Source: Acidobacteriota bacterium (GTDB lineage: Bacteria > Acidobacteriota > Thermoanaerobaculia > Gp7-AA8). Taken from it: DNA of 64,000 bases. The notes under the pieces were generated by a model. It was not told where the DNA came from. It was given only the letters and a program-made list of their open reading frames with translations, and did not search any database. The stretch lies in NCBI GenBank assembly GCA_016184115.1, contig JACPDH010000066.1:62001-126000 (forward strand), written 5' to 3'. The position numbers and the translations under genes were made by a program. Below are positions 1-64,000 of the stretch, one piece after another; within the stretch, counting starts at the first letter, position 1; the number at the start of each line of letters is the position of its first letter.

Positions 1-337
1 CCAGCTCCGTCGCGGCGGCGATGAAGAGACAGCCACCCGGAAGCTTCGCGTCCTTCGCCCAGCGGAACCAGCCTTCGAACAGAGCACGAACGCGCGGCTC
101 GCCGCGCGGAGAACGTAAGGCGGGCGTGACGATCTGTTCGATGAATCGTTGCGCGGCCGACTTCATCACCTCGAGTTGCAGGTTTTCCTTCGACTCGAAA
201 TGGGCGAAGAGGCCACTCTTCGACATTCCCGCTTCTTTCGCAAGCTCTCCAATGCTCAGCGCACCAAGACCGACCTGGCTCGCCTTGGCCAGCGCGATGT
301 CCAGAATCGCATCGCGAGTCTCGTGCCCTTTCGTCAT
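1..337 (-). CDS. TetR/AcrR-family transcriptional regulator (3' end outside window)
   Basis: The reading frame starts with ATG at 337 and stays open to the window edge, so only about the first 112 residues are seen. The N-terminus reads as a TetR helix-turn-helix: ETRDAILDIALAKASQVGL, then GALSIGELAKEAGMSKSGLF and AHFESKENLQLEV, which is the classic xxGxxxLYxHFxxKExL pattern. The family comprises dimeric one-component repressors whose C-terminal half binds a ligand. No Shine-Dalgarno is visible, but TACTAT lies 9 nt upstream of the start and a 14-bp near-palindrome overlaps it, which suggests autoregulation from a very short leader. It is divergent from the M2 peptidase gene at 624, which it might also control. 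The ligand is unknown. Confidence 0.85.
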   Translation of the reverse strand, partial: MTKGHETRDAILDIALAKASQVGLGALSIGELAKEAGMSKSGLFAHFESKENLQLEVMKSAAQRFIEQIVTPALRSPRGEPRVRALFEGWFRWAKDAKLPGGCLFIAAATEL

Positions 338-350
338 GGTCTCAAAATAG

Positions 351-364
351 TACGACCGTTCGTA
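351..364. promoter_or_regulatory. Candidate TetR operator (TACGACCGTTCGTA)
   Basis: A near-palindrome with perfect 5-bp arms TACGA/TCGTA around CCGT lies 13 bp upstream of the TetR start codon. It overlaps the probable -10 box TACTAT (minus strand, 347-352). The size and position suit a TetR-family autoregulatory operator; binding is inferred. Confidence 0.45.
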
Positions 365-623
365 AAAAACAAGATGCAGTTTCGGAAGGAGCCGTCACAG
401 ACCCAAGGCGACTGATCTCGGCAGATGAATCGACTCGAACTCTGAACGTCGCGGGGACGCACACGCAACCGCGCGGCATCGCGGCACACGCGTTGCGCGT
501 CTTCTCACTCCTCCGCCCACAATTCGCAATCCGTATCCAGTGCACGCGTTTCACGCGCTTATACTCTTCGGCGCTAACCGCGCGCCATCCGGCGCGCCCG
601 TACGATCCAACCGGAGGAATCAG

Positions 624-2525
624 ATGAAGCAAGGTTTCATTCGAATCGTGTCGGGACTTGCGACCGCCACGTTGCTCGCTTCCGCGTGCGCCACTGCGAC
701 ACCTTCCCCTGCGCCCGAGGCGGCGCCCGCGTCCGTCGCGGAGACCGCGCCCGCTCCTGCTCCCGCACCACCGGCACCAAGCACGCCGCCTGCACTCACA
801 GCCGCCGACGCCGTCGCATTCGTCGCCGAAGCGAACGAGAAGCTGCTCGCGCTGCGCCAGGAGTCGAATCGCGCGTCCTGGGTGAAGGCGAACTTCATCA
901 CGGAGGACACGCAGTATCTCGAAGCGGTCTCCGCGGAGCGGACGATCAATGCGGGCGTCGATTACGCCAAACGCGCATTCGAATTCGACAAAGTCGACGG
1001 CATTGATCCGTCAACGAAGCGACAGCTCGAGATGATCAAGCTCGGCCTCACGATGCCGACGCCCGCCGATCCCGAGAAGAGCCGCGAGCTTACGACGATC
1101 GCGACCCGAATGGACGGCATGTACGGCGAAGGGAAGTACTGCCCGCCGGGCGGCGGCAAGTGCATGGATATCGAGGAGATCACCGAGATCCTCGCGACGA
1201 GCCGTGATCCCAGGAAGCTGCGCGAGGTCTGGGAGGGCTGGCAGGCGGTCGGCGCACCGATGCGCAATGACTACGCCCGCTTCGTGGAGCTTTCGAACGA
1301 AGGAGCACGGGAGCTCGGATTCAAAGACACCGGCGCGATGTGGCGCGCGAAATACGACATGCCCGCGGACGAGTTCGCGAAGGAGCTCGACCGACTCTGG
1401 GGCCAGGTAAAGCCGCTCTACGAGTCGCTCCATTGCTATGTCCGCACCAAGCTCGGTGAGAAGTACGGCACCGAAGCCGTCCCCCAGAACGGCCCGATTC
1501 CGGCACACCTCGTCGGCAACCTCTGGGCGCAGGATAGGGCGAATGTCTACGACCTGGTCGCACCGAAGAATGCCGATCCTGGGTACGACATCACGAAACT
1601 CCTCAAGAAGAAGAAGGTCAACGAGATCGAGATGGTTCGCTACGGCGAGCGCTTCTTCACCTCGCTCGGCTTTGAACCGCTGCCGAAGAGTTTCTGGGAG
1701 CGCTCTCTCATCACCAAGCCGCGCGACCGGAACGTGATCTGCCACGCCTCCGCATGGGACATCGACGAGGACAACGACCTCCGCATCAAGATGTGCACCG
1801 ACATCAACGCGGAAGACTTCCAGACGATCCACCACGAGCTCGGGCACAATTTCTACCAGCGCGCGTACAACAAGCAGCCGCTCGTCTTCCGAGACAGCGC
1901 AAACGACGGATTCCACGAGGCGATCGGTGACACGATCGCGCTCTCGATCACACCCGGCTATCTCGTAAAAGTCGGGCTGCTCTCCAAGGAGCCTGACACG
2001 TCGAAGGACACCGGACTGTTGCTCAATGCCGCCCTCGAGAAGGTCGCGTTCCTTCCGTTCGGCCTGCTCGTCGATCAGTGGCGATGGAAAGTCTTCGCAG
2101 GCGAGGTCACGCCGGCCGAGTACAACAAGGCGTGGTGGGAGCTGAAGTTGAAGTACCAGGGGGTGGCGCCGCCGTCTCCGCGCGGCGAGGAGTTCTTCGA
2201 CGCCGGAGCGAAGTACCACGTGCCCGGCAACACGCCGTACTCGCGCTACTTCCTCGCGCACATCCTGCAGTACCAGTTCCACCGCTCGCTTTGCGAGGTG
2301 GCGGGACAGAGCGGGCCGCTCAACCGCTGCTCGATCTACGGAAGCAAGGAAGCGGGCGCCCGTCTCGGTGCGACGCTTGCGATGGGTGCAAGCCGCCCCT
2401 GGCAGGACGCGCTCGAGGCGCTCTCGGGTAAGCGCGAGATGGACGCCTCGGCGATCATCGATTATTTTGCGCCGCTCAAGACGTGGCTCGACGAGCAGAA
2501 CAAGGGCCGCAGCTGCGGCTGGTAA
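624..2525 (+). CDS. Secreted M2-family zinc dipeptidyl-carboxypeptidase (ACE-like)
   Basis: A 633-aa peptidase of the angiotensin-converting-enzyme family (M2), which removes C-terminal dipeptides. The zinc site is clear: HELGH at residues 404-408, with the third ligand E432 in GFHEAIGD. ATG 624 is preferred over the upstream in-frame start at 540 because GGAGGAATCAG precedes it. The protein also then begins with a signal sequence ending in a lipobox-like LLASACAT, followed by a Pro/Ala-rich linker (about residues 25-60) typical of lipoproteins. It is therefore probably an outer-facing or periplasmic lipoprotein. M2 peptidases are common in Acidobacteriota. The gene stands alone and is followed by a strong hairpin. 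Confidence 0.93.
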   Translation: MKQGFIRIVSGLATATLLASACATATPSPAPEAAPASVAETAPAPAPAPPAPSTPPALTAADAVAFVAEANEKLLALRQESNRASWVKANFITEDTQYLEAVSAERTINAGVDYAKRAFEFDKVDGIDPSTKRQLEMIKLGLTMPTPADPEKSRELTTIATRMDGMYGEGKYCPPGGGKCMDIEEITEILATSRDPRKLREVWEGWQAVGAPMRNDYARFVELSNEGARELGFKDTGAMWRAKYDMPADEFAKELDRLWGQVKPLYESLHCYVRTKLGEKYGTEAVPQNGPIPAHLVGNLWAQDRANVYDLVAPKNADPGYDITKLLKKKKVNEIEMVRYGERFFTSLGFEPLPKSFWERSLITKPRDRNVICHASAWDIDEDNDLRIKMCTDINAEDFQTIHHELGHNFYQRAYNKQPLVFRDSANDGFHEAIGDTIALSITPGYLVKVGLLSKEPDTSKDTGLLLNAALEKVAFLPFGLLVDQWRWKVFAGEVTPAEYNKAWWELKLKYQGVAPPSPRGEEFFDAGAKYHVPGNTPYSRYFLAHILQYQFHRSLCEVAGQSGPLNRCSIYGSKEAGARLGATLAMGASRPWQDALEALSGKREMDASAIIDYFAPLKTWLDEQNKGRSCGW

Positions 2526-2528
2526 CGT

Positions 2529-2561
2529 ACCTAGGGGGCCGGCACCACCGGCCCCCTAGGT
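2529..2561 (+). terminator. Strong hairpin downstream of M2 peptidase
   Basis: Perfect 14-bp arms ACCTAGGGGGCCGG / CCGGCCCCCTAGGT with a 5-nt loop lie 3 bp after the stop codon. There is no long U-tract, so it may act as a factor-assisted terminator or 3' stabiliser. Confidence 0.6.
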
Positions 2562-2709
2562 GTATCAAGAATCCAGGAATTGAGAGATGCGCCGGGCGCC
2601 GATTCAGGCACGAGTCCAACGGCCGGATGCCTCGCGATGAAGCCCCAGGTGGCGGAAATCGTCGTTGTAGGCAAGGAGCTCGCCGCCTCGCGACCGCACG
2701 GTAAGCCTG

Positions 2710-3606
2710 TTATCGGATCCTGCGCACTTTCGACGCGAGCCCGAGCTTTTCGAGCACGACGATCGTGTACCAGCCGAAGTCGATCTCCCAGAACTTGAAG
2801 CCGAGCTTCGCCGACGCAGGGTGCGCGTGGTGGTTCGCGTGCCAATTCTCGCCCTGGAAGAAATGCAGGAAGCCGAGCCAGATGATGTTCTGTGAGGAAT
2901 CCTCACCCGGCTTCGCATCGGCGCGCATGTGCGCGATGCTGTTGACGAAGCACTGCGCGTGAAGCGACGTCACGAGGCGCATCGGTCCGAGCCAGAAGAA
3001 TGCTTCCCAGCCGAGCGGAATCCAGGCGAACAGCGACACGGCGAGCACTGGGACCTGCATCCGGTTCCAGAAGCGGTACTGCGGCTTGTTGAGGTCGGGG
3101 CACCAGCGATCGAGTGGGACGTTCCCCGCCTGCCAGAGCCAGCGCAGATGCGACCACCAGAAGCCGCCGATCGCGGGGCTGGAGATGTCTTCGGGAGTCT
3201 CGACCTTCGCGTGATGCTGCCGATGGTTCGCGGTCCACGAGTCGGGAGAGCCCGAGCCGCAGAACTGCGCGAAAAAGATCAGGAAGTGGCGGACGATTGG
3301 GTGAAGCTGAAGAGCCCTGTGCGCGAGCGCCCGGTGGTAGCAGACCGTCACGCCGATGCCTCCCACCCACGCGATCGCAAGCGTGGCGCCAGCGATCTTC
3401 CATCCCGGCGAAGGGAAGAAAACCAGTCCGACGACGGCGAGCACATGGATGAGCACCATGTAGAAGAAGGTCGGGTAGTCCCCCTTCGCGGGCTTCCACC
3501 ACGGGGCGTTCCACGGCTCGGGACCGAGGCTCGAGACGATCGGAGTCTCCGCCGGGCGGGACGGCAGATCGGCTACGGAAGGGACACTTTCAGCAATGGC
3601 AGACAT
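2710..3606 (-). CDS. Membrane acyl-CoA (fatty acid) desaturase
   Basis: A 298-aa integral membrane di-iron desaturase (FA_desaturase/stearoyl-CoA desaturase type). It inserts a cis double bond into a saturated acyl chain and so adjusts membrane fluidity. All three histidine boxes are present: HRALAH at 91-96, HRQHH at 128-132 and HANHH at 256-260. Hydrophobic segments at about 46-64, 72-90, 106-117 and 185-205 fit the four-helix topology. ATG 3606 is chosen because GGAG lies 9 nt upstream; a longer in-frame extension to 3732 has Arg/Ser-rich, non-conserved sequence. The electron donor is not encoded nearby. Confidence 0.92.
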   Translation of the reverse strand: MSAIAESVPSVADLPSRPAETPIVSSLGPEPWNAPWWKPAKGDYPTFFYMVLIHVLAVVGLVFFPSPGWKIAGATLAIAWVGGIGVTVCYHRALAHRALQLHPIVRHFLIFFAQFCGSGSPDSWTANHRQHHAKVETPEDISSPAIGGFWWSHLRWLWQAGNVPLDRWCPDLNKPQYRFWNRMQVPVLAVSLFAWIPLGWEAFFWLGPMRLVTSLHAQCFVNSIAHMRADAKPGEDSSQNIIWLGFLHFFQGENWHANHHAHPASAKLGFKFWEIDFGWYTIVVLEKLGLASKVRRIR

Positions 3607-3754
3607 CCGGACATTCTCCACGAGGGCGCTGTGTGAGCAAGAAGAGATTCTGAATGGCCATTCAGCAATGGCCGGCGGAGGGGCGTTGACATCGAATCGC
3701 AACAGCGACCGGCGGCCGTACGTTCCACGCAACTCTTCCGGCGGCCGCGCGACG

Positions 3755-3760
3755 TAGAAT
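3755..3760 (+). promoter_or_regulatory. -10-like box TAGAAT before SGNH hydrolase
   Basis: TAGAAT ends 10 nt before ATG 3771, and no Shine-Dalgarno lies between. The transcript would be nearly leaderless (see findings). Confidence 0.45.
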
Positions 3761-3770
3761 CGTCACAACG

Positions 3771-4385
3771 ATGAAACGCTTTCTGGCGCTCGGAGACTCG
3801 TACACGATCGGCGAGGGAGTGGCCGCCTCCGACCGCTGGCCTAACAGGCTTGCGGCGCTTCTCCGGGCAGAGCAAGTCGAGGTTTCCGACCCTGAGATCG
3901 TGGCGAGAACCGGCTGGACGACCGACGAGCTCTCGAGCGCAATCGACACCGCCGCGCCTCAGGGTCCGTTCGACCTCGTCTCGCTTCTCGTCGGCGTGAA
4001 CGACCAGTATCGAGGGCTCGAGATCGAGGGCTTCCGGCGGCGCTTTACCACGCTCCTGCAGCGATCGATCGCGTTCGCCAGCGGCGCCCCCTCGAGCGTC
4101 GTCGTCGTGTCGATCCCCGACTGGGGAGTCACGCCGTTCGCACGGGAGCAGCGTCGCGCAATGTTGAAGGTGGCCGACGAAATCGATGCTTTCAACCGCG
4201 TCGTGCGCTCCGAAGTCAGTCAGGCGGGCGCGCGATTCGTCGACGTCACTCCGATCTCCCGCGTCGCCCTCAACGACCCCGCTCTCCTCGCATCCGACGG
4301 CCTTCATCCCTCCGCGTCGATGTACCGGCTCTGGGTCGAACAGATCCTGGCGGCGGCACGCGCGGCAGTCGTTGGAGGTGACTAG
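3771..4385 (+). CDS. SGNH/GDSL-family hydrolase
   Basis: A 204-aa SGNH-fold esterase/lipase. Block I is GDSYTIGEG near the N-terminus (nucleophile Ser in GDSY). Block III is GVND, giving the oxyanion Asn. Block V is DGLHPS near residue 185, giving the Asp and His. The length matches single-domain cytosolic SGNH hydrolases, and there is no signal peptide. The substrate cannot be predicted from sequence. The gene lacks a Shine-Dalgarno sequence and is preceded closely by TAGAAT. Confidence 0.88.
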   Translation: MKRFLALGDSYTIGEGVAASDRWPNRLAALLRAEQVEVSDPEIVARTGWTTDELSSAIDTAAPQGPFDLVSLLVGVNDQYRGLEIEGFRRRFTTLLQRSIAFASGAPSSVVVVSIPDWGVTPFAREQRRAMLKVADEIDAFNRVVRSEVSQAGARFVDVTPISRVALNDPALLASDGLHPSASMYRLWVEQILAAARAAVVGGD

Positions 4386-4486
4386 TGTTCTGAATCCGCG
4401 TCGTTCACTCTCGTTTACACGCCTGCAACGCCGCCCCTCTGCCTACTTCCGCTATCATCTCGGGGTTCGAATCGAGGAGCCTCGCC

Positions 4487-6496
4487 ATGACTGTCGTCTC
4501 CACCGTCTGTCCAATGGACTGCCCTGATACGTGTGCACTCGAGGTCGAGGTCGATGACGGTCGCGTGAAGGCGATCCACGGCAGCCGAGGCGACCATCCC
4601 ACGACCCAAGGCTTCATCTGCGGGAAGGTCAGCGCCTTCGCGAAACGCGTCTATCACGAGTCGCGGATCCTTCACCCGCTGCGGCGCAGCGGAGCGAAAG
4701 GTTCAGGCAGGTTCGAACGGATCACGTGGGACGACGCGATCGCGGAGATCACGACACGATTCAAGGCGATCATCGCGGCTCACGGAGGCGAAGCAATCCT
4801 CCCCTACGCCTACGGCGGTTCGAACGGCTTCGTCTCCGACAAACTCGTCGATGATTACTTCTTTGCGAGGATCGGAGCGTCGCGAATCGAGCGCACGCTC
4901 TGTGCCGCTCCTACAGGCGCGATCGCAACCGCGATGTACGGAAAGATGCCGGGCGTCGCGCCGGAAGACTACGTCCACGCGAAGATGATCGTCGTCTGGG
5001 GCGCGAATCCGCGAGCGTCGCAGATCCATCTCGTCCCCTACCTGCAGGAAGCACGGAAGCGGGGCGCGTTCGTCGTGACGGTCGATCCCAGGCAGGCGCT
5101 GGCACCGCGGGAAGTCGATCTCCACGTTCCGCTCCTTCCCGGATCCGATGTCGCTCTCGCACTCTCGATCATCGGCGAGCTCGTGAATCTCGGCGCAGTC
5201 GACGCGGCATTCCTCGAGAAGCACACATCAGGTGCGGACGCGCTGTTCGCAGAAGCAACGAAGTGGCCTGCTGAGCGAGCTGCCTCGGTGGCGGGTGTCG
5301 ATCCCTCGACGATCCGCGAGATCGCGCGGCGCTGGGCCGAGGCGACGCCGGCCGTGATGCGCTGCGGCTGGGGCCTCGAGCGCAATACGAATGGGGCCCA
5401 CGCGGTGGCAGCCGTCCTCGCGATCCCCGCGATCTCCGGCAAGTTCGGCGTTCGCGGGGGCGGCTACACGCTGAGCAACAGCGGCGCCGCGAAGCTCGAT
5501 CTCGAGCCGTTCTTCGACGGTCTCCGCTCGTCGTCTCGGACGCTTAACATGTCGAAGCTCGGCGAGCTCCTCAACGAGCCGCTCTCTCCCCCGGTGAAGG
5601 CGCTCTTCGTCTACAACTGCAACCCCATGGCGACCGCGCCCGATCAGAACGCGATCGCACGCGGCCTCGGACGCGACGACCTCTTCACCGTCGTTCACGA
5701 CCAGGTCATGACCGACACGGCCCGATGGGCCGACATCGTTCTCCCCGCGACCACATTCCTCGAGGCGTGGGACGTGCGCCGCGGGTACGGCACGTTCGTC
5801 GTCGGAGGGGTACGCCCAGCGATCGCCCCGGTCGGCGAATCGATGCCTAACGATCAGCTCTTCGCCGCGCTCGGCCGCGCGATGGGCTATGACGACCGCC
5901 AGTTCCGGATGTCGAGCGAAGACTGCGTGCGCTACGTCGCGGAACACCTCGACATGGGCAGCGGACGCAGGCCCAACAGCGCGACAATCCTCTCGGGGGG
6001 ATTCGATCGCTACGACTTCCCCGGCACATCGCCCGTGCAGTTCGAGACGGCCTTTCCGAGGACCGCTGACGGAAAGGTCCACCTCCGTCCCGCCATCCTC
6101 GGCGACGCGCCCTGGAGCTACGTCGCAATTGCCGACGAGCGCTTCCCGCTCTCGTTGATCACGCCCGCGAGCTCTCGAATGATCTCCAGCTCGATGGGCG
6201 AGTTCAATTTCCCGGAATTGTTCGCGGAGCTCAATCCGTCCGATGCCGCGAAGCGCGGTATCGCTGATGGAGCAACCGTCCGGGTCTTCAACCTCCTCGG
6301 TGAGGTCGTCGTGCGCGTGAAGCTCACGGCCAGCGTTCGCCCGGGCGTCGTCTCGATGAACAAAGGGGCATGGATGAAGGCAACGAAGAACGGGAACACC
6401 GCCACCGCGCTTTGCCCTCAGAGTGTCGAGCCGGTCTCCGGCGGCGCCTGCTACAACGACGCACGTGTCGAAGTGGAACAGTTAGGGAACGACTAG
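4487..6496 (+). CDS. Molybdopterin (MopB/DMSO-reductase family) oxidoreductase, stand-alone
   Basis: A 669-aa bis-MGD oxidoreductase. The N-terminal 4Fe-4S motif is C8-x3-C12-x3-C16 with C45 (CPMDCPDTC...CGK), and the domain order is typical: Fe-S, MGD binding, then a C-terminal beta domain from about residue 555. In the segment aligning with the FdhF selenocysteine loop the protein reads TLCAAPTG, giving a candidate Mo ligand C139; the usual following His is Ala. There is no Tat signal, so it is cytoplasmic. No Fe-S or membrane partner is adjacent, unlike the other two MopB loci in this window. The start has GAGGAG upstream. The substrate is unknown; related families include formate dehydrogenase-like and uncharacterised MopB clades. 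Confidence 0.88.
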   Translation: MTVVSTVCPMDCPDTCALEVEVDDGRVKAIHGSRGDHPTTQGFICGKVSAFAKRVYHESRILHPLRRSGAKGSGRFERITWDDAIAEITTRFKAIIAAHGGEAILPYAYGGSNGFVSDKLVDDYFFARIGASRIERTLCAAPTGAIATAMYGKMPGVAPEDYVHAKMIVVWGANPRASQIHLVPYLQEARKRGAFVVTVDPRQALAPREVDLHVPLLPGSDVALALSIIGELVNLGAVDAAFLEKHTSGADALFAEATKWPAERAASVAGVDPSTIREIARRWAEATPAVMRCGWGLERNTNGAHAVAAVLAIPAISGKFGVRGGGYTLSNSGAAKLDLEPFFDGLRSSSRTLNMSKLGELLNEPLSPPVKALFVYNCNPMATAPDQNAIARGLGRDDLFTVVHDQVMTDTARWADIVLPATTFLEAWDVRRGYGTFVVGGVRPAIAPVGESMPNDQLFAALGRAMGYDDRQFRMSSEDCVRYVAEHLDMGSGRRPNSATILSGGFDRYDFPGTSPVQFETAFPRTADGKVHLRPAILGDAPWSYVAIADERFPLSLITPASSRMISSSMGEFNFPELFAELNPSDAAKRGIADGATVRVFNLLGEVVVRVKLTASVRPGVVSMNKGAWMKATKNGNTATALCPQSVEPVSGGACYNDARVEVEQLGND

Positions 6497-9042
6497 GGAG
6501 TGAAGCGATAGAGATCCGCGATTGCCTGAATCTTCTCGCGGAGCAGCGCCTGAGCGCGGCGGGTCTCACCCGGATCGGGTTCGCGAGACGTAGCGAGCCC
6601 GTCCGGCGGAATCTCGTACACGGTGTCGCGAAAGTTGATCGCATCCGCCACATAAAGCCTGCGTCCGTTTTCTCCGAGAATCCCCCAGACCGGCCCATAG
6701 CTCGACGCGACGAGGTAGTCGCCGCGGAAGTACGGCTTCTGCTCCTTGAGCTCCTCCGTGAAGAGTGGCCGGCCCAACATCTCGTCGTTGTGTATCGGAC
6801 GATGACCGAGCACGTAGTGAATCGTCGGGGTCACGTCTGTGACGAACGCGATGGCGTCGCGATCGGCCTTGAGCGATCTCTGCTGGGTGCGCGGGAGTTT
6901 GACGATCAGCGGCACGCGGAGAATCTCCGGAGCGATCGAGTATGCGTGTCCCCACTGCCCCCCCTCCGAGAGCGCGTCGCCATGGTCGGCAGTGACGACG
7001 ACCATGCTCGACTCCCACATCCCCTTCTCGCGGAGGAAGTCGAAGAACTGGCCGAGGCATTGATCGAGCCGCCGGACTCGCCATGCGTACGGAGCGTGAA
7101 AGCCTGGGTACGTTTCGCCTTTCGGCACGTTCGCGCCATCGCGGCGAATCGACGCGATGTGAAGATCGAGCGGTTGCAGATAGGCGAACACCGGTTCGTC
7201 GCTGCCCGCGAGAGGGCCAACCTTCTCCTTCAACAGCTCGAGCTGCCCGCAGAGCTGCTCTCCCGGCCCGACCGACGGGAGGCGGGTGACCGTCGGGCCG
7301 TCACGCACGATCGCGTCGAGAATTGGGTCGTGACCAAGAACCTCGCGATATCGCTCCCACTCGAGCAACTTCTGGAGCGAGTTCATCGGATGGAATGGTT
7401 CGACATATTGCTTGTGAAGGAGCATGCCGCCCACCCAGATCGATGGCTCCGAGAGTCCTGTGGCACCGTAGCGCGCAAACGCGTTGCGGAACGAAACGCC
7501 TTCGCCGGCGAGCGCATCGAGTGAAGGTGTGAACGTGACGTTTCGATTCACCGCGCCGACGTAATCGCGGCGAAGGCTGTCGACCACGAAGATGAAGATG
7601 TGCGGGCGCGGCCCGGTCTTAGGCTCGAGTCGCTGCACCTGCTCAACGTCGACCGGCGAGACCTGCTTCGCGCGCGAGATGTTGGTGTAGCTCCTGAGAA
7701 ACGCGTAGAAGTCGTCGGCGCGAACGGCCGGCTCCAGCGTCACGGCATCGCGCCCGAGCCGGTATGCGACGTCCCACGAGCGCCAGCGCAGCTCGGCAGC
7801 CCTGAGGTCGCCGCCTCCGGCCAGTGCCGGGATCCGCCCACCGAGGCGATCGAGCGCATAGTGGCCCCCGATGATCAACGCGCAGAATTCGAGCCAGACG
7901 ATCGTCGCGTCGGGCGCCGGATCACGCACCGGAATGATCCGGTAGAAGATCGCCGCGAAGATCGTCCAGGCAGCGATGACCAGGAGCTTCTGCTGCAGGA
8001 AACTCCAGTCGAAGCCGGCGAGAGAGACAGCTCCCGCCGCCAGCGAGACAGCCGTGACGCACGCCGCCCAGGCGAGCACGCGTCGCGGAATCCCGGGCGT
8101 CACGCCGAGGCCGGCCACGACGAGATCGACACCGCTCCCGATCCCGGAGTTGCCCTCCTTTGCGCAATGCCGGATGCCCGTCCCGTACACGAGCAGCGCG
8201 GCCGAGCCCGACGCGACGAGCGCAAGCATCCAGGCGGGAAGCCCTTCGAGCGACAGCGGCTCGAGCACGATCGAGACTACCGCGCTCGCCAATGCGAATC
8301 CGCCTAACGAGACGAGCAGGACCGCTTCGGCGAACGCCGAGCGATAGAAAAACGCTGCGACCGAACGGACGAGTGCGAGTCCTGTAAACACGCAGGCCGC
8401 GATCACGAGCTGCGTCCAGAAGCCGGTGATCCCCACCGCGAGCGCTTCGCCGCCGCTCAGCGTGCCGCGTGGCGCGCGCACGATCGCCACCGTGAAGAAG
8501 ACGAGCGTTACCGCGATTGCCGCGACCAGCATCGTCTGGAACTGCCGCGCCGACTCCGCACCGCGGCTCGAAGTCCAGATCAGCCGCCGCGAAGCGTCAG
8601 GAATGTCGATCAACCCGACGAGCGCAAGCGGCACGAACATCCACGACGCGCGCGAAAGTGTGCCCGGGTCCATCCCTGCATTGTCCAGCGGGCTCGCGAC
8701 GAACATCCAAAGCGAGTACGCCCCCAGGACCACGCCAAGGACAAACGACCAGGCGCTCGATCGCCCGAACCCGAAACGAGGCAACGTCGCCGCGACGACC
8801 GCCGCAGACAGCAACGCGAAGAGGTAGGGTTGTAGTGCGACAAACGTCGGAAGCCAGGCGATGATCTGTCCCTGGATGAAGTTTTGATTCGTGAACGGGA
8901 TGAAGCAGAGGAGCAGGTAGGTCGCGCTCAGCGTGCAGACCAAGGCGTAGGCAAGGCGCGAGAGATGGATCGCCGCGAGCCTCAACGCGAGACGCCCCGC
9001 CTCCATCACCTCCGGCGGAAGCGGATTCGAGAGTGCGCCCAT
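6493..9042 (-). CDS. Membrane sulfatase/phosphotransferase-like protein (alkaline phosphatase superfamily)
   Basis: A protein of about 849 aa. The N-terminal half has roughly a dozen hydrophobic segments, and from about residue 480 an extracytoplasmic sulfatase-fold domain follows. The metal-binding start is IFIFVVDSLRRDYVG; the nucleophile loop reads YGATGLSEPSIWVGG and the second metal site is TADHGDALSEGGQWGH. The S-x-P-S core resembles sulfatase C/S-x-P-S-R, but Arg is Ile and no Cys is present, so FGE-type activation is unlikely. LtaS- or EptA-like transfer of head groups is an alternative. ATG 9042 shares one base with the stop of the upstream TPR gene; GTG 9045 is also possible. Its stop overlaps the convergent MopB stop. 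Confidence 0.8.
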   Translation of the reverse strand: MGALSNPLPPEVMEAGRLALRLAAIHLSRLAYALVCTLSATYLLLCFIPFTNQNFIQGQIIAWLPTFVALQPYLFALLSAAVVAATLPRFGFGRSSAWSFVLGVVLGAYSLWMFVASPLDNAGMDPGTLSRASWMFVPLALVGLIDIPDASRRLIWTSSRGAESARQFQTMLVAAIAVTLVFFTVAIVRAPRGTLSGGEALAVGITGFWTQLVIAACVFTGLALVRSVAAFFYRSAFAEAVLLVSLGGFALASAVVSIVLEPLSLEGLPAWMLALVASGSAALLVYGTGIRHCAKEGNSGIGSGVDLVVAGLGVTPGIPRRVLAWAACVTAVSLAAGAVSLAGFDWSFLQQKLLVIAAWTIFAAIFYRIIPVRDPAPDATIVWLEFCALIIGGHYALDRLGGRIPALAGGGDLRAAELRWRSWDVAYRLGRDAVTLEPAVRADDFYAFLRSYTNISRAKQVSPVDVEQVQRLEPKTGPRPHIFIFVVDSLRRDYVGAVNRNVTFTPSLDALAGEGVSFRNAFARYGATGLSEPSIWVGGMLLHKQYVEPFHPMNSLQKLLEWERYREVLGHDPILDAIVRDGPTVTRLPSVGPGEQLCGQLELLKEKVGPLAGSDEPVFAYLQPLDLHIASIRRDGANVPKGETYPGFHAPYAWRVRRLDQCLGQFFDFLREKGMWESSMVVVTADHGDALSEGGQWGHAYSIAPEILRVPLIVKLPRTQQRSLKADRDAIAFVTDVTPTIHYVLGHRPIHNDEMLGRPLFTEELKEQKPYFRGDYLVASSYGPVWGILGENGRRLYVADAINFRDTVYEIPPDGLATSREPDPGETRRAQALLREKIQAIADLYRFTP

Positions 9043-9953
9043 CACGCGCCCCCCTCGAGCTTCGCGATGCGAGTCTTCGCATCTCCCCGATCAGGACTGA
9101 TCGCGAGCGCTTCCCGGTACCATCGCAGCGCATCGTCACGGTTGCCTTCATCTTCGGCGACTCGACCCATCATGTAGTGGAAGTCTGAGTAGCGAGGCGC
9201 AACGGCGATTCCGCGCTCGAACGCCACGCGCGCGTCTCCCAGCTTCGCCTGGTCGCGAAGCGCCATTCCGAGGACCAGAAGCGCGTCGGCATTGTCCGGA
9301 TTCTCCTCGAGAACTCCGCGTACGAGCTCCTCTGCACGATCGGGTTTCTCCTCGGCGAGATAGCTCCTGCCCAGGCCAACCGCCATGTCGGAGTATCCGG
9401 GGGAGATCTCGAGTCCCTTTTGGTAGAGCGCCTTCGCTTCCCGCGGCCGTCTCGCGCGCTCGTAAGCATGCGCCAGATAGAAGATCGTGTCGGTGTCCTG
9501 CGGCGCCAGCTGGTAGCAGCGCTCATACGCCTTCAATGCGCGCTCCGAATTGCCCGCCTTCTGCCACGCCTCGGCGATCATCGGGCAGCCATGGGCCGGA
9601 GTCGGCGCAACGAGCATGTACCGCTCCCACATCGCTGCTTCTTCCGCCCACGCCCCTCGGTTGTGAAGCGCCAGCGTCATCTGCTTGAGGTAGATGTAGT
9701 TCTCAGGATCGACCGCGAGGAGCTGACGTGTGAGGACTGTGGCTCTGTTCCAATCCTGATCCGCGATCGCAGCCTTACTCGCTTCATAGGTTTTCGCGGC
9801 ACGCGCGACGCTCGCCCGAACCGCAGCCGCGCGTTCGATCTCCCGCTTCTCGCGAATCTCGGGCACGCCCGACAGGACGAAGTGAAACAGCCAGATCGTG
9901 GCGAGCGTGGCCGCAAGATTGCACACCTTGAGCGTCACCGGCGAGTAGAGCAC
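9042..9953 (-). CDS. TPR-repeat membrane-anchored protein
   Basis: A 303-aa protein with an N-terminal hydrophobic anchor (about residues 8-29, LKVCNLAATLATIWLFHFVL) followed by a charged linker. At least six tetratricopeptide repeats lie between about residues 60 and 298, with typical A-x-x-x-Y/A-x-x-A-L-x-x-x-P patterns (ALKAYERCYQLAPQD, EAKALYQKGLEISPG, DALRWYREALAISPD). TPRs mediate protein-protein contacts. The stop overlaps the sulfatase-like gene start (translational coupling), so it probably scaffolds or presents substrates for that enzyme. The start is a GTG without an obvious Shine-Dalgarno and is uncertain by a few codons. Confidence 0.8.
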   Translation of the reverse strand: MLYSPVTLKVCNLAATLATIWLFHFVLSGVPEIREKREIERAAAVRASVARAAKTYEASKAAIADQDWNRATVLTRQLLAVDPENYIYLKQMTLALHNRGAWAEEAAMWERYMLVAPTPAHGCPMIAEAWQKAGNSERALKAYERCYQLAPQDTDTIFYLAHAYERARRPREAKALYQKGLEISPGYSDMAVGLGRSYLAEEKPDRAEELVRGVLEENPDNADALLVLGMALRDQAKLGDARVAFERGIAVAPRYSDFHYMMGRVAEDEGNRDDALRWYREALAISPDRGDAKTRIAKLEGGA

Positions 9954-10104
9954 GCTCGCGACGGTGATCTTCTTCTTCCTCGGGTGGCGAAGTATCTGGT
10001 CCGTCGTGCAAGTCTATCAATCGGAGGCCGATGCAGGTATTGCATCGCTCGTCGGTCGCGCAAGTCTGTTGTCGATTCACTTCCGATGTCGTCGATCCGC
10101 TAAC

Positions 10105-12018
10105 ATGACGGCGATGGAGCACGTCACTCAACCCGCTCCGGCAAGGCGCGGATTCAGCTGGAAGCGGGCATCGCCCCTTCTCCGTGACGCGTTTGAGATC
10201 GCATGGAGCCGGCGATGGAAACTCCTCGCCGCATTTCCCCTCCTGCTCCTGAACCGCATCGCGAGCATCGTTCTACCCGGGACGACGAAATTCCTCATCG
10301 ACGACGTAATTGGACGTCAGAACTTCGAGCTGCTCCCCAAGCTCGCAATCGCCGCGGGCGCCGCGTCGCTCGTCGAGGCCGCGTCGAGCTTCACGCTCGC
10401 GCAGCTGCTGGGCATCGAAGCGCAGAAGACAATCACCGAGTATCGCCGCCGTATCCAACGCCATATCCAACGTCTGCCAGTGAGCTACTTCGACGCCAAC
10501 AAGACGGGCACGCTCCTCTCGAGGACGATGTGGGACGCGGAAGGAATTCGGAACCTCGTGGGCACCGGGCTCGTGCAGATGGCAGCTGGTACGATTACCG
10601 CGCTCGGCGCTCTCGTGATCCTCTTCGTGCTGAGCCCTCGGATGACCGCGATCGTCGCGGGCCTCATCGTGGTTGCAGGCACGATCTTCGGCCTCGCGAT
10701 GAAACGGTTGCGTCCCGCATTCCGTGAGAGAAACGAAATCTCGGGACGCGTCATGGGGCGCCTCAACGAGAACTACTCCGGCATCCGCGTCGTCAAGGCG
10801 TTCCGCGCCGAACGACGTGAAGCGCGAATCTTCACCGAGGGTGCGCACGAGCTCCTGCGCAACGTCGTGAAGACGATGAAGACAACCTCGGGGATGGGAG
10901 TCGTCTCGAGCCTGATGCTCGGCGTCGTCGCGATCGTCATCCTCGGCGTTGGAGGGCGTGAAGTGATCGCGGGGCGTATGACCACCGGCGACCTCGTCTC
11001 GTTCTCCCTCTATATCGGCGTCCTTGTCGCACCGGTCCTGATGGTCGTCGCGATCGGGACACAGCTCGTGGAGGCCTTCGCGGGGCTGGAGCGAATGCGC
11101 GAGATCCTCGGCCTCTCGACCGAGGTCGGCGACGATCATAGGAAGGCGACGATTCGCAAGGTCGACGGACGGATCGAAGTTCGCGACCTCTCCTTCGCAT
11201 ACCGCGAAGGCGTGACCGTGCTCGACGGCATCAACCTCGTCGCGGAATGCGGAACGACAACGGCGCTCGTCGGCCCGTCCGGCGGCGGGAAATCGACACT
11301 CGTCGCGCTGATCGCGAGCTTCTACCGGCCAACCTCCGGCGCGGTCATCGTCGACGGACGCGACCTCGCAGACATCCGCCTCGATGACTACCGCAGGCAC
11401 GTCGGCATCGTCCCGCAGGACGCGTTCCTGTTCGACGGTTCGGTGATCGAGAACATCGCGGTTGGCAATCGCGCGGTCACTCGTGACGAGCTGATCCGCG
11501 CGGCGAAGATTGCACACGTCGACGAGTTCGCGGAAACGCTGCCGGAACGCTACGACACCGTCGTCGGCGAGCGCGGTGTAAAGCTCTCGGGGGGACAGAA
11601 GCAGCGCGTGGCGATCGCGCGCGCGATCGTCGCCGACCCTGCAATCCTCATCCTCGACGAAGCGACCTCATCGCTCGATAGCGAAAGCGAGGCGCTCATC
11701 CAGGATGCGATCTATCGACTCGTGGAAGGCAGAACGACGTTCGTCATCGCGCACAGGCTCTCGACGATTCGCAGGGCGAATCAGATCCTCGTCGTCGACA
11801 AGGGATCGATCGTCGAGCGCGGATCACACTCGTCACTGCTCGCGCAGGAAGGACTCTACCGGCGGCTCTATGAACGCCAGTACGAGTTCGAAACGAATCT
11901 CTTCGTGAATCCCGGGGAAGAGGTTGCTGACTTCAACGATGCGCCCCCTTCAGACGAGGAGCAAACTGAGACCGCGCCTTCCGAGGGACCAGCCGCGGGG
12001 CGGATCAAACTGCCGTAG
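10105..12018 (+). CDS. ABC exporter, fused permease-ATPase (MsbA/LmrA type)
   Basis: A 637-aa half-transporter. A six-helix membrane domain occupies about residues 30-330. The ATPase domain has Walker A GPSGGGKST near 390, Q-loop VPQDAFLF, signature LSGGQKQRVAIARA near 493, Walker B ILILDEATSSLD near 515 and H-loop IAHRLST. It should work as a homodimer exporting lipids, peptides or drugs; the substrate is not deducible. ATG 10105 (or ATG 10114) is preferred to the in-frame start at 9964, whose extension is Arg/Ser-rich and overlaps the divergent promoter region. No clear Shine-Dalgarno is seen. The C-terminal 50 residues are acidic and poorly conserved. Confidence 0.92.
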   Translation: MTAMEHVTQPAPARRGFSWKRASPLLRDAFEIAWSRRWKLLAAFPLLLLNRIASIVLPGTTKFLIDDVIGRQNFELLPKLAIAAGAASLVEAASSFTLAQLLGIEAQKTITEYRRRIQRHIQRLPVSYFDANKTGTLLSRTMWDAEGIRNLVGTGLVQMAAGTITALGALVILFVLSPRMTAIVAGLIVVAGTIFGLAMKRLRPAFRERNEISGRVMGRLNENYSGIRVVKAFRAERREARIFTEGAHELLRNVVKTMKTTSGMGVVSSLMLGVVAIVILGVGGREVIAGRMTTGDLVSFSLYIGVLVAPVLMVVAIGTQLVEAFAGLERMREILGLSTEVGDDHRKATIRKVDGRIEVRDLSFAYREGVTVLDGINLVAECGTTTALVGPSGGGKSTLVALIASFYRPTSGAVIVDGRDLADIRLDDYRRHVGIVPQDAFLFDGSVIENIAVGNRAVTRDELIRAAKIAHVDEFAETLPERYDTVVGERGVKLSGGQKQRVAIARAIVADPAILILDEATSSLDSESEALIQDAIYRLVEGRTTFVIAHRLSTIRRANQILVVDKGSIVERGSHSSLLAQEGLYRRLYERQYEFETNLFVNPGEEVADFNDAPPSDEEQTETAPSEGPAAGRIKLP

Positions 12019-12110
12019 AGCGAAAGACAAGTCATAATCCGCGTTCGAACTTGCGCTCCCCCTCCCTGGCCGTGAGAATGTGATCTTGCGCCTGAGTGGC
12101 GCTCGAGACC

Positions 12111-13151
12111 ATGCCGATCAACGACGCGATCATCCTGGGAAACTCGGTTCGGCTCTGGACCGCCGCGGGAGCCCAGGCGGCGCTCTTCATTCTGGGCTTC
12201 TACCTCCTGAAGCTCATCGTCAAGCGACGACTCGCCGACGCGGCGAAGACGGCGACGAAGGTTGACGACTTCATCCTTGACGGGATTTCGCACACGAAGG
12301 TGTGGCTGATCGCCTTCCCGATCGTCTACCTCGCCACGCGCATTCTCACGCTTCCGCCGTTCGCAGGCTCGCTCGTCCACGCTCTGATGGTCGTTGGCGC
12401 ATTCGCGCAGTTCGGCCTCTGGCTCTCCCGCCTGCTCCAATTCTGGATCACGGGCTTTCATCGCGTCGACGACCCGCGCGTCGCCACCTCGACGCGGGTG
12501 ATCGTTCTGCTCGTCCGTTTCGCGATCTGGTCGGCAACCCTCCTATTGATCCTCGACGGGCTCGGCTACGACGTCACCACTCTGCTCGCCGGCTTCGGCA
12601 TCGGCGGTGTCGCAATCGCCTTCGCTCTGCAGGCCATCCTCGGCGATCTGTTCGCGTCGATCTCCATCGTGATGGACAAACCGTTCGTCGTCGGCGACTT
12701 CATCAGTGTCGATCTCGTCTCGGGAACGGTCGAGCAAGTGGGATTGAAGACGACGCGCGTCCGGTCGATCAGCGGCGAGCAGGTCATCGTGTCGAACAGC
12801 GACCTCCTGAAGAGCCGCGTTCGCAACTTTCACCGGATGGTCGACCGCCGCCAGCTCTTCACCTTCGGGGTGATGTACGAAACGCCGGTCGACAAAGTCG
12901 CGCGCATTCCCGGAATGGTGAAAGAGATCATCGAAGCGATTCCGGAGACGCGCTTCGATCGCGCGCACTTCAAGGCCTTCGGCGCGTCGTCGCTCGAGTT
13001 CGAGGTCGTCTGGTGGATGCTCCGCCCCGAGCTTCCCAACGCGATGGACGCTCAGGAACAGATCAACCTCCGGTTGATGGAGCGCTTCGCCACCGAGGAG
13101 ATCGTCTTCGCCTATCCGACGCAGACGCTGCACGTGGTTAGGCAGGTTTGA
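12111..13151 (+). CDS. MscS-family mechanosensitive ion channel
   Basis: A 346-aa small-conductance mechanosensitive channel. Three to four transmembrane helices occupy about residues 10-170. The pore-lining TM3 and following segment read DVTTLLAGFGIGGVAIAFAL and QAILGDLFASISI, the MscS Gly/Ala-rich helix. A beta domain (KPFVVGDFISV, GTVEQVGLKTTRVRS, VIVSNSDLLKSRVRN) and a C-terminal alpha/beta domain follow. It protects against hypo-osmotic shock by releasing solutes. ATG 12111 gives a normal N-terminus; GTG 12096 is an in-frame alternative. The final codons contain a GTTAGG motif. Confidence 0.93.
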   Translation: MPINDAIILGNSVRLWTAAGAQAALFILGFYLLKLIVKRRLADAAKTATKVDDFILDGISHTKVWLIAFPIVYLATRILTLPPFAGSLVHALMVVGAFAQFGLWLSRLLQFWITGFHRVDDPRVATSTRVIVLLVRFAIWSATLLLILDGLGYDVTTLLAGFGIGGVAIAFALQAILGDLFASISIVMDKPFVVGDFISVDLVSGTVEQVGLKTTRVRSISGEQVIVSNSDLLKSRVRNFHRMVDRRQLFTFGVMYETPVDKVARIPGMVKEIIEAIPETRFDRAHFKAFGASSLEFEVVWWMLRPELPNAMDAQEQINLRLMERFATEEIVFAYPTQTLHVVRQV

Positions 13152-13635
13152 GGTCAGAGGCAATCGCCGTGAGCTAAGGAAAGAACCCCTGAAGTGAGAA
13201 CGCAGAACGATGAGTGTTGAACCCGGGCCCCACCGGCGGTTGCCGACCGCCGATGACCAAAGCGTGCGCGAGTTGTCATCCCGACGAGCCCATTCGACTC
13301 GCTTCGCTCGCTCAGGGCAGGCTCCGCGAGGAGGGATCTCTCAGGCTGGTACCCTTGTGCAACGTGCCACTTCGCCAGTGGCGAACGAGTCGCAACCTGC
13401 GAGGTCCCTCCTCGCTCCGCTCGTCGGGACGACATCAGGCCCGGCGTGGCAAACTGTCAGCGACTTTCGCAACAGAAGCGCATCATGCGCGGGGGTTTCT
13501 GGGTTCGAAATTCAGCGTTCAACGTTCTAACTTCAACCTTCGTCTTTTGAATCAAGCCCATCATCGTGCGAGCCATCCCCAATGAAAAAGGCGCCGCTCG
13601 CGCGGCGCCTTCAACGACCGAAACGACCGCTGCCG
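13152..13635. other. 484-bp intergenic region with repeats, no gene
   Basis: No convincing coding sequence is present between the MscS stop and the convergent cyclophilin stop. The region holds a palindromic repeat (13273-13440), a short TTC/AAC-rich low-complexity tract (about 13500-13550), and the hairpin GCGCCGCTCGCGCGGCGC near 13590-13610 next to the cyclophilin stop, which probably terminates one or both genes. Confidence 0.6.
13273..13440. repeat. Palindromic intergenic repeat with inverted GTCATCCCGACGAGC ends
   Basis: TGTCATCCCGACGAGC (13274-13289) recurs inverted as GCTCGTCGGGACGACA (13419-13434). GAGGAGGGA/TCCCTCCTC and TTCGCCAGTGGCGAA add internal dyads. This looks like a non-autonomous, MITE- or REP-like element about 165 bp long. 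Whether other genomic copies exist cannot be tested here. Confidence 0.55.
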
Positions 13636-14133
13636 CTACTTCAGCTCGCCGCAGTCCTTGATCTCGATCTTCTTCGACGTTCGGCCGCTCTGGCTGCCGA
13701 ACTTCTCGACCGATTTCACGACGTCCATCCCTTCGACGACCTTGCCGAAAACGACGTGCTTGCCGTCGAGCCACGCGGTCTTCTCCGTCGTGATGAAAAA
13801 CTGAGAGCCGTTCGTGTTAGGGCCCGCGTTGGCCATGGAGAGTAGACCCGGCTCGGTATGCTTCAGGGTGAAATTCTCGTCGGCGAACTTCGCGCCGTAA
13901 ATCGACTTTCCGCCCGTGCCGTTGTGGTTCGTGAAGTCGCCACCCTGACACATGAACTGCGGAATCACCCGGTGGAAGCTGCTCCCCTTGAACCCGAAGC
14001 CCGGCTCTCCGGTACAGAGTGCGCGGAAATTCTCAGCGGTCTTGGGAACGACGTCGGTACGAAGCTCGAAAACGATCCGCCCCAGCTCCTGCCCGTCGGC
14101 GGTCATGTCGAAAAACACTCTCGGTAATGTCAT
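13636..14133 (-). CDS. Cyclophilin-type peptidyl-prolyl cis-trans isomerase
   Basis: A 165-aa single-domain cyclophilin that catalyses proline isomerisation during protein folding. Signature segments are [15 protein letters not shown] (catalytic Arg and the Phe/Gln/Gly core), [12 protein letters not shown] and [10 protein letters not shown] with the family Trp. The length and sequence are closer to eukaryotic-type CypA than to the E. coli PpiB pattern, as in many Acidobacteriota. It is cytoplasmic, with no signal peptide. AAGGAG lies 9-11 nt before ATG 14133. It is monocistronic and convergent with the MscS gene. Confidence 0.95.
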
Positions 14134-14351
14134 GGACTCGATCTCCTTGTCGATGGACGCTGCGGGCTATCGTAATGCGAAACGGCTCCCCAGGATTTCC
14201 GAAGTCGGACGCTGCGTCCCGGGCGTCGCGTGCCTATAGTCATAGGAGACACGAATCCCGCGTGCAATGCTCTACCGCGCGTGCCGCCTCGGGGCCGCGG
14301 GAGCGATCCGCATGACCGGGACGGAAGCCGCGCCGAAAGACGAGGAACGGA

Positions 14352-15458
14352 ATGCACTCGAACAACAGTGACCGCGGATCGACTGGAGGAAACTTCGACG
14401 CCTGGCTCGCGAAGATGCCTCCCGCCTATTTCGCGCTCGTGATGGCGACCGGCATCCTCGCGGTCGCCTGCAGCATCGTGAATGTGCCGACTCTCCCCCG
14501 CCTCCTCGCCGGCGTAAACGTCACGGCGTACGCGGTTCTCTGGGCGCTCACGATCCTTCGCTTCGCGCGCCATCCGAAGGCCTTCCTCGCCGATTTCTCG
14601 AGCCATCAACGCGGACCCGGCTTCTTCACCACCGTCGCCGCAACCTCGGTTGTAGGCACCCACCTCGTCGTCCTCGAACAAGCGTGGCAGCCCGCTCGGA
14701 TTCTGTGGGGACTCGCGTTCGTTCTCTGGTTGCTTCTCACCTACGCGATCTTCACTGCGCTGACGATCAAAGAGGAGAAGCCGTCGCTCGCGGACGGGCT
14801 CAATGGCGGCTGGCTCACCGCGGTCGTAGCGACGCAGTCGCTCGTGGTGCTCGGGTGTGTCTCGAAGATCGACATCGGCGGGAACCAAGAGCTCGTCGCG
14901 CTCGCCCTAACCTCGCTATGGCTGGCTGGAGGGATGCTCTACATCTGGATGATCGCACTGATCTTCTACCGCTACACCTTCCTGAAGTTCTCACCCTCGG
15001 ATTTGTCGCCACCCTACTGGATCAACATGGGGGCGATGGCGATCTCGACGCTCGCCGGCGCATTGCTCGTGAAGGCGGCGCCGTCGTCGCCACTTCTGAC
15101 ATCGCTGCTTCCCTTCCTGAAGGGCTTTACGCTCCTCTACTGGGCGACAGCGACCTGGTGGATCCCCATGCTTCTCGTCCTTGGGACATGGCGCCATGTA
15201 GCGCGCCGCGTGCCGCTCGTCTACGACCCGCTCTACTGGGGGCTCGTCTTCCCGTTAGGCATGTACGCGACGGCAACGTACCGGCTCTCCGAGGTGCTCG
15301 AGGCGCCTCTCCTCGAGCACGCCACGACGGCGTTCGTCGCGATGGCGCTCGTCGCCTGGTCGCTGACGATGTACGGGCTGCTCGGCGCGGTCGCGCGCGG
15401 GCTCGCGAAGCATGCGAAAGGCGATGGGCGACGGGCAAAAGCAGACAGCACGTCGTAA
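14352..15458 (+). CDS. TehA/SLAC1-type transporter (TDT family)
   Basis: A 368-aa protein with about ten transmembrane helices spanning residues 25-355. It begins with the family hallmark MPPAYFALVMATGILA. The tellurite-resistance/dicarboxylate transporter family includes TehA, the Mae1 malate carrier and plant SLAC1 anion channels, so it likely moves small anions. It converges on the Mo/Rieske operon (15541-20340), and anion supply or export for that complex is a possibility, though only by proximity. Start ATG 14352 has GAGGAACGGA upstream. The C-terminal tail is short and basic. Confidence 0.85.
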   Translation: MHSNNSDRGSTGGNFDAWLAKMPPAYFALVMATGILAVACSIVNVPTLPRLLAGVNVTAYAVLWALTILRFARHPKAFLADFSSHQRGPGFFTTVAATSVVGTHLVVLEQAWQPARILWGLAFVLWLLLTYAIFTALTIKEEKPSLADGLNGGWLTAVVATQSLVVLGCVSKIDIGGNQELVALALTSLWLAGGMLYIWMIALIFYRYTFLKFSPSDLSPPYWINMGAMAISTLAGALLVKAAPSSPLLTSLLPFLKGFTLLYWATATWWIPMLLVLGTWRHVARRVPLVYDPLYWGLVFPLGMYATATYRLSEVLEAPLLEHATTAFVAMALVAWSLTMYGLLGAVARGLAKHAKGDGRRAKADSTS

Positions 15459-15470
15459 TGGCAACGACCC

Positions 15471-15522
15471 TCGTGGCAACGGCCTCCGGCCGTTGCGCGG
15501 AGGCCAGAGGCCTCCGCCACGA
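15471..15522. repeat. Double-hairpin palindrome between convergent genes
   Basis: Two perfect hairpins stand side by side: GCAACGGCC-TCC-GGCCGTTGC (15476-15496) and GCGGAGGCC-AGA-GGCCTCCGC (15497-15517). An outer TCGTGG/CCACGA stem encloses them. This is a BIME/REP-like unit located exactly between converging genes, where it can also act as a bidirectional terminator. Confidence 0.7.
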
Positions 15523-15540
15523 TGCCTACTCTCGCCCGCG

Positions 15541-15765
15541 TTACCGCCGCTCCATCTCGTACACGTAGCGCAGCAGTCCGCAATTCACGATGAACGCGAC
15601 GAGGCTCACCACGGCGCCGGTCACGAGGATCGTTCGATCGCCGCCTAACCACGCGTTCATCGTCGCCGTCAGGAGCCATAACTGCAGCACGACGACGAGC
15701 ACGACGAAGCAGAGGATCCCGTAGACGATCGTCGTCTTCTGGTCGCGGGATATCGGGCGTCTCAT
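15541..15765 (-). CDS. Small two-helix membrane protein of the Mo/Rieske operon
   Basis: A 74-aa protein with two hydrophobic helices (about residues 13-34 and 44-66) flanked by a basic N-terminus (MRRPISRDQK) and the C-terminal YVYEMERR. ATG 15765 overlaps the Rieske stop as ATGA, and GAGG is placed 6-7 nt upstream, so translation is coupled. A longer open frame to 15957 overlaps the Rieske gene and is rejected. It probably stabilises or assembles the membrane redox complex encoded upstream. It may correspond to a DUF of small proteins found beside Rieske/MopB genes, but this is uncertain. Confidence 0.75.
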   Translation of the reverse strand: MRRPISRDQKTTIVYGILCFVVLVVVLQLWLLTATMNAWLGGDRTILVTGAVVSLVAFIVNCGLLRYVYEMERR

Positions 15766-16313
15766 ATCGTCCTCAGTTCCACGCCCGTCGCGAAGACGAG
15801 CCCATTCCTGATCTCGAGGTTGATTTTCGGCAGGGGCCGCTTCGGTGGACCGGCAACCGCGCGCCCGGTCGCGACGTCGAAAAAGCCGTTGTGACACGGG
15901 CAGTGGAGCTGCCCGTCGCGCGGATCGGGCATGATCGGGCACGAGAGGTGCGTGCAAAGCTGGCTGTACGCGACGAACTCGTTCTCTCCGGTACGAACGA
16001 GCACGCAGGGGTCGGCGCCGGTCGGGAAATGGAAGATCTTCGACTTGCCGATCTCGATCTCGGCCACGCCGGCAACCGACCGCGCCTCCATTGCGCGATC
16101 ACTGCCATCGTCCTTCAGGCTGCGCGCCACAATCCATGACTGCCCCACCGCGAACGCGGCGCTCGTCAGCACGAGAAACTTCGTGAAGTCGCGGCGCGCC
16201 ACGAACTCGTCCTGCGATCGATCGATCGGGAAGTCCTTGCGCCACTGCGGCTGGTCGTCCATCGGACAGCCGTCAGGCGCGATCGTGTTTTCGTTTTCGC
16301 TCGTCTTGCGCAT
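15762..16313 (-). CDS. Membrane-anchored Rieske [2Fe-2S] protein
   Basis: A 183-aa protein. The Rieske ligands are CTHLSC and CPCHNG (two Cys and two His), with cluster-shielding GPPKRPLP downstream. A single hydrophobic anchor after RRDFTKFLVLTSAAFAVG resembles an uncleaved Tat-type signal anchor, as in bc-complex Rieske proteins, so the cluster domain would face the periplasm. It lies 1 nt after the 4Fe-4S subunit stop with GAGGAG before the ATG. In this operon it should carry electrons between the cytochrome b subunit and another carrier. A pairing with MopB recalls arsenite oxidase AioB, but the catalytic subunit here is NapA-like and lacks a Tat signal. Confidence 0.9.
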   Translation of the reverse strand: MRKTSENENTIAPDGCPMDDQPQWRKDFPIDRSQDEFVARRDFTKFLVLTSAAFAVGQSWIVARSLKDDGSDRAMEARSVAGVAEIEIGKSKIFHFPTGADPCVLVRTGENEFVAYSQLCTHLSCPIMPDPRDGQLHCPCHNGFFDVATGRAVAGPPKRPLPKINLEIRNGLVFATGVELRTI

Positions 16314-16314
16314 C

Positions 16315-16952
<638 letters not shown>

Positions 16953-16953
<1 letters not shown>

Positions 16954-19181
16954 CAGCGCACCTCCCCTTCGTCGGCCGTCGCCTTGCGGAGGCGCGCGGC
17001 GCAGACCTTGTATTCCGGAATCTTCGAGATCGGATCCTGAGCCGACACGGTCAGCTGGTTCGCCGACTTCCTGCCGGGCCAGTGATACGGAATGAAGATC
17101 GTGTCGGGACGAATCGTCGTCACGACCATCGCCTTCAAGGTGATCGTCCCTCGGCGCGACTCGGCAGTGATCAGCTCGCCGTCGCGAATTCCGAGTTTCT
17201 CGGCGAGGCGCGGGTGCAACTCGATCATCGGCTCGGGGTATTGATCGACGAGCGGGCCGATCCGTCGCGTCTGTGTGCCCGAGAGGAAATGGCTCACGAC
17301 GCGACCCGTCGTGAGCATCAGCGGGTATTCGGAGTCAACATCTTCCGCGGGTGGCCTGTAAGGCGCGACATTGAAGCGAGCCTTGCCATCGGGGAAGTAA
17401 AACGGACCGGCGCCCTTCGCGACCGGATTGTACGAACCGGGCTCGAAGAGGCGCAGCGTGCCTGGGTGGTCCTCCGACGGGCAGGGCCAGAAGACGCCCC
17501 CTTGCGCCTCGATCTTCTCGTACGTAATCCCCGAGTAGTCGGCGACACCACCCTTCGACGCGATGCGGAGCTCGTCGAAGATCTCGCGCGGCCTGGCGAA
17601 GGTGAATCCCGTCTCCCGCCCGATCGCCTTCGCGATGTCTTGAATGATCTTCCAGTCCTGACGCGCGTCACCGGGCGAATCGACCGCCTTGTTGATCTTG
17701 ATGACGCGTCCTTCGATCTGCGTCACGACACCCTCATCCTCTTCGTGGAGCGATCCGGGAAGGACGACGTCGGCATGCTGCGCCGTCTCGTTGAGGAAGA
17801 AATCGATCGCCACGTAGAACTCGAGCTTCTCGAGCGCCTTCGTGATGAAGTGGTTGTCGGGAAGTGAGACCTTCGGGTTGAAGCAGATGCTGATGAGTCC
17901 CTTGATCTCTCCCTGATCGATTTTGCGGAACATTTCGTAGACGTCGACGCCCGGTCCCGGAATGTCGTCGGGGTTCACGCCCCAGACGCCCGCGATGTAC
18001 GCGCGGTGCTCGGGATTGAAGATGTCACGGGCACCGGGGAGCTGGTCGCACTTCTGTCCATGCTCGCGCCCCCCTTGTCCGTTGGCCTGTCCGGTAATCG
18101 TCGCGTAACCGCAGTTAGGCCTACCGATGCGCCCCGAGGCGAGAACGATATTGATGGCGCCGAGAACATTCTGAACGCCGTGGGAGTGATGCTCGATGCC
18201 ACGCGCGTGCATGAGGAACGACGTCTTCGCTTCTCCCCACCACTCGGCCGCTCTTCGGATTCCCTTCTCCGCGATGCCGGTGACCTCCGCGGTGTGTCGC
18301 GGCGTCCACTCCTTCACGCTCTCCGCAAGCGCGTCGAACCCCACCGTCTGCTGCTCGATGAAATCGTGATCGAGCCAGTCGTTCTCGATCATCAAATGCA
18401 GGATTCCATTGAAGAGCGCGATGTCGCGTCCCGGCTTGACGGGAAGATAGAGGTCGGCGGTGCGGGCGATCGGCGTGATGCGCGGGTCGACGACGATGAT
18501 CTTCGCGCCATTCTCGCGCGCCTGCCAGACGTAATTCGTCGTGATCGGCGCGCACTCGGCGACGTTCGCTCCCGCGATCCAGACCACTTCGGCACCGAGG
18601 ATGTCGTCCCATGGATTCGCGGCGCGATCGATGCCGAACGCCTTCTTGTTCCCCGCGCCTGCGCTGACCATGCAGAGCCGGCCGTTGTAGTCGATGTAAG
18701 GCGTCTGCAGACCGAGTCGGGCAAACTTGCCCATCAAGTATGCCTTCTCGGTCGTCATGCTCGCGCCACTGATCACTCCCATCGCGGAGTTACCGTGCGC
18801 CCTCTGGATGCGTTGGATCGCGCCTCCGACGCGGCGGATCGCGTCGTCGTAGCTCATCGGCTTGAATCCGCCCGGAGCGTTAGGGTCGCGCTCGAGCGCC
18901 GTGACCAGCCGGTCTTCGTGCGAGCCCTGGAGATATCGCTTCACTCCCTTCGGACAGAGCATCCCCTTGTTGAACGGAAAGTCGTACCACGGCTCGAACC
19001 CGATCACGGTGTTGTCTTTGACCTTGAGTTGGATGCCGCACTGCTGGCCGCAGAAGCAACAGTGCGTCTTCACGAGCTTGTCGGGCTCGACGCCGGTCGA
19101 GAGGCGGTCGCCCGACATCCGGCCGAGATGCGGACCGAACTGCTCCTTGAGTTGCTCGTTCGAGGCGGGAAGTGTGGCCAT
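16953..19181 (-). CDS. NapA/NarB-like molybdopterin oxidoreductase, catalytic subunit
   Basis: A 742-aa bis-MGD enzyme. Its N-terminal cluster motif is C41-x2-C44-x3-C48 with C76 (CPKG). The active-site loop [11 protein letters not shown] places Cys170 as Mo ligand, matching the R-L-C-M-x-S-A pattern of periplasmic and assimilatory nitrate reductases and related formate dehydrogenases. No Tat signal is present, so it is likely cytoplasmic. The C-terminal dinucleotide-binding domain (about 620-735) is intact. It is second in a five-gene operon with cytochrome b, 4Fe-4S and Rieske partners. Nitrate is one candidate substrate; another oxyanion or formate cannot be excluded. Confidence 0.9.
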
Positions 19182-19257
19182 GTCGTCGTTCTCTCTCGTT
19201 CGTTCGATGCGTCGCGCGATGCCGCGGCGCGCCGGGTTCGTCCAGCGTTCGTTGCGC

Positions 19258-20340
19258 TCAGCCGCGCGAGACGTCCATCGGGCTCATCTCGCCGGCCCAA
19301 AGCTTGCCCTGCGCGAGCGCGACGACTTTGCGCCGGCAAGCGGGGCAGATCCGCTGGTAGTGATCGGTCTTCGACGTCTCGATGTCATAGCGGTAACCGA
19401 GCTCCCGCTCGACTCCGATCAGATCGTCGACGTGAAGCTGCGACGCGTACTCGGCGTCGCAGCGCGCGCACTTCGCCATCCCTTCGCTCTGTCCGACGTC
19501 CTTGTAGAAACTGACGCCGAGCTGCGCGGGACGTTGGAAGATGTGGAAGAACTTCCCGAAGGGAAGCCAGAGCAGCGTGAAGATCACCGTGATCGCGTGA
19601 AGGATCGCGAGAAAATCGTAGGCGTAGCCCTTCATCCAGGTGTAGCTCGCGGTGAGCATGAGACCCGTCACGCTGATTGCGAAAAGCAGGATCAGCGGCA
19701 GGAAGTCTTCGCCGAACTGCTGCAGCGCAGCGGCACTGTGATCGCGCGCGCGTCGACGAAGAGCGAACGCGATTCCGATGATCACGAGGAACGATGCCCA
19801 TACCAGCCCGTGGAAGGTGAGAAACCCAAGGATCGACTCGGTGGGGAATGCGCCGACCTTGAAGCCGAAAAACATCACCGCATACCAGGTCGGGTCCGCA
19901 TCCATGCTCTCGAAGTGGATCCAGCCGAAAACGAGCGGGAATGTGATCGCGAACGCGAGGATGCAGCCCCACATGATGAAGAAATGAGCCGCCCAGCGAA
20001 GCGTTCCGCGGTGACGGATGAACTGGTTGAGCGCGAAATCCTGCGTCAGCCGCTTGACCCAGTTCACCGCATTCGCGCCAACGTACCCTCGCCGGAAGAA
20101 TACTTGCCAGCCTCGCTTCCAGTAGAGGCGCGTCGGCGGCCGCTGCAACCACATCGAATAGCGGTAGACGATGCCGAACGTCGCGAAGAGGACCGAGAAT
20201 GTGTAGCCGACCAGCGCCGCGTCGAAGTGCCGCAGATTTCGCGACCCGAAAACGATCGCCACCGCGAGCACCACCGTAAAGAGCGCTCCCCACGATGCTG
20301 CGGTCCGGCGCTCGCGCGTGAATCCGCTAAGAAGTCCCAT
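19258..20340 (-). CDS. DsrM/NarI-like membrane cytochrome b subunit with C-terminal zinc-ribbon-like tail
   Basis: A 360-aa protein with about seven transmembrane helices, including [12 protein letters not shown] and [20 protein letters not shown]. The spaced histidines and the PFGKxxH ending resemble NarI/HdrE/DsrM haem-b quinone-reactive subunits. The C-terminal 80 residues are soluble and carry CARCDAEY and CPACRRKV, a CxxC pair that could bind Zn or Fe. It is first in the operon, with GGGGA before ATG 20340, and 76 bp separate it from the MopB gene. It most likely exchanges electrons between the quinone pool and the Fe-S/Rieske subunits. The fused CxxC tail is unusual for this fold. Confidence 0.8.
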
Positions 20341-20543
20341 TTTCGTCCCCGTCTTCCTCTCGCCGGTGACGGTAACGGCCGTGGAACGTCTCGGCTATGA
20401 CTTAGGTCGTCCCAGGCCCGATTCGGTCGATTCGTTCAGATCATACGCCCGCGAGCGGCCACCGGCGCCGGTGATGCGCTGGAGCCATGCTGCGAGTTTA
20501 CAGAATCAGGCGGTCGAACGCAGCCTAACCGTAATGGCCCGAG

Positions 20544-21530
20544 CTAACGGTTGACCGCCGCCATGCTCGCGGCGGGATAGCGCATCCCCGAAGTCGCCCC
20601 TTTGGGAAACGCCGTTTCGATCCGGTCGAGATCCGACGCGGTGAGCTCGATGCCGGCTGCCGCAAGGTTCTCGCTGAGATACTTCCGCCGCTTCGTTCCC
20701 GGAATCGGCACGATGTCCTTCCCTCGCGAGAGCACCCAGGCAAGCGCGAGCTGCGACGGCGTGCACCCCTTCTCGGTCGCAATCGTCTCTACCGCCTTCA
20801 CGAGACTGAGGTTCTTCTCGAAGTTCTCACCCTGAAAGCGAGGAGCGTTCCGTCTGTAGTCTCCCTCGGGGATGTCTTCGAACTTGCGGAACTGTCCCGT
20901 GAGGAAGCCGCGCCCGAGTGGGCTGTAGGCCACGAAGCCGATGCCGAGCTCGCGACAGAGCTCGAGGAGCCCCTCTTCCGGATCGCGACTCCACAGCGAG
21001 TACTCGGTCTGCAGGGCCGCGATCGGGTGGACCTTCACCGCGCGGTGGATCGTCTCGGGAGCGGCCTCGGACATCCCGAGGTGCTTCACCTTCCCTTCCT
21101 TCACGAGCCCGGCCATTGCGCCGATCGTTTCTTCGATCGGCGTCTTCGGATCGACACGGTGCTGATAATAGAGATCGATGACGTCGACGCGCAGGCGTCG
21201 AAGGCTGTCGTCGCAGCATTTCCTCACGTAGGCGGGCGAACCGTCGACTCCGAGGAAGCTGCCGCCGGGACCGCGCACGTTGCCGAACTTCGTCGCGAGG
21301 ACGACGCGGTCGCGCAGGCCGTGAAGCGCCTGGCCGACGAGCTCCTCGTTGTGTCCGCTTCCATACATGTCGGCGGTATCGAGAAACGTGCAGCCTTCGG
21401 CGATCGCCTTGTGGATCGTCGCGATCGACTCCGCGCGGTCCGCCGTCCCGTAGAACTCCGACATCCCCATGCAGCCTAGTCCGAGCGCCGAAACTTCGAG
21501 CCCGGACGTGCCGAGCATCCGCATTTCCAT
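20544..21530 (-). CDS. Aldo/keto reductase
   Basis: A 328-aa NADPH-dependent oxidoreductase with a TIM-barrel fold. The catalytic tetrad is visible: Asp and Tyr in [15 protein letters not shown], Lys in [10 protein letters not shown] and His in YYQHRVD. The C-terminal cofactor site is [15 protein letters not shown]-like ([12 protein letters not shown]). The sequence is of the AKR13/YajO-IolS general-stress type that reduces aldehydes. ATG 21530 is selected because GAGGT precedes it by 6 nt; the longer frame to 21971 is Arg/Ala-rich and overlaps the divergent gene. It is monocistronic. Confidence 0.93.
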
Positions 21531-21652
21531 GTCGTACCTCCAGCGAGGAATCATAGTGACTCGCGCCGGGTGCCGCCATCGAGCCTCGGTGAACTTCACG
21601 TTCCGATTCCATGCTCGTGCGGCTAAGATCGCGCCTCGACAGAGCCGACTCC

Positions 21653-23176
21653 ATGACTTCTGGAACTGAACGTTCGCCGACGGGAGAGTCTCGGTTTGCG
21701 TTGCTGGTAACGCTCGCCTGGACACTCGCGACACTGCCGCGCCTGCTGACGCACGAGCTCTGGCGCGACGAGGCATGGCTCTGGCTCGTCGCGCTCGACA
21801 GCCACTCGCTGCCCGATCTGTTCCAGCCGCTCGCGCGGAGCGGCCAGGGCTATCTCTTCCCGATCCTCTGCTTCGTCGCGCGCCAGTTTTCCGAGTCGCC
21901 GAGGGCGATGCAGTTCTTACATCTCGCAGTCGCCACAGGCGCGACTTTCGTGCTCGCCCGCTGGGCTCCATTCACACGGCTGGAACGCGTACTCCTGCTC
22001 CTCGGCTACTTCACCTTCTACGAATACGCGGTCATCAGCCGTCACTACGTCGTCGGCATGCTGCTGCTCTGGCTCGCCTGCATCTTCGCTTCAAGGAGGC
22101 AGTCGGCGATCGGAGTCGGCATCGCCCTCGGCCTTGCCTGCCAGACGACGGTGTACGCGTTCATCGTCGCAATCGCGATTCTCTGCGGGTGGATGCTCGA
22201 CCGACGGCTTCGCCGCAGCGAACTCGAACCGCTGTCGCGACGCGATGTCGCGATTGGGTTGACGATGGGAATCGCCGGCGCGATCGCCGGGCTCGTGCAG
22301 TTGATACCGAGCGCGGGCACGAGCTTCGCGCCTGGATGGAAACTCGCGTGGAACGCAGAGCTCGCGCTGAAGGTGCTGCGAATCCCATGGCGCGTCTTCA
22401 TGCCGCTGCCGCGGTTGCAGATGTCAGGTTGGAACCTCAACATGTTCGATGCCTGGCCCCTCGTGGAGGCGGCAGGAGGTGCGGCCCTTCTCCTGATCAC
22501 CATCGCCATGCTCGCGCGCAGGAAGGTGGCGCTCGCGACGTTCTCCATCGGCGCCGCTGGTCTCCTCGCGTTCGGCTACGCGAAATTCGTCGGGGAGATG
22601 CGGCACGGTGGCCACCTCGTTCTCCTCTTCGTTGCGGCGATCTGGCTCGCCGGCGGCCTCGAGTCTCGCGCGGAGACGATTTCCTGGCGCTCCTACGTCT
22701 TCAAGGCGATGCTCGTGCTGCAATGTCTCGCTGCGATGTCAGCGAGCTGGGTCGATCTTCGCCACCCCTTTTCGACCGCCCCCTTGGCGGTGGCCCTCCT
22801 CCGTCGCGAAGGCCTCGACCGACTGCCCCTTCTCGGACATCGCGAGCCTCCCGCGGCCTCGATCGCGCTGGCGCTCGGTCGGCCGCTCTTCGCCCCTTCG
22901 CGCGGAATCTATGCGAAGTATCCCGATTGGGGGCCGACTCAGCGCGAGATGGGAAATCCGCAGCTCCGCTGCGTTGCTCGTGCCCTCGCGCGACGAGAGA
23001 CGCAGGATATCGCGCTCGTGATCAACCGCGCGCTACCCGAATGGGGCGAGCTCGACGCCGCGGGATCCGTCTCCGGATCGATCTGTCGCTCGGAGGACTA
23101 TCACCTCTACCGATTGCGCTACGATCGACTCGATGCAACCGAGAGCCTCGCACAATGCGATGCCATGGGGCGGTGA
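21653..23176 (+). CDS. GT-C-type membrane glycosyltransferase-like protein
   Basis: A 507-aa integral membrane protein with about ten helices. The first periplasmic loop carries [11 protein letters not shown], equivalent to the acidic catalytic motif of PMT/ArnT-type GT-C enzymes that use polyprenyl-phosphate sugars. The C-terminal 130 residues are soluble. It is convergent with two minus-strand glycosyltransferases (GT4 at 23208 and GT2 at 24195), which suggests a surface-glycan locus. ATG 21653 is preferred to 21611 because the upstream codons are basic and non-hydrophobic. Sugar and acceptor are unknown. Confidence 0.75.
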
Positions 23177-23207
23177 ATCGCGACCATGACGCGCGCCATC
23201 GCTGCGG

Positions 23208-24131
23208 TCAAAGCAGTTCTCGAAACATCGCCTCGTACGCAACCGCGCGGTAACTCCAGTCCCACGGTTCGACCGATGCTCGGGCCGCGGCCCCCATGCG
23301 CCGTCGAAGCGCAGAATCGTCCCGCAGTCGACGGAGCCTGGAGGCGAGCCCTTCGACCGTACGGTCGAAGAAGAAGCCGTTCTCGCCGTCGACGATCAGT
23401 TCCGGCATGTTACCGACACGCGTGGTGACGATTGGCAAGCCGCTCGCGGCCGCCTCGAGACATGGGTTAGGCGTCCCCTCGCTGCGGCTCGCGCAAACGT
23501 AGACATCGAGCGATTGGTAGAAGCCGACCATCTCTTCGAGGCCGCGCCAGTGGTCCTCGCGCGCTGCGAGAGCGAGCTCGGCACCTTCGACCGCCGCAAC
23601 GGCGGGCGCGATCACCTCGTGCACGCCACGGTGTCCAGGCCCGTGGTTTGTCAGGCTCCCCGCCCATCCCACGCGAAAGCGCCCGGCGCTTCCCGGCGAC
23701 GAGGCGGGGACGAAAACGCCGGTGTCGACACCGTTCGGTGTGTAGACGATACGGCGACCCAGCACCCCCTCGAACGTCTCGACGAGACCGCGGTTGTTGG
23801 CGAACACCGTGTGTGGAAGGCTCGACAGCATCGCAACGCCCGGCTCGCGCCACGGCCCGTCCAGCTCGAAGTGGCTGCAGATGCCGATCAGTAACTTCTT
23901 CGCGTCGTGACGGAGAACGTGTTCGAGCCAGGGAATCCGCTCGACCTGCAGCCAGTAGTAGAGCAGAACGATGTCGGCGCTCGCGACGTCGTCTTCGGTC
24001 ACTTCGGCCTGATACCGCCTGACGATCCTGAAGGACTCCGCGAGAGCGCGGGTGAGCGCTTCGGTCTTCCGGTCGTGCGCCCACCAAGGGCGGTCGACCA
24101 CGCACAACACCGCCGGCCGTGTGTCTACCAT
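23208..24131 (-). CDS. Family 4 (group 1) glycosyltransferase
   Basis: A 307-aa GT-B enzyme. The C-terminal donor-binding domain has VGWAGSL, then the GT4 E-x7-E region SRSEGTPNPCLEAAASGLPI and VGNMPELIVDGENGF. NGVDTGVF after the inter-domain linker is typical. It transfers a sugar from a nucleotide donor during polysaccharide or glycoconjugate synthesis. It lies 63 bp downstream of the GT2 gene on the same strand, probably in one transcript. The enzyme is rather short because its N-terminal acceptor domain is compact. Confidence 0.9.
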   Translation of the reverse strand: MVDTRPAVLCVVDRPWWAHDRKTEALTRALAESFRIVRRYQAEVTEDDVASADIVLLYYWLQVERIPWLEHVLRHDAKKLLIGICSHFELDGPWREPGVAMLSSLPHTVFANNRGLVETFEGVLGRRIVYTPNGVDTGVFVPASSPGSAGRFRVGWAGSLTNHGPGHRGVHEVIAPAVAAVEGAELALAAREDHWRGLEEMVGFYQSLDVYVCASRSEGTPNPCLEAAASGLPIVTTRVGNMPELIVDGENGFFFDRTVEGLASRLRRLRDDSALRRRMGAAARASVEPWDWSYRAVAYEAMFRELL

Positions 24132-24194
24132 CGGCCATTCAACCTAACATAGCCAGCCGCACTGCTAATGGCCGCACGCGTCTGTTGCAGGTAC

Positions 24195-24989
24195 CTATTC
24201 CCACTCGATGCAATGCCGTGCGCGCGGTGAAGAGGCGTCGAGATCGAGATCGTGGGCAGCAAAGTTGAGCTCGCTGCGCGAAGGTAGCCGCAACGACGAG
24301 GGATCGAGAAAAGGTCGCCATCCGTGCCAGCCTCGCGCGACCTCCTTCGCATCATACGTTCGACACGCGTACTTTCGCATCGCCTGCGCTCTGCTGAGAA
24401 ACAGGTAGTGCTGCAGCCGGAACCGCTCCGGCGCGATCTTCCGGTCAGGAAAGTCGACGATATGCCCGCCAGTCGTCGCGATGTCGACCTTCGCCGGCTG
24501 TTTCTTCCAGCCACGCAGCAGGTGCCACGGCCGCGGCGCAAAATGGTAGTACCAGCGCATCGAGCGGCGAAACTCAGGGTGGTCATGATCGGGATCCTCG
24601 CTCGTCGGAACGAACGTGAACTCCGAGAACTCGATCGTGTTGTATCCCGCCGCATCGGCCTCGGCAATCGCCTCGGTGAGCTTCGTCCCAGGACGCGGCG
24701 GAAGCGGAATCTCGTCGACATCGAGATGCAGGATCCAGTCCGCATCGATCTGTGCGGCGATCTCCTCTTTCCGGCGAAGGATTTGCTGCCATCGATAGAC
24801 GCCGTCGCGAGGAATGCTCTCGATCGTCAGCAGCCCGGCGCCGAGCCGGCGCGAAGCGATCTCCACCGTCGAGTCGGTCGACTCGTTGTCGCAGAGATAG
24901 ACCTCGACTCCCTGCTGATAGAGATGGTCGATGCAGCCGCCGATGAAGCGCTCTTCGTTGTAGCTCGCGACGATCGCGACGACCTTCAA
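24195..24989 (-). CDS. Family 2 glycosyltransferase (TTG start)
   Basis: A 264-aa GT-A enzyme. It begins KVVAIVASYNEERFIGGCID and carries CDNESTDSTVEIA and the metal-binding DADWILHLDVDEI (DVD). A TTG start at 24989 is chosen because a near-consensus GGAGG lies 8 nt upstream and it places the Rossmann strand at the N-terminus. The in-frame extension to 25274 runs through the homoserine dehydrogenase 3' end and is Arg-rich. It resembles enzymes annotated for capsule or rhamnan synthesis. It is cotranscribed with the downstream GT4 gene. Confidence 0.87.
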   Translation of the reverse strand: MKVVAIVASYNEERFIGGCIDHLYQQGVEVYLCDNESTDSTVEIASRRLGAGLLTIESIPRDGVYRWQQILRRKEEIAAQIDADWILHLDVDEIPLPPRPGTKLTEAIAEADAAGYNTIEFSEFTFVPTSEDPDHDHPEFRRSMRWYYHFAPRPWHLLRGWKKQPAKVDIATTGGHIVDFPDRKIAPERFRLQHYLFLSRAQAMRKYACRTYDAKEVARGWHGWRPFLDPSSLRLPSRSELNFAAHDLDLDASSPRARHCIEWE

Positions 24990-25206
24990 TCCTCGTTCCT
25001 CCGAGTGGCGAGAACCACGTCCACCGTGCCCTTCGACGAGCCATCGCAGTACGTTTCGCGACGCGGATGGTACCACCAGAAAACGCTCCGGAACCCCTGG
25101 TTTTGGAAGCAACTCGGGGAGAGGGTGATGCAATCGCCGTCGCGCGTTCTCGTTGGACCATAGTTTGGCGGGGACACGCCTCGTCGTGTCCCCGCCAGTT
25201 CGTTTC

Positions 25207-26163
25207 CTACGCAGCCTGCGCGATGTCGATGATGTCTGCGAGCACCGCGCTCGCCGTCGGAAGCGCGCCCGCACCTCGTCCGAGAAACGTCAGCTCGCCC
25301 GCGGCACGCGCACGGACGACGAGCGCGTTGTTTTCGTAACGGACGGCCGCGAGCGGATCGCCTGCAGCGAGCAGCTCCAGCCTCACCGAAAGTCGCAACA
25401 CGCCGTCGTCGATCCTCGATGATGCAACGTGACGGATGACGCGCCCCTCGCGAAGGGCACGGCGAACGTCGCGCAGCGTCACGCCGCGAATGCCTGAGAG
25501 CTGTACCTCTCCTGCCGGCACACCACCAAAGGCGATGGCCGACAGAATCGTCAATTTCTGCAACGCATCGTGTCCGTCGACGTCGAGCGATGGCTCGGCT
25601 TCGGCGAAGCCGAGCTCCTGCGCCTTCGCCAACGCGTCCTCGAAGCTCTGACCCTCCTCCATCAGCGTCAGGATGTAGTTGCAGGTTCCGTTGAGGATTC
25701 CAGTTAGGCTCTCGACGCAGTCACCCGCGAGCCCCACGCGCAACGTGCGGATCACCGGCACGCCGCCGCAGACACTCGCCTCGAAGCCGACGCGTACGCC
25801 GTGCCGCTTCGCCCGTGCGAACACCTCGCTGCCTTGCGCCGCGAGAAGCGCTTTGTTCGCAGTCACGACGCTCCGTCTCGAATCGATCGCCGCGCCGACG
25901 AAGCGCGCGGCGTCCTCCACGCCGCCGATCAGCTCGACGACGATGTCAGGGTCGCTCGCAAATACGTCCGCGGCGCGTGTCGTAATGATCTCCGGGTCGA
26001 CGCCCCTCCGCTTCTTCTCGCCGTTCCGCACGAGAACGCTCGAGATCTCGAGGTCGATCCCGTGCCGTTCGCGAATCTGTTCACGCCGCTCGCCGAGGAG
26101 CGTTACGAGGCCCCCACCGACATTGCCGCAGCCAAGGAGCCCGATTCTTACGTTCCTCGTCAT
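25207..26163 (-). CDS. hom: Homoserine dehydrogenase (ACT-less)
   Basis: A 318-aa enzyme reducing aspartate semialdehyde to homoserine in the Thr/Met branch. The NAD(P) motif is GLLGCGNVGGGLV. The catalytic domain contains SVVTANKALLAAQG, EASVCGGVPVIRTLR, LTGILNGTCNYILT and AEAEPSLDVDGHDALQKL, matching the family signature. It ends where the catalytic core ends and has no regulatory ACT domain, so feedback inhibition by threonine is unlikely. Its ATG overlaps the metB-like stop (ATGA), which couples homoserine supply to sulfur transfer. Confidence 0.95.
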   Translation of the reverse strand: MTRNVRIGLLGCGNVGGGLVTLLGERREQIRERHGIDLEISSVLVRNGEKKRRGVDPEIITTRAADVFASDPDIVVELIGGVEDAARFVGAAIDSRRSVVTANKALLAAQGSEVFARAKRHGVRVGFEASVCGGVPVIRTLRVGLAGDCVESLTGILNGTCNYILTLMEEGQSFEDALAKAQELGFAEAEPSLDVDGHDALQKLTILSAIAFGGVPAGEVQLSGIRGVTLRDVRRALREGRVIRHVASSRIDDGVLRLSVRLELLAAGDPLAAVRYENNALVVRARAAGELTFLGRGAGALPTASAVLADIIDIAQAA

Positions 26164-27344
26164 GCGATGGCCTCACGTTTCACGACGCCACAACGCGCCA
26201 CGACCAGTGCCTCGTCGAGATCACAGATGAGATCGCGCGGATCCTCGAGCCCGACCGAGAGTCGGAGCAGACTGTCAACGATTCCGACTTCCCGTCGGAC
26301 GTCGGGCTCGACGGAGGCGTGCGTCATCGTCGCCGGGTGAGAAACGAGGCTCTTCACTCCACCGAGGCTTTCGGCGACGGTCCAGAGCCGGAGGGAACGG
26401 GCGAAGCGTCGCGTCCCTTCGAGGTCGAGATCGAGCTCGATGGCAAGCACCGCGCCGGGCCGCTTCATCTGCCTCCTCGCGACGTCGTGCGACGGATGCG
26501 AGGCAAGACCTGGAAAATGGACGCGACGGATGCCCGCGAGTCCGTCCAGATGACGCGCGATCGTCTCCGCGTTGTCGCAGTGCCGCTCGACGCGGAGCCC
26601 CAGAGTCTTCGCGCCGCGCGCGATGAGATAACAGTCGTGCGGGCCGGGCACCGCGCCGACCGCGTTCTGGAAAAAGCGGAGCCGCTCGTGCAGATCGTCT
26701 CGGTCAGTGATGACGATGCCACCGAGAGCGTCGCTGTGGCCGTTGATGTACTTCGTGGTCGAGTGGAGGACCACGTCGGCGCCAAGCTCGAGTGGTCGTT
26801 GGAGACAGGGGCTCGCGAACGTGTTGTCGACCACGGTCACGACACCTCGGCCTTGCACCGCGGCCGTGCAGGCCGCGATGTCAGTGACCTTGAGCAGCGG
26901 ATTCGACGGCGTCTCGAGCCAGAGTAGTTTCGTCTCCGGGCGGAGCGCCGCGGCGACGTTCACCGGGTCCGTCGTATCGATGAACGTGAACTCCACGCCG
27001 AATCGGGCCCAGAGCTTCGTGAAGATGCGCCACGCGCCGCCGTAGAGGTCGCGCGTCGAGACGACGTGATCGCCCTTCGCGAGAAGGGCGACGATCGTAC
27101 CGTTGATCGCGGCCATTCCACTCGCGAATGCGACGCCGTGCCGTGCCCCCTCGAGCGCAGCGAGCGTTTCTTCGAGCGCGCCACGCGTCGGATGGTTGGT
27201 GCGCGCGTAGTCGAATCCACGCGTGACGCCCGGTTCGGTCTGGCCGAAGGTCGATGTGAAGTAGACGGGTGTGTTGATTGCTCCTGTTTGCGGATCGTTA
27301 GGCTGGCCGCCGTGGATGGCGAGCGTGTCGAAGTGCCAGGTCAT
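26160..27344 (-). CDS. Cystathionine gamma-synthase / O-acyl-homoserine sulfhydrylase (PLP)
   Basis: A 394-aa Cys/Met-metabolism PLP enzyme (fold type I). The Schiff-base Lys lies in HSTTKYINGHSD. YARTNHPTRGALE and ASGMAAINGTI bind the cofactor phosphate, and VVDNTFASPCLQRPLELGAD is the PLP-Asp segment. It condenses an activated homoserine with cysteine or sulfide on the methionine pathway; the two specificities cannot be separated by eye. Start ATG 27344 has GAGGAGAG upstream and gives the normal N-terminus (FDTLAIHGGQPND). The 5' side holds a 787-bp region with repeats and possible leader ORFs. It is coupled to hom. Confidence 0.92.
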   Translation of the reverse strand: MTWHFDTLAIHGGQPNDPQTGAINTPVYFTSTFGQTEPGVTRGFDYARTNHPTRGALEETLAALEGARHGVAFASGMAAINGTIVALLAKGDHVVSTRDLYGGAWRIFTKLWARFGVEFTFIDTTDPVNVAAALRPETKLLWLETPSNPLLKVTDIAACTAAVQGRGVVTVVDNTFASPCLQRPLELGADVVLHSTTKYINGHSDALGGIVITDRDDLHERLRFFQNAVGAVPGPHDCYLIARGAKTLGLRVERHCDNAETIARHLDGLAGIRRVHFPGLASHPSHDVARRQMKRPGAVLAIELDLDLEGTRRFARSLRLWTVAESLGGVKSLVSHPATMTHASVEPDVRREVGIVDSLLRLSVGLEDPRDLICDLDEALVVARCGVVKREAIA

Positions 27345-27427
27345 GCTGAGCTCTCCTCTATGTGTTCGTCTGTCGTCGTTGTCGTCGAACGATTGCGGAG
27401 CGCATCGTCCCGGGAAGCCGGTACGTC

Positions 27428-27727
27428 TCAGTGGCCGGCGCCCGGGCGCGTCATCGAGGCGAGACACATCGAAGGGAGAGCGGAACGGGAAACGCGAAAC
27501 GCGGATCGCGAAACGCGAAACGCGGAACGGAAAACGCGGAAGTGCGACGGGGAGAATCCGGACTGCGGCTCGCGAAACGCGAGAAGCGCAATAGCGAGAC
27601 CCTGATAGGGAGCGATCGATGGTGCGGCCGACGGTTCGCTGGTGCCCCACGCGTGCCCATACCGTCGCTGAGCAGATGCCGTCACCATCTGTTTCGTGAG
27701 TACAGCGATGTCTGAGGGACGATGCAT
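27428..27727 (-). CDS. Possible leader or small ORF upstream of metB
   Basis: A 99-codon open frame whose ATG 27727 is preceded by GGGAGGAGTCC, the best Shine-Dalgarno in the neighbourhood. The first ~57 residues (MHRPSDIAVLTKQMVTASAQ, later RRYGHAWGTSEP) look non-repetitive. The rest runs through the degenerate repeat block, reading FRVFRSAFRVSRSAF-like. It ends 83 bp before the metB start. It could be a regulatory leader peptide or a decayed gene extended by repeat insertion. No family is recognised. Confidence 0.3.
   Translation of the reverse strand: MHRPSDIAVLTKQMVTASAQRRYGHAWGTSEPSAAPSIAPYQGLAIALLAFREPQSGFSPSHFRVFRSAFRVSRSAFRVSRSALPSMCLASMTRPGAGH
27474..27600. repeat. Degenerate GCGAAACGCGGAACG-type repeat block
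   Basis: About a dozen imperfect 7-10-bp units such as GCGAAAC, GCGGAAC and GCGGATC follow one another in tandem between metB and its upstream region. The units are too short and irregular for CRISPR. Similar blocks occur at 27918-28135, 36839-36992 and within the coding region near 38020-38060. Confidence 0.7.
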
Positions 27728-27803
27728 GGACTCCTCCCGCCGTGAGCCGGAAAACGCCAGTCGAGTTGTCGGGGAATCGGGGGTGAAAAACGGGAGACCC
27801 GGG

Positions 27804-27851
27804 TCAGCCGCGACAGACGTCGCTAGCGCCCGGGCGGCGCATCATCATCAT
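27804..27851 (-). promoter_or_regulatory. Candidate methionine-rich leader peptide ORF
   Basis: Minus strand ATGATGATGATG opens a 15-codon ORF encoding MMMMRRPGASDVCRG, then TGA. The stop overlaps GACCCGGGTC, followed shortly by TCCCGTTTTTC, an attenuator-like arrangement 460 bp upstream of the methionine pathway operon. No Shine-Dalgarno is visible, so this is a hypothesis. Confidence 0.25.
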
Positions 27852-27917
27852 GGCGGGAACTGCGAAGCGATGCATGTTGGACGAGCATGATAGGGGCGCA
27901 TGCGAGGGCACGTCAAG

Positions 27918-28135
27918 GGGAATGCGGATTGTTGATTGCGGAGTGCGGAACCGGCTTCACGAGTGTGCGGCACCCATTCGATCGAAGCGCACGCATCGAC
28001 GGGCGGTCGACTTCCACGCAATGTCGCGAGAATCTACTCCGCATTCCGCATTCCACATTCTGCGCTACGCAGCCCGCGTTCCGCCTTTCGCGTTCCGCAT
28101 TCCGCATTCCGCATTCCGCGTTCCGCCCTCCCTAC
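27918..28135. repeat. Inverted pair of GGAATGCGGA-type repeats
   Basis: GGAATGCGGATTG...GCGGAGTGCGG (27918-27950) faces an inverted array CCGCATTCCGCATTCC...CGCGTTCCGC (28038-28131), with about 90 bp of unique sequence between them. The array abuts the stop codon of the LRR gene, so it may also form the 3' hairpin of that transcript. Confidence 0.65.
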
Positions 28136-31100
28136 TCCAGCCTCACAATCGCGTCTCCGCTCCCGTTGTCGGTCGAGATCGCGAACGGAGTGATTGCTCC
28201 TTCGCCCGCGGTGACGCGGATCTCAAGCTGGATGTCGCGGAGGTCGCCGAGCTCGCGCTCGCGCGCGTCGCCGACGATCGCTCGCGCTACGTTTGGCACG
28301 AGCACGACGCTGTTCGCACCTACGCTGAACTCGCGCGAGGTGATCGTCGCCGCGAGTGACTGTCCGTTGAAATAGAGCATCGAGACACTGACCGTCGCGC
28401 TCTTCCCCGCCGTCTCCGCGAACCCGATCGTCGTCGACGTCGTGCCGCCGACTTTCGCATCAATCGTCGACTGCCGCGCATCGTCGATCCCGGCGAGCAG
28501 TCGCGCCTGGCCTAACCGGAGCCCCGAGGCCAGCTCCACGACGGGAACCGACGCCGTCGTGCCGGGCTCCCCGCTCGTCACCGTGCGCGCGGTCACGGCG
28601 ATCGCGGAGCCTCGCCCAGGCTCGATCGCGATCCATCCGGTCGAGAATCCCCGGCGCCCGAACATCGCGCCGACGGTGTCTTCGATCGTCCGCGTCTCGC
28701 GCGGTGCGAGCGAAACCATCTTCGGCCCGTACTCGAGACCGTTCTCGTGGTAGACGAGGGTGACGTTCGTCGGAGACGCCATCACGTTGTGCATCGTCAG
28801 CTCGAGAGTCGTCTTCGCGACCTCCCCCGCTTCGGCCTCCTTCCCCGACGCGCTGCCTCGCCTAACCGGCCTCCTCCGCGGTCCAACCGACTCACGTAGT
28901 GGGGCGTAGACGATCTTCTGCGGCGAGGTCGCTGCGAAGCCGGCAAAGCGCGCCCAGTCCGGGACGATCCACATGTCGCCCGAAGACGCGTCGAGATTGA
29001 GCCCGTAGGCAACCACGCGCCCCGCGGAATCGCTCCTGTTCGTCACGAGCGCGGTGACCGCCGAGGCCGGTACGCTGCCGCGATACTCGACGACGCCGAA
29101 CGGCGCGACGGTCACCGGATCGATCACACCGGCACTCGCGCCCGACGCGTCGAGATACTCGATGCGGACGCGCGCCTCGGTTCCGCTCGTCTCCTGCAGC
29201 ACGAGATCGGCCTCGGTCGCTCCCTTCCCGATCCCCGCCAGCCGGATCTCCTCGCCCGGAAGCGCCGCCCTCGTCGAGCGGAAGACCGGGAGTTGCGTGC
29301 CGATCGCACCTCTCGCCGTCGAGATCGTGACGAGGCGTGCCCCTGCGAGCAGCCTGTTGGCGTCGAGACTCCGGATGAGGAGCGATCCGCTCCTCTCGTC
29401 CTGCCCGTAGACCGTCGTCACCGCGTCCGCGAGCAGCACCGAGCCGCGCGGCGCGACGGAGCTCAAATCAGCGACGGACGAAGCGGCTCCGCTCGTCGCT
29501 GGCGTGAAGAAGAGGCGAAGGTCGCGAACGCTCGCCGCACCGAACGCGTTCGCGATCGACAGGTCGGTGAGGAGCTCGCCGACCGATCGCTGCTCATGCG
29601 CGAACCCGGGAACGAAGTACCCGAGCTCGCCCGGCGCGAACGGCGGGATCGTCGAGCCCGAGACCGGAGGCTTCACCGTGTCGATGATCGACACGAGGCT
29701 CGTCGACACGCCCGAGCCACCCGATTCCGAGCTGCCGAGCAACGCGCCGATACCCTGCGTCGCAGCATCGACGTACTCGAGCGAGAGCGACGCGGAGAAC
29801 GCCGCACCGTTTTCGTTGCGCGAGTCGGGGCGCTCCGCGCGGACGAGCGTAAAGCCCACCGGCCGGCTCTCCCCCGGCGGAATCGTGACGAGCGCGCCCT
29901 GTGGCACGAGCCAGGCCACATCCGACTTCGCGATACCCGTCAGCGTTGCGGTTCCACGATTCGTGAACACGACACTTCCCGTCGGATTCGTTCCGCGTCC
30001 GGCGCTGACGTCGACGCGCGGCGATGCGGGCTCGGCGATGACCGTCCCTCCTGTCGCGGCCACGGAGACGAGCGTGATGGGGATCGTCAGAACCTGGGAG
30101 AAAAAGTCACTGGTCGTCGCCGTGCTCGCACCCGTGTATGTGCCTGGCGGCTGCGCGACGGGCGTGACTGTGACCGTCTGGCTCGACGACGCTGCGAGCG
30201 TGAACGACGCGGGCGACTGGGTGAAGAATGCGCCTTCCTGCGTCAGCGTGACATCCGTCTCCAGCGTTCCGACGTTGACGAGCGTGTATGTGGTCTGGTT
30301 GACGGGAGTGCCGCCCGACTGCACGAGGATCTCCGGCGGCGTGCCGACGACGACGTCGGCGAACGGCGGCTCGAGGAAGAACTTCGTCAGCGTCGCCGGT
30401 TGCGACGGCTCGCTGGTCAGCGTGTTCTGCTGCAATCCGTGCGGATGCGTCACCGTGCGCACGACGAACGAAAACTTGCCCGCGCCGGTGTTCGAGAGCA
30501 CGATGCTCGAGAGCTCCTTTGAGGCCGTCGTCTGCACGGCGCGCACTTCGTTCGCGTCGACTTCCGTCGCCGTCGCCTGATACCCGCCGTCGTCACCGAC
30601 GTAGAGCGGAAGGTCCCAGGTGAGCACGACGTCGCCCGGTTGCGCGAGCTCATCGGAGCTCGTGTCGGCTTTTACGTTCGTCGGCGGCAGAGTCTGCGTC
30701 ATGAGAACGCTTCCTCCCGACTGCTTCTGGTCGAGGAAGGCGCGCAGCGCCGGGTCGGAGGCGTTGATCGCGTTGTAGCCGAGGTCGAGCAGCCCGTCGC
30801 CGAGGTTCACGAGCGCCGAGAGCGCCTGCGGCGCCTCGCCACGGAACTGGTTATTCGACAGGTCGAGTGCGAACAACCCCGTCAACTGACCGACAGCCGG
30901 CGGAATGCTGCCGGAGAACCGGTTCGCGCCTAACCCAAGCGACGTGAGTGACGTCAGCGAGAAGAGCGCGGATGGCAACTCTCCCTCGAGATTGTTCTCC
31001 GTGACGAGGAGCTCGCGCAGTTTCGTCATCTGCCCGATCTGCGGCGGAAGCACGCCGGTGAGGCGGTTGTGGTCGAGCCGGAGCGTCTCGATCGACGCGA

Positions 31101-32601
31101 GATTGCCGACCGATTGCGGAATCGTGCCCGCAAGCGAGTTCCCTTCGAATGATGCGTACTCGAGTTTCGTCAGCGTTCCGATGTCGGGCAACGTTCCGCT
31201 GAAGTCGTTCCCCCGAAGGTCGAGGAACGTCAACTCCGTGAGGCTCTCGATACTCGTCGGAATCGCGCCGGTCAGGAGGTTCCCGCCGAGCGCGAGCCGG
31301 CTCAGCTTCGAGAGGTTTCCGATCCCCGCCGGAATCGTCCCGGTGAGTTGATTGTCGAAGAGCATGAGCTCGAAGAGGTCCGTGAGCTGCACGAGCTCCG
31401 CGGGGATCGCCCCCGTCAGCCGGTTGCTGAAGAGATCGATCGCATAAAGCGTCGAAACGTCGCCTAACTCGCGCGGGATCTCACCCGTGAGCTGGTTCGT
31501 TCCGAGCGAGAGGACACCGAGGTTGCGCAGCTGCCCAAGCTCGCGCGGGATCGAGCCCGTGAGAGCGTTCGTCCCGAGATCGAGGCGCGTTAGGCTCGTC
31601 ATTCCCCCGAGCGCGGCGGGGATCGGCCCGCTGAGCTGGTTCGAGCCGGCGTTCAGCTCCAGGAGCGTCGCGAGACCGCCCAACTCTGGAGGCACCTGGC
31701 CTGAAAGCTGATTCTGCGCGAGCTCGAGGAGCTCGAGCTTCGGGAGATCTCCTAGCTCCTTCGGGATCGCGCCGGTGAGCTGGTTGTTGAACAATCCGAG
31801 GACGATGAGCTCGGGCATCGTCCCGAGCGCCGCAGGGATCGTGCCGGTGAGCAGATTGGTACCGAGCTGCAGCGTCTGGAGCCTCGTCGCCCCGGCGAGC
31901 TGCGGCGGGATCGTCCCGGTGATCTCGTTGTTGTTGAGCGCGAGCTCCGTGAGATTCGGGAGGCTCCCCAACGACGCGGGCAGCGGTCCACCAAGCCTGT
32001 TGTACGAGAGATCGATCTGCGTCAGCTTCGCGAGCTGGCCGGCCTGCGACGGAATCGGCCCGGTGAGCTGATTGCCATTCGCGTGCAACGTCTCCAGGTT
32101 GACGAGCGTGCCAATCGTCGAAGGGATCGGTCCCGTGAACTGGCCCCGATCGAGAAAGAGCGAGACGAGCGCGCCGAGATTCCCGATCGACGACGGAATC
32201 GTGCCGCCAATCGACGTGTCGAACACGAGCAGCCGCGTCAGCTTCGAGAGGTTGCCGATCTGCGTCGGCAGCGTGCCACCGATCGGATTCTCGTAGAGCT
32301 CGAGCTCGGTGAGGTTCGGAAACGAGCCGATGTCCGGCGGCAGCGCTCCCGTCAGGTTGTTCTGCGCGAGGAAGATTCCGGTGACGGTCGACTGCGCGTC
32401 GTCGCAACGCACGCCAAACCAGCTGCACTCACTCCCCACCGAGCCGAGCCAGCCGCTACTCGCGGCCCAGCCGGAGCCATTCGTCGCCTGGTGAAGCGCG
32501 CTCAGAGCAGCGCGCTCGGAGGAAGGAATCGCAGCGCTCGCGACTGCGGCGACCGCGAGCCACACAACGAGTAACGACACAATCGCGCTAAAGCGGGACA
32601 T
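28132..32601 (-). CDS. Large secreted plant-type leucine-rich repeat protein
   Basis: A 1489-aa protein. The signal peptide (1-23) ends in ASA. Residues about 26-75 match the plant LRRNT cap (ERAALSALHQATNGSGWAAS, later CSWFGVRCDD). By eye there are 22 LRRs of 24 residues (about 80-610) of the plant-specific class LxGxIPxxLGxLxxLxxLxLxxN, for example QLTGPIPSQAGQLAKLTQID. A fibronectin-like segment (about 635-740), ASH/Ig-like domains (about 745-950) and about 500 further residues of beta-sandwich character follow. It has no membrane anchor or sorting tail. It is probably an extracellular adhesion or recognition protein. No operon partner is present. Confidence 0.88.
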   Translation of the reverse strand: MSRFSAIVSLLVVWLAVAAVASAAIPSSERAALSALHQATNGSGWAASSGWLGSVGSECSWFGVRCDDAQSTVTGIFLAQNNLTGALPPDIGSFPNLTELELYENPIGGTLPTQIGNLSKLTRLLVFDTSIGGTIPSSIGNLGALVSLFLDRGQFTGPIPSTIGTLVNLETLHANGNQLTGPIPSQAGQLAKLTQIDLSYNRLGGPLPASLGSLPNLTELALNNNEITGTIPPQLAGATRLQTLQLGTNLLTGTIPAALGTMPELIVLGLFNNQLTGAIPKELGDLPKLELLELAQNQLSGQVPPELGGLATLLELNAGSNQLSGPIPAALGGMTSLTRLDLGTNALTGSIPRELGQLRNLGVLSLGTNQLTGEIPRELGDVSTLYAIDLFSNRLTGAIPAELVQLTDLFELMLFDNQLTGTIPAGIGNLSKLSRLALGGNLLTGAIPTSIESLTELTFLDLRGNDFSGTLPDIGTLTKLEYASFEGNSLAGTIPQSVGNLASIETLRLDHNRLTGVLPPQIGQMTKLRELLVTENNLEGELPSALFSLTSLTSLGLGANRFSGSIPPAVGQLTGLFALDLSNNQFRGEAPQALSALVNLGDGLLDLGYNAINASDPALRAFLDQKQSGGSVLMTQTLPPTNVKADTSSDELAQPGDVVLTWDLPLYVGDDGGYQATATEVDANEVRAVQTTASKELSSIVLSNTGAGKFSFVVRTVTHPHGLQQNTLTSEPSQPATLTKFFLEPPFADVVVGTPPEILVQSGGTPVNQTTYTLVNVGTLETDVTLTQEGAFFTQSPASFTLAASSSQTVTVTPVAQPPGTYTGASTATTSDFFSQVLTIPITLVSVAATGGTVIAEPASPRVDVSAGRGTNPTGSVVFTNRGTATLTGIAKSDVAWLVPQGALVTIPPGESRPVGFTLVRAERPDSRNENGAAFSASLSLEYVDAATQGIGALLGSSESGGSGVSTSLVSIIDTVKPPVSGSTIPPFAPGELGYFVPGFAHEQRSVGELLTDLSIANAFGAASVRDLRLFFTPATSGAASSVADLSSVAPRGSVLLADAVTTVYGQDERSGSLLIRSLDANRLLAGARLVTISTARGAIGTQLPVFRSTRAALPGEEIRLAGIGKGATEADLVLQETSGTEARVRIEYLDASGASAGVIDPVTVAPFGVVEYRGSVPASAVTALVTNRSDSAGRVVAYGLNLDASSGDMWIVPDWARFAGFAATSPQKIVYAPLRESVGPRRRPVRRGSASGKEAEAGEVAKTTLELTMHNVMASPTNVTLVYHENGLEYGPKMVSLAPRETRTIEDTVGAMFGRRGFSTGWIAIEPGRGSAIAVTARTVTSGEPGTTASVPVVELASGLRLGQARLLAGIDDARQSTIDAKVGGTTSTTIGFAETAGKSATVSVSMLYFNGQSLAATITSREFSVGANSVVLVPNVARAIVGDARERELGDLRDIQLEIRVTAGEGAITPFAISTDNGSGDAIVRLE

Positions 32602-32701
32602 TGCGCAGCCTCGGGGGTTCGTTGGGGACTTGCGCTTCTAACACTGCACCCTCACGCAGAGCTTTGCAAGCTTCCAGAGCTTCATTCTCGGTTCACGTGT
32701 G

Positions 32702-32707
32702 TAGAAT
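32702..32707 (+). promoter_or_regulatory. -10 box TAGAAT, leaderless pdxH
   Basis: TAGAAT ends exactly 6 nt before ATG 32714, putting the expected transcription start on the start codon; no Shine-Dalgarno is present. Confidence 0.55.
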
Positions 32708-32713
32708 CGCCCC

Positions 32714-33316
32714 ATGTCCGATCTCCTCGAATCGACGGCGAACCCGAACCCGATCGAACAGTTCCGCCTCTGGTGGGACGAGTCGCTCGCACTCGGCGAG
32801 GAGCGGCGGCAGTGCATGTCGCTCGCGACGATCGGCGATGACGGCGCACCCGCCACGCGAGTCGTTCTGCTGAAGCAGTTCGATCACCGCGGCTTCGTCT
32901 TCTACACGAACTACGGAAGCCGCAAGGCGCGCGAGCTCGATCGCGACCCGCGCGCGGCCCTCGTGATCCACTGGTTCGAGCAGGCCCATCAGGTACGCGT
33001 CGAAGGCCGGGCTGAGCGGACGAGTCGCGAGGAATCGAAGACATACTTTGCGATGCGCCCCCGAGGGAGCCAGCTCGGCGCCTGGGCGTCGGAGCAGAGT
33101 GCAGTCATCGGTGCGCGCGACGTGCTCGACCGCCAGTACGCGGAGGCCGAGACGCGGTTCAACGGTGTCGGCATTCCCTGCCCTCACTTCTGGGGCGGAT
33201 ACCGCGTCGTGCCTCACACCGTGGAGTTCTGGCAGGGCCAGCAGAGCCGGTTGCATGACCGGCTGAGGTACACGCGCGACGGCAAGGGATGGAGGGTGGA
33301 GAGGCTGGCGCCGTAA
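32714..33316 (+). CDS. pdxH: Pyridoxamine/pyridoxine 5'-phosphate oxidase
   Basis: A 200-aa FMN enzyme making pyridoxal 5'-phosphate. Family landmarks include MSLATIGDDGAPATRVVLLK, FVFYTNYGSRKARELD, QVRVEGRAERT, SEQSAVIGARDVLDRQYAEA and the C-terminal PxxWGGYRVVPxxxEFWQG segment followed by RLHDRLRY. The length is typical for a cytosolic homodimer. PLP demand from the nearby Cys/Met enzyme is a loose link only. It appears to be transcribed as a leaderless mRNA. Confidence 0.97.
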   Translation: MSDLLESTANPNPIEQFRLWWDESLALGEERRQCMSLATIGDDGAPATRVVLLKQFDHRGFVFYTNYGSRKARELDRDPRAALVIHWFEQAHQVRVEGRAERTSREESKTYFAMRPRGSQLGAWASEQSAVIGARDVLDRQYAEAETRFNGVGIPCPHFWGGYRVVPHTVEFWQGQQSRLHDRLRYTRDGKGWRVERLAP

Positions 33317-33317
33317 C

Positions 33318-33478
33318 GGCGTTTCGGATTTCGAATTGCGAAACTCGAATTTCGGATTTGAAAAGCCCGATCCCGATCTCGTTGGGGCGTGTGTTCGGTC
33401 CCGTGATCGCGAGACCTACCGCGTTTGGGTTTGAAATCCGCAATTCGCAATCCGCAATTCGAAATTCGAAATCTCCCT
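33318..33478. repeat. AT-richer TTCGAATTGCGAA-type degenerate repeat
   Basis: Units such as TTTCGGATT, CGAATTGCG and CGAAATTCG fill both ends (33322-33362 and 33432-33474) in inverted orientation around about 65 bp of ordinary sequence. The block sits between pdxH and the Mo operon and lacks coding potential. A similar short tract occurs at about 13500-13550. Confidence 0.65.
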
Positions 33479-33494
33479 CACTCTCCACATCCCT

Positions 33495-33500
33495 TAAACT
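33495..33500 (+). promoter_or_regulatory. -10-like TAAACT, leaderless MopB start
   Basis: TAAACT ends 6 nt before GTG 33507 and no Shine-Dalgarno is seen. Confidence 0.45.
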
Positions 33501-33506
33501 GGCCTC

Positions 33507-35543
33507 GTGCCCACCTTCCTCACCGCATGTCCGCGCAACTGTTACTCGACCTGTTCGATGAACGTTACGGTCGAGAACAACCGTGTCGTGAAGATCGAGG
33601 GGGTACCGTCGAATCTGGCGACGCCGGAAGGACCGTGCATCAAGGGGCTCGCGTATGTCGAGAGGGCGCATTCACCGCAACGCATCATCCGGCCGATGCG
33701 GCGCGGTCCCGACGGGCAGTTCCGTCCGATGGCCTGGGAGAGCGCGATCGAGCTCATCGCGAGCAGGCTCGAGGAGGCTCGCGCGCGGCTCGGCCCGCAA
33801 AGCGTCCTCTACTACTCCGGAAGCGGTACGAAGGGCCTTCTCAACGCCGCCGGAATGGCATTCTGGCGGCTTTTCGGCGGCTGTACGACGACCTACGGCG
33901 ACCTTTGCTGGCCCGCGGGGCTCGAAGCGACCCGCCTCACGCTCGGCGAGAACACCCATAACGCGCCATGGGATCTCGCGAACGCGAAGCTGATCGTGCT
34001 GTGGGGCAAGAACAGCGCGGAGACGAACATCCACCAGATGCTTCACGTCGATCGCGCGCTCGAAGCGGGCGCGAAGCTGGTCGTCATCGATCCCCGCCGC
34101 ACGGAGACCGCAGAGCGCGCCGACCTCCTTCTGCAGCTCCGTCCCGGAACTGACGGCGCGCTCGCGTTAGGCGTCGGGCATCTCCTCGTGCGCGACGGGC
34201 ACGCCGACCGCGCATTCATCGACACGCACGTCCTCGGCTTCGACGACTACGCCGCACTCGTCGCGGAGTGGACGCCGGAGCGCAGCGCCGAAGTCACAGG
34301 CCTTCGTGTGGAGCAGATCAACGAGCTCGCCATGCTCTTCGCGACGATGGCTCCCGTCACGGTGAGTCCAGGCTTCGGCATGCAACGGTTCACGAACTCG
34401 GGGCAGGCGATGCGCGCGATGCTCGCCCTGCTCGCGATCACCGGCAACGTCGGCAAGCCGGGCGCCGGCTGGAGCTACGCGAACCTGCAGACGCAGGTCT
34501 TCTCACACGTCAAGGATCCGACCGATTTCTATCCGCCTGAAACGCCCGACGGCATCGTCCGCGTTTCGATCTCTACGGCGAAGCTCGGCCGCAACATGCT
34601 CGCTCAGCAAGACCCTCCGCTCGCGTTCGCCTGGGTCGAGCGGGGCAACCCGATACCGCAGAATCCGGAGACCCGCGTCGTCGTCGAGGCGTTCCGCCGG
34701 CTCGAGTTCCGCGTCGTCGTCGACGAGTTCATGACTGACACCGCGCGTGAAGCCGATGTCGTTCTTCCTGCGAAGAACTTCTTCGAGCAGACCGATGTCA
34801 TCGGCGCTTACTGGCATCCGTACCTGCAGATCCGTCCGAAGATCGTCGAGCCACCGCCCGAGGTGAAACCGGAGACGGAGATCTACCGCGAGTTAGGGCG
34901 CCACCTCGGCATCGACGAGGAAAAGCTCGCAGCAGCTCTTCCCGGACCTTCGAACGAGTCGATCGAGGCGTGGCTCACAGCGAAGCTCGAGAAGTTCGGG
35001 ATTACGCTCGACCAGCTCCGACGAGGGCCCGTGCTCTCGCCCGATTTCCGCGAGGTGGCGTTCGACGATCTCCGCTTCGCTACGCCGTCGGGAAGAATCG
35101 AGCTTCGAAGCGAGGAGGCGCGCACGCGCTGGGGGCTCGACGAGCTTCCGACGTTTCGTGAGGCGGAAGAGCGGCCGAAGCGCGGCGGTCGCTTCCCGCT
35201 TCACATGCTGACTCCGAACACGAAGAACCGGATCCACAGCCAGTTCGGCAACCTCGAAACGATCCGCCGCATGGCTCCCGAGCCGTACGTCGCGATGCAT
35301 CCTGCAGATGCGAGATCGAGGAACCTCTCCGAAGGGGATCGCGCGCGGATCTGGAACGAACGCGGCTTGCTCACGCTCCCCGTGAGATTCGACTACGGGC
35401 TGCGCCCTGGCTGCATCTCGGTGACAAATGGTTTCTGGCTGGTTGAAGGCGGCGCGGTCAACGTCCTCTCGATGGGACGAGAGACCGACATGGGCTACGG
35501 CGCCGCCTTCCACGACAACGCGGTCGAGGTCTCGCGCGCGTGA
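33507..35543 (+). CDS. Molybdopterin oxidoreductase catalytic subunit (DmsA/PhsA type)
   Basis: A 678-aa MopB protein beginning at GTG. The Fe-S motif is C8-x3-C12-x3-C16 with C44 (CIKG). The active-site region reads TYGDLCWPAGLEATR, so Cys134 is the candidate Mo ligand. MGD-binding segments include VLWGKNSAETNIHQ and VVIDPRRTETAERADLLL; the C-terminal domain has MLTPNTKNRIHSQFGN and SVTNGFW. No Tat signal is present. Its stop overlaps the downstream fused DmsBC gene (GTGA), so the two form a two-gene complex on the cytoplasmic side of the membrane. The substrate is unknown (thiosulfate, polysulfide, DMSO or formate are family options). Confidence 0.88.
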   Translation: MPTFLTACPRNCYSTCSMNVTVENNRVVKIEGVPSNLATPEGPCIKGLAYVERAHSPQRIIRPMRRGPDGQFRPMAWESAIELIASRLEEARARLGPQSVLYYSGSGTKGLLNAAGMAFWRLFGGCTTTYGDLCWPAGLEATRLTLGENTHNAPWDLANAKLIVLWGKNSAETNIHQMLHVDRALEAGAKLVVIDPRRTETAERADLLLQLRPGTDGALALGVGHLLVRDGHADRAFIDTHVLGFDDYAALVAEWTPERSAEVTGLRVEQINELAMLFATMAPVTVSPGFGMQRFTNSGQAMRAMLALLAITGNVGKPGAGWSYANLQTQVFSHVKDPTDFYPPETPDGIVRVSISTAKLGRNMLAQQDPPLAFAWVERGNPIPQNPETRVVVEAFRRLEFRVVVDEFMTDTAREADVVLPAKNFFEQTDVIGAYWHPYLQIRPKIVEPPPEVKPETEIYRELGRHLGIDEEKLAAALPGPSNESIEAWLTAKLEKFGITLDQLRRGPVLSPDFREVAFDDLRFATPSGRIELRSEEARTRWGLDELPTFREAEERPKRGGRFPLHMLTPNTKNRIHSQFGNLETIRRMAPEPYVAMHPADARSRNLSEGDRARIWNERGLLTLPVRFDYGLRPGCISVTNGFWLVEGGAVNVLSMGRETDMGYGAAFHDNAVEVSRA

Positions 35544-36838
35544 GGGCCGCCTTCCTCTTCGACCCCGATCGCTGCACGGCATGCGAGGCATGCCGCGTCG
35601 CATGCGGCATCGAGAACAACGAGGGGCGCGACACAGGTTGGCGCACGATCTCCACGTTCAATCCTCAGCGCCATCCCGCGCTGCCGACGCGCCACCTCTC
35701 CCTCGCCTGCAATCACTGCGACACGCCGGCGTGCGCGTTAGGCTGTCCCGCCGCGGCATACGATCGTGACGAAACGACCGGTGCCGTGCTTCTCGACCCG
35801 GAGAAGTGCATCGGCTGCCGCTACTGCTCCTGGGTCTGTCCTTACGACGCGCCGAAGTTCGACGACGCCCACGGGGTGATGACGAAATGCACCTTCTGTG
35901 CGCCGCGCCTCGCCGCCGGTGGGCAGCCCGCCTGCACCGCGGCCTGTCCGAGCGGCGCGCTTGCGTTAGGCGTCCGCGAGAGCGACGAGGCCGAGCCTTC
36001 GTACTACGGGCTTGGCTCGTTTGGCCTCGGACCCTCGCTCAAAATCGAGAAGCCGCGCCGCGGGGGACCGCCTCCCGCGCTCGCGATCGACGAGCTCGTC
36101 CTCGACGCGCCATCGCAACCGATGCCGAGTCGGAAGATCACACTCTCGTCGGAGTGGGCTTTGCTCGTCTTCACGATCGTCATGCCGGCTCTCGTCGCAT
36201 GGCTCGGTGGTGGTGTGGTACGCACGCCGCGCAAGCCCCCTCTGCTCGTCTTCGCCGGCTTCGGCGCGCTCGCAATGGCACTGTCGACGATGCACCTCGG
36301 CAAGCCGATGCGCGCCTGGCGAGCGATTTTGAACTTGAAGAGCTCGTGGCTCAGTCGCGAGATCCTTTTCACGAACGTCTTCCTTTTGTTAGGCGTAGGA
36401 TCCATCGCCGTGCCGCACACGTCGGTCGCGCTCGGAACGCCGGCGCTGCTTGCCGGGATCGCGCTCGCGATTTCGATCGACGGCGTCTACCGGGCGATCC
36501 CGCGTCTCCACGCGAAGCGGATGCACAGCGCGGAGGCTGTGCCGACCGTCGCCATGCTCTTCGGAATCGTGGCCGGCGCACCGGTCGTCACGATCGCCGC
36601 CGGGCTCGTCAAGGGCGTGCTGTACGGCTGGCGTTGGGCGACGAAGCAGGAAAGCGTGCCCGAGCCCTTCGGGATACTCCGTGCCGCGCTCCTCGGCCTC
36701 GCCTGTGCCCCAACGATGGCCTGGCAGTACGCCTTCGCAGTCGCGCTTCTCGGTGAGATCATCGACCGCGCTGCGTTCTACAACGCACTCGAGCCGTCGA
36801 GCCCGGCACGGCGGATGACGGAAGAAGCGCGCACCTAG
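35540..36838 (+). CDS. Fused DmsB-DmsC: 4Fe-4S electron carrier plus membrane anchor
   Basis: A 432-aa fusion. Residues 1-150 contain four Cys quartets (CTACEACRVAC, CNHCDTPACALGC, CIGCRYCSWVC, CTFCAPRLAAGG followed by CTAACPSGAL). After a linker, residues about 205-425 form about seven transmembrane helices of the DmsC anchor type (STMHLGKPMRAWRAI, SSWLSREILFTNVF), which binds quinone. It transfers electrons between quinol and the upstream MopB subunit. The GTG start lies in the GTGA overlap with the upstream stop. The two parts are separate genes in E. coli DmsABC. Confidence 0.92.
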   Translation: MRAAFLFDPDRCTACEACRVACGIENNEGRDTGWRTISTFNPQRHPALPTRHLSLACNHCDTPACALGCPAAAYDRDETTGAVLLDPEKCIGCRYCSWVCPYDAPKFDDAHGVMTKCTFCAPRLAAGGQPACTAACPSGALALGVRESDEAEPSYYGLGSFGLGPSLKIEKPRRGGPPPALAIDELVLDAPSQPMPSRKITLSSEWALLVFTIVMPALVAWLGGGVVRTPRKPPLLVFAGFGALAMALSTMHLGKPMRAWRAILNLKSSWLSREILFTNVFLLLGVGSIAVPHTSVALGTPALLAGIALAISIDGVYRAIPRLHAKRMHSAEAVPTVAMLFGIVAGAPVVTIAAGLVKGVLYGWRWATKQESVPEPFGILRAALLGLACAPTMAWQYAFAVALLGEIIDRAAFYNALEPSSPARRMTEEART

Positions 36839-36992
36839 AAACGCGAAACCGGCAACGCGAAACGCGGAATGCGGAGTGCGAAACGCGGAACGGGCAACGC
36901 GAAACACGAAGCGCGAGATGCGAAACGCGTGGCGCGAGACGCCAGACGCGAAACACGAAACGCGTTCCGTGAAAGGCGTTCCGCGTTTCACG
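36839..36992. repeat. Degenerate GCGAAACGCGGAA repeat block
   Basis: About fifteen imperfect units (GCGAAAC, GCGGAAT, GTGCGAAAC, CACGAAAC) follow directly after the DmsBC stop. The tail CGTTCCGTGAAAGGCGTTCCGCG inverts the motif so that the block can fold back on itself. Confidence 0.7.
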
Positions 36993-37020
36993 GGCCGCGA
37001 ATGCGGCCCCGGATCGGTTG

Positions 37021-37185
37021 CCCCCGGGCTTCAGCCGGGGGCCTGCACCCGCACTGATTCGTCGCGCCGCGTAGCGGCGCAGGAATTCGGCGATCCTGCG
37101 CCGCTACGCGGCGCGTTCATCGTTCGTTCACGCCGACCCCGGGCTGAAGCCCGGGGCTACCGATCCTTCGGCGCTACGCGCCGCC
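37021..37185. repeat. Cluster of REP-like palindromes
   Basis: Five dyads are present: CCCCCGG...CCGGGGG (37021-37041), GCGCCGCGTAGCGGCGC (about 37064-37080), its inverted partner GCGCCGCTACGCGGCGC (about 37098-37114), CCCCGGGCTGAAGCCCGGGG (37137-37156) and CGGCGCTACGCGCCG (about 37169-37183). The second and third also pair with each other over more than 20 bp around GGAATTCGGCGATCC. Confidence 0.75.
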
Positions 37186-37221
37186 GCCTCGCCCGCGAAT
37201 CGCACACTTTGCATTACCAGC

Positions 37222-40200
37222 CTAACGCGAACGATTGGACCCTCGTGCCCGCACCTCGTTCTTGCGTCCCGCGTCTCCCCGCATTGCCTCACAGACGACC
37301 TCCGCGAAGTGCTTCGGTCTTCGCCCGGTGAGCTGCATGACCTGCTCGCGGCAACTGAAGCCGTCGGTGACCACCACGGTATCGTCCGCGGCATCGCGAA
37401 CCGCCGGCAGGAGCACGCGCTCCCCCACCGCGACCGATACGTCGTAGTTTCTCGCCTCGAACCCGAACGCGCCAGCCATGCCGCAGCAGCCACTGTCGGG
37501 CGCGTCAACCTCCGCTCCCATCCGCGCAAAGATGCGCATCTCGGCATCGGTCTTCATCACCGCCTTCTGGTGGCAGTGCCCGTGAAAGAGCAGCTTCTCG
37601 ACGGCCTTCGGCAACTCGACCTTCTCCCGTTCGAGGAGCTCGGCGAGTGTGAAGACCTGGCGGCTCAGCTTCTCCGCGTCTGCACCCGGCAAGAGGTTAG
37701 GCAGCTCGTCGCGAAAGACCGCGACGCACGACGGCTCGATGCCGACGATCGGCGTTCCAGCGCGAATTTCCTCACGTAACGCCTCGACGATCTTCTCGAG
37801 CTGCCGCCTCGCCATCCCGAGGAATCCCCAGTCGTAGAGCGGACGACCGCAGCAGAGACCCGACGGAGGGAGGGCGACCTCGAAGCCTGCGCGCTCGAGA
37901 ACCTCCACCGCAGCGTGAGCGACGTGCGGCGTAAAGTGGTTGTTGAACGTGTCAGGCCAGAAGATGACGCGGCGAGATGAACCCGGCCGGAGGCCGGCGG
38001 TCCAGCCAGCAGGACGCCGGCGCTCCTCGGCATTCCGCGTTCCTCGTTCTGCGTTTCGCGTGCCACCGCGGAAAGTCCTCTCCGCGAACCTCGGCATCGT
38101 ACGCTGCCCCGCAATCCCTGTGGACTGCTTCATGATCCCAGCCGTGACCGGCCACTCCATCAGGAAGTTCGCGAGGCGCGGAGCGAGCGAGCCGAGACGC
38201 GCCCAGATGTGAATCCACCCCATCGTGTAAGCGGCGAGCGGACGCACCCGACCCTCGTAGTAGTGCGCGAGGAACTCGGCCTTGTACGACGCCATGTCGA
38301 CCTGCGTCGGGCAGTCGGACCGGCATCCCTTACATGCGAGGCAGAGGTCGAGCGACTCCTTCACTTCTTCGCTCTTCCATCCGTCCTCGACGACCTGGCC
38401 GTCGAGCATCTCGAAGAGGAGCCGCGCACGGCCGCGCGTCGAATGCTTCTCCTCGCGCGTGACCATCCAGCTCGGGCACATCGTGCCGCCCGACTCGCGC
38501 CGGCAGAGGCCGACGCCGACACAGCGCGAGATCGCGTGGTCGAAGCTCCCGCTGTCGCGGAGGAACGTGAAGTGCGTCGTCGGCCGCTTCTCCTGGTACG
38601 CCTCGCCAAGGCGCAGGTTTTCGTCGAGACGGTAAGGCTCGATCACCTTTCCCGGGTTCATCCTCCACTCGGGGTCCCATGCCTCCTTGAACTCGCGGAA
38701 CGCCCGCATCAGCTCGTCGCCGAACATGAGCGGAAGGAGCTCGGCGCGCGACTGCCCGTCGCCGTGCTCGCCGGAGAACGAGCCGCCGTAGCGAGCGACG
38801 AGCTCCGCAGCGTCGCACATGTACGCGCGGAACTTCGCGATTCCCTCCTTCGACTGGAGATCGAAGTCGTTTCGCGTATGGACGCATCCGTCTCCGAAGT
38901 GGCCGTAGAAGTCGCCGATGTAGCCGTAGCGGTCGAGCAGCCGTCGGAGATCGCGAAGGTAGTTGCCGAGATGCGCGGGGGGCACCGCGGCGTCCTCCCA
39001 GCCCTCGTATGCATGGCCACGCCCGTCGACGACGGCAGTTGCGCCTAACGCGGACTCGCGCACTTTCCAGATCCGCGCGGCGCGCTTCGGATCGTCGAGC
39101 AGAAGGATCGACGGCACCTCTCCGTGGGCTCGGCGCAACGCATCGATCAGCATCTCGGCCTGACTGTTCGCATCGGCCATCGTCTCGCCCCCGAATTCGA
39201 CGAGCAGCCAACCAGAGCCGGCAGGGAGCATCGCCATCGACTCCGGATCGATCCCGCGCGCGCGGACGTCGCTCACGAGACGGTCATCGAAGCCCTCGAG
39301 GCCGATGCAGCCGAACTGGAGCACCTCCGTGACGCGGTCAGCCGCCGCATAGACGTCGGAAAATCCGAGCACGACGAGGTTGCGCAGAGGAGGACTGTGG
39401 ACGAGCTTCGTCTTTGCCTCGAGTACGACGACACAGGTCGACTCCGTCCCGACGAGGGCGCGAGCCACATGAAAGCCATTCTCGGGGAGGAGGTGCGGCA
39501 GGTTGTAGCCCGACACCGCGCGCGGGATCTTCGGGAACCTCTCGCGGATGAGCGGCGCGTAGCGGTCGCGGATCGAGCGGAGCTTCGCGTAGATCTCGCT
39601 GCGACGGCCCCCTTCACGAATGATCGCGTCGAGCTCTGCATCGCTCGTCGCGCCGACCCGCATCCGTACGCCGTCGTACGTCACGATCTCGAGCTCCTCG
39701 ATGTTGGCGTCGGTCTTCCCCGCCATGATCGAGTGAACGCCACAGGAGTTGTTGCCGATCATGCCGCCTAACGTACAGCGGCTATGGGTTGCTGGGTCGG
39801 GACCGAATGTCAGCGAGTGGGCTTCAGCGGCATCGCGCAGGTTGTCGAGGACGACTCCCGGCTCCACCCGCGCGAACCGCGCCGCCGCATTCACCTCGAC
39901 GATTCGGTGCATGTACCGCGAGAAGTCGAGCACGACCGCGACATTGCAGCACTGTCCCGCAAGGCTCGTCCCCGCGCCACGGCCGAGAACCGGAGCGCCA
40001 TGGCGTCGGGCGATCTCGAGCGCCGCAACGACGTCCGCTGCGCTCTTCGGCCGGACGACGCCGATCGGTACCTGGCGATAGTTCGACGAGTCGGTCGCGT
40101 AGAGCGCACGCGAGCCGGAGTCGAAAAGCACGTCGCCCGCGATCGCAACGCGCAGCTCGAGGGCGAGTCGGTCCGCATCGCCGCCGAACGGCGCACCGAT

Positions 40201-40230
40201 ACGCCGCCCATGATCATCTGGAGTCGCCAT
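37222..40230 (-). CDS. FAD-linked oxidase fused to Fe-S/CCG domains (GlcD-GlcF / D-lactate dehydrogenase type), with in-frame insert
   Basis: A 1002-aa flavoprotein. The FAD_binding_4 domain has VLGRGAGTSLAGQCCN and TLGGMIGNNSCGVHS; the FAD-oxidase C domain follows to about 540. Ferredoxin motifs are CRRESGGTMCPSW-type and CLACKGCRSDCP, then two CCG domains (GLCCGRP, SGCCGMAG). Such fusions oxidise D-2-hydroxy acids (D-lactate, glycolate) and reduce the respiratory chain. Between TFRGG and RVIFWPDTFNNHF about 31 codons encode TRNAERGTRNAEERRRPAGW and beyond, which match the local repeat family rather than protein homologues. ATG 40230 is chosen; TACAAT lies 9 nt upstream and there is no Shine-Dalgarno. 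Confidence 0.9.
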   Translation of the reverse strand: MATPDDHGRRIGAPFGGDADRLALELRVAIAGDVLFDSGSRALYATDSSNYRQVPIGVVRPKSAADVVAALEIARRHGAPVLGRGAGTSLAGQCCNVAVVLDFSRYMHRIVEVNAAARFARVEPGVVLDNLRDAAEAHSLTFGPDPATHSRCTLGGMIGNNSCGVHSIMAGKTDANIEELEIVTYDGVRMRVGATSDAELDAIIREGGRRSEIYAKLRSIRDRYAPLIRERFPKIPRAVSGYNLPHLLPENGFHVARALVGTESTCVVVLEAKTKLVHSPPLRNLVVLGFSDVYAAADRVTEVLQFGCIGLEGFDDRLVSDVRARGIDPESMAMLPAGSGWLLVEFGGETMADANSQAEMLIDALRRAHGEVPSILLLDDPKRAARIWKVRESALGATAVVDGRGHAYEGWEDAAVPPAHLGNYLRDLRRLLDRYGYIGDFYGHFGDGCVHTRNDFDLQSKEGIAKFRAYMCDAAELVARYGGSFSGEHGDGQSRAELLPLMFGDELMRAFREFKEAWDPEWRMNPGKVIEPYRLDENLRLGEAYQEKRPTTHFTFLRDSGSFDHAISRCVGVGLCRRESGGTMCPSWMVTREEKHSTRGRARLLFEMLDGQVVEDGWKSEEVKESLDLCLACKGCRSDCPTQVDMASYKAEFLAHYYEGRVRPLAAYTMGWIHIWARLGSLAPRLANFLMEWPVTAGIMKQSTGIAGQRTMPRFAERTFRGGTRNAERGTRNAEERRRPAGWTAGLRPGSSRRVIFWPDTFNNHFTPHVAHAAVEVLERAGFEVALPPSGLCCGRPLYDWGFLGMARRQLEKIVEALREEIRAGTPIVGIEPSCVAVFRDELPNLLPGADAEKLSRQVFTLAELLEREKVELPKAVEKLLFHGHCHQKAVMKTDAEMRIFARMGAEVDAPDSGCCGMAGAFGFEARNYDVSVAVGERVLLPAVRDAADDTVVVTDGFSCREQVMQLTGRRPKHFAEVVCEAMRGDAGRKNEVRARGSNRSR
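37969..38062 (-). repeat. In-frame composite repeat insertion inside the FAD/Fe-S oxidoreductase gene
   Basis: About 93 bp (31 codons). On the coding strand the first half is ACGCGAAACGCAGAACGAGG-like, identical in style to the intergenic repeat blocks. The second half is the palindromic GCCGGCCTCCGGCCGGG-type sequence, resembling the hairpin near 15481. The reading frame is maintained. Confidence 0.7.
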
Positions 40231-40239
40231 GGCGTCGCG

Positions 40240-40245
40240 ATTGTA
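40240..40245 (-). promoter_or_regulatory. -10-like TACAAT before FAD/Fe-S oxidoreductase
   Basis: Minus-strand TACAAT ends 9 nt before ATG 40230, with no Shine-Dalgarno between. Confidence 0.35.
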
Positions 40246-40477
40246 TGAGAAACCAACGCCGGGCCGTGGCGCCCGCACCCTCCGAGAGTCGCACACGGTC
40301 CGCGAGTCGAGCATGCTCGCGCCCGAAGCGCGGCCCGAACGGCGCGCGTGGAGCGTCCTCTCGCGCTGACAGCGGTGTCACCTCTTGAGGATCGGCGAAC
40401 GTCGTTCCGCGACGATACTCAACCGAATCTTCAACTTGTCGCGCGCAAAAGATGGCATGCCTCGAGCATCTAGGTGG

Positions 40478-40494
40478 GGCCTGGCATCCAGGCC
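40478..40494 (+). promoter_or_regulatory. 5' hairpin before the first VWFA gene
   Basis: The perfect dyad GGCCTGG-CAT-CCAGGCC ends 18 nt upstream of ATG 40513, next to the GGTGGGGGG ribosome-binding region. It may modulate translation initiation. Confidence 0.35.
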
Positions 40495-40512
40495 GAAGGT
40501 GGGGGGTTGCGC

Positions 40513-42996
40513 ATGAGATCAGCGCTCGTGGGGTTCGTTCTGCTTATCGCGGCAACATCCGCTGCGGCCTCTTCAATCAGCTTCAACTTCATCGGTGAGC
40601 GCTCGGGGAATCCTCCGATCCGCTTCGCGGGCCAGGGTTTCGTCAACGGACCCGCGAGCCGATACGACTTCGCCGAAGGCAACCACGTCCTCTTCCGCAA
40701 GGACATGTCGATCCTCACGCGCGACAACAAGATTCTCTCCGTCGTCGACCACGCGAGAGGGGTCTTCTACCGTCGCTCGACGAACGGTATGGGAGGGATC
40801 ATCTCGACCTACCAGGGCCCCTATCAGGTCGCGGCCGACGAGTTCGAGCTGAGCCTCGAGACGCTCGAGCGCGAATCATGGCTCGCCACGTATCGCCCGG
40901 TGAAGCACCACCTTACCTTCAGCTATCGGATCAAAATGAGCCTGGAGGGAGAGGAGTTTTACGGGCGCGTCGAGGCGGACGCGGAGCTCTGGCTCGATCC
41001 AAAGTACCGCGTCTCCGCAATGCCGTGGGGACACCAGTTCGGGCTCAAGACGGGAATCGAGGAGTTCGACGCACAGATCGCGAAGAAGGTCCAGGGGCTC
41101 GGTTTTCCCTTCCGGCAGATGATCAGCGTGACGCGGACGATCGACGGAGGCGAGCGAATCACGGAGACGCTTCGCACCGATGTCACCCGATTCGGCGACG
41201 CGGTCTTTCCCCGCACCGGCTTCGACCCACCGGGCGGCTACCTGCAGTCGGAGCCGATTCTCGTCCGGCCCGAACTTACGGGCGAGAACGCGGCGATTGC
41301 GCAGAACGAGCCGCCGCCTGCTTCCCTTCCGGCGCCGCAGGAGCCGGCGCTCCCGATCAGGTCGCTCGATCCGAAGACGGCCGCCCCACTCTTTGTCGAG
41401 AGCGTTGAAGTACGCGTGGTCAACGTCGATGCCGTGGTCACCGACAAGGCGGGTAACCATGCGCCCGGTCTCAACAAAGAAGACTTCGAGATCCGCGAGG
41501 GAGGCCAGCCGCGCGAGATCACGAACTTCATCGAAGTATCGAGCGCGGCGGGAACTCTCGCCCCCCGCGACTCGGGTGACGCGGCCGCGGCGGGTGGTGC
41601 TGGCATCGAGCGACGAAGCCGCAAGATCGTCATCTTCATCGACCAGAACACACTCAGGATGAGGAACCGCAACCGTGTCGTCGACGCGACGAGCGCGTTC
41701 GTGACGGAGACGCTGCGCCCCGGCGACGAGGTGATGATCGCCACATTCGACAAGGCGCTGAAGATCGTCCTCCAGTTCACAGGTGATTCCGCGGTAGTCG
41801 CCGAGACGCTCACGCGCCTCCGAGGTGAATCCGTGAGCGGCGACATCGTCGCGCAACGGCGCTCGCGCGCGCAGAGCGAGATTCTCCAGATGATCATCGA
41901 CGAGGCGGGAGGTGACCCCCTCGGCATCTGCCAGGTCTACGCCGCCACCGTCATGCACGACGCGAATCAGACGATCGGCGCGATGCAGGGGCTGATGACC
42001 GCGCTCTCTCCAATTCCAGGCCGGAAGGTGCTCGTTTTCGCGACCGAGGCGCTTCCTGCGCGTCCAGGAGCCGAGCTGTTCTACTTCCTCGACGGGGTGC
42101 GGATGCAGCTGGGAGCTCTCGGAGGCGGTGGAAACCCGATCGCCGAAATTTCGAAGTACGACATCGCGCCGAAGATCCAGGCGCTGACCGACTCCGCAAA
42201 CGCCTCAGGATTCACGCTCTATCCGGTCCTTGCGAAGGGCCAGGCCGACGATACCGACGGTGCCGAGCTGGCGGGGTCGCTTCAATTCAACTTCGGCCAG
42301 GCCGTCAACACGGCCCGCGACATCGGCCGCACCAACGACATGGAGCCGCTGCTCACGCTGGCGAACAGGACGGGCGGAAGGATGTCGATGGGAGGCAACG
42401 ACCTCTCCGTCGCGTTCGACGGCATCACGACCGACCTGGAGAACTACTACTCGTTAGGCTACCGCCCCGAGGGCGAGCGCTCCGGGATGTCGCGCTCGGT
42501 CGTCGTCAAAGTGAGCAAACACAACCTCAACGTCCGCACGAAATCATCGTTCCTCGAACGTACGCTCGAGAGCGAGATCGAGGAAACGGTTGCCGCCGCG
42601 CTCTTCTACCCTATCGACCGCAACGATCTCGGCGTGACGATCTCGACGAAGCCTCCCGAGCGCGGCGACGACGGCACGCTTCGCACGAAGCTGCGCATCG
42701 ACGTGCCGACCGCGAGCATGGCGCTCATCCCACAAGGTGACGACCTCGTCGGCAGTTTGGTCGTCTACATCGGCTTCGTGAAGGCAGACGGATCCGTTTC
42801 GAAGATCGCGAAGCAGAGCCAGCGGTTCTCGTTCCCTGCCGCAACCGCAGCACGACGTAAATACGTCGCGATGGAGCTCGACGTAACGGCGGACGCCTCG
42901 ACGAATCGCGTCGCGGTCGGCCTCCTCGACCAGGCGTCAAAGTCGACGGGCTTTGCCTCGACTTTCATCGGTGCGCCGCCGGCGGACTCGCGATAA
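40513..42996 (+). CDS. Secreted VWFA-related protein, paralogue 1
   Basis: An 827-aa protein. The signal peptide MRSALVGFVLLIAATSAAAS is followed by an N-terminal beta-rich domain (about 22-265; SISFNFIGERSGNPPIRFAG). The acidobacterial VWFA-related hallmark VRVVNVDAVVTDKAGNHAPG then LNKEDFEIREGGQPREITNF occurs near 310-345. A VWA fold follows (IVIFIDQNTL) with a degenerate MIDAS (D-x-N-x rather than D-x-S-x-S), and a C-terminal beta domain ends the protein. Such proteins are secreted and abundant in Acidobacteriota, but their function is unknown. ATG 40513 is chosen for the signal peptide; the GTG at 40474 is unlikely. It is the first of three tandem paralogues. Confidence 0.88.
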   Translation: MRSALVGFVLLIAATSAAASSISFNFIGERSGNPPIRFAGQGFVNGPASRYDFAEGNHVLFRKDMSILTRDNKILSVVDHARGVFYRRSTNGMGGIISTYQGPYQVAADEFELSLETLERESWLATYRPVKHHLTFSYRIKMSLEGEEFYGRVEADAELWLDPKYRVSAMPWGHQFGLKTGIEEFDAQIAKKVQGLGFPFRQMISVTRTIDGGERITETLRTDVTRFGDAVFPRTGFDPPGGYLQSEPILVRPELTGENAAIAQNEPPPASLPAPQEPALPIRSLDPKTAAPLFVESVEVRVVNVDAVVTDKAGNHAPGLNKEDFEIREGGQPREITNFIEVSSAAGTLAPRDSGDAAAAGGAGIERRSRKIVIFIDQNTLRMRNRNRVVDATSAFVTETLRPGDEVMIATFDKALKIVLQFTGDSAVVAETLTRLRGESVSGDIVAQRRSRAQSEILQMIIDEAGGDPLGICQVYAATVMHDANQTIGAMQGLMTALSPIPGRKVLVFATEALPARPGAELFYFLDGVRMQLGALGGGGNPIAEISKYDIAPKIQALTDSANASGFTLYPVLAKGQADDTDGAELAGSLQFNFGQAVNTARDIGRTNDMEPLLTLANRTGGRMSMGGNDLSVAFDGITTDLENYYSLGYRPEGERSGMSRSVVVKVSKHNLNVRTKSSFLERTLESEIEETVAAALFYPIDRNDLGVTISTKPPERGDDGTLRTKLRIDVPTASMALIPQGDDLVGSLVVYIGFVKADGSVSKIAKQSQRFSFPAATAARRKYVAMELDVTADASTNRVAVGLLDQASKSTGFASTFIGAPPADSR

Positions 42997-43154
42997 CGCA
43001 CGATTACGATCATCGTTCCGGCTGCCGCTTCTTGGCCCCCGGAAATGGGAGGGTTCAGTTGCGATTTCGTTTGCTGGAGCACCTGCCATCGAGACAATAC
43101 GCTTCAAAGGGGTCTTCGCGACCGATCCGCAACACCGAAGTCACGCGCCAGCGA

Positions 43155-43160
43155 TATGCT
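43155..43160 (+). promoter_or_regulatory. -10-like TATGCT, leaderless VWFA paralogue 2
   Basis: TATGCT ends 6 nt before ATG 43167 with no Shine-Dalgarno, so this gene may have its own promoter within the tandem array. Confidence 0.4.
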
Positions 43161-43166
43161 TTCCGG

Positions 43167-45707
43167 ATGCGCTGGCCGCTCATCGTCGCACTCGCACTCG
43201 CCGTCCTCGTGGCTCCGTCCGCGATCGCATCGATCAACTTCGAGTTCAGTGGTGAGCGATCGGGCAATCCACCGCTTCGCTTTTCAGGCCAGGGATTCGT
43301 CGATGGTCAGGCGAGTCGCTACGACTTCACCGATGGGAATCACGCCCTATTCCACAAGGACATGTCGATCCTCACGCGCGACAACAGAATCCTCACGGTC
43401 GTCGATCATTCGAAGGGGACCTACTTCCGCCGGTCGACGAAGGGAATGTCAGGGATCATCTCGACGTACCAGGGGCCTTACCAGGTCGGTGCCGACCAGT
43501 TCGAGATGAGTCTCGAGACGCTCGAGCGCGAATCGTGGTTAGGCAGCTTCCGGCCGGTGAAACACCACCTGACGTTCCGCTACAGGCTCAGGATGAGCCT
43601 GGAGGGAGAAGAGTTCTTCGGCCGCGTCGAGGCGGACGCCGAGCTCTGGCTCGACCCGAAGTACCGCGTCCCCGCAGCACCGTGGGGACACCAGTTCGGT
43701 CTCAAGACCGGAATCGAGGAGTTCGACGAACAGATCGCGAAGAAGCTGCAAGGGCTTGGGTTTCCATTTCGCCAGATGATCAGCGTGACACGGACGATCG
43801 ACGGCGGGGAGCGGATCACCGAGACACTCCGTACCGACGTGACCCGCTTTGGCGACGCCGCCTTCCCTCGCTCCGGCTTCGATCCTCCGGGAGGCTACGT
43901 CAAATCGGAGCCGATACTCGTCCGGCCAGAGCTTACGGGCGAGCCAGCGGCGATTGCGCAGAACGAGCCGCCGCCCGCTTCCCTTCCGGCAGCACAGGAG
44001 CCGGCGCTCCCGATCCGGACGCTCGATCCGAAGACGGCCGCGCCGCTTCTCGTGGAGAGCGTCGAAGTTCGCGTGGTCAACGTCGATGCGGTCGTCACTG
44101 ACAAGGCGGGCAAGCATGCGCCCGGCCTGAACAAAGAAGACTTCGAGGTCCGCGAAGGAGGCCATCCGCGCGAGATCACACACTTCATCGAGATTTCGTC
44201 CGCGGCGGGAACGCTTGCGCCGCGCGACTCCGCGCCTGACGCAACTTCCGAAGGGGCCGCGCAACAATCTGCGACTGCGGCTCCCGCGATCGAAAGACGG
44301 AATCGAAAGATCATCTTCTTCTTCGATCAGAACACACTCCAACAACGCAACCGTGATCGCGCGGTCGACGCGGCTGCCGCCTTCGCTAAAGAGACGATGC
44401 GGCCCGGCGACGAAGCAATGGTCGTCACATTCGACAACGACATGCGAATCGCGTTGCAGTTCACGGGTGATCCGATCGTCGTCTTCGAAAGCCTCTTGAA
44501 ACTGAAGGGCGGAACGGTTGGGGGCATCGTCAAGTCGCAGCGGCGGACGAAGGCGCAGAATGAGATCCAGCAGACCATCCTCGACTTCAGCACGACCGGC
44601 GCCGGACGCCGCGCTGAGCCACCGCGCTACGAGGATGCGGAGGCCGTCTGTCACAATTACTCGTCGAGCGTGATGCACGACGCGAACCAGACCATTGGCG
44701 CTCTTCAGGGACTAATGAGCGCCCTCTCTCCCGTGACGGGACGCAAGGTACTCGTCTTCGCGACGGAAGCTCTACCGGCACGAGCCGGCGAAGAAATGTG
44801 GATCTTCCTCGACGGCATCAGGCAGTTCTATCCCGCCGGCAGCGCGGGCAATCCGCTGGCCAACGTCTCGAAGTACGACCTCGCGCCAAAGGTGCAGTTG
44901 TTGACCGACTCCGCGAACGCTTCGGGATTCACGTTGTATCCGATCTACGCGAAAGGCCTCGCCGACGACTCGACGGGCGCGGACATGGCGGGCTCGCTCG
45001 CGATGAATTTCGCGCAAGCGGTGAGCGCATCGCGCGACGCCGCCCGATCGAACGACACGATGCCGCTGCAGACGATGGCGAACCGCACGGGCGGCCGGCT
45101 TTCGATGGGAGGGAACGATCTCGGGCCGGCTTTCGACGGCATCACGACCGACCTCGAGAACTACTACTCGATCGGCTACCGTCCCGAAGGAGAACGCTCA
45201 GGCATGCCGCGCTCCGTCGTCGTGAACGTCGACAGACCCGGCTTGAAGGTCAGGACCAAAGCATCGTTCCTCGAACGGACCCTCGAGAACGAGATCGAAG
45301 AAACGGTCGCCGCTGCGCTCTTTTATCCCGTCGATCGCAACGATCTCGGCATCATTGTCTCGACGAAGAGCCCAGAGGCACAACCCGACGGAGCGCTGCA
45401 GACGAAGCTGAGAATCGACGTTCCGACCGCGTCGATGGCGCTCCTTCCCCAGGGGGATGATCTCGCCGGCAGCATCGTCGTGTACATCGGCTTTGTGAAA
45501 GCCGACGGAGGCGTCTCGAAGATCGCGAAGCAGAGCCAGAAATTCGCCTTCCCCGCAGCGACGGCGTCGCGGCGGAAGAACATCACTCTCGAGCTCGACG
45601 TGACCGCCGATGCGTCGACGAACCGCATCGCTGTGGGAGTGCTCGACGAGGCGTCGAAATCGACCGGCTACGCGTCGACCTTCGTCGGTACGCCTCAGGC
45701 GAAGTAG
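43167..45707 (+). CDS. Secreted VWFA-related protein, paralogue 2
   Basis: An 846-aa protein collinear with paralogue 1: signal peptide MRWPLIVALALAVLVAPSAI, domain SINFEFSGERSGNPPLRFSG, then VRVVNVDAVVTDKAGKHAPG. The VWA strand is IIFFFDQNTLQQRNRDRAVD, again with a degenerate MIDAS. It has a slightly longer Ala/Pro linker after APRDS and an extra TGAGRRAEPPRYEDAE segment after the VWA core. ATG 43167 starts the signal peptide; an in-frame extension to 43032 is not signal-like. TATGCT lies 6 nt before the ATG. The C-terminal third is nearly identical to paralogue 3, also at DNA level. Confidence 0.88.
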   Translation: MRWPLIVALALAVLVAPSAIASINFEFSGERSGNPPLRFSGQGFVDGQASRYDFTDGNHALFHKDMSILTRDNRILTVVDHSKGTYFRRSTKGMSGIISTYQGPYQVGADQFEMSLETLERESWLGSFRPVKHHLTFRYRLRMSLEGEEFFGRVEADAELWLDPKYRVPAAPWGHQFGLKTGIEEFDEQIAKKLQGLGFPFRQMISVTRTIDGGERITETLRTDVTRFGDAAFPRSGFDPPGGYVKSEPILVRPELTGEPAAIAQNEPPPASLPAAQEPALPIRTLDPKTAAPLLVESVEVRVVNVDAVVTDKAGKHAPGLNKEDFEVREGGHPREITHFIEISSAAGTLAPRDSAPDATSEGAAQQSATAAPAIERRNRKIIFFFDQNTLQQRNRDRAVDAAAAFAKETMRPGDEAMVVTFDNDMRIALQFTGDPIVVFESLLKLKGGTVGGIVKSQRRTKAQNEIQQTILDFSTTGAGRRAEPPRYEDAEAVCHNYSSSVMHDANQTIGALQGLMSALSPVTGRKVLVFATEALPARAGEEMWIFLDGIRQFYPAGSAGNPLANVSKYDLAPKVQLLTDSANASGFTLYPIYAKGLADDSTGADMAGSLAMNFAQAVSASRDAARSNDTMPLQTMANRTGGRLSMGGNDLGPAFDGITTDLENYYSIGYRPEGERSGMPRSVVVNVDRPGLKVRTKASFLERTLENEIEETVAAALFYPVDRNDLGIIVSTKSPEAQPDGALQTKLRIDVPTASMALLPQGDDLAGSIVVYIGFVKADGGVSKIAKQSQKFAFPAATASRRKNITLELDVTADASTNRIAVGVLDEASKSTGYASTFVGTPQAK

Positions 45708-45805
45708 CCGTGTTCCGGAAGCCGGGAACAGAGTGAGACTCTGATTCCGGCACCGGAGTCATCGCAGTCGGTGTCGGTTGAACTCCACCGGGAGACATAT
45801 CACCA

Positions 45806-48313
45806 ATGCGCTGGACTTCGACTTTCGCGTTCGCACTCCTCACCGTAGCGGCAACTGCGGCGAGCGCCGCCATCAACTTTGATTTCAGCGGGGAGCGCTC
45901 CGGGAATCCACCGATCCGCTTCGCCGGCCAGGGATTCATCGATGGTCAGGCGAGCCGCTACGACTTCGTCGAGGGCAACCACGCGGTCTTCCAAAAGAAC
46001 ATGTCGATCCTCTCGACCGACAACAAGGTGCTGAGCGTCGTCGACCACTCGAAGGGAATCTTCTACCTCCGCTCAACGAAAGGGATGGCCGGCATCATCA
46101 CGACGTACCAGGGGCCATACCAGGTCGGCGCCGATCAGTTCGAGCTCGTGCTGGAGACGCTCGATCGCGAGTCGTGGCTCGGTGCCTACCGTCCCGTCAA
46201 GCACCGCCTGACGTTTAGTTACCGGATCAGGATGTCGCTCGAAGGAGAGGAGTTCTTCGGCCGCGTCGACGCCGAGGCCGAGTTGTGGCTCGATCCAAAA
46301 TACCGCGTCGCCGCCGTCCCCTGGGGACACCAGTTCGGGCTCAAGACGGGGATCGAGGAGTTTGACGACCAGATTGCGAAGAGGCTGCAAGGGCTCGGCT
46401 TCCCGTTCCGGCAGATGATCAGCGTCACGCGCACGATCGAAGGGGGCGAGCGCTTCACGGAAACACTGCGCACTGACGTGACGCGATTCGGTGACACCCC
46501 ATTCCCGCGCTCCGGTTTCAACGCGCCGGGGGGATACGTGAAATCGGAGCCGATCCTCACGCGGCCCGAGCTCAAGGGAATGCCGGTCGAAACCGCACAG
46601 GCCGCACCGCCTCCATCGTCCACTCCATCCGTGCGCGAACCTTCGCTTCCCATCAGATCGGTCGATCCGAAAACCGCGCCTCCGATTCTCGTCGAGAGTG
46701 TCGAGGTTCGCGTGGTCAACATCGATGCCGTCGTCACCGACAAGTCGGGCAATCACGCTCCGGGGCTCGAGCAGGAAGACTTCGAAGTGAGGGAAGGGGG
46801 TCAGCCGCGCGAGATCACGAACTTTCTCGAGGTCTCGAGCGCGGCGGGGACGCTCGCACCTCGTGACTCGTCCGCGGCATCGGCGTCGGAGACGTCATCG
46901 ACCAGCGGAATCGAGCGTCGCAGCCGCAAGATCATCGTCTTCCTCGATCAGAACACCCTGAAACCCCACAACCGCAACCGGATGATCGATGCGGCCACGA
47001 AGTTCGCCCGCGAGACGATGCGTCCGGGTGACGAGGCGATGGTCGTCACGTTCGACAAGCGGACGACGATTGTGCTGCAGTTCACGGGCGACCCGGCGGT
47101 CGTCGCCGAGGCGCTCGAGAAGCTGAAGGGCCAAACCGTCTCCGGAGTCCTCACCTCGCAGCGTCGAACGCGAGCCCAGAACGACATTCTCCAGCTCATC
47201 ATCGACGCGGTCCAGCGCGACGAGCCGCCACGTTACCTCGATGCGTTAGGCGTATGCAGCGTCTACGCCGCCACCGCGATGCACGACGCCAACCAGACGA
47301 TCGGCGCACTTCAGGGGCTCATGACCGCACTTTCGCCAATTCCCGGCCGGAAAGTGCTCGTCTTCGCGACCGAGGCCCTTCCGGCACGGGCCGGCGAAGA
47401 CATGTTCGTCTTCCTCGATGGCATCCGCGACCAGTTTCCCGACGGGCGGAGCCAGAATCCGATCACCGAGGCGACGAAGTACGATCTCGCCCCCAAAGTG
47501 CAGGCGCTCTCCGACACGGCGAACGCCTCCGGCTTTACCCTCTATCCCGTTCACGCGAAGGGGCTCGCCGACGACACGCCAGGCGCCGAGATGTCAGGCT
47601 CGCTCCAGTTGAACTTCGGGATGGCGGTGACCTCCGCGGCCGATGTTGCCAGGTCGAACGACATGTCACCGCTCCTCACGCTCGCGAACGCGACCGGCGG
47701 CAGAATGTCGATGGGAGGGAACGACTTCGACGCCGCGTTCAACGGAATCGCGACCGATCTCGAAAACTACTACTCGATAGGCTACCGTCCCGAGGGCGAA
47801 CGCTCAGGCATGCCGCGGTCAGTCGTCGTGAAGGTCAAAAGGAACGACTTGAAGGTGAGGACCAAATCGTCGTTCCTCGAACGGACCCTCGAGAACGAGA
47901 TTGAGGAAACGGTCGCCGCCGCGCTCTTCTACCCCATCGATCGCAACGATCTCGGCATCTCGATCTCGACGAAGTCCCCCGAGTCTCAGCCCGACGGAAC
48001 TCTGCGCACGAAGCTGAGAATCGACGTTCCGACCGCGTCGATGGCGCTCCTTCCCCAGGGAGATGATCTCGTCGGCAGTATCGTTGTGTACATCGGCTTC
48101 GTGAAAGCCGACGGTGGCATTTCGAAGATTGCGAAGAACAGCCAGCGGTTTGCCTTTCTTGCAGCGACGGCATCGCGGCGTAAGAACATCACTCTCGAGC
48201 TCGACGTGACCGCCGACGCTTCAACGAATCGCATCGCCGTGGGAGTGCTCGACGAGGCGTCGAAATCGACCGGCTACGCGTCGACCTTCGTTGGCGCAAC
48301 ACCCGTGAACTGA
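45806..48313 (+). CDS. Secreted VWFA-related protein, paralogue 3
   Basis: An 835-aa protein with the same architecture: signal peptide MRWTSTFAFALLTVAATAAS, AINFDFSGERSGNPPIRFAG, VRVVNIDAVVTDKSGNHAPG and the VWA segment IIVFLDQNTLKPHNRNRMID. GGGAG lies about 12 nt upstream of the start. The tandem arrangement with short spacers (170 and 98 bp) points to duplication in place. The conserved N-terminal domain (YDF, LDPKYRV, GFPFRQMISVTRT) resembles outer-membrane lipoprotein-sorting or DUF4412-like beta folds, but this is a guess. Functions in surface adhesion or complex assembly are plausible. Confidence 0.88.
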   Translation: MRWTSTFAFALLTVAATAASAAINFDFSGERSGNPPIRFAGQGFIDGQASRYDFVEGNHAVFQKNMSILSTDNKVLSVVDHSKGIFYLRSTKGMAGIITTYQGPYQVGADQFELVLETLDRESWLGAYRPVKHRLTFSYRIRMSLEGEEFFGRVDAEAELWLDPKYRVAAVPWGHQFGLKTGIEEFDDQIAKRLQGLGFPFRQMISVTRTIEGGERFTETLRTDVTRFGDTPFPRSGFNAPGGYVKSEPILTRPELKGMPVETAQAAPPPSSTPSVREPSLPIRSVDPKTAPPILVESVEVRVVNIDAVVTDKSGNHAPGLEQEDFEVREGGQPREITNFLEVSSAAGTLAPRDSSAASASETSSTSGIERRSRKIIVFLDQNTLKPHNRNRMIDAATKFARETMRPGDEAMVVTFDKRTTIVLQFTGDPAVVAEALEKLKGQTVSGVLTSQRRTRAQNDILQLIIDAVQRDEPPRYLDALGVCSVYAATAMHDANQTIGALQGLMTALSPIPGRKVLVFATEALPARAGEDMFVFLDGIRDQFPDGRSQNPITEATKYDLAPKVQALSDTANASGFTLYPVHAKGLADDTPGAEMSGSLQLNFGMAVTSAADVARSNDMSPLLTLANATGGRMSMGGNDFDAAFNGIATDLENYYSIGYRPEGERSGMPRSVVVKVKRNDLKVRTKSSFLERTLENEIEETVAAALFYPIDRNDLGISISTKSPESQPDGTLRTKLRIDVPTASMALLPQGDDLVGSIVVYIGFVKADGGISKIAKNSQRFAFLAATASRRKNITLELDVTADASTNRIAVGVLDEASKSTGYASTFVGATPVN

Positions 48314-48555
48314 CGGTTACCCTCGCGCTGCACGGCACGCTCGAACGCGCCGGGCAGCACGCCCCTCGCGCGCACGTCCGCAAATGCTGGCGCAACTCGG
48401 CTTCATCCACTCGCTCGGTCGATCGGCCCTTCGTGCAGCGATCCACACCGCGCTTCCCGTCCTACTCACCGTAGACCTGATCGCGCGAAATCGGCGGAAG
48501 TGCGCGATCCAGTCCACTCGGTGTGGATAACTACCACATCGAGTAAGGGCCGATC

Positions 48556-48561
48556 TAGAAT
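48556..48561 (+). promoter_or_regulatory. -10-like TAGAAT before DUF1579 gene
   Basis: TAGAAT at 39 nt before ATG 48601. This transcript would have a normal ~32-nt leader containing GAGGAGGAC, in contrast to the leaderless genes. Confidence 0.4.
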
Positions 48562-48600
48562 CGCACCGTTCAATACAACCGATTCACCGAGGAGGACTTC

Positions 48601-49191
48601 ATGAAGATCACACGTGTGCTGACCCTTGCTCTCGTTGCGCTCGCCTGCGCGGCCCCTCTCGTGGCGGCCGACCCACCCCAAATGGACGAGAAGGCGATGA
48701 TGGAGGCGATGGCGAAGATCGCCGCACCTGGAGCCAACCACAAGAAGCTCGACGCTTTCGTCGGTCAGTGGGATACGAAGATCACGATGTGGATGGCTCC
48801 GGGAGCCCCGCCTTCGACATCGACCGGGAAGTCGACGAACAGCTGGGCGATGGGCGGACGCTACCTCGAGCAGCGCTTCGAGGGCTCGTTCATGGAACAG
48901 CCCTTCACCGGCCTCGGCTTCACCGGCTACGACAACGTGACCAAGAAGTGGTGGGGCACCTGGATGGACAGCATGAGCACGGGCATCATGATGAGCGAAG
49001 GAACGATGGAGGGTGACGGCACCTGGACGTTCAACGCGAGGAGTGCGGACCCCATGTCGGGCCAGATGATGGACGTGAAGGAAAAGATCTCGATCAAGGA
49101 CGCGGACCATCACACGATGGAAATGTGGATGCCCGGAGCGGACGGCAAGATGTTTCTTTCCATGGTGATCGATTACGCACGGGCAAAATAG
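48601..49191 (+). CDS. Secreted DUF1579-family protein
   Basis: A 196-aa protein with signal peptide MKITRVLTLALVALACAAPL, cleaved near AAD. The mature domain fits DUF1579 (LDAFVGQWDTKITMW, STNSWAMGGRYLEQRFEGS, TGLGFTGYDNVTKKWWGTW), a lipocalin-like beta barrel of unknown function common in Acidobacteriota and Planctomycetota. The mature protein is unusually methionine-rich (about 10% by eye, e.g. MSTGIMMSEGTMEGDG), which might matter for metal or oxidant handling. GGAGG lies 7 nt upstream. It follows the VWFA array but has its own promoter-like box. Confidence 0.85.
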   Translation: MKITRVLTLALVALACAAPLVAADPPQMDEKAMMEAMAKIAAPGANHKKLDAFVGQWDTKITMWMAPGAPPSTSTGKSTNSWAMGGRYLEQRFEGSFMEQPFTGLGFTGYDNVTKKWWGTWMDSMSTGIMMSEGTMEGDGTWTFNARSADPMSGQMMDVKEKISIKDADHHTMEMWMPGADGKMFLSMVIDYARAK

Positions 49192-49335
49192 GACGCCAGA
49201 ATCAGACGAATTCGAGGAGTGGACGCGTCCGCTCGTTCTCATTTTTTCGCAACTTCTCACTCGAATGGACGTATTCATGTGAGAGTGGGCCCTCGGCCCG
49301 CCGATCGTGTCGTGTCCATCCAAGGAGGGACGAAG

Positions 49336-49698
49336 ATGAACGAACTTGAAACACTCCCCGAAGAACCCAAAAACGAACAGCAGCCTCCGCGGTCGATTCG
49401 CGAACAGCTGAAGGATTGGGGTTTCGACCTCGACGTGTTCGAAGAACGCGCAAAGAAGGCGCGCGGCGAGGCGAAGGAAGAATACGGCGACGTCATGGAG
49501 AAGGTGCGCGATGGGCTCGCCAAGGCGAAGGTCCAGTTGAGCGAAGTTGCCAAGGCGAGCAAGCCGGCAGGCGCGGAGCTGAAGGTCGGCTTCGAGAAAG
49601 CCTGGTCGGAGATCGTGGCAGCCGTGAGGCGCGCCGAAGAAAAGGCCGCCGAACAAAAACGTGGACCGAGTGGTCCGCCCCCCGAGAACCCCGCCTGA
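49336..49698 (+). CDS. Small helical/coiled-coil protein of unknown function
   Basis: A 120-aa, highly charged protein. Residues about 20-105 are predicted helical with heptad-like spacing (REQLKDWGFDLDVFEERAKK, later KAWSEIVAAVRRAEEKAAEQ); both ends are Pro-rich. There is no Cys, signal or membrane segment. ATG 49336 has the excellent Shine-Dalgarno GGAGGGACGAAG, so it is probably well expressed. A strong intrinsic terminator follows 26 bp after the stop. No family is recognised; it resembles apolipoprotein-like or stress helical proteins only in composition. Confidence 0.75.
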   Translation: MNELETLPEEPKNEQQPPRSIREQLKDWGFDLDVFEERAKKARGEAKEEYGDVMEKVRDGLAKAKVQLSEVAKASKPAGAELKVGFEKAWSEIVAAVRRAEEKAAEQKRGPSGPPPENPA

Positions 49699-49723
49699 TC
49701 GCAGTCGATTCAGCCTCTAATCC

Positions 49724-49758
49724 AAACGGCCGGCGCACGCGCGCCGGCCGTTTCTTTG
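49724..49758 (+). terminator. Rho-independent terminator
   Basis: Perfect 13-bp arms AAACGGCCGGCGC / GCGCCGGCCGTTT around ACGC, followed by CTTT, lie 26 bp after the helical-protein stop. Confidence 0.85.
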
Positions 49759-49783
49759 GTTGCTTCGTCGTCCGATGAACACG

Positions 49784-49839
49784 AGTGTTCTGTCGGTGAA
49801 TTGGGCGCAGTTTCGCGCCGAATTCACGGACAGAACACT
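49784..49839. terminator. Long 25-bp-arm hairpin overlapping the FNR-like gene stop
   Basis: AGTGTTCTGTC-GTGAATT-GGCGC pairs with GCGCC-AATTCAC-GACAGAACACT: 25-bp arms with two mismatches and loop AGTTTC. The outer bases extend into the TAG stop of the FNR-like gene (minus strand). It is the probable terminator or 3' end of that mRNA and is unusually long. Confidence 0.6.
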
Positions 49840-50557
49840 AGACCGTAACCATGTCGTCGAGTGCTTCGCGGTTCTTGACGTACACCGAGGCGCCTTTGAC
49901 CTCAATGACCTTCTTCTTCTTCAGATCGCTCAGCAGGCGCGTCACCGTCTCGCGGCTCGTGCCGATCATCTGCGCGATCTCTTCGTGGGTGAGCAACACC
50001 TGGATGCGCGTTCCCTGCGCCGTCTGCTCCCCCTTGGTGTCACACCATTCGATCAGAAGGCGTGCGAGGCGCTCCGCCGTCGTCTGCGCGAGGCCAAACG
50101 CGCGGATCTCCTTTTGCGCCGAGTGGTAGCGATCGCTCAGCTGCTCGGCCGTGTGCATGCACGCTTCGACATTCTCCGTGATGAAACGGATGAAGTCGTC
50201 ACGACGAATGAAATTGACCTGCGACGGCTCGATGGTCTCCGCCGAGACCTCGTACGACTTGCCTAGAATACTCGCGCTCATGCCGAGCACTTCGCCTTCC
50301 TCGGCAATCTTCACGATCAGCGTCCGCCCTTCCGACGACGACGAGGTCAGCTTGACCTTGCCAGTGCAGATGATGAAGACGCCTCGAGGATCTTCCCCTT
50401 CGACAAAGAGAACGGAGCCTTTCGGATAGACGCTCGTGAACGTGATGCCACTGAGCGTCTCCACTCCGGCTTCGCTCATGTTGCAGAACGTACGTTCCGC
50501 GCGAATCTTGCAGTCGGAGCACTTGTGGAAAACCTCGAGATTGTATGGAGTCGGCAT
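49838..50557 (-). CDS. Crp/Fnr-family transcriptional regulator with FNR-type cysteines
   Basis: A 239-aa regulator. The cNMP/effector domain spans about 38-150 (YPKGSVLFVEGEDPRGVFII). The C-terminal HTH contains LTHEEIAQMIGTSRETVTRL with the FNR-type E-x2-S-R recognition pattern, then LSDLKKKKVIEVKG. The N-terminal segment has C13-x2-C16-x8-C25 and an internal C133, resembling the four [4Fe-4S] ligands of FNR, although the spacing differs. It may thus sense oxygen or NO and control the anaerobic-type Mo/Fe-S enzymes in this region; this is inference. It is divergent from the radical SAM gene 140 bp away and has GAGGG before ATG 50557. Confidence 0.9.
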   Translation of the reverse strand: MPTPYNLEVFHKCSDCKIRAERTFCNMSEAGVETLSGITFTSVYPKGSVLFVEGEDPRGVFIICTGKVKLTSSSSEGRTLIVKIAEEGEVLGMSASILGKSYEVSAETIEPSQVNFIRRDDFIRFITENVEACMHTAEQLSDRYHSAQKEIRAFGLAQTTAERLARLLIEWCDTKGEQTAQGTRIQVLLTHEEIAQMIGTSRETVTRLLSDLKKKKVIEVKGASVYVKNREALDDMVTV

Positions 50558-50697
50558 GCAGTGCCCTCAGACGTACACCCGTAATAGGTTATCACACGAG
50601 TGCGTGAACCCCGTCACCGCGTTGCGGCCGGAACAGTCCTGCCGGATCGTCCCGTTGACCCCACACTCGGTGCGCCGCTACGATCGCTTTCCAACCC

Positions 50698-52608
50698 ATG
50701 CGCGTCGCCTTTGTCGTGATGCCGTTCGCCGCCGCCGACAGTCCGAGCCTGGCAGCGGGGCTCCTGAAGTCCGAGCTCGCGGAGCGCGGTATCACTTGCG
50801 ACATCAAATACTTCAACGTCACGCTCGCGATCATGGCGGGCGCGCGCGACTACGAACGAATCAGCAAACAATTCCAGTCGGCATCGCTTGCCGGTGAGTG
50901 GATCTTCTCACAGCAATATTACGGAAACTTAATCTCCGACTGGGATCGCTACGATCGCGAGGTCCTCTCGCACCCACTCTGGGGCGCGGGTGATGGCGAT
51001 CGCGAGATCGTCCGAAGGATGCTCGACCTGGCGCCCGCATTTCTGAAAGTCGCCTACGAATCGAGCGACTGGAGCCGCTACGACCTCGTCGGCTTCACGA
51101 GCACCTTCGAACAAACGATGGCGGTGATGTCGCTTGCTCGCGAGATCCGGCGCAATCATCCGCGGATCCCCATCGTCGCCGGTGGCGCGAACTTCGAGTC
51201 CGTGATGGGCCGCGCTCTGATGGAGGCGTTCCCGCAGATCGACTTCGTGTGCGACGGCGAAGGAGACGTTTCGTTCCCCGCGCTCTGCGAGGCAATCCGA
51301 GACGGAGGATCCGTTCCTCCCGGAATCCTCTACCGCCGCGACGGAGTGATCATCGGAGCTCCCCGCGCCGGCGGATTCACAGAGCTCGACGCTCTCCCCG
51401 ACCCCGATTTCGACGACTACTTCCGCGTGATCGACGCGAGCACGCCACGGATGCCAGTATCGTGGATTCCGGTGGAAGCATCCCGCGGATGCTGGTGGGG
51501 ACAGAAGGCGCACTGCACGTTCTGCGGGCTGAACGGCGACGCGATGACCTTCCGGCAAAAAAGCTGGCGCCGCGTCGCAGCAGAGTGCGCGCGACTCGTC
51601 GGCAAATACCGCCCCGACTCGCTCCAGTTCACCGACAACATTCTCGCGAATGGGTATTTCCGCGACCTTCTGCCCCATTGGGCGGCGGAACGGAACGCGA
51701 CACCGAAGTTCTTCGAGGTGAAATCGAACCTAACGCGCGCGCAAGTCTCGCTGATGCGTGATGCGAACATTCTCTGCGCCCAGGCGGGAATCGAGAGTCT
51801 GTCCGATCCGACCCTCGCGTTGATGCGAAAAGGCGTGTCTGCCGCGCAAAACATCGCAACGCTGCGCTGGCTCGCGGAGCACGACATCCTCGCGAACTGG
51901 AACGTGCTCATCGGGTTCCCCGGGGAGTCTCCGCGTGAAATCGAATTGCAGTTCGACATCATGCGCAAGATCGTTCACCTCGACGCTCCAGCCTTCTGCG
52001 GGGTGATCCGGCTCGATCGCTTCAGCCCGAACTTCTTCGCCTGGCGTGAGCTGGGGTTCTCTTCAATCCGTCCGATGCCTGCCTACCGGCACATTTTCGA
52101 AATGCCGCCCGAGCGCCTGACGAACGCATCCTACTTCTTCGAGTTTGACCATCCCGGTCTCGCGGCATCGGTCTCCGCGGCGTCTCCGCTGATCGAGCTC
52201 TGCGACCGCTGGCGCGCCCGTACCGTACCTCGCGATCGCCGCGAGCTCGAGCTACTGCCACACGTCGCCGGGAACACCGTAGCCGTGGATCGCAGGTTGT
52301 GCCGAGCGGAAGCATCGCTCCGTCTCAACGCAACCGAGGGATCGTTGTTGCTCGCATGTGACGTGCCTCGCACGCCCGAAGCCGCGCTTGCGCAGGTCGA
52401 ACAACGCCATGCACGGGAACGAGGCAACTCCGCGAGCGATGCGCTCAGTCATCTGCTTGAGGCAGAACTGATCGCCGAGGTAGGGCCCAGGCTCGTTACG
52501 CTTGCGGTCATGCGAGAACACGTCCGCGCTGAACTTTCGGCAACTGCAGCGACCGGCCTAACGCCGGATGACAATCATGAATGGAGGTCAGAATGGCGAA
52601 CTACGTGA
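50698..52608 (+). CDS. B12-binding radical SAM protein, RiPP-maturation type
   Basis: A 636-aa protein. The N-terminal ~200 residues form a cobalamin-binding Rossmann-like domain (DLVGFTSTFEQTMAVM, IPIVAGGANFESVMG). The radical SAM motif is C265-x7-C273-x2-C276 in SRGCWWGQKAHCTFCGLNG, the signature of the ribosomal-peptide maturation radical SAM family 1 (C-methyltransferase-like). SAM-binding segments QFTDNILANGY, CAQAGIESLSD and NVLIGFPGESPREIE follow; a C-terminal ~150-residue domain may bind the peptide. It likely methylates or otherwise modifies a peptide. ATG 50698 lacks a Shine-Dalgarno; TACGAT lies 13 nt upstream. Its end overlaps the small ORF 52593. Confidence 0.88.
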   Translation: MRVAFVVMPFAAADSPSLAAGLLKSELAERGITCDIKYFNVTLAIMAGARDYERISKQFQSASLAGEWIFSQQYYGNLISDWDRYDREVLSHPLWGAGDGDREIVRRMLDLAPAFLKVAYESSDWSRYDLVGFTSTFEQTMAVMSLAREIRRNHPRIPIVAGGANFESVMGRALMEAFPQIDFVCDGEGDVSFPALCEAIRDGGSVPPGILYRRDGVIIGAPRAGGFTELDALPDPDFDDYFRVIDASTPRMPVSWIPVEASRGCWWGQKAHCTFCGLNGDAMTFRQKSWRRVAAECARLVGKYRPDSLQFTDNILANGYFRDLLPHWAAERNATPKFFEVKSNLTRAQVSLMRDANILCAQAGIESLSDPTLALMRKGVSAAQNIATLRWLAEHDILANWNVLIGFPGESPREIELQFDIMRKIVHLDAPAFCGVIRLDRFSPNFFAWRELGFSSIRPMPAYRHIFEMPPERLTNASYFFEFDHPGLAASVSAASPLIELCDRWRARTVPRDRRELELLPHVAGNTVAVDRRLCRAEASLRLNATEGSLLLACDVPRTPEAALAQVEQRHARERGNSASDALSHLLEAELIAEVGPRLVTLAVMREHVRAELSATAATGLTPDDNHEWRSEWRTT

Positions 52609-52859
52609 AGTACCTCCTCACGGTCGACGCCGACACCGGCGTTCCGGTGAAGATTGAGCAGGTAGGGGAAGCAGGTGAGCTCCGGGAAGTCAGCATGAGC
52701 GATCTCGCGCCTGCAATCTCGCCCGGCTCCGCGGGCGGAACGGTGATCGTGAACATCTACGCCGGGGGTCAGGTCTCGATGCAGCAGACCCCTGAACAGG
52801 CCGCACGACTCCTTACTCCGGGAATTTTCATGGGCGGCCGGCCGAGCACACAGAAGTAG
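52593..52859 (+). CDS. Candidate RiPP precursor or partner peptide (88 aa)
   Basis: An 88-aa ORF (MANYVKYLLTVDADTGVPVK at the N-terminus) overlapping the radical SAM stop by 16 nt in another frame, with the strong Shine-Dalgarno GGAGGTCAGA, so translation is coupled. The N-terminal 40 residues are acidic and leader-like. The rest contains three Gly-Gly sites (48-49, 58-59, 81-82) and small or amide residues (TVIVNIYAGGQVSMQQTPEQ), with no Cys. No NHLP leader is visible and no family is recognised. A cleaved precursor is the most interesting reading; a small structural subunit is the alternative. It stops 4 nt before the convergent kinase stop. Confidence 0.7.
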   Translation: MANYVKYLLTVDADTGVPVKIEQVGEAGELREVSMSDLAPAISPGSAGGTVIVNIYAGGQVSMQQTPEQAARLLTPGIFMGGRPSTQK

Positions 52860-52863
52860 ACGC

Positions 52864-55800
52864 TCAGCGCACCGAGCCCGAGAGCAGTTCTGCTGCCCGC
52901 TGCTCGTAGTAGCGGAGGCCGAGCTTGCGTGCGCGTGCCTGCGCCCTTTCGACCGTCGCCACACCTCGAGCCTTCGTGGAAGGTGCGGCGAGCTGCAGCT
53001 CGCCGAGCGCGAGCTGTGCTGCGATCAGGTCGAGAGGAAGGTCCAACGCTTCGGCCTCGTTGATCGCCGCAGTCAGCGTACTGGTTGCTTCGTTTCTCCG
53101 GCCCTCGGCCGCGAGCACGCGCGCTTCGGTTACGGCGACTCGGATGCGCAACGCCGGCTTCTCGATTCGTGGCGCATCACGGCGAATCTCCCGCACGGCC
53201 ACAATCGCTTCGTCCACCTTCCCTCGTGCGAGCGCGAGCTCAGCAGTCACGATCGACGCGTACGCCCAGTCATAAAGCACGTGCTGGTCGGCAAGCGTCT
53301 TCCGCGCGGCCGGAATGATTTGCGCCACCGCGTCGAACTTGTGCTCCGCCAGTCTCACCCCCGCGAGGCGTGTCAGTCCGTCCGCTTCCGCCGCTTTTTC
53401 GCCCCTTTGGCGCTGCAGCGCGACAGAGCGTTCGAGTTCCGCCGCCGCCTTCTCGAGCTCATCATCGTAGAAGTGCACGATGGCCAGCTTCGATCGAGCC
53501 TCCGCTTCGTGCAAGGTGTTCGAGGATCCAATCGCCTCCTTGATCGCAGTCTCGAGCTCGGTCCGTGCTTCGACGATCCTTCCCTGCTGGAGTCTTGCTG
53601 TTCCCGCAGAGATATGTGCCGCCGCGCTGAGGTATGCGCCGGTTCCCGCCTTGATCGCTTCAAGTACTTCCATGGAGTGAGTCCAGGCGTCTTGAGAGCG
53701 ACCGCGATAGACCTCGAGTTCTGCAATGTTCTGCCGCGCAATGAGCTCGGCAAGCTTGTCCGACGTTTCCTGGGAGATCGCGAACCCCTCTCGCAGGGAC
53801 TTCTCGGCATCGGCGTAACGCCCTTCAATCCATGCCATCCCGGCCAGACTGTTCAACACCGACGCCTCGCAACTTCTCCATCCGATCCGGGAACAGGTCG
53901 CCTTCGCACCATCGAAGCGCCCCCGCGCGGATGCGAAGTTACCTGCATAAAAATGAACAACGCCGATCTGCATTTCGGCAAGGGCCACACGACCGACGTC
54001 GCCGCTCTTCCCATATGTCGCCTTCGCGGCTTCGAGTGTCTGAAGCGCGTCGTCATATCGTCCTGCGAGGCGCAGCGCCCAGCCGAGCAGTACCTGCGAA
54101 CGGGCCACGAGCAGCGTTGCTCCCCGGAGCGTCCCCTTGTCGATCGCCACCTTCGACAGGTGTGCTACGGCGACACCATCAAGCCGCACTCTCGCGACTT
54201 CCGCGTCCGCGATGTCGATCCGAGGGTCCGCAGAAAGCGGCAGAGGAAGCGAACGGAGGTCGCGGATCGCGTCGCGGGCGCCAGCAAGGTCTCCAGCCAT
54301 CGCACGCGCCTCGGCGAGACGCATTCCATACTCGAGGTCATCGGGAACGAAGCCGTGAAGGACTGAATAGACTTTGCCCGCCTTCTTCCAGTCCTTCTGC
54401 ATCGCTCGAAGGCGTCCTTCGATAGCGAGGCTATCCTCCCGCCCGAGCGTCTTGGAGAGATCGAGGGCGCGCTGCGCCTGCTCGACCGCGCGCTTGTCGT
54501 AGCCGAGCGTCGACCATGCCTCCGCAAGCGACGAGTGGGCCAGCGCAAAATCGGGCTCGAGCGCCACCGCCTTCTCGAGCCGCTCCTTTGCGCCTAACGC
54601 GTCGAAATCGCGAAGTAGTGCGAGCCCTTCCGCGTAGAACCGGATGACTTCTGGACTCTGCGGCCTGGTGGCCGCGAGACCGGCAGCCCGCTCCGTGTCG
54701 AGTGCGCCCTGACCGAACACGCCGCGGATCTTCGTGCCGGCCGAGGCGACCATCGCGAGCAGTTCGGTCTCGGACCCCGATTCGCTGATTGCTGTGATCG
54801 TCTCGCCACTCCGCGCGTCCTGCACACGGAGGTCGAAGCGCAATCGAGTCGTCTCCCCGGTGCCGAGCGCCACGTACGAACCGGCGACGACATAATCCGC
54901 ACTCAGACTCTCTCGGATTCGCTCGAGCGTCTCCTTCGAGTAGGTGTCGCTTCCCTCAAGCGCGAGCTCGTGCCGCGCACGCGCGATCTCCTCGCCCGAG
55001 ATGAGGCGCAATTTGCCTCCCGCGGCGAGCTCGGTGCGAATCATCTCCGCGAATGCCGTTGAGATCCACTCGCTCTGAGTCTTGCCCGACAGGTCCTTGA
55101 ACCCGATGACCGCGGCTCCGGGCCGGACCGCGACGACGGCAGTCGCCTCCGCTTTCGACGACATTGCGTGAGGCGTGCGCGTCGCGACGCTGTAGATACC
55201 GTACCCGGTGACGAGGCTCACGGCGACGATACCGATCGTCGCTACAATTCGCTCCGTCCGCTGTCGACGCAGTGTCTTGTTTCTCGATCTCCCTTTACCT
55301 CGCGCGACCTCGTTTCCCTCGAGTGCAGCGATGACGTCTTGCGGGGTGGCGAAGCGCGCACCCGGATCGGACTCGAGGCAGCGGAGAATGGTCGACTCCC
55401 ACGCTGGATCGAGCCCCTCACAGAACCTGGCGGGCGAGCGCGGCGACGCCTTCATCCGCTGGATTGCCTGGGAAATCGGCGTCGCGCCATCGAATGGCTT
55501 TCGCCCGGTGACCATCTCGTAGAGGATCACTCCGAAGGAGTAGATATCCGAGGCACTGGTCGCGTCCTTCCCTTCGAACTGCTCAGGGGCCATGTACGCG
55601 GGTGTACCGACGACGACGCCGGAATCGGTCAGCGACGCGTCTCCCTCACTCGAGTCGCTGCGCCGCGCGAGCCCGAAATCGGTAATCACGACGCGGACCG
55701 TGCCTTCCCCGGACTCGCCGGAAGGCCTCGTCGTGAACATCACGTTGGCGCTCTTGAAGTCGCGGTGAACTACACCCGCAGCGTGGGCGGCCGCGAGGCC

Positions 55801-56340
55801 CTCGGCAAGTTGTCTCGCGATCGGCAGCGATTCAGAGGGAGTCATCGCGCCCTCGCGGCTCAACTTCTGCGCGAGCGTCTCTCCGTCGAGAAGCTCCATC
55901 GACACGCACATCAGGCGCGTGCTCAACTGCTCGCTGCCGACGATTTCGATCGTGTGGTACGACACGTCGAAGAGCCTGCAGACGTTAGGGTGCGTGACGC
56001 GGCGCGCGATCTGGATCTCGCGCCGAAAGCGCCAGAGCAACGTCTCCTGTGCTGCCGCCTCGGCGCGAATCGTCTTGAGTGCGACACGACCGCCGAGCTC
56101 GAGATCCTCGGCTTCGTAAACCTCACCCATTCCTCCCCGCCCAATGGTCCGCACGATCCGGTAGCGATCGGCGACGGTCTGGTCGGGACGAAAGCTCCAG
56201 ATGCGAGTCGCACCGAGGTTCTGGACGATCTGATCCTCTCTGAGCTCGGCCGTAAGCTCCCCCGAGATGTCCATTCGGGCACTCATCGGAGTGGTGCGCT
56301 GCGGCGCCGGGCTCGTATCGTCTCGTTCGTCCAAGCTCAC
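52864..56340 (-). CDS. Membrane Ser/Thr protein kinase with TolB/FlgO-like and TPR sensor domains
   Basis: A 1158-aa receptor-type kinase. The Hanks-type catalytic domain (58-340) has GRGGMGEVY, Lys89 in VALKTIR, HRDFKSAN (Asp194), DFGLAR (221-226) and APEQ. One transmembrane helix lies at about 365-385. The extracytoplasmic part begins with a FlgO/adenylate-cyclase-associated-like domain (VIGFKDLSGKTQSEWISTAF) and continues with many TPRs (from about 560 to the C-terminus). This architecture is typical of Acidobacteriota signalling. GTG 56340 with GGAG 2-5 nt upstream is chosen; ATG 56286 is possible. It is followed by nothing on its strand and preceded 13 bp away by a small Zn-motif gene, likely in one operon. 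Confidence 0.92.
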   Translation of the reverse strand: MSLDERDDTSPAPQRTTPMSARMDISGELTAELREDQIVQNLGATRIWSFRPDQTVADRYRIVRTIGRGGMGEVYEAEDLELGGRVALKTIRAEAAAQETLLWRFRREIQIARRVTHPNVCRLFDVSYHTIEIVGSEQLSTRLMCVSMELLDGETLAQKLSREGAMTPSESLPIARQLAEGLAAAHAAGVVHRDFKSANVMFTTRPSGESGEGTVRVVITDFGLARRSDSSEGDASLTDSGVVVGTPAYMAPEQFEGKDATSASDIYSFGVILYEMVTGRKPFDGATPISQAIQRMKASPRSPARFCEGLDPAWESTILRCLESDPGARFATPQDVIAALEGNEVARGKGRSRNKTLRRQRTERIVATIGIVAVSLVTGYGIYSVATRTPHAMSSKAEATAVVAVRPGAAVIGFKDLSGKTQSEWISTAFAEMIRTELAAGGKLRLISGEEIARARHELALEGSDTYSKETLERIRESLSADYVVAGSYVALGTGETTRLRFDLRVQDARSGETITAISESGSETELLAMVASAGTKIRGVFGQGALDTERAAGLAATRPQSPEVIRFYAEGLALLRDFDALGAKERLEKAVALEPDFALAHSSLAEAWSTLGYDKRAVEQAQRALDLSKTLGREDSLAIEGRLRAMQKDWKKAGKVYSVLHGFVPDDLEYGMRLAEARAMAGDLAGARDAIRDLRSLPLPLSADPRIDIADAEVARVRLDGVAVAHLSKVAIDKGTLRGATLLVARSQVLLGWALRLAGRYDDALQTLEAAKATYGKSGDVGRVALAEMQIGVVHFYAGNFASARGRFDGAKATCSRIGWRSCEASVLNSLAGMAWIEGRYADAEKSLREGFAISQETSDKLAELIARQNIAELEVYRGRSQDAWTHSMEVLEAIKAGTGAYLSAAAHISAGTARLQQGRIVEARTELETAIKEAIGSSNTLHEAEARSKLAIVHFYDDELEKAAAELERSVALQRQRGEKAAEADGLTRLAGVRLAEHKFDAVAQIIPAARKTLADQHVLYDWAYASIVTAELALARGKVDEAIVAVREIRRDAPRIEKPALRIRVAVTEARVLAAEGRRNEATSTLTAAINEAEALDLPLDLIAAQLALGELQLAAPSTKARGVATVERAQARARKLGLRYYEQRAAELLSGSVR

Positions 56341-56353
56341 GTCTCCGCCGTGC

Positions 56354-56680
56354 CTACTGGGACTCCCCGGTCAGCACGACTTCCTTTCCCGAACCATCGC
56401 GGCAACGGGAGCACACCGTCACACTCGCATGCGCGGCTTCACCATGCCCGCAGCGGCAGTTGGCCGCCGAATGTCGTCCGTCGAGCGGCGCTGCGACACG
56501 TCGAAGTCGGATGATCTCTCGCTTGAACGCCTCGACGTAGATCGAGGTTGCGCGCCAGCCGAGCACCGCGCGCTCCTTCTCGTCAACCGTCTCGAAGTGA
56601 TGGCGAATGTGGTGAATCTCGCCGTACTCCTCCTCCGAGAGGAGCGAGTCAGCGAGCTTCTCGTCGAATTCGTCGCTCAT
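56354..56680 (-). CDS. Small protein with C-terminal zinc-binding-like motif
   Basis: A 108-aa soluble protein, not assigned to a family. The acidic helical N-terminal half (MSDEFDEKLADSLLSEEEYG) includes IHHIRHHFETVDEKERAVLG. The C-terminal part carries CRCGHGEAAH and CSRCRDGSGKEV, a CxC...CxxC plus His arrangement able to bind one Zn. GGAGAAAACG precedes ATG 56680. It ends 13 bp before the kinase start, so the two are probably cotranscribed, and it may be a kinase adaptor or substrate. Confidence 0.7.
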   Translation of the reverse strand: MSDEFDEKLADSLLSEEEYGEIHHIRHHFETVDEKERAVLGWRATSIYVEAFKREIIRLRRVAAPLDGRHSAANCRCGHGEAAHASVTVCSRCRDGSGKEVVLTGESQ

Positions 56681-56727
56681 CGTTTTCTCCGCTTCACGCG
56701 CGCCTTAACTCGCGGGAAGCCGCATCG

Positions 56728-57687
56728 TCAGTCGGTACCCAGCTTGTGCCGCACTTTGTCGACGAGTTTCCGGAACGCCGCGTCCCGCTCGTAGAGCCGC
56801 TCTCCTTCGGTGGCGAGATGCGACGCTGAGAATTCTCGAATACCGAGAGTGTCGCCGATCTCCGGAAGCTTGAGCGCACCATCGCGGCGAGCGAGAAACG
56901 CGACTGCCTTCCGCGCGAGTCCGCGGCGGCTCGCCCGAAGATCCTTTTCCGTGGTGCCGAACACGCCGGCGGTGGCCGCGAGAATCGCGCGCAGCCTCGG
57001 CCGTTCGATTCCTGTCACGCGAGGAGTCGCCCGTCCCGCTCCACCCCGGCCCGATGCCTTGCGGATGGCCTCATCGCGAAACGCCTCGCTTCCGAGGAAC
57101 AGTTGACCGATCACATGCCGCGCCGGGTCGTACCCCGACGACTTCCCCTCGGCAACGAATCGGCGGAATCGCTCTTCCGCAACCTTGGTCGTCTTTGCGA
57201 ACGAATCGAGAAGCGGACGCGTGAGAAGCCACTCAGGAGGGGTGACGGTCCCCACCGTTGCTCGATAGCTGGACCACTTCCAATCGGCAACACTGCGCGC
57301 GAGAGCATCCGCGACAGGCGACCATGCAAGATGGCGAACCACTTCGACCAGGTGAGGGTCGCGCTCGACCAGAAGCGACTTGTATCGGCCATTGAAGAGC
57401 GCTCCGCTGCGCCCGTACCGGCGATTCCAGTACTGCGTATAGACTCCGTTGATCTGCCGCATCCCTCGGGAGAGGTTAGGCTCGGGTGTCTCGACGACGA
57501 GGTGGAACCGGGTGCGGAGGAGCGAGTAGCCGATGACCCTCCATCGGAGCATGGCCGCGGAACGACCAAGAATCGCCAGGAACTCGGCGCGGTCATCGTC
57601 GTCGCGGAACACCTCCTTCCGCGGCGCGGCCGAACTGGTTACGAACCAGGTCGCCCCCGCATACTCCAGTCGCATCGGTCTCGCCAT
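56728..57687 (-). CDS. REP-associated tyrosine transposase-like protein (RAYT/Y1_Tnp) with altered HUH
   Basis: A 319-aa protein. The N-terminal Y1-transposase domain includes LEYAGATWFVTSSAAPRKEV, LRTRFHLVVETPEPNLSRGM and YTQYWNRRYGRSGALFNGRY with the expected catalytic Tyr region. The HUH motif, normally HxH in NHYHLL, reads RFH (first His replaced by Arg), so nuclease activity is doubtful. The C-terminal ~100 residues resemble a DnaA-like HTH domain (EIGDTLGIREFSASHLATEG). RAYTs mobilise REP palindromes in other genomes. GGAGGTGTTCG before ATG 57687. It is the only transposase-like gene in the window. Confidence 0.85.
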   Translation of the reverse strand: MARPMRLEYAGATWFVTSSAAPRKEVFRDDDDRAEFLAILGRSAAMLRWRVIGYSLLRTRFHLVVETPEPNLSRGMRQINGVYTQYWNRRYGRSGALFNGRYKSLLVERDPHLVEVVRHLAWSPVADALARSVADWKWSSYRATVGTVTPPEWLLTRPLLDSFAKTTKVAEERFRRFVAEGKSSGYDPARHVIGQLFLGSEAFRDEAIRKASGRGGAGRATPRVTGIERPRLRAILAATAGVFGTTEKDLRASRRGLARKAVAFLARRDGALKLPEIGDTLGIREFSASHLATEGERLYERDAAFRKLVDKVRHKLGTD

Positions 57688-57761
57688 CGAACACCTCCGG
57701 ACGAATCATAGCAGACCTGACCCCTCCCGGCAGTCGGCCCGCATGCAGTGCGGCGATCGGG

Positions 57762-57767
57762 TACCAT
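57762..57767 (+). promoter_or_regulatory. -10-like TACCAT, leaderless aminopropyltransferase-like gene
   Basis: TACCAT ends 7 nt before ATG 57775; no Shine-Dalgarno. Confidence 0.4.
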
Positions 57768-57774
57768 ACCGCCG

Positions 57775-60309
57775 ATGATTCCGGAAAGAGCCGTGCGGTC
57801 GTCCCTCGCGCTTCCGCTCGCCTGCCTCGTCACATCAGGAATGGCGGGGCTGGTCGCGGAAGTCGCGTGGTCGCGCGCGCTGGCGGCGCTATTCGGCTCG
57901 GCGCTCACCGCGACGGGGCTCCTGCTCGCGATCTTCATGGGCGGGCTCGGTCTCGGATCGGCGATCGGCGGCCGCGTTGCACGTCGGGCCGGCAACCCGC
58001 TCGCAGCGTTCGGCGCGGTGGAGATCGTAATCGGCTCGCTGATCCTCGCGACCCCTGCATTCTTCGACATGATCGCTCCCGCGGTCAAACGGCTCGACGT
58101 GCGCCTGCCCGACGCTTTGGCCCCTGCCGTACCGGCGACGCTCTCCCTCCCGATTCTCGGCACGATCGTCGTGCTCATGGGAACCACATTCCCTCTCTTT
58201 CTGACCTTCGCCGCACGATCGCGCGCGACAGTCGGTCGCGCTTCAGGGCTGGTGTACGGCGTCAACACCTTCGGCGCTGTCGCCGGCACTCTGCTCGCCG
58301 GCTTTTGGCTCCTTCCTTCATTTGGCATTGCCAACGGAATCCGCGTCGCCGCTGCACTCGATCTGTGCGCCGGAACCGCCGCCCTTGCACTCGCGTTTCG
58401 ATCGTCGCGCACTCACGATGCAGTCTCGAGCCTCGTGCCTGACGATGAATATGCGCGCACGTCCAGAGCCTCGATCTCGACTCCGGTGTCGATTGCATTC
58501 CTCGGTGGTTTCGCCGCGCTCGCGCTCGAGGTCGCATGGTTCCGTGCGCTCATGCTCGTCTTCGGCTCATCGGTCTATGCGATCTCGCTCATGCTCGCCG
58601 CGTTTCTCTGCGGATTGAGCGGCGGAGCGGTCGTGATCGCGCGACGGAGCGACGCACAAACCGACGTCCGATCGTTGCTCGGACGGGTCCACTGGCAGAT
58701 CGCCTTCTCCTCGACGCTGGTCACGTTCCTCGTGCAGCTCGTGCCGGTGGCCTACATCGCGATCCTCGAATCGACAGGCGGGGCGTTCGCCGGTGTGGCC
58801 TCGAGCTCCTTCGTCGTCATCGCGATCCTCCTCGCAGTGCCCACGCTCCTGATGGGCGCGGCGCTTCCGCTCGCGATCCGGCTCGCGGTTGAAGATCGGC
58901 GCGAGCACGCCTCGCGCGAAGCAGGCACGGTTTACGCTGCATCGTCTCTTGGCTCGTGCACCGGCGCGCTCGCCGCCGGCTTCGTACTGGTTCCCGCTGC
59001 GGGCGTCCGAGGAACGGTGGCGGCAGCTGCCGTCGCCTCGCTCTGCGCGGCCACGCTTGCCCTTCGAGGTTCATCCGATCGAGCAGCGCGCAAACTCGCG
59101 CTGCAGGCGGGCGCACTCATCGTCGCGCTCTGGGGCGCCTGGCTCGGCAACCTCCTTCCCTGGGACTGGCGCGTTTTGACCGGCGGCTACTATGCCTATG
59201 CGCACCTCTACACGAAGAATCGCGCCACCGCGATCGGCCCGTTGCGTCGTGAAGTCGTGCTCGACGTCGATCCGCCGTTCGCGTCCGGCTCCTCTCCCGC
59301 GCAGTTCCCCGAGGCGACCGCGGAAGGAAACGAGTCGCTTCTCTTCTGGCGCGATGGCATGCTCGCGCAGGTCGCTGTCGTCCAGAATGGACCCGTTCGA
59401 TCGCTGCTGCTGAATGGGAAGGCCGACGCGTCGAACGCAAGAGGCGACATGAGGACACAGCTGCTGCTCGGACACCTGCCGGCGCTCCTTGCGCCGTCGG
59501 CGCCGGCCGGCGAGGCAATGGTGATTGGTCTCGGGAGCGGAGTTACTGCGGGAGCCGTCGCATCGTGGCCTTACGAGCGAGTAATCGCAGCAGAGATCGA
59601 ACCGATGGTTGCCAAGGCCGCCGGTTTCTTCGCCAGCGAGAATCAATCGGCACTCGACAACCCTCGGGTGACTCTCCGCATCGACGACGCGCGACGCATT
59701 CTCGACCGGTCGCCGGGAGGTCTGCGACTCATCACCTCCGAGCCGTCCAACCTATGGATGTCTGGCGTCTCACTTCTATTCACACGCGAGTTCTTCGAGC
59801 TCGCAGCGTCGAAACTCGACGATCGAGGCGTCTTCTGCCAATGGCTGCACCTCTACCAGGTCGGTGACAGCGACGTGAAGACCCTCCTGGCGTCGATGGG
59901 GGGCTCGTTCCCTTACATGATCGTCTTCGTCGACGAGACGGACCTTCTCATCGTGGCGTCGAAGTCGTCGCTCCAGCTCGATCCCGCGGCCTGGAACGCG
60001 CGGCTCGCCGCGAATCGCGTCGCCGGATCAATGCTTGCGGGTGCTGGAATCGGGAGTCCGCGCGACATCGCCGCCGGGATCGTGGCGGATGAACGCGCTG
60101 TGCGGACATGGTCAGCCGGCGCGGAGCTTCATACCGACGACCGGCCGATCCTCGAGTTCACGGCCGCGCGACAGATGGGATTCGATCGGTCTGCACCAAT
60201 CGTCTCCGCTCTCGTTCAGGCGGGCGTCGAGACCGGAGTGATCAAGCTCGGACAACATGGGTCCGTGGGCGGCTACGCCGGATCTGCAGCTCCGCGTGAG
60301 GAGGATTAG
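57775..60309 (+). CDS. Membrane-fused spermidine-synthase-like (aminopropyltransferase) protein
   Basis: An 844-aa protein. About 14-15 hydrophobic helices (residues 10-470, MFS-like, e.g. GLLLAIFMGGLGLGSAIGGR) precede a C-terminal Rossmann methyltransferase-like domain with VIGLGSGVTAGAVASW and LITSEPSNLWMSGVSLLFTR. The latter replaces the canonical spermidine-synthase DSSDP loop with the SEPSN form typical of fused membrane members. Such proteins probably transfer an aminopropyl or related group at the membrane; substrates are unproven. It is first in an apparent operon with the FAD oxidoreductase that starts 2 nt after its stop. ATG 57775 has no Shine-Dalgarno. Confidence 0.85.
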   Translation: MIPERAVRSSLALPLACLVTSGMAGLVAEVAWSRALAALFGSALTATGLLLAIFMGGLGLGSAIGGRVARRAGNPLAAFGAVEIVIGSLILATPAFFDMIAPAVKRLDVRLPDALAPAVPATLSLPILGTIVVLMGTTFPLFLTFAARSRATVGRASGLVYGVNTFGAVAGTLLAGFWLLPSFGIANGIRVAAALDLCAGTAALALAFRSSRTHDAVSSLVPDDEYARTSRASISTPVSIAFLGGFAALALEVAWFRALMLVFGSSVYAISLMLAAFLCGLSGGAVVIARRSDAQTDVRSLLGRVHWQIAFSSTLVTFLVQLVPVAYIAILESTGGAFAGVASSSFVVIAILLAVPTLLMGAALPLAIRLAVEDRREHASREAGTVYAASSLGSCTGALAAGFVLVPAAGVRGTVAAAAVASLCAATLALRGSSDRAARKLALQAGALIVALWGAWLGNLLPWDWRVLTGGYYAYAHLYTKNRATAIGPLRREVVLDVDPPFASGSSPAQFPEATAEGNESLLFWRDGMLAQVAVVQNGPVRSLLLNGKADASNARGDMRTQLLLGHLPALLAPSAPAGEAMVIGLGSGVTAGAVASWPYERVIAAEIEPMVAKAAGFFASENQSALDNPRVTLRIDDARRILDRSPGGLRLITSEPSNLWMSGVSLLFTREFFELAASKLDDRGVFCQWLHLYQVGDSDVKTLLASMGGSFPYMIVFVDETDLLIVASKSSLQLDPAAWNARLAANRVAGSMLAGAGIGSPRDIAAGIVADERAVRTWSAGAELHTDDRPILEFTAARQMGFDRSAPIVSALVQAGVETGVIKLGQHGSVGGYAGSAAPREED

Positions 60310-60311
60310 GC

Positions 60312-61949
60312 GTGGCTTTCCTGCCTCAGCCGACGCGGCGCGACATTCTCAGCGCTATTCTCGGTGCGCCGATCGCCGCCGCCGCATGCGCGCGCCGTCG
60401 CCCGCGCATGCGACTCGAGGGCACGATCGTCGGAGCTTCTGCCGCCTTCGGTCACGAATTGCGGACGCGCAGGGAGGTTCAGGTTCCAGAGGCGAGCTGG
60501 AATCGAGCGGGCGTCGTCATCGTCGGCGCAGGCATCGCCGGGCTCTCCGCCGCGTGGGCACTCGAACGCGCAGGCTATCGAGATTACATCGTGCTCGAGC
60601 TCGAGCCGATGCCGGGAGGCACATCGGCCGGCGGACGATCGCACGTTTCGGCGTTTCCGTGGGGCGCCCACTATCTCCCCGTCCCTCTCGCGAACAATGC
60701 GGCGTTGATCGATCTGCTCGACGAAATGGAGCTTCTCGAAGGACGGCGCGAGGATGGCAGTCCGATCGTGAAAGAGGAGCACCTCTGCCGCGATCCTCAG
60801 GAGCGCGTCTTCCATCGGGGGAAGTGGCACGAAGGGCTATACGTTCACGCCGGAGCGTCTCCCGAAGACCTGCGTCAGCTTGCCGCGTTCAAACGCGCAA
60901 TTGATGCGTGGGTCGGTTTTCGTGACGACCTGGGCCGGCGCGCGTTCGCGATCCCGCGATCGCATTCGTCCGACGACGAGCGCGTCCGCGCTCTCGATTC
61001 CGTCTCGATGGCAGAGTGGCTGGACGCACGCGGCTTCGACTCGCCCAGACTTCGGTGGTTCGTCGAGTATGCCTGCCGTGACGACTACGGCACGCTCCTC
61101 GAATCGACGAGTGCCTGGGCAGGAGTCTTCTATTTCGCGTCGCGTGTGGCAAAGCTCGGCGACGACGACGAGCCTTTGATCACGTGGCCGGAGGGAAACG
61201 CACGCTTCGTCGCCCACCTCGCTCGCGCGGGCCGCGACAGGATCAGGACGTCGCATGCGGCGTTCCGTGTGCGTGACAACGGGCCGGAAGTGGAGGTGCT
61301 GACCGCCGCCCAGGACGGAACAGTCGCAGGCATCCGCGCCTCGCGCGTGATCTTCGCAGCGCAGCAGTTCCTTCGCCCCCACGTGCTCGAATCGCGAGAC
61401 GGAGATTCGTGGCGAGCTGACAAATTCGAGTACAGTCCCTGGCTCGTTGCGAACGTGGAGCTTCGAGATCGCCCTGCCGAGCGGGACTTCCCGCTCGCGT
61501 GGGACAACGTCTTCTACGAAAGCCGCTCCCTCGGCTACGTCTGCGCGACGCATCAAAAAGGGGTCGCGCACGGCCCGACCGTGCTCACCTGGTACTACGC
61601 GCTCTGTCATGAACCTCGCGAGAACGAGCGGCGGCGGCTGCTCGAGCTTGATTGGAGCGACTGGTCAGATGCCGTCTTGTCCGATCTCCGCCTAGCCCAC
61701 CCGGAAATCGATGACCTGACCCTTCGCGTGGATGTAATGCGCTGGGGACACGCTATGGTCTCTCCTCGCCCAGGTTTCATGTTCAGCGATTCGCTCCGCG
61801 ATGCCGCGCGACCGCGCGGGCGAATCCACTTCGCAAACTCGGACCTCTCCGGCCTCGCCCTGCTCGAGGAGGCGTTCGATCACGGCACGCGCGCCGCGGC
61901 CGAAGTACTGGCTGCGCTTGGCAGCGGAGATGCTGCCCGCCGTCCCTGA
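60312..61949 (+). CDS. Tat-exported FAD-dependent oxidoreductase (amine oxidase-like)
   Basis: A 545-aa flavoprotein starting at GTG with GGAGG 8 nt upstream. The N-terminus has a twin-arginine-like signal (TRRDILSAILGAPIAAAACA) with a possible lipobox Cys. Dinucleotide-binding VVIVGAGIAGLSAAWALERA is followed by the GG doublet motif PGGTSAGGRS; the C-terminal FAD segment is GRIHFANSDLSG. Overall it resembles NAD(P)-binding_8/amino-oxidase enzymes. It lies directly downstream of the aminopropyltransferase-like gene, suggesting a joint polyamine-type modification or oxidation pathway at the membrane or periplasm. Substrate unknown. Confidence 0.85.
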   Translation: MAFLPQPTRRDILSAILGAPIAAAACARRRPRMRLEGTIVGASAAFGHELRTRREVQVPEASWNRAGVVIVGAGIAGLSAAWALERAGYRDYIVLELEPMPGGTSAGGRSHVSAFPWGAHYLPVPLANNAALIDLLDEMELLEGRREDGSPIVKEEHLCRDPQERVFHRGKWHEGLYVHAGASPEDLRQLAAFKRAIDAWVGFRDDLGRRAFAIPRSHSSDDERVRALDSVSMAEWLDARGFDSPRLRWFVEYACRDDYGTLLESTSAWAGVFYFASRVAKLGDDDEPLITWPEGNARFVAHLARAGRDRIRTSHAAFRVRDNGPEVEVLTAAQDGTVAGIRASRVIFAAQQFLRPHVLESRDGDSWRADKFEYSPWLVANVELRDRPAERDFPLAWDNVFYESRSLGYVCATHQKGVAHGPTVLTWYYALCHEPRENERRRLLELDWSDWSDAVLSDLRLAHPEIDDLTLRVDVMRWGHAMVSPRPGFMFSDSLRDAARPRGRIHFANSDLSGLALLEEAFDHGTRAAAEVLAALGSGDAARRP

Positions 61950-61989
61950 CAACGGCCCTCCGCCCCTTGATGGAGCGGCGGTGCGAACC

Positions 61990-61995
61990 TATAGT
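61990..61995 (+). promoter_or_regulatory. -10 box TATAGT, leaderless membrane-protein gene
   Basis: TATAGT ends 6 nt before ATG 62002. GAGG lies directly before the start but is too close to serve well as a Shine-Dalgarno. Confidence 0.45.
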
Positions 61996-62001
61996 CGAGG
62001 T

Positions 62002-63174
62002 ATGCCGCAAGCGTACGGGCGAGACCGCGTCAAGGCGCTCGATGGCGGCCGCTTTCGCATCGAGTCTCCAAGCCCCAAGGGCTGGCGAGCCGGGCGCCGC
62101 GCGACACTGACGACCGCGGAGTTCCCGGGTACGGCCATCGTATGGGACGGGACGCTCTGGGAAGTGCTTTCATGCGAGGAGCATGTCGGCGCGAGTTCGC
62201 GTTATGTGCTTGCTCCGTGGAGGGATCATCACGCCATCCGCGTCTCGGCCGACTACGACCCAGCGAGCGAGCAGGCGCTCGAGTCGTCGATACGGCGGGC
62301 AGAAACGAGGGCGAGGATGTCGAGCGGCATCTTCGTTGCTGGCCTCTTCGCCGGGCTACTGCCGGCACACGTGCAGCTCGAAGTCGAAAGCGAGTATGGC
62401 TTCGTCGCGACACGCCTCACGCTTCTTTCACTTTTCACGCAATTTGCAGTCGCCGCTGTCGGGTTCGCCGGGATTCCGATCGAAGGGCTCGCCGGGCCGA
62501 GGTGGCCCGTCTCGCTGTTCCTGCTCGGCTGGCTCGCGCTCATCGAGATGCTGATTCGAAGCTGGTACACGCTCACACGCAGCCAGCCGTTAGGCTCGAT
62601 CGAGGGACTGCTTTTCTGGTGGCTGGCATGTGCCGTGACGCCACGAGCGCGAGCGTTTGACCGAATCGCCATCCGGGAGAGGCAGCGCCAGACTGCAACT
62701 GCGTCTGTGCGGCCGCCGGGCGATTTCGAGCGCGAGCGCGACGCGTTCGCACTTCGGGAGCCCTTCCTCGCACTGCTGCCGCCGATGGCCCAGGAGAGGC
62801 TCGCAGCGACCTTCGGCTTCGACCCGTATGCGTGGGGGATGCGCAGCGCGGCCGCGATCGCAGTGGTTTCAGCCGTAGGCGCCGCATCCGCGCTGCTGAA
62901 GATTGCGGACAATGTCTCGACGTCCGACACCTGGATTTCGCTCGCTCTCGCGACCTTGTTGTTCGGAGAGCAGGCGAAGCGATTCCTCGCGATCCGCAAA
63001 GGAAGACCCGCCGGCAGCGTCTTCGGAGCGTTCGTCAGCCCCTTCTGCAAAGAGCTGCTCGCGATGGAGCCTCGTGCGCTCGAGAAAGGCACAACGAACA
63101 AGCTCGAGCGCGCGCTTCCTGAGGTCTGGGACTACGACGCCCCGAGCAGCGACAGCGATCATACGGGACGCTGA
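62002..63174 (+). CDS. Hypothetical membrane protein
   Basis: A 390-aa protein with no family recognised. The N-terminal ~85 residues are a soluble beta-rich region (LDGGRFRIESPSPKGW, FPGTAIVWDGTLWEVLSCEE), reminiscent of DUF4178-like modules. Four to five hydrophobic helices follow at about 110-130, 140-162, 168-190, 205-220 and 280-320. The C-terminus is charged. It follows the aminopropyltransferase/FAD genes by 52 bp but appears to have its own -10 box. ATG 62002 is preferred to the upstream frame, which overlaps the FAD gene and is Arg/Ser/Pro-rich. Its 3' end overlaps the convergent gene by 16 bp. Confidence 0.72.
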   Translation: MPQAYGRDRVKALDGGRFRIESPSPKGWRAGRRATLTTAEFPGTAIVWDGTLWEVLSCEEHVGASSRYVLAPWRDHHAIRVSADYDPASEQALESSIRRAETRARMSSGIFVAGLFAGLLPAHVQLEVESEYGFVATRLTLLSLFTQFAVAAVGFAGIPIEGLAGPRWPVSLFLLGWLALIEMLIRSWYTLTRSQPLGSIEGLLFWWLACAVTPRARAFDRIAIRERQRQTATASVRPPGDFERERDAFALREPFLALLPPMAQERLAATFGFDPYAWGMRSAAAIAVVSAVGAASALLKIADNVSTSDTWISLALATLLFGEQAKRFLAIRKGRPAGSVFGAFVSPFCKELLAMEPRALEKGTTNKLERALPEVWDYDAPSSDSDHTGR

Positions 63175-63545
63175 ATCGAGCTCGGATCCTCGCCCGCGCG
63201 AAGCGAGATCTCGGCTCCTTCTTCGCCGAGCTCGAGGCACTCGAAGAGGTTCCGGACGTGCTGCCCGAGTCGGTCGTGCGCGGCGCCGACCGCCTCGATC
63301 CGGTCAACCAACTCGCGCGCGAGGGCCGCGACGCGCTCGCGCAGCTCGCGCGCTTCAGCTTCGGGTGGATTCTCCCCGCTCATCGAGCAGCCGACGAGCG
63401 CGTCGTGAATCTCCTCCGCAATTCGAACCAGTTCGCCGTCGCCGTCTCCTTCCGAGCCCGAACGAGTCTCCACGAAGCGTACGATTCGAGAGGCGATCGT
63501 GCCGGCATGAGGCAGGTCGAGCGAGACATTGAAATGCGCGCCCAT
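63159..63545 (-). CDS. Small coiled-coil protein of unknown function
   Basis: A 128-aa soluble protein (MGAHFNVSLDLPHAGTIASR at the N-terminus). Residues about 60-100 form a likely coiled coil (EARELRERVAALARELVDRI). It has an acidic middle (ETRSGSEGDGDGE) and no signal or membrane segment. It starts 11 nt after the metallophosphoesterase stop with GAGGA upstream, so the two are one operon. The longer open frame to 63950 is an out-of-frame shadow of that enzyme. No family is recognised. It overlaps the convergent membrane-protein gene by 16 bp at 63159-63174. Confidence 0.65.
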   Translation of the reverse strand: MGAHFNVSLDLPHAGTIASRIVRFVETRSGSEGDGDGELVRIAEEIHDALVGCSMSGENPPEAEARELRERVAALARELVDRIEAVGAAHDRLGQHVRNLFECLELGEEGAEISLRAGEDPSSIQRPV

Positions 63546-63556
63546 CGCGATCGTCC

Positions 63557-64000
63557 TCAGGCACCGGCCGAGAGCCGATCGGCGAGGACGCGCGGAAGCC
63601 CGGCATCCATGATCGATCTCTGTGTCTTCGAGATGTCGTATTCGACGCGGAGAAACTGAAGCGTCGCGCGCTCGTGATCGATGATCGCGTACGCCGCCAT
63701 CGGATTCCGGTCGCGCGGCTGCCCCACCGAGCCCGGATTCACAAGGTAGCGCTTCCCCTTCTCCAGCTTGAACGTCGACGTCTGCCGGACGAGCCAGCCG
63801 CTGATCCCGCCCTCTTCGTCCTGGACGAAAAACGACGGGAGGTGAGTGTGTCCAAACAGCACGAGCTGCTGCGGAAACTTCCGCAGAATGTTGTGCGCAT
63901 CGTACTCGCTGAAGACATATTCGTCTTCGTCGAACGGCGAGCCATGACAAACGAGGATACCGTCGTCAGTCGTCACGGGGCCGAGCGGGAGACTTTTCAG
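63557..64000 (-). CDS. Metallophosphoesterase, 5' end outside window
   Basis: The C-terminal 147 residues of a calcineurin-like phosphoesterase. VCHGSPFDEDEYVF and LVLFGHTHLPSFFV (GHTH metal ligands) are followed by LVNPGSVGQPRDRNPMAAYAI, the typical YfcE/diadenosine-tetraphosphatase-like C-terminus. The N-terminal GDxxG and GNHD motifs would lie beyond the window. An internal ATG at 63976 exists but would truncate the fold, so the start is off-window. It probably hydrolyses phosphodiesters or phosphoproteins. Confidence 0.88.
   Translation of the reverse strand: MKSLPLGPVTTDDGILVCHGSPFDEDEYVFSEYDAHNILRKFPQQLVLFGHTHLPSFFVQDEEGGISGWLVRQTSTFKLEKGKRYLVNPGSVGQPRDRNPMAAYAIIDHERATLQFLRVEYDISKTQRSIMDAGLPRVLADRLSAGA

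Follow-up and report, generated by a model that had tools for sequence, protein, structure and literature searches.

A linker between two domains of a bacterial GlcD-GlcF-type fusion oxidoreductase has most probably been rewritten by dispersed repeats. Residues 752-779 of the host protein (28 codons) appear to be repeat DNA read as protein; drawn from the intergenic repeat stock of the genome, this DNA occupies and in part replaces the linker that joins the ferredoxin-like domain to the CCG domain, and the best explanation would be the selfish spread of repeats followed by purifying selection at a linker that tolerates them; to these two statements jointly we assign a probability of roughly 0.8. 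The whole insert measures 83 bp. The window, namely the whole stretch of 64,000 nucleotides that was analyzed, is part of contig C90 in the source genome (G000), a 4.42-Mb draft of 126 contigs, and the features at the site are as follows.

37222..40314, minus strand: host gene, a GlcD-GlcF-type fusion oxidoreductase of 1030 aa (Pfam domains and family matches)
37972..38070, minus strand: inter-domain linker from TF to RVIFWPDTF, 33 residues in the window protein (homolog alignment and pLDDT)
38027..38061, minus strand: heptad array of five ACGCGRA-type units, encoding about TRNAERGTRNAE (three overlapping pattern matches and the genome-wide family)
37979..38026, minus strand: double palindrome of 48 bp that adjoins the heptad array and encodes about ERRRPAGWTAGLRPGS (88 percent match to C19:9506-9553; a weaker copy on C115)

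The open reading frame of the host gene was found to combine FAD_binding_4, FAD-oxidase_C, 4Fe-4S, and CCG domains, the set of a GlcD-GlcF fusion, with Pfam matches above the cut-off at residues 83-219, 308-557, 595-672, and 792-867. The gene was matched in all 17 other genomes of the family, in G005 by a distant relative only (34-36 percent). Two family members, G012 and G013, match loci from named MAGs of Thermoanaerobaculia and Acidobacteria (L042 and L041), and the host is probably a member of this group. A search of the C-terminal half against the PDB by sequence gave no match at E 0.01, and its predicted fold resembled LutA, EtfD, and HdrB-type subunits. Twenty columns that are invariant in 50 sequences, the window protein included, flank the insert on both sides, and the CCG domain of the host protein scores over the Pfam cut-off. 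Judging from these invariant columns and this domain, the enzyme function has probably been kept despite the insert. The first-pass annotation had proposed that new protein sequence arose at a linker between domains while the reading frame stayed unbroken, in good agreement with the open frame and with the conserved residues preserved to either side of the insert.

Read along the coding strand, the order is the conserved ...ERTF, then RGG, the five heptads, the 48-bp double palindrome, and the conserved RVIFWPDTFNNHF. The heptads after TFRGG read ACGCGAA, ACGCAGA, ACGAGGA, ACGCGGA, and ATGCCGA, 4 of their 35 bases differing by eye from ACGCGRA, and in this single case the array begins 9 bases past the conserved edge and is directed into the linker. 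An insert of about 31 codons had been annotated at this place; its in-frame position after TFRGG stood, and the repeat-derived part was narrowed to the 28 codons given above. Among the 99 homologs in which the linker was measured its median length is 18 residues, and the family members without inserts have 11-19 residues, as compared with 33 in the window protein. An AlphaFold2 model of the C-terminal half (50 sequences) had a mean pLDDT of 89.4, with block means of 55, 56, and 72 within the insert, the lowest in the model except for its C-terminal end, and of 89 and 97 in the adjacent blocks. Both the length variation and the low predicted confidence suggest that the linker is length-tolerant and probably disordered.

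The comparison of the linker across the family, in which 17 of the 18 genomes have an ortholog reaching it (G005 being the exception), revealed that other repeats occupy the same place. In the family alignment (18 rows, residues 45-1010), the sole minority insertion of at least 8 aa falls at residue 767, that is, in the linker, and four of the 17 orthologs (G000, G001, G004, and G006) have the linker filled by four different dispersed repeats. The linker of G001, a sister species in the same genus as G000, carries a 107-bp palindromic element that is open for 35 codons up to the contig end, which lies inside the element, and that has 73 matches in that genome (40 of 265 candidates scored). In G004, a 52-bp GTAG-REP pair (TGTAG..CTACA) is read as VAAAFRPPSGGLKPAAT and is present in about 40 places (75 candidates, 40 of them scored), and in G006 a 61-bp GTAG-REP pair (CGTAG..CTACG) is read as RRSDSQSDKTRRRTGESDLR and occurs at 51 distinct places by our count, partial ones included; both elements accordingly share the GTAG tag and the high copy number of GTAG REPs. 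Plain 14-aa linkers are found in the same-genus relatives of G004 (G003) and of G006 (G007 and G008). The form of the insert in G000 is absent from all relatives in the family and homolog alignments, none of which has these residues, as the first-pass annotation had anticipated. An empty site together with the C-terminal half was seen in no close relative, and replacement is indistinguishable here from insertion plus deletion.

Outside the family, an Armatimonadetes homolog (L107) holds a fifth repeat in this linker, a palindrome that recurs at 8 further places in the genome concerned. Scanning the aligned homologs for hairpins (residues 25-1010, score of at least 11) located four of the five strongest internal stems at residues 751-767 (L015, L025, L107, and L111) and the fifth at residue 511 (L076). 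The L111 hairpin, at residue 751, was discounted, because its stem pairs the linker with conserved coding sequence and may be due to chance or be local; a similar protein stretch in L089, likewise regarded as chance or local, was left out of the count.

The elements of the relatives were also found within many other genes. With a laxer filter, 40 copies were sampled in each of G004 and G006 (from 37 and 38 loci, with 7 and 1 short matches dropped, respectively), and 14 in each genome proved intragenic, as did one of ten sampled copies of the 107-bp element in G001 (1 short match dropped), and a stricter 45-base filter gave 13/37 in G004 and 9/20 in G006. The gene finder used for these counts was home-made (dicodon model) and would score out-of-frame insertions as intergenic, so that their being "in frame" is partly built in. 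In-frame GTAG-REP pairs occur in many genes at the loci L172-L191 and L222-L276 of G004 and G006, and the 20 host proteins assigned by Pfam included DnaX, two DNA polymerase III alpha types, a Y-family polymerase (IMS), an Lhr-type helicase, UvrA, a Clp ATPase, a lyase, an MFS protein, and glycosyltransferases. In 13 of these 20 proteins the element lies outside or between the Pfam matches (L183 being borderline), and in 7 it lies inside one. In the Clp ATPase, whose best PDB match was ClpA, it stands where the stretch of E. coli ClpA is shorter, and in the argininosuccinate lyase it is matched in the alignment by a stretch of almost the same length. Furthermore, 7 of 37 copies in G004 touch a gene end and supply its stop codon (V*, GTGTAG; e.g., L227-L229 and L232).

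As for the peptides encoded, the 3' half of the 13 intragenic copies in G004 always reads GGLK(P/A)A, and the 5' half is VAA.F-like in 8 of them and reads (C)SGGLQ in the other 5, while 5 of the 9 copies in G006 start with RRSD and 4 with VGRT. The elements of both genomes occur solely in stop-free frames, of which the REP pairs have two that are usable, and the ACGCGRA heptad has no stop codon in any of its six frames. The frame preference, a test of which was suggested with the original description, calls for no special mechanism, because the elements of G004 and G006 lie in stop-free frames and the heptad is open in all six. Selection for a particular peptide was considered as the cause of the preference and set aside as unneeded, since the stop-free frames suffice. 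Intragenic copies, the lack of which would have spoken against the original description, do exist, with one C-terminal tail in G000 and many cases in the relatives.

The recurrence at one linker could also mean that the linker is a target at the DNA level, where a motif or structure attracts insertions, rather than a place of mere protein tolerance. Four different repeats are present in 4 of the 17 family orthologs with none elsewhere in the gene, and uniform placement would bring three further events into the same 35 of 980 residues with a probability of about 5e-5. This uniform null, however, ignores selection, and moreover the repeats differ in kind, a common target sequence was not seen by eye, and the in-frame copies in other genes sit at many kinds of place. 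We consider a DNA-level target improbable.

The heptads in the insert belong to an abundant family. A pattern of three heptads with up to 3 mismatches was matched 26 times in the window, where shuffling gave a mean of 0.10, and 478 times genome-wide in G000, where a reversed control gave 0, and the in-frame repeat DNA inside the GlcD/GlcF-type gene was confirmed to be as originally described by this result and by the palindrome copy on C19 dealt with below. The same pattern was matched 153 times in the sister species G001 (7 in the control), 59 times in G016 (3), and 40 times in G017 (2), and the remaining family genomes were low or near their controls. These counts suggest that the abundance of the heptads is largely a genus expansion. 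Being tandem 7-base units in high copy, the heptads resemble heptameric intergenic repeats in this respect. According to the home-made gene finder, three of the four heptad arrays in the window are intergenic and one lies inside the host gene; the former three are as follows.

36841..36966, plus strand: intergenic heptad array, starting 2 bases past the stop codon of the upstream gene (pattern matches)
27478..27540, plus strand: intergenic heptad array at the left edge of an island (pattern matches)
28073..28128, minus strand: intergenic heptad array at the right edge of the 27478-28128 island; the stop codon of the neighbouring gene is 3 bases away (pattern matches)

In the island downstream of the host gene, at 37010-37165 of the window, there are CCCGGGCTTCAGCCCGGGG-type palindromes, among them one that has GTAG on the minus strand, as well as CGCCGCGTAGCGGCG.

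A sample of G000 made up of 54 stretches that add up to 260 kb, or about 6 percent of the genome, and drawn from places with 0-1 mismatches plus the window plus loci fetched for other reasons, contained 52 arrays, among which 45 were intergenic, 5 overlapped the 3' edge of a gene by 1-8 bases, and 2 were intragenic. In all 50 arrays that were not intragenic, the ACGCGRA strand points away from the nearer gene, in whichever direction that gene runs, and the same outward orientation was observed in 18 of 19 arrays of G001 (loci L280-L293). Arrays at 3' edges (n=35) lie a median of 2 bases from the stop codon, and those at 5' edges (n=15) lie 13-134 bases from the gene. The heptads of G000 are, in other words, mostly intergenic and oriented by the nearer edge, as heptameric intergenic repeats are, and islands with inverted arrays at both ends are a simple reading of this edge rule. 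The statement that the repeat style occurs otherwise only between genes held for the window; in the genome there are also a C-terminal tail and a weak match to the palindrome in a gene on C64. A heptad array encodes this tail, RETRNAECETRNEERNG, in the gene at G000:C37:64717-65619, the second case of heptad-derived protein in G000; the protein bears a HEIAH motif that is presumably zinc-peptidase-like.

The palindrome, in turn, is the low-copy part. Its best other copy in G000, at C19:9506-9553, is intergenic, matches at 88 percent over 48 bases (E 1.4e-10), and bears outer GGGAGC/GCTCCC arms, and further weak matches were obtained on C115 (intergenic) and C64 (within a gene). Neither GTAG nor CTAC occurs within 37979-38026, and with 1-2 other intergenic copies the palindrome is not the high-copy element that a GTAG REP is. 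No heptads were found in the 320 bases examined around the C19 copy, nor was the palindrome found at any of the other heptad arrays by a genome-wide similarity search of G000, so that, from the copies seen, the two parts are not carried along together. Since the palindrome on C19 stands without heptads and the heptads alone form a high-copy family, the insert is not a single element and combines a heptad array with a low-copy palindrome. One spreading element, as initially proposed, is not supported for it; the inserts of the relatives in the same linker are different repeats as well. The exact abutment of array and palindrome, together with the palindromic elements lying in frame in so many genes of G004 and G006, would suit a single mobile palindromic element that jumped in as a unit and was adapted to coding insertion, like the Rickettsia palindromic elements (RPEs). 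Considering that each part is found without the other, we regard such an element as quite improbable.

Linkers vary in length in all phyla seen, and some long ones appear to arise locally. In the Segetibacter homolog L044, the linker repeat was tried as a dispersed one and gave 1 match (with 0 mismatches, taken as the linker itself) against 3 in the control, and the genome of L052 gave none. The 7-base tandem units AAAAGTC and AGGCGGA were observed in this linker of L052 and L044, respectively (Chitinophagaceae and Segetibacter homologs); long linkers were also seen in L063, L067, L069, L073, and L093. That the insert in G000 would similarly be an ordinary GC-rich linker lengthened by local slippage, unrelated to dispersed repeats, is hardly credible against its near match to the family of 478 matches and the intergenic copy to which 48 of its bases are 88 percent identical. 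An assembly chimera at the repeat, conceivable in a draft of 126 contigs given that repeats break assemblies as in G001, is just as implausible, as the sequences left and right of the insert continue a single ortholog in the same frame, the site is internal to a 127-kb contig, and the same phenomenon is present in the separate assemblies of G004 and G006.

In the preferred reading, selfish spread followed by purifying selection at a tolerant linker, repeats would reach many places in the genome by their own spreading. The GTAG palindromes may be carried by RAYT-type transposition. Y1_Tnp (PF01797) had 8 matches in G000 and matches in 17 of the 18 family genomes, of either RAYT or IS200 subtype, and these proteins are possible candidates for the spreading machinery, the matches not being linked to the repeats here. 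One of the 8 matches lies at C90:19846-20094, outside the window on the same contig. The heptads may spread by replication slippage or copying. Most coding insertions, namely those that break the frame or a domain, would be lost by selection, and the linker would retain repeats, being length-tolerant and probably disordered, when these have stop-free frames. Because the repeats do have such frames, mainly the net length modulo 3 would matter, and roughly one insertion in three would be tolerable by length. The insert would then be near neutral for the enzyme.

Repeats within genes have been described before. GTAG and CGTC REPs are short palindromes, many of them with RAYT transposases, that lie inside genes of several species, supply TAG stops, and occur in replication and repair genes; two Xanthomonas have different REPs at about the same recB site, and flexible linkers or loops were already suggested as REP sites (PMC3733652). 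The stop-supplying and in-gene copies of G004 agree with this published pattern, whereas the insert in G000 has no GTAG tag, consists in part of a heptad array, and resides in a different host lineage. With four repeat families in one linker within a single bacterial family, and a fifth in another phylum, the present case exceeds that of recB. The RPEs, for their part, are repeat DNA of about 150 bp translated in frame in unrelated genes, with one element found across genes (reviewed in PMC10969869). The likeness to RPEs that was originally asserted applies to the elements of G004 and G006, which lie in frame in many genes, and does not extend to the insert in G000. The latter would seem to be read through like an RPE, with the host protein unbroken; unlike an RPE, it is an 83-bp composite with a palindromic part of 48 bp, and as a unit it is unique as far as found.

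With regard to the heptads, the GGGAATC-type heptameric repeats of Xanthomonas and Nostoc are described in PMC4692102 as mostly intergenic and near gene ends; they are oriented according to the nearer gene, in whichever direction it runs, a rule that section 13 of that paper gives without explanation. The 7-base units of G000 follow the same edge and orientation rule, and differ in the unit ACGCGRA, which has no G run, and in having one array in an enzyme linker and one as a C-terminal tail. The TAACTGA heptamers of Beggiatoaceae, according to PMC4679880, are dispersed and mostly intergenic with few inside ORFs, and contain stops in all three forward frames; that unit hence terminates ORFs, whereas ACGCGRA is stop-free in every frame. 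In the open-access literature on in-frame repeats, heptads, and Acidobacteria repeats, we recognised no paper on repeats in the GlcD-GlcF linker. In-frame REPs in genes being already published, the heptad-plus-palindrome composite at a linker taken by at least four unrelated repeats is a variant of this phenomenon.

It is conceivable, and we offer this as a tentative view, that inter-domain linkers behave like intergenic DNA, with repeats filling any unconstrained stretch as far as the constrained sequence and heptads pointing away from the constrained edge. If so, the tolerant linkers of long multidomain enzymes would serve as recurrent landing pads, rewritten in one lineage after another, and the rewritten linkers would be a standing source of new linker peptides drawn from whatever repeats the genome carries. 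A stop-free 7-base unit, its length being prime to 3, is able to enter a coding region whatever the frame, and the orientation rule published for heptads, as far as given in PMC4692102, is extended to another bacterial group. One linker with four or five unrelated repeats, together with the plain-linker relatives of the same genera and the sets of intragenic copies in G004 and G006, provides a countable natural experiment on how a bacterial protein gains segments, and the recurrence at the linker makes tolerance and targeting testable against each other. As far as can be judged from the DNA, it thereby points to one route by which new protein pieces may arise, namely intergenic repeats that are read as a linker and are apparently tolerated.

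Follow-up and report, generated by a model that had tools for sequence, protein, structure and literature searches.

The window, the 64,000-nucleotide stretch of acidobacterial DNA that was analyzed, contains a radical SAM gene, a small ORF that overlaps its end, and a large gene that converges on the pair (Table 1). The radical SAM gene encodes a protein of 636 aa that carries CWWGQKAHCTFCGLNG from residue 265, a C-x7-C-x2-C motif. The protein matched the NCBIfam family TIGR03975 over its full length at 555.8 bits (cutoff, 281.85), and Pfam detected both a B12-binding domain (34.5 bits; cutoff, 32.1) and a Radical_SAM domain (43.5 bits; cutoff, 29.5). Thus, an earlier note made from the sequence alone, which had proposed a maturation radical SAM enzyme for ribosomal peptides with this motif and a cobalamin-type N-terminal domain, was right about the enzyme. 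Moreover, the three motif cysteines were invariant across 49 aligned TIGR03975 enzymes. An AF2 model of the window enzyme had a pLDDT of 92.5, and its residues 1 to about 510 matched the structures of OxsB, TsrM, TokK, and CysS with Z scores of about 18 to 22. By analogy with its family and with reported relatives, we infer that the enzyme C-methylates the core of a peptide.

Table 1. Features of the radical SAM locus and its neighbors, in window positions
Feature	Positions	Strand	Basis or remark
Divergent Crp/FNR-type regulator upstream of the radical SAM gene	49838..50557	-	Pfam; gene order
B12-binding/radical SAM enzyme, TIGR03975 (RiPP maturation radical SAM C-methyltransferase)	50698..52608	+	NCBIfam, Pfam, AF2 model
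B12-binding domain, residues 127-196	51076..51285	+	Pfam stretch
Radical SAM cluster motif C-x7-C-x2-C, residues 265-276	51490..51525	+	Sequence
RRE-like (PqqD-type) domain, residues 515-602, candidate leader-binding site	52240..52503	+	Predicted secondary-structure order
Shine-Dalgarno sequence GGAGGT of the small ORF, within the radical SAM gene	52583..52588	+	Sequence
88-aa precursor-like ORF	52593..52859	+	Overlaps the radical SAM stop by 16 nt
Conserved leader part, residues 1-40, includes YLLTVDADTGVPVKIEQVGEAGELREVSMSDL	52593..52712	+	Pairwise z; predicted beta strands
TVIVNIYAGG strand, residues 50-59	52740..52769	+	Alignment
Variable tail, residues 60-88, proposed core	52770..52856	+	Tail z, L006 duplication, pLDDT
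Membrane Ser/Thr protein kinase with C-terminal TPR region, proposed receptor partner	52864..56340	-	Pfam Pkinase (164.9 bits) and TPRs

Two other features of the window were noted. The divergent Crp/FNR-type regulator has an N-terminal Cys cluster, HKCSDCKIRAERTFCNM, and is common only to the same-genus locus L006, where it is also divergent. The regulator could control the locus, possibly in response to redox state, or be unrelated to it. Farther upstream, at 43032-48313 on the plus strand, two adjacent and similar ORFs of approximately 840 to 890 aa have the look of a tandem duplication, and both contain VFATEALPARAGE and NYYSIGYRPEGERSGMPRSVVV.

The small ORF is arranged as a downstream partner of the enzyme gene. 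Its GGAGGT stands 4 nt before the ATG, and the overlap with the radical SAM stop is also 16 nt in the nearest relative. Because the two frames overlap, the enzyme and the small protein are probably translationally coupled. The Shine-Dalgarno sequence, the length of 88 aa, and the overlap had all been reported in the earlier note and could be read in the sequence. The small protein has no Cys, and it matched no family over threshold in Pfam, NCBIfam, or PHROGs. Likewise, none of the six small ORFs described below matched an NCBIfam or Pfam family over threshold, the NHLP and Nif11 leaders included, in keeping with the earlier description of a protein without Cys or NHLP-leader features. Foldseek returned no match at an E value of 0.001 or lower, as is expected of a low-confidence model of 88 aa, and a plasmid search gave no match.

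Homologs of the small ORF were found by whole-genome searches, as an enzyme pattern scan of genome contigs yielded two loci only; the comparison genomes are drafts, and at least one is metagenome assembled. Genes of the TIGR03975 family were detected in 26 of 149 class genomes and in 26 to 27 of 396 phylum genomes. Searching genomes with the 88-aa protein gave partial homologs beside TIGR03975 genes in G238 and G176, as well as a marginal match in G344 (E, 0.009; interrupted frame) that was left uncounted. In the DNA behind TIGR03975 genes, related small ORFs were present in the same-genus L006 (which seems to be contig C177 of G399), G492, G176, and G238 contig 487. A profile built from the five leaders recovered those five loci at E values below 1e-23 among 148 class genomes and nothing else below approximately 0.003. 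The same profile also matched, at a genome-wide E value of 0.02, a sixth locus in G342, where an ORF of 72 aa with the same N terminus as the other leaders lies directly behind a TIGR03975 gene. Across the 396 phylum genomes, there was no further convincing match, the best others (E, 4e-4 to 9e-4) being partial and inside longer frames. Homologs scattered without the radical SAM gene, which the earlier note had regarded as incompatible with a precursor, were therefore not convincingly seen among the 148 class and 396 phylum genomes. We conclude that the small ORF is real, as homologs occupy the same position in five other genomes.

The small ORF follows the phylogeny of the enzyme. When 53 TIGR03975 enzymes were placed in a maximum-likelihood tree, those with this small ORF, six in all, formed one clade with support of 100/100, and the clade consisted exactly of the enzymes that have the small ORF directly downstream (6/6). 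Mapping the small ORF on the tree needed one change, against a mean of 5.8 when labels were shuffled. Enzymes of the clade are 45 to 69% identical to the window enzyme in the alignment, and all others are 26 to 37% identical. Thus, enzyme clade and small-ORF type go together, here and in a clade with Lys/Ala-rich ORFs, which supports the idea that each subfamily has its own type of peptide.

Small ORFs of other kinds adjoin TIGR03975 genes elsewhere. In the Lys/Ala-rich clade (support, 100/99; L012, L016, L019, L020, L109, and L111), histone-H1-like ORFs of 30 to 59 aa lie 0 to 39 nt behind the enzyme gene and end in short non-Lys tails (DVGLV, DVGLI, DAGMI, DISNGQD, ACIGPG, and PVAIMS). These may be a second undescribed type of precursor with a polycationic leader. 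Upstream of other TIGR03975 genes are small ORFs with tandem repeats, candidate multicore precursors, in which the unit is RPIPEVAP (L039), RGPSIGSIQP (L107), or QQPCVA (L105). At L022, an ORF of 111 aa that looks Nif11-like by eye lies approximately 210 nt upstream of the enzyme gene and has FNPQPEPPGMWDMSSNTPWF near its end. Finally, the clade of L115, L116, and L117 has a small ORF with DPFTPDGVG(Q/K)LARLSYQLGALDGLQRVVGNLLSLDERLDIRRGDREV just upstream of the enzyme gene and a TPR-like protein of 177 aa just downstream.

The six small proteins are 72 to 154 aa long and are conserved at one end. Their first 40 residues aligned in 15 of 15 pairs (z, 5.5 to 27). From residue 60 onward, z scores across pairs were near 0 (-2.1 to 1.4), except for the same-genus pair (11.0) and the pair of repeat-rich proteins (3.3). 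Uniform conservation along the protein, which the earlier note had expected of a folded subunit, is thus not seen; the leader is conserved and the tail is variable. The model of the window protein had an overall pLDDT of 58.8, with values of about 70 to 79 in the leader strands and below 50 from residue 65.

The tails differ in repeat content. In L006, the nearest relative, the tail carries a 63-nt tandem duplication in two copies that are 81% identical and contain KRTL[FS]APGIILGG, and a 39-nt stretch shared by the units differs mostly synonymously. The window tail has a single copy of the duplicated unit, ARLLTPGIFMGGRPSTQK, in which ARLLTPGIFMGG is the counterpart of the L006 motif and PGIFMGGRPS (52818-52847) is part of the unit. 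Other tails are repeated with a 48-nt period (L044; 3.9 copies of GMGPTPAPAPPPEPEI) or an 18-nt period (L043; 4.2 copies of VGPAPA), and the tail is unrepeated in G238 and very short in G342. In three genomes, the tail is Pro rich and of low complexity. A constant stretch of about 40 residues followed by a varying, repeated tail is the anatomy of a leader and a core, and a RiPP precursor is therefore well supported. The absence of a known family and the restriction of these leader-conserved, tail-variable homologs, in the genomes searched, to sites beside the radical SAM gene agree with the earlier suggestion of an undescribed precursor class.

Where the core lies must be revised, however. The earlier note had placed it at TVIVNIYAGGQVSMQQ, in the TVIVNIYAGGQV strand. 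The sequence TVIVNIYxGG is near-identical within the genus and recognizable in two more genera (TVIVNIYTGG, NVIHIYMGG, and PVTVNFYFGG are the counterparts in relatives), whereas the C-terminal tail around PGIFMGGRPS is variable and duplicated. As TVIVNIYAGG belongs to the more conserved part, the earlier core is probably wrong, and we reject TVIVNIYAGGQVSMQQ as the core on the conservation of TVIVNIYxGG. By its pattern of conservation, TVIVNIYAGG is probably leader or spacer instead.

How the enzyme might hold the leader is suggested by its C terminus. In the model, residues 515 to 602 run strand-strand-strand-helix-helix-helix-strand-strand, the order expected for a RiPP recognition element (RRE). 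A structural realignment with OxsB, TsrM, TokK, and CysS covered the enzyme to about residue 516 and scarcely beyond. Similarity to PqqD was weak, appearing in 4 of 22 relatives (best E, 0.0046), and in sequence and profile comparisons it was absent from the window enzyme itself; PqqD and TfuB1 chains were present among the subsignificant profile hits for the enzyme C terminus. The modeled order of elements is suggestive of an RRE that would hold the leader, and it agrees with a report of RREs fused C-terminally in proteusins (PMC7470986).

The genes adjoining the radical SAM gene and the small ORF include no transporter or peptidase, as the earlier note had said. Machinery for leader removal and export is common but not universal for RiPP precursors. 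The Gly-Gly in TVIVNIYAGG could, from its sequence, be a double-glycine cleavage site; a Gly-Gly after the TVIVNIY-type strand is missing in G176 and G342. No C39 peptidase was detected in the whole assembly of the window genome (G000) or in G399 and G492, and we reject a C39/double-glycine export route in the window organism because no such peptidase was detected in its assembly. As functions for export and cleavage were not found nearby, there is room for an intracellular role. Rather than giving rise to a released peptide, the small protein might persist in the cell as a partner or regulator, and its Pro/Gly-rich tail might be modified in situ by the radical SAM enzyme or bind signaling proteins without being modified. 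Its predicted N-terminal strands, the Pro-rich low-complexity tails in three genomes, and the adjoining kinase gene would suit such a role, as would the missing exporter and peptidases. The tail, however, diverges and duplicates as RiPP cores do, the enzyme family takes its name from peptide maturation, and other clades of the family adjoin unrelated small ORFs. We therefore think a lasting intracellular partner unlikely. The idea that the small ORF is no true gene, or a gene in decay, hardly merits belief: its small size and lack of family matches are all that speak for it, and it is refuted by conservation, as there are six homologs conserved in position, a Shine-Dalgarno sequence, and mostly synonymous differences between the two L006 core units. 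Instead, the small ORF and the TIGR03975 enzyme are probably a precursor and maturase pair of the RiPP type, and we count in favor of the pair that other TIGR03975 clades in the phylum also adjoin small, often repeat-bearing ORFs.

The gene that converges on the pair had gone unmentioned in the earlier note. In the window, it encodes a protein of 1158 aa with an N-terminal kinase domain, one hydrophobic, TM-like stretch (residues 365 to 383), and then TPRs, and it ends 4 nt from the small ORF. A convergent gene lies 3 to 44 nt from the small ORF in 6/6 loci, and in four it encodes a TM-anchored Ser/Thr kinase-TPR protein, the arrangement recurring at 3 to 5 nt in L043, L044, and L045. At L038, the neighbor, also at 3 to 5 nt, is a TPR protein whose front was read as cyclase-like on a Pfam E value of 0.33 only. 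At L006, a convergent frame lies 44 nt away, and 13 codons of it precede the end of the contig; the last 13 residues of this neighbor, DHKAEQLLAGAAP, resemble those of the window protein, EQRAAELLSGSVR. When the window TPR region was searched against the six genomes, this neighbor was the best match in G176, G492, and G342 and the second best in G238, and the G399 contig was too short to rank. No other flanking gene was common to all five testable loci, and the upstream matches were limited to kinases in G492 and G342. The window genome has 46 kinase domains, or about 1% of its genes, gene number being estimated. Thus, repeated adjacency of kinases is unlikely by chance alone, although the loci share ancestry. 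Outside the clade, a kinase was present in the fetched flank only at L012 and L017, in a different orientation.

We propose that the beta-rich N-terminal 40 (to 60) residues serve as leader and that the variable, sometimes tandemly duplicated C-terminal tail serves as core. The TIGR03975 enzyme would likely grip the leader by its C-terminal RRE-like domain and, with SAM as methyl donor and B12 as carrier, methylate unactivated core carbons; in the window, these might belong to Ile, Met, or Pro of TPGIFMGGRPS. The core would then be released from the leader. The product may be tied in function to the convergent membrane protein and, in the simplest case, would be the ligand of that protein's extracytoplasmic TPR domain. 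Coupling of a modified peptide to a TPR receptor is plausible, and we hold the receptor link with less confidence than the pair itself; against it, the genes are convergent and outside the operon, and Ser/Thr kinases are common.

Perhaps, then, the pair is real and the TPR kinase is an unrelated neighbor kept by synteny. This is a serious possibility, if short of an even chance, since 46 kinases make chance adjacency about 1% per gene and a convergent kinase is not cotranscribed. Synteny alone sits poorly with a neighbor that stayed at 3 to 44 nt in six genomes from three families while no other flanking gene was universal, that was, in three genomes, the protein matching the window TPR region best, and that most nonclade TIGR03975 loci lack in the fetched flank. 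Alternatively, the kinase or cyclase-like TPR protein might regulate production of the peptide rather than receive it. Proximity and the extra Ser/Thr kinases upstream in G492 and G342 would agree, but no transcription factor is conserved alongside the TPR protein, and what the loci have in common is the TPR region, with another output domain in G238, a pattern that looks more like that of a conserved sensor. Such regulation seems somewhat unlikely to us. In its fullest form, the receptor link would be a bacterial peptide-hormone system, in which a ribosomal peptide, C-methylated by the B12/radical SAM enzyme and made with a beta-rich leader of a new class, serves a membrane TPR receptor as its dedicated ligand, and the receptor has an exchangeable output domain, either a Ser/Thr kinase or cyclase-like. 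We offer that system as a speculation and would bet against it as a whole. Nonetheless, as the pair lies tail to tail with a membrane receptor-like protein in six genomes, a modified peptide may feed a signaling receptor.

One published survey set clusters with TIGR03975 alone aside as likely false positives (PMC9426513), which counts against the pair. Here, part of a large and little-characterized family gains a defined partner peptide with a proposed leader and core, and a probable modified ribosomal peptide is seen to share a conserved locus with a receptor-like kinase. Should the link be true, the peptide would be a candidate ligand for some of the orphan TPR-kinases, many of which are found in Acidobacteriota. 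In partially covered literature on TIGR03975, radical SAM C-methyltransferase RiPPs, acidobacterial RiPPs, and links between kinase or TPR proteins and RiPPs, neither the leader nor the pairing with a receptor was described.

Several known systems come close to the locus. PoyC and PoyB of polytheonamide, a proteusin, are likewise B12-dependent radical SAM peptide C-methyltransferases, and for PoyC, both the C-x7-C-x2-C motif and methylation of Val and Ile carbons of a RiPP have been reported (PMC11285071); the modification in the window is predicted. The window differs in that its precursor is not of the NHLP type and it has one modifying enzyme and no peptidase or transporter nearby. The other acidobacterial TIGR03975 loci pair the same enzyme family with an adjoining small ORF (Nif11-like, Lys/Ala-rich, or repeat bearing) but have other leader types and enzymes, 26 to 37% identical to that of the window, outside its clade. 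The solved enzymes TsrM, TokK, CysS, and OxsB share the two-domain fold of the window model, but the match ends near residue 510 to 540, before the RRE-like part, and they are not known to act on a leader-bearing peptide. For the precursor, TvgA and TvgB likewise join a radical SAM enzyme to a peptide with tandem hydrophobic/Gly repeats, reported as the source of a poly-cyclopropylglycine RiPP (PMC9062424). There, the enzyme is of the SPASM-type radical SAM subfamily and the repeats are TVGG. The RRNPP peptide-pheromone receptors of Firmicutes are cytoplasmic and have a TPR domain encoded beside a small peptide gene. The window shares that adjacency, but its TPR region is no cytoplasmic receptor of this kind, as a Ser/Thr kinase (elsewhere cyclase-like) domain and a single TM-like segment precede it. 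Overall, the enzyme is of a known family, the probable leader belongs to an undescribed class, and the receptor-like partner is conserved and unusual.
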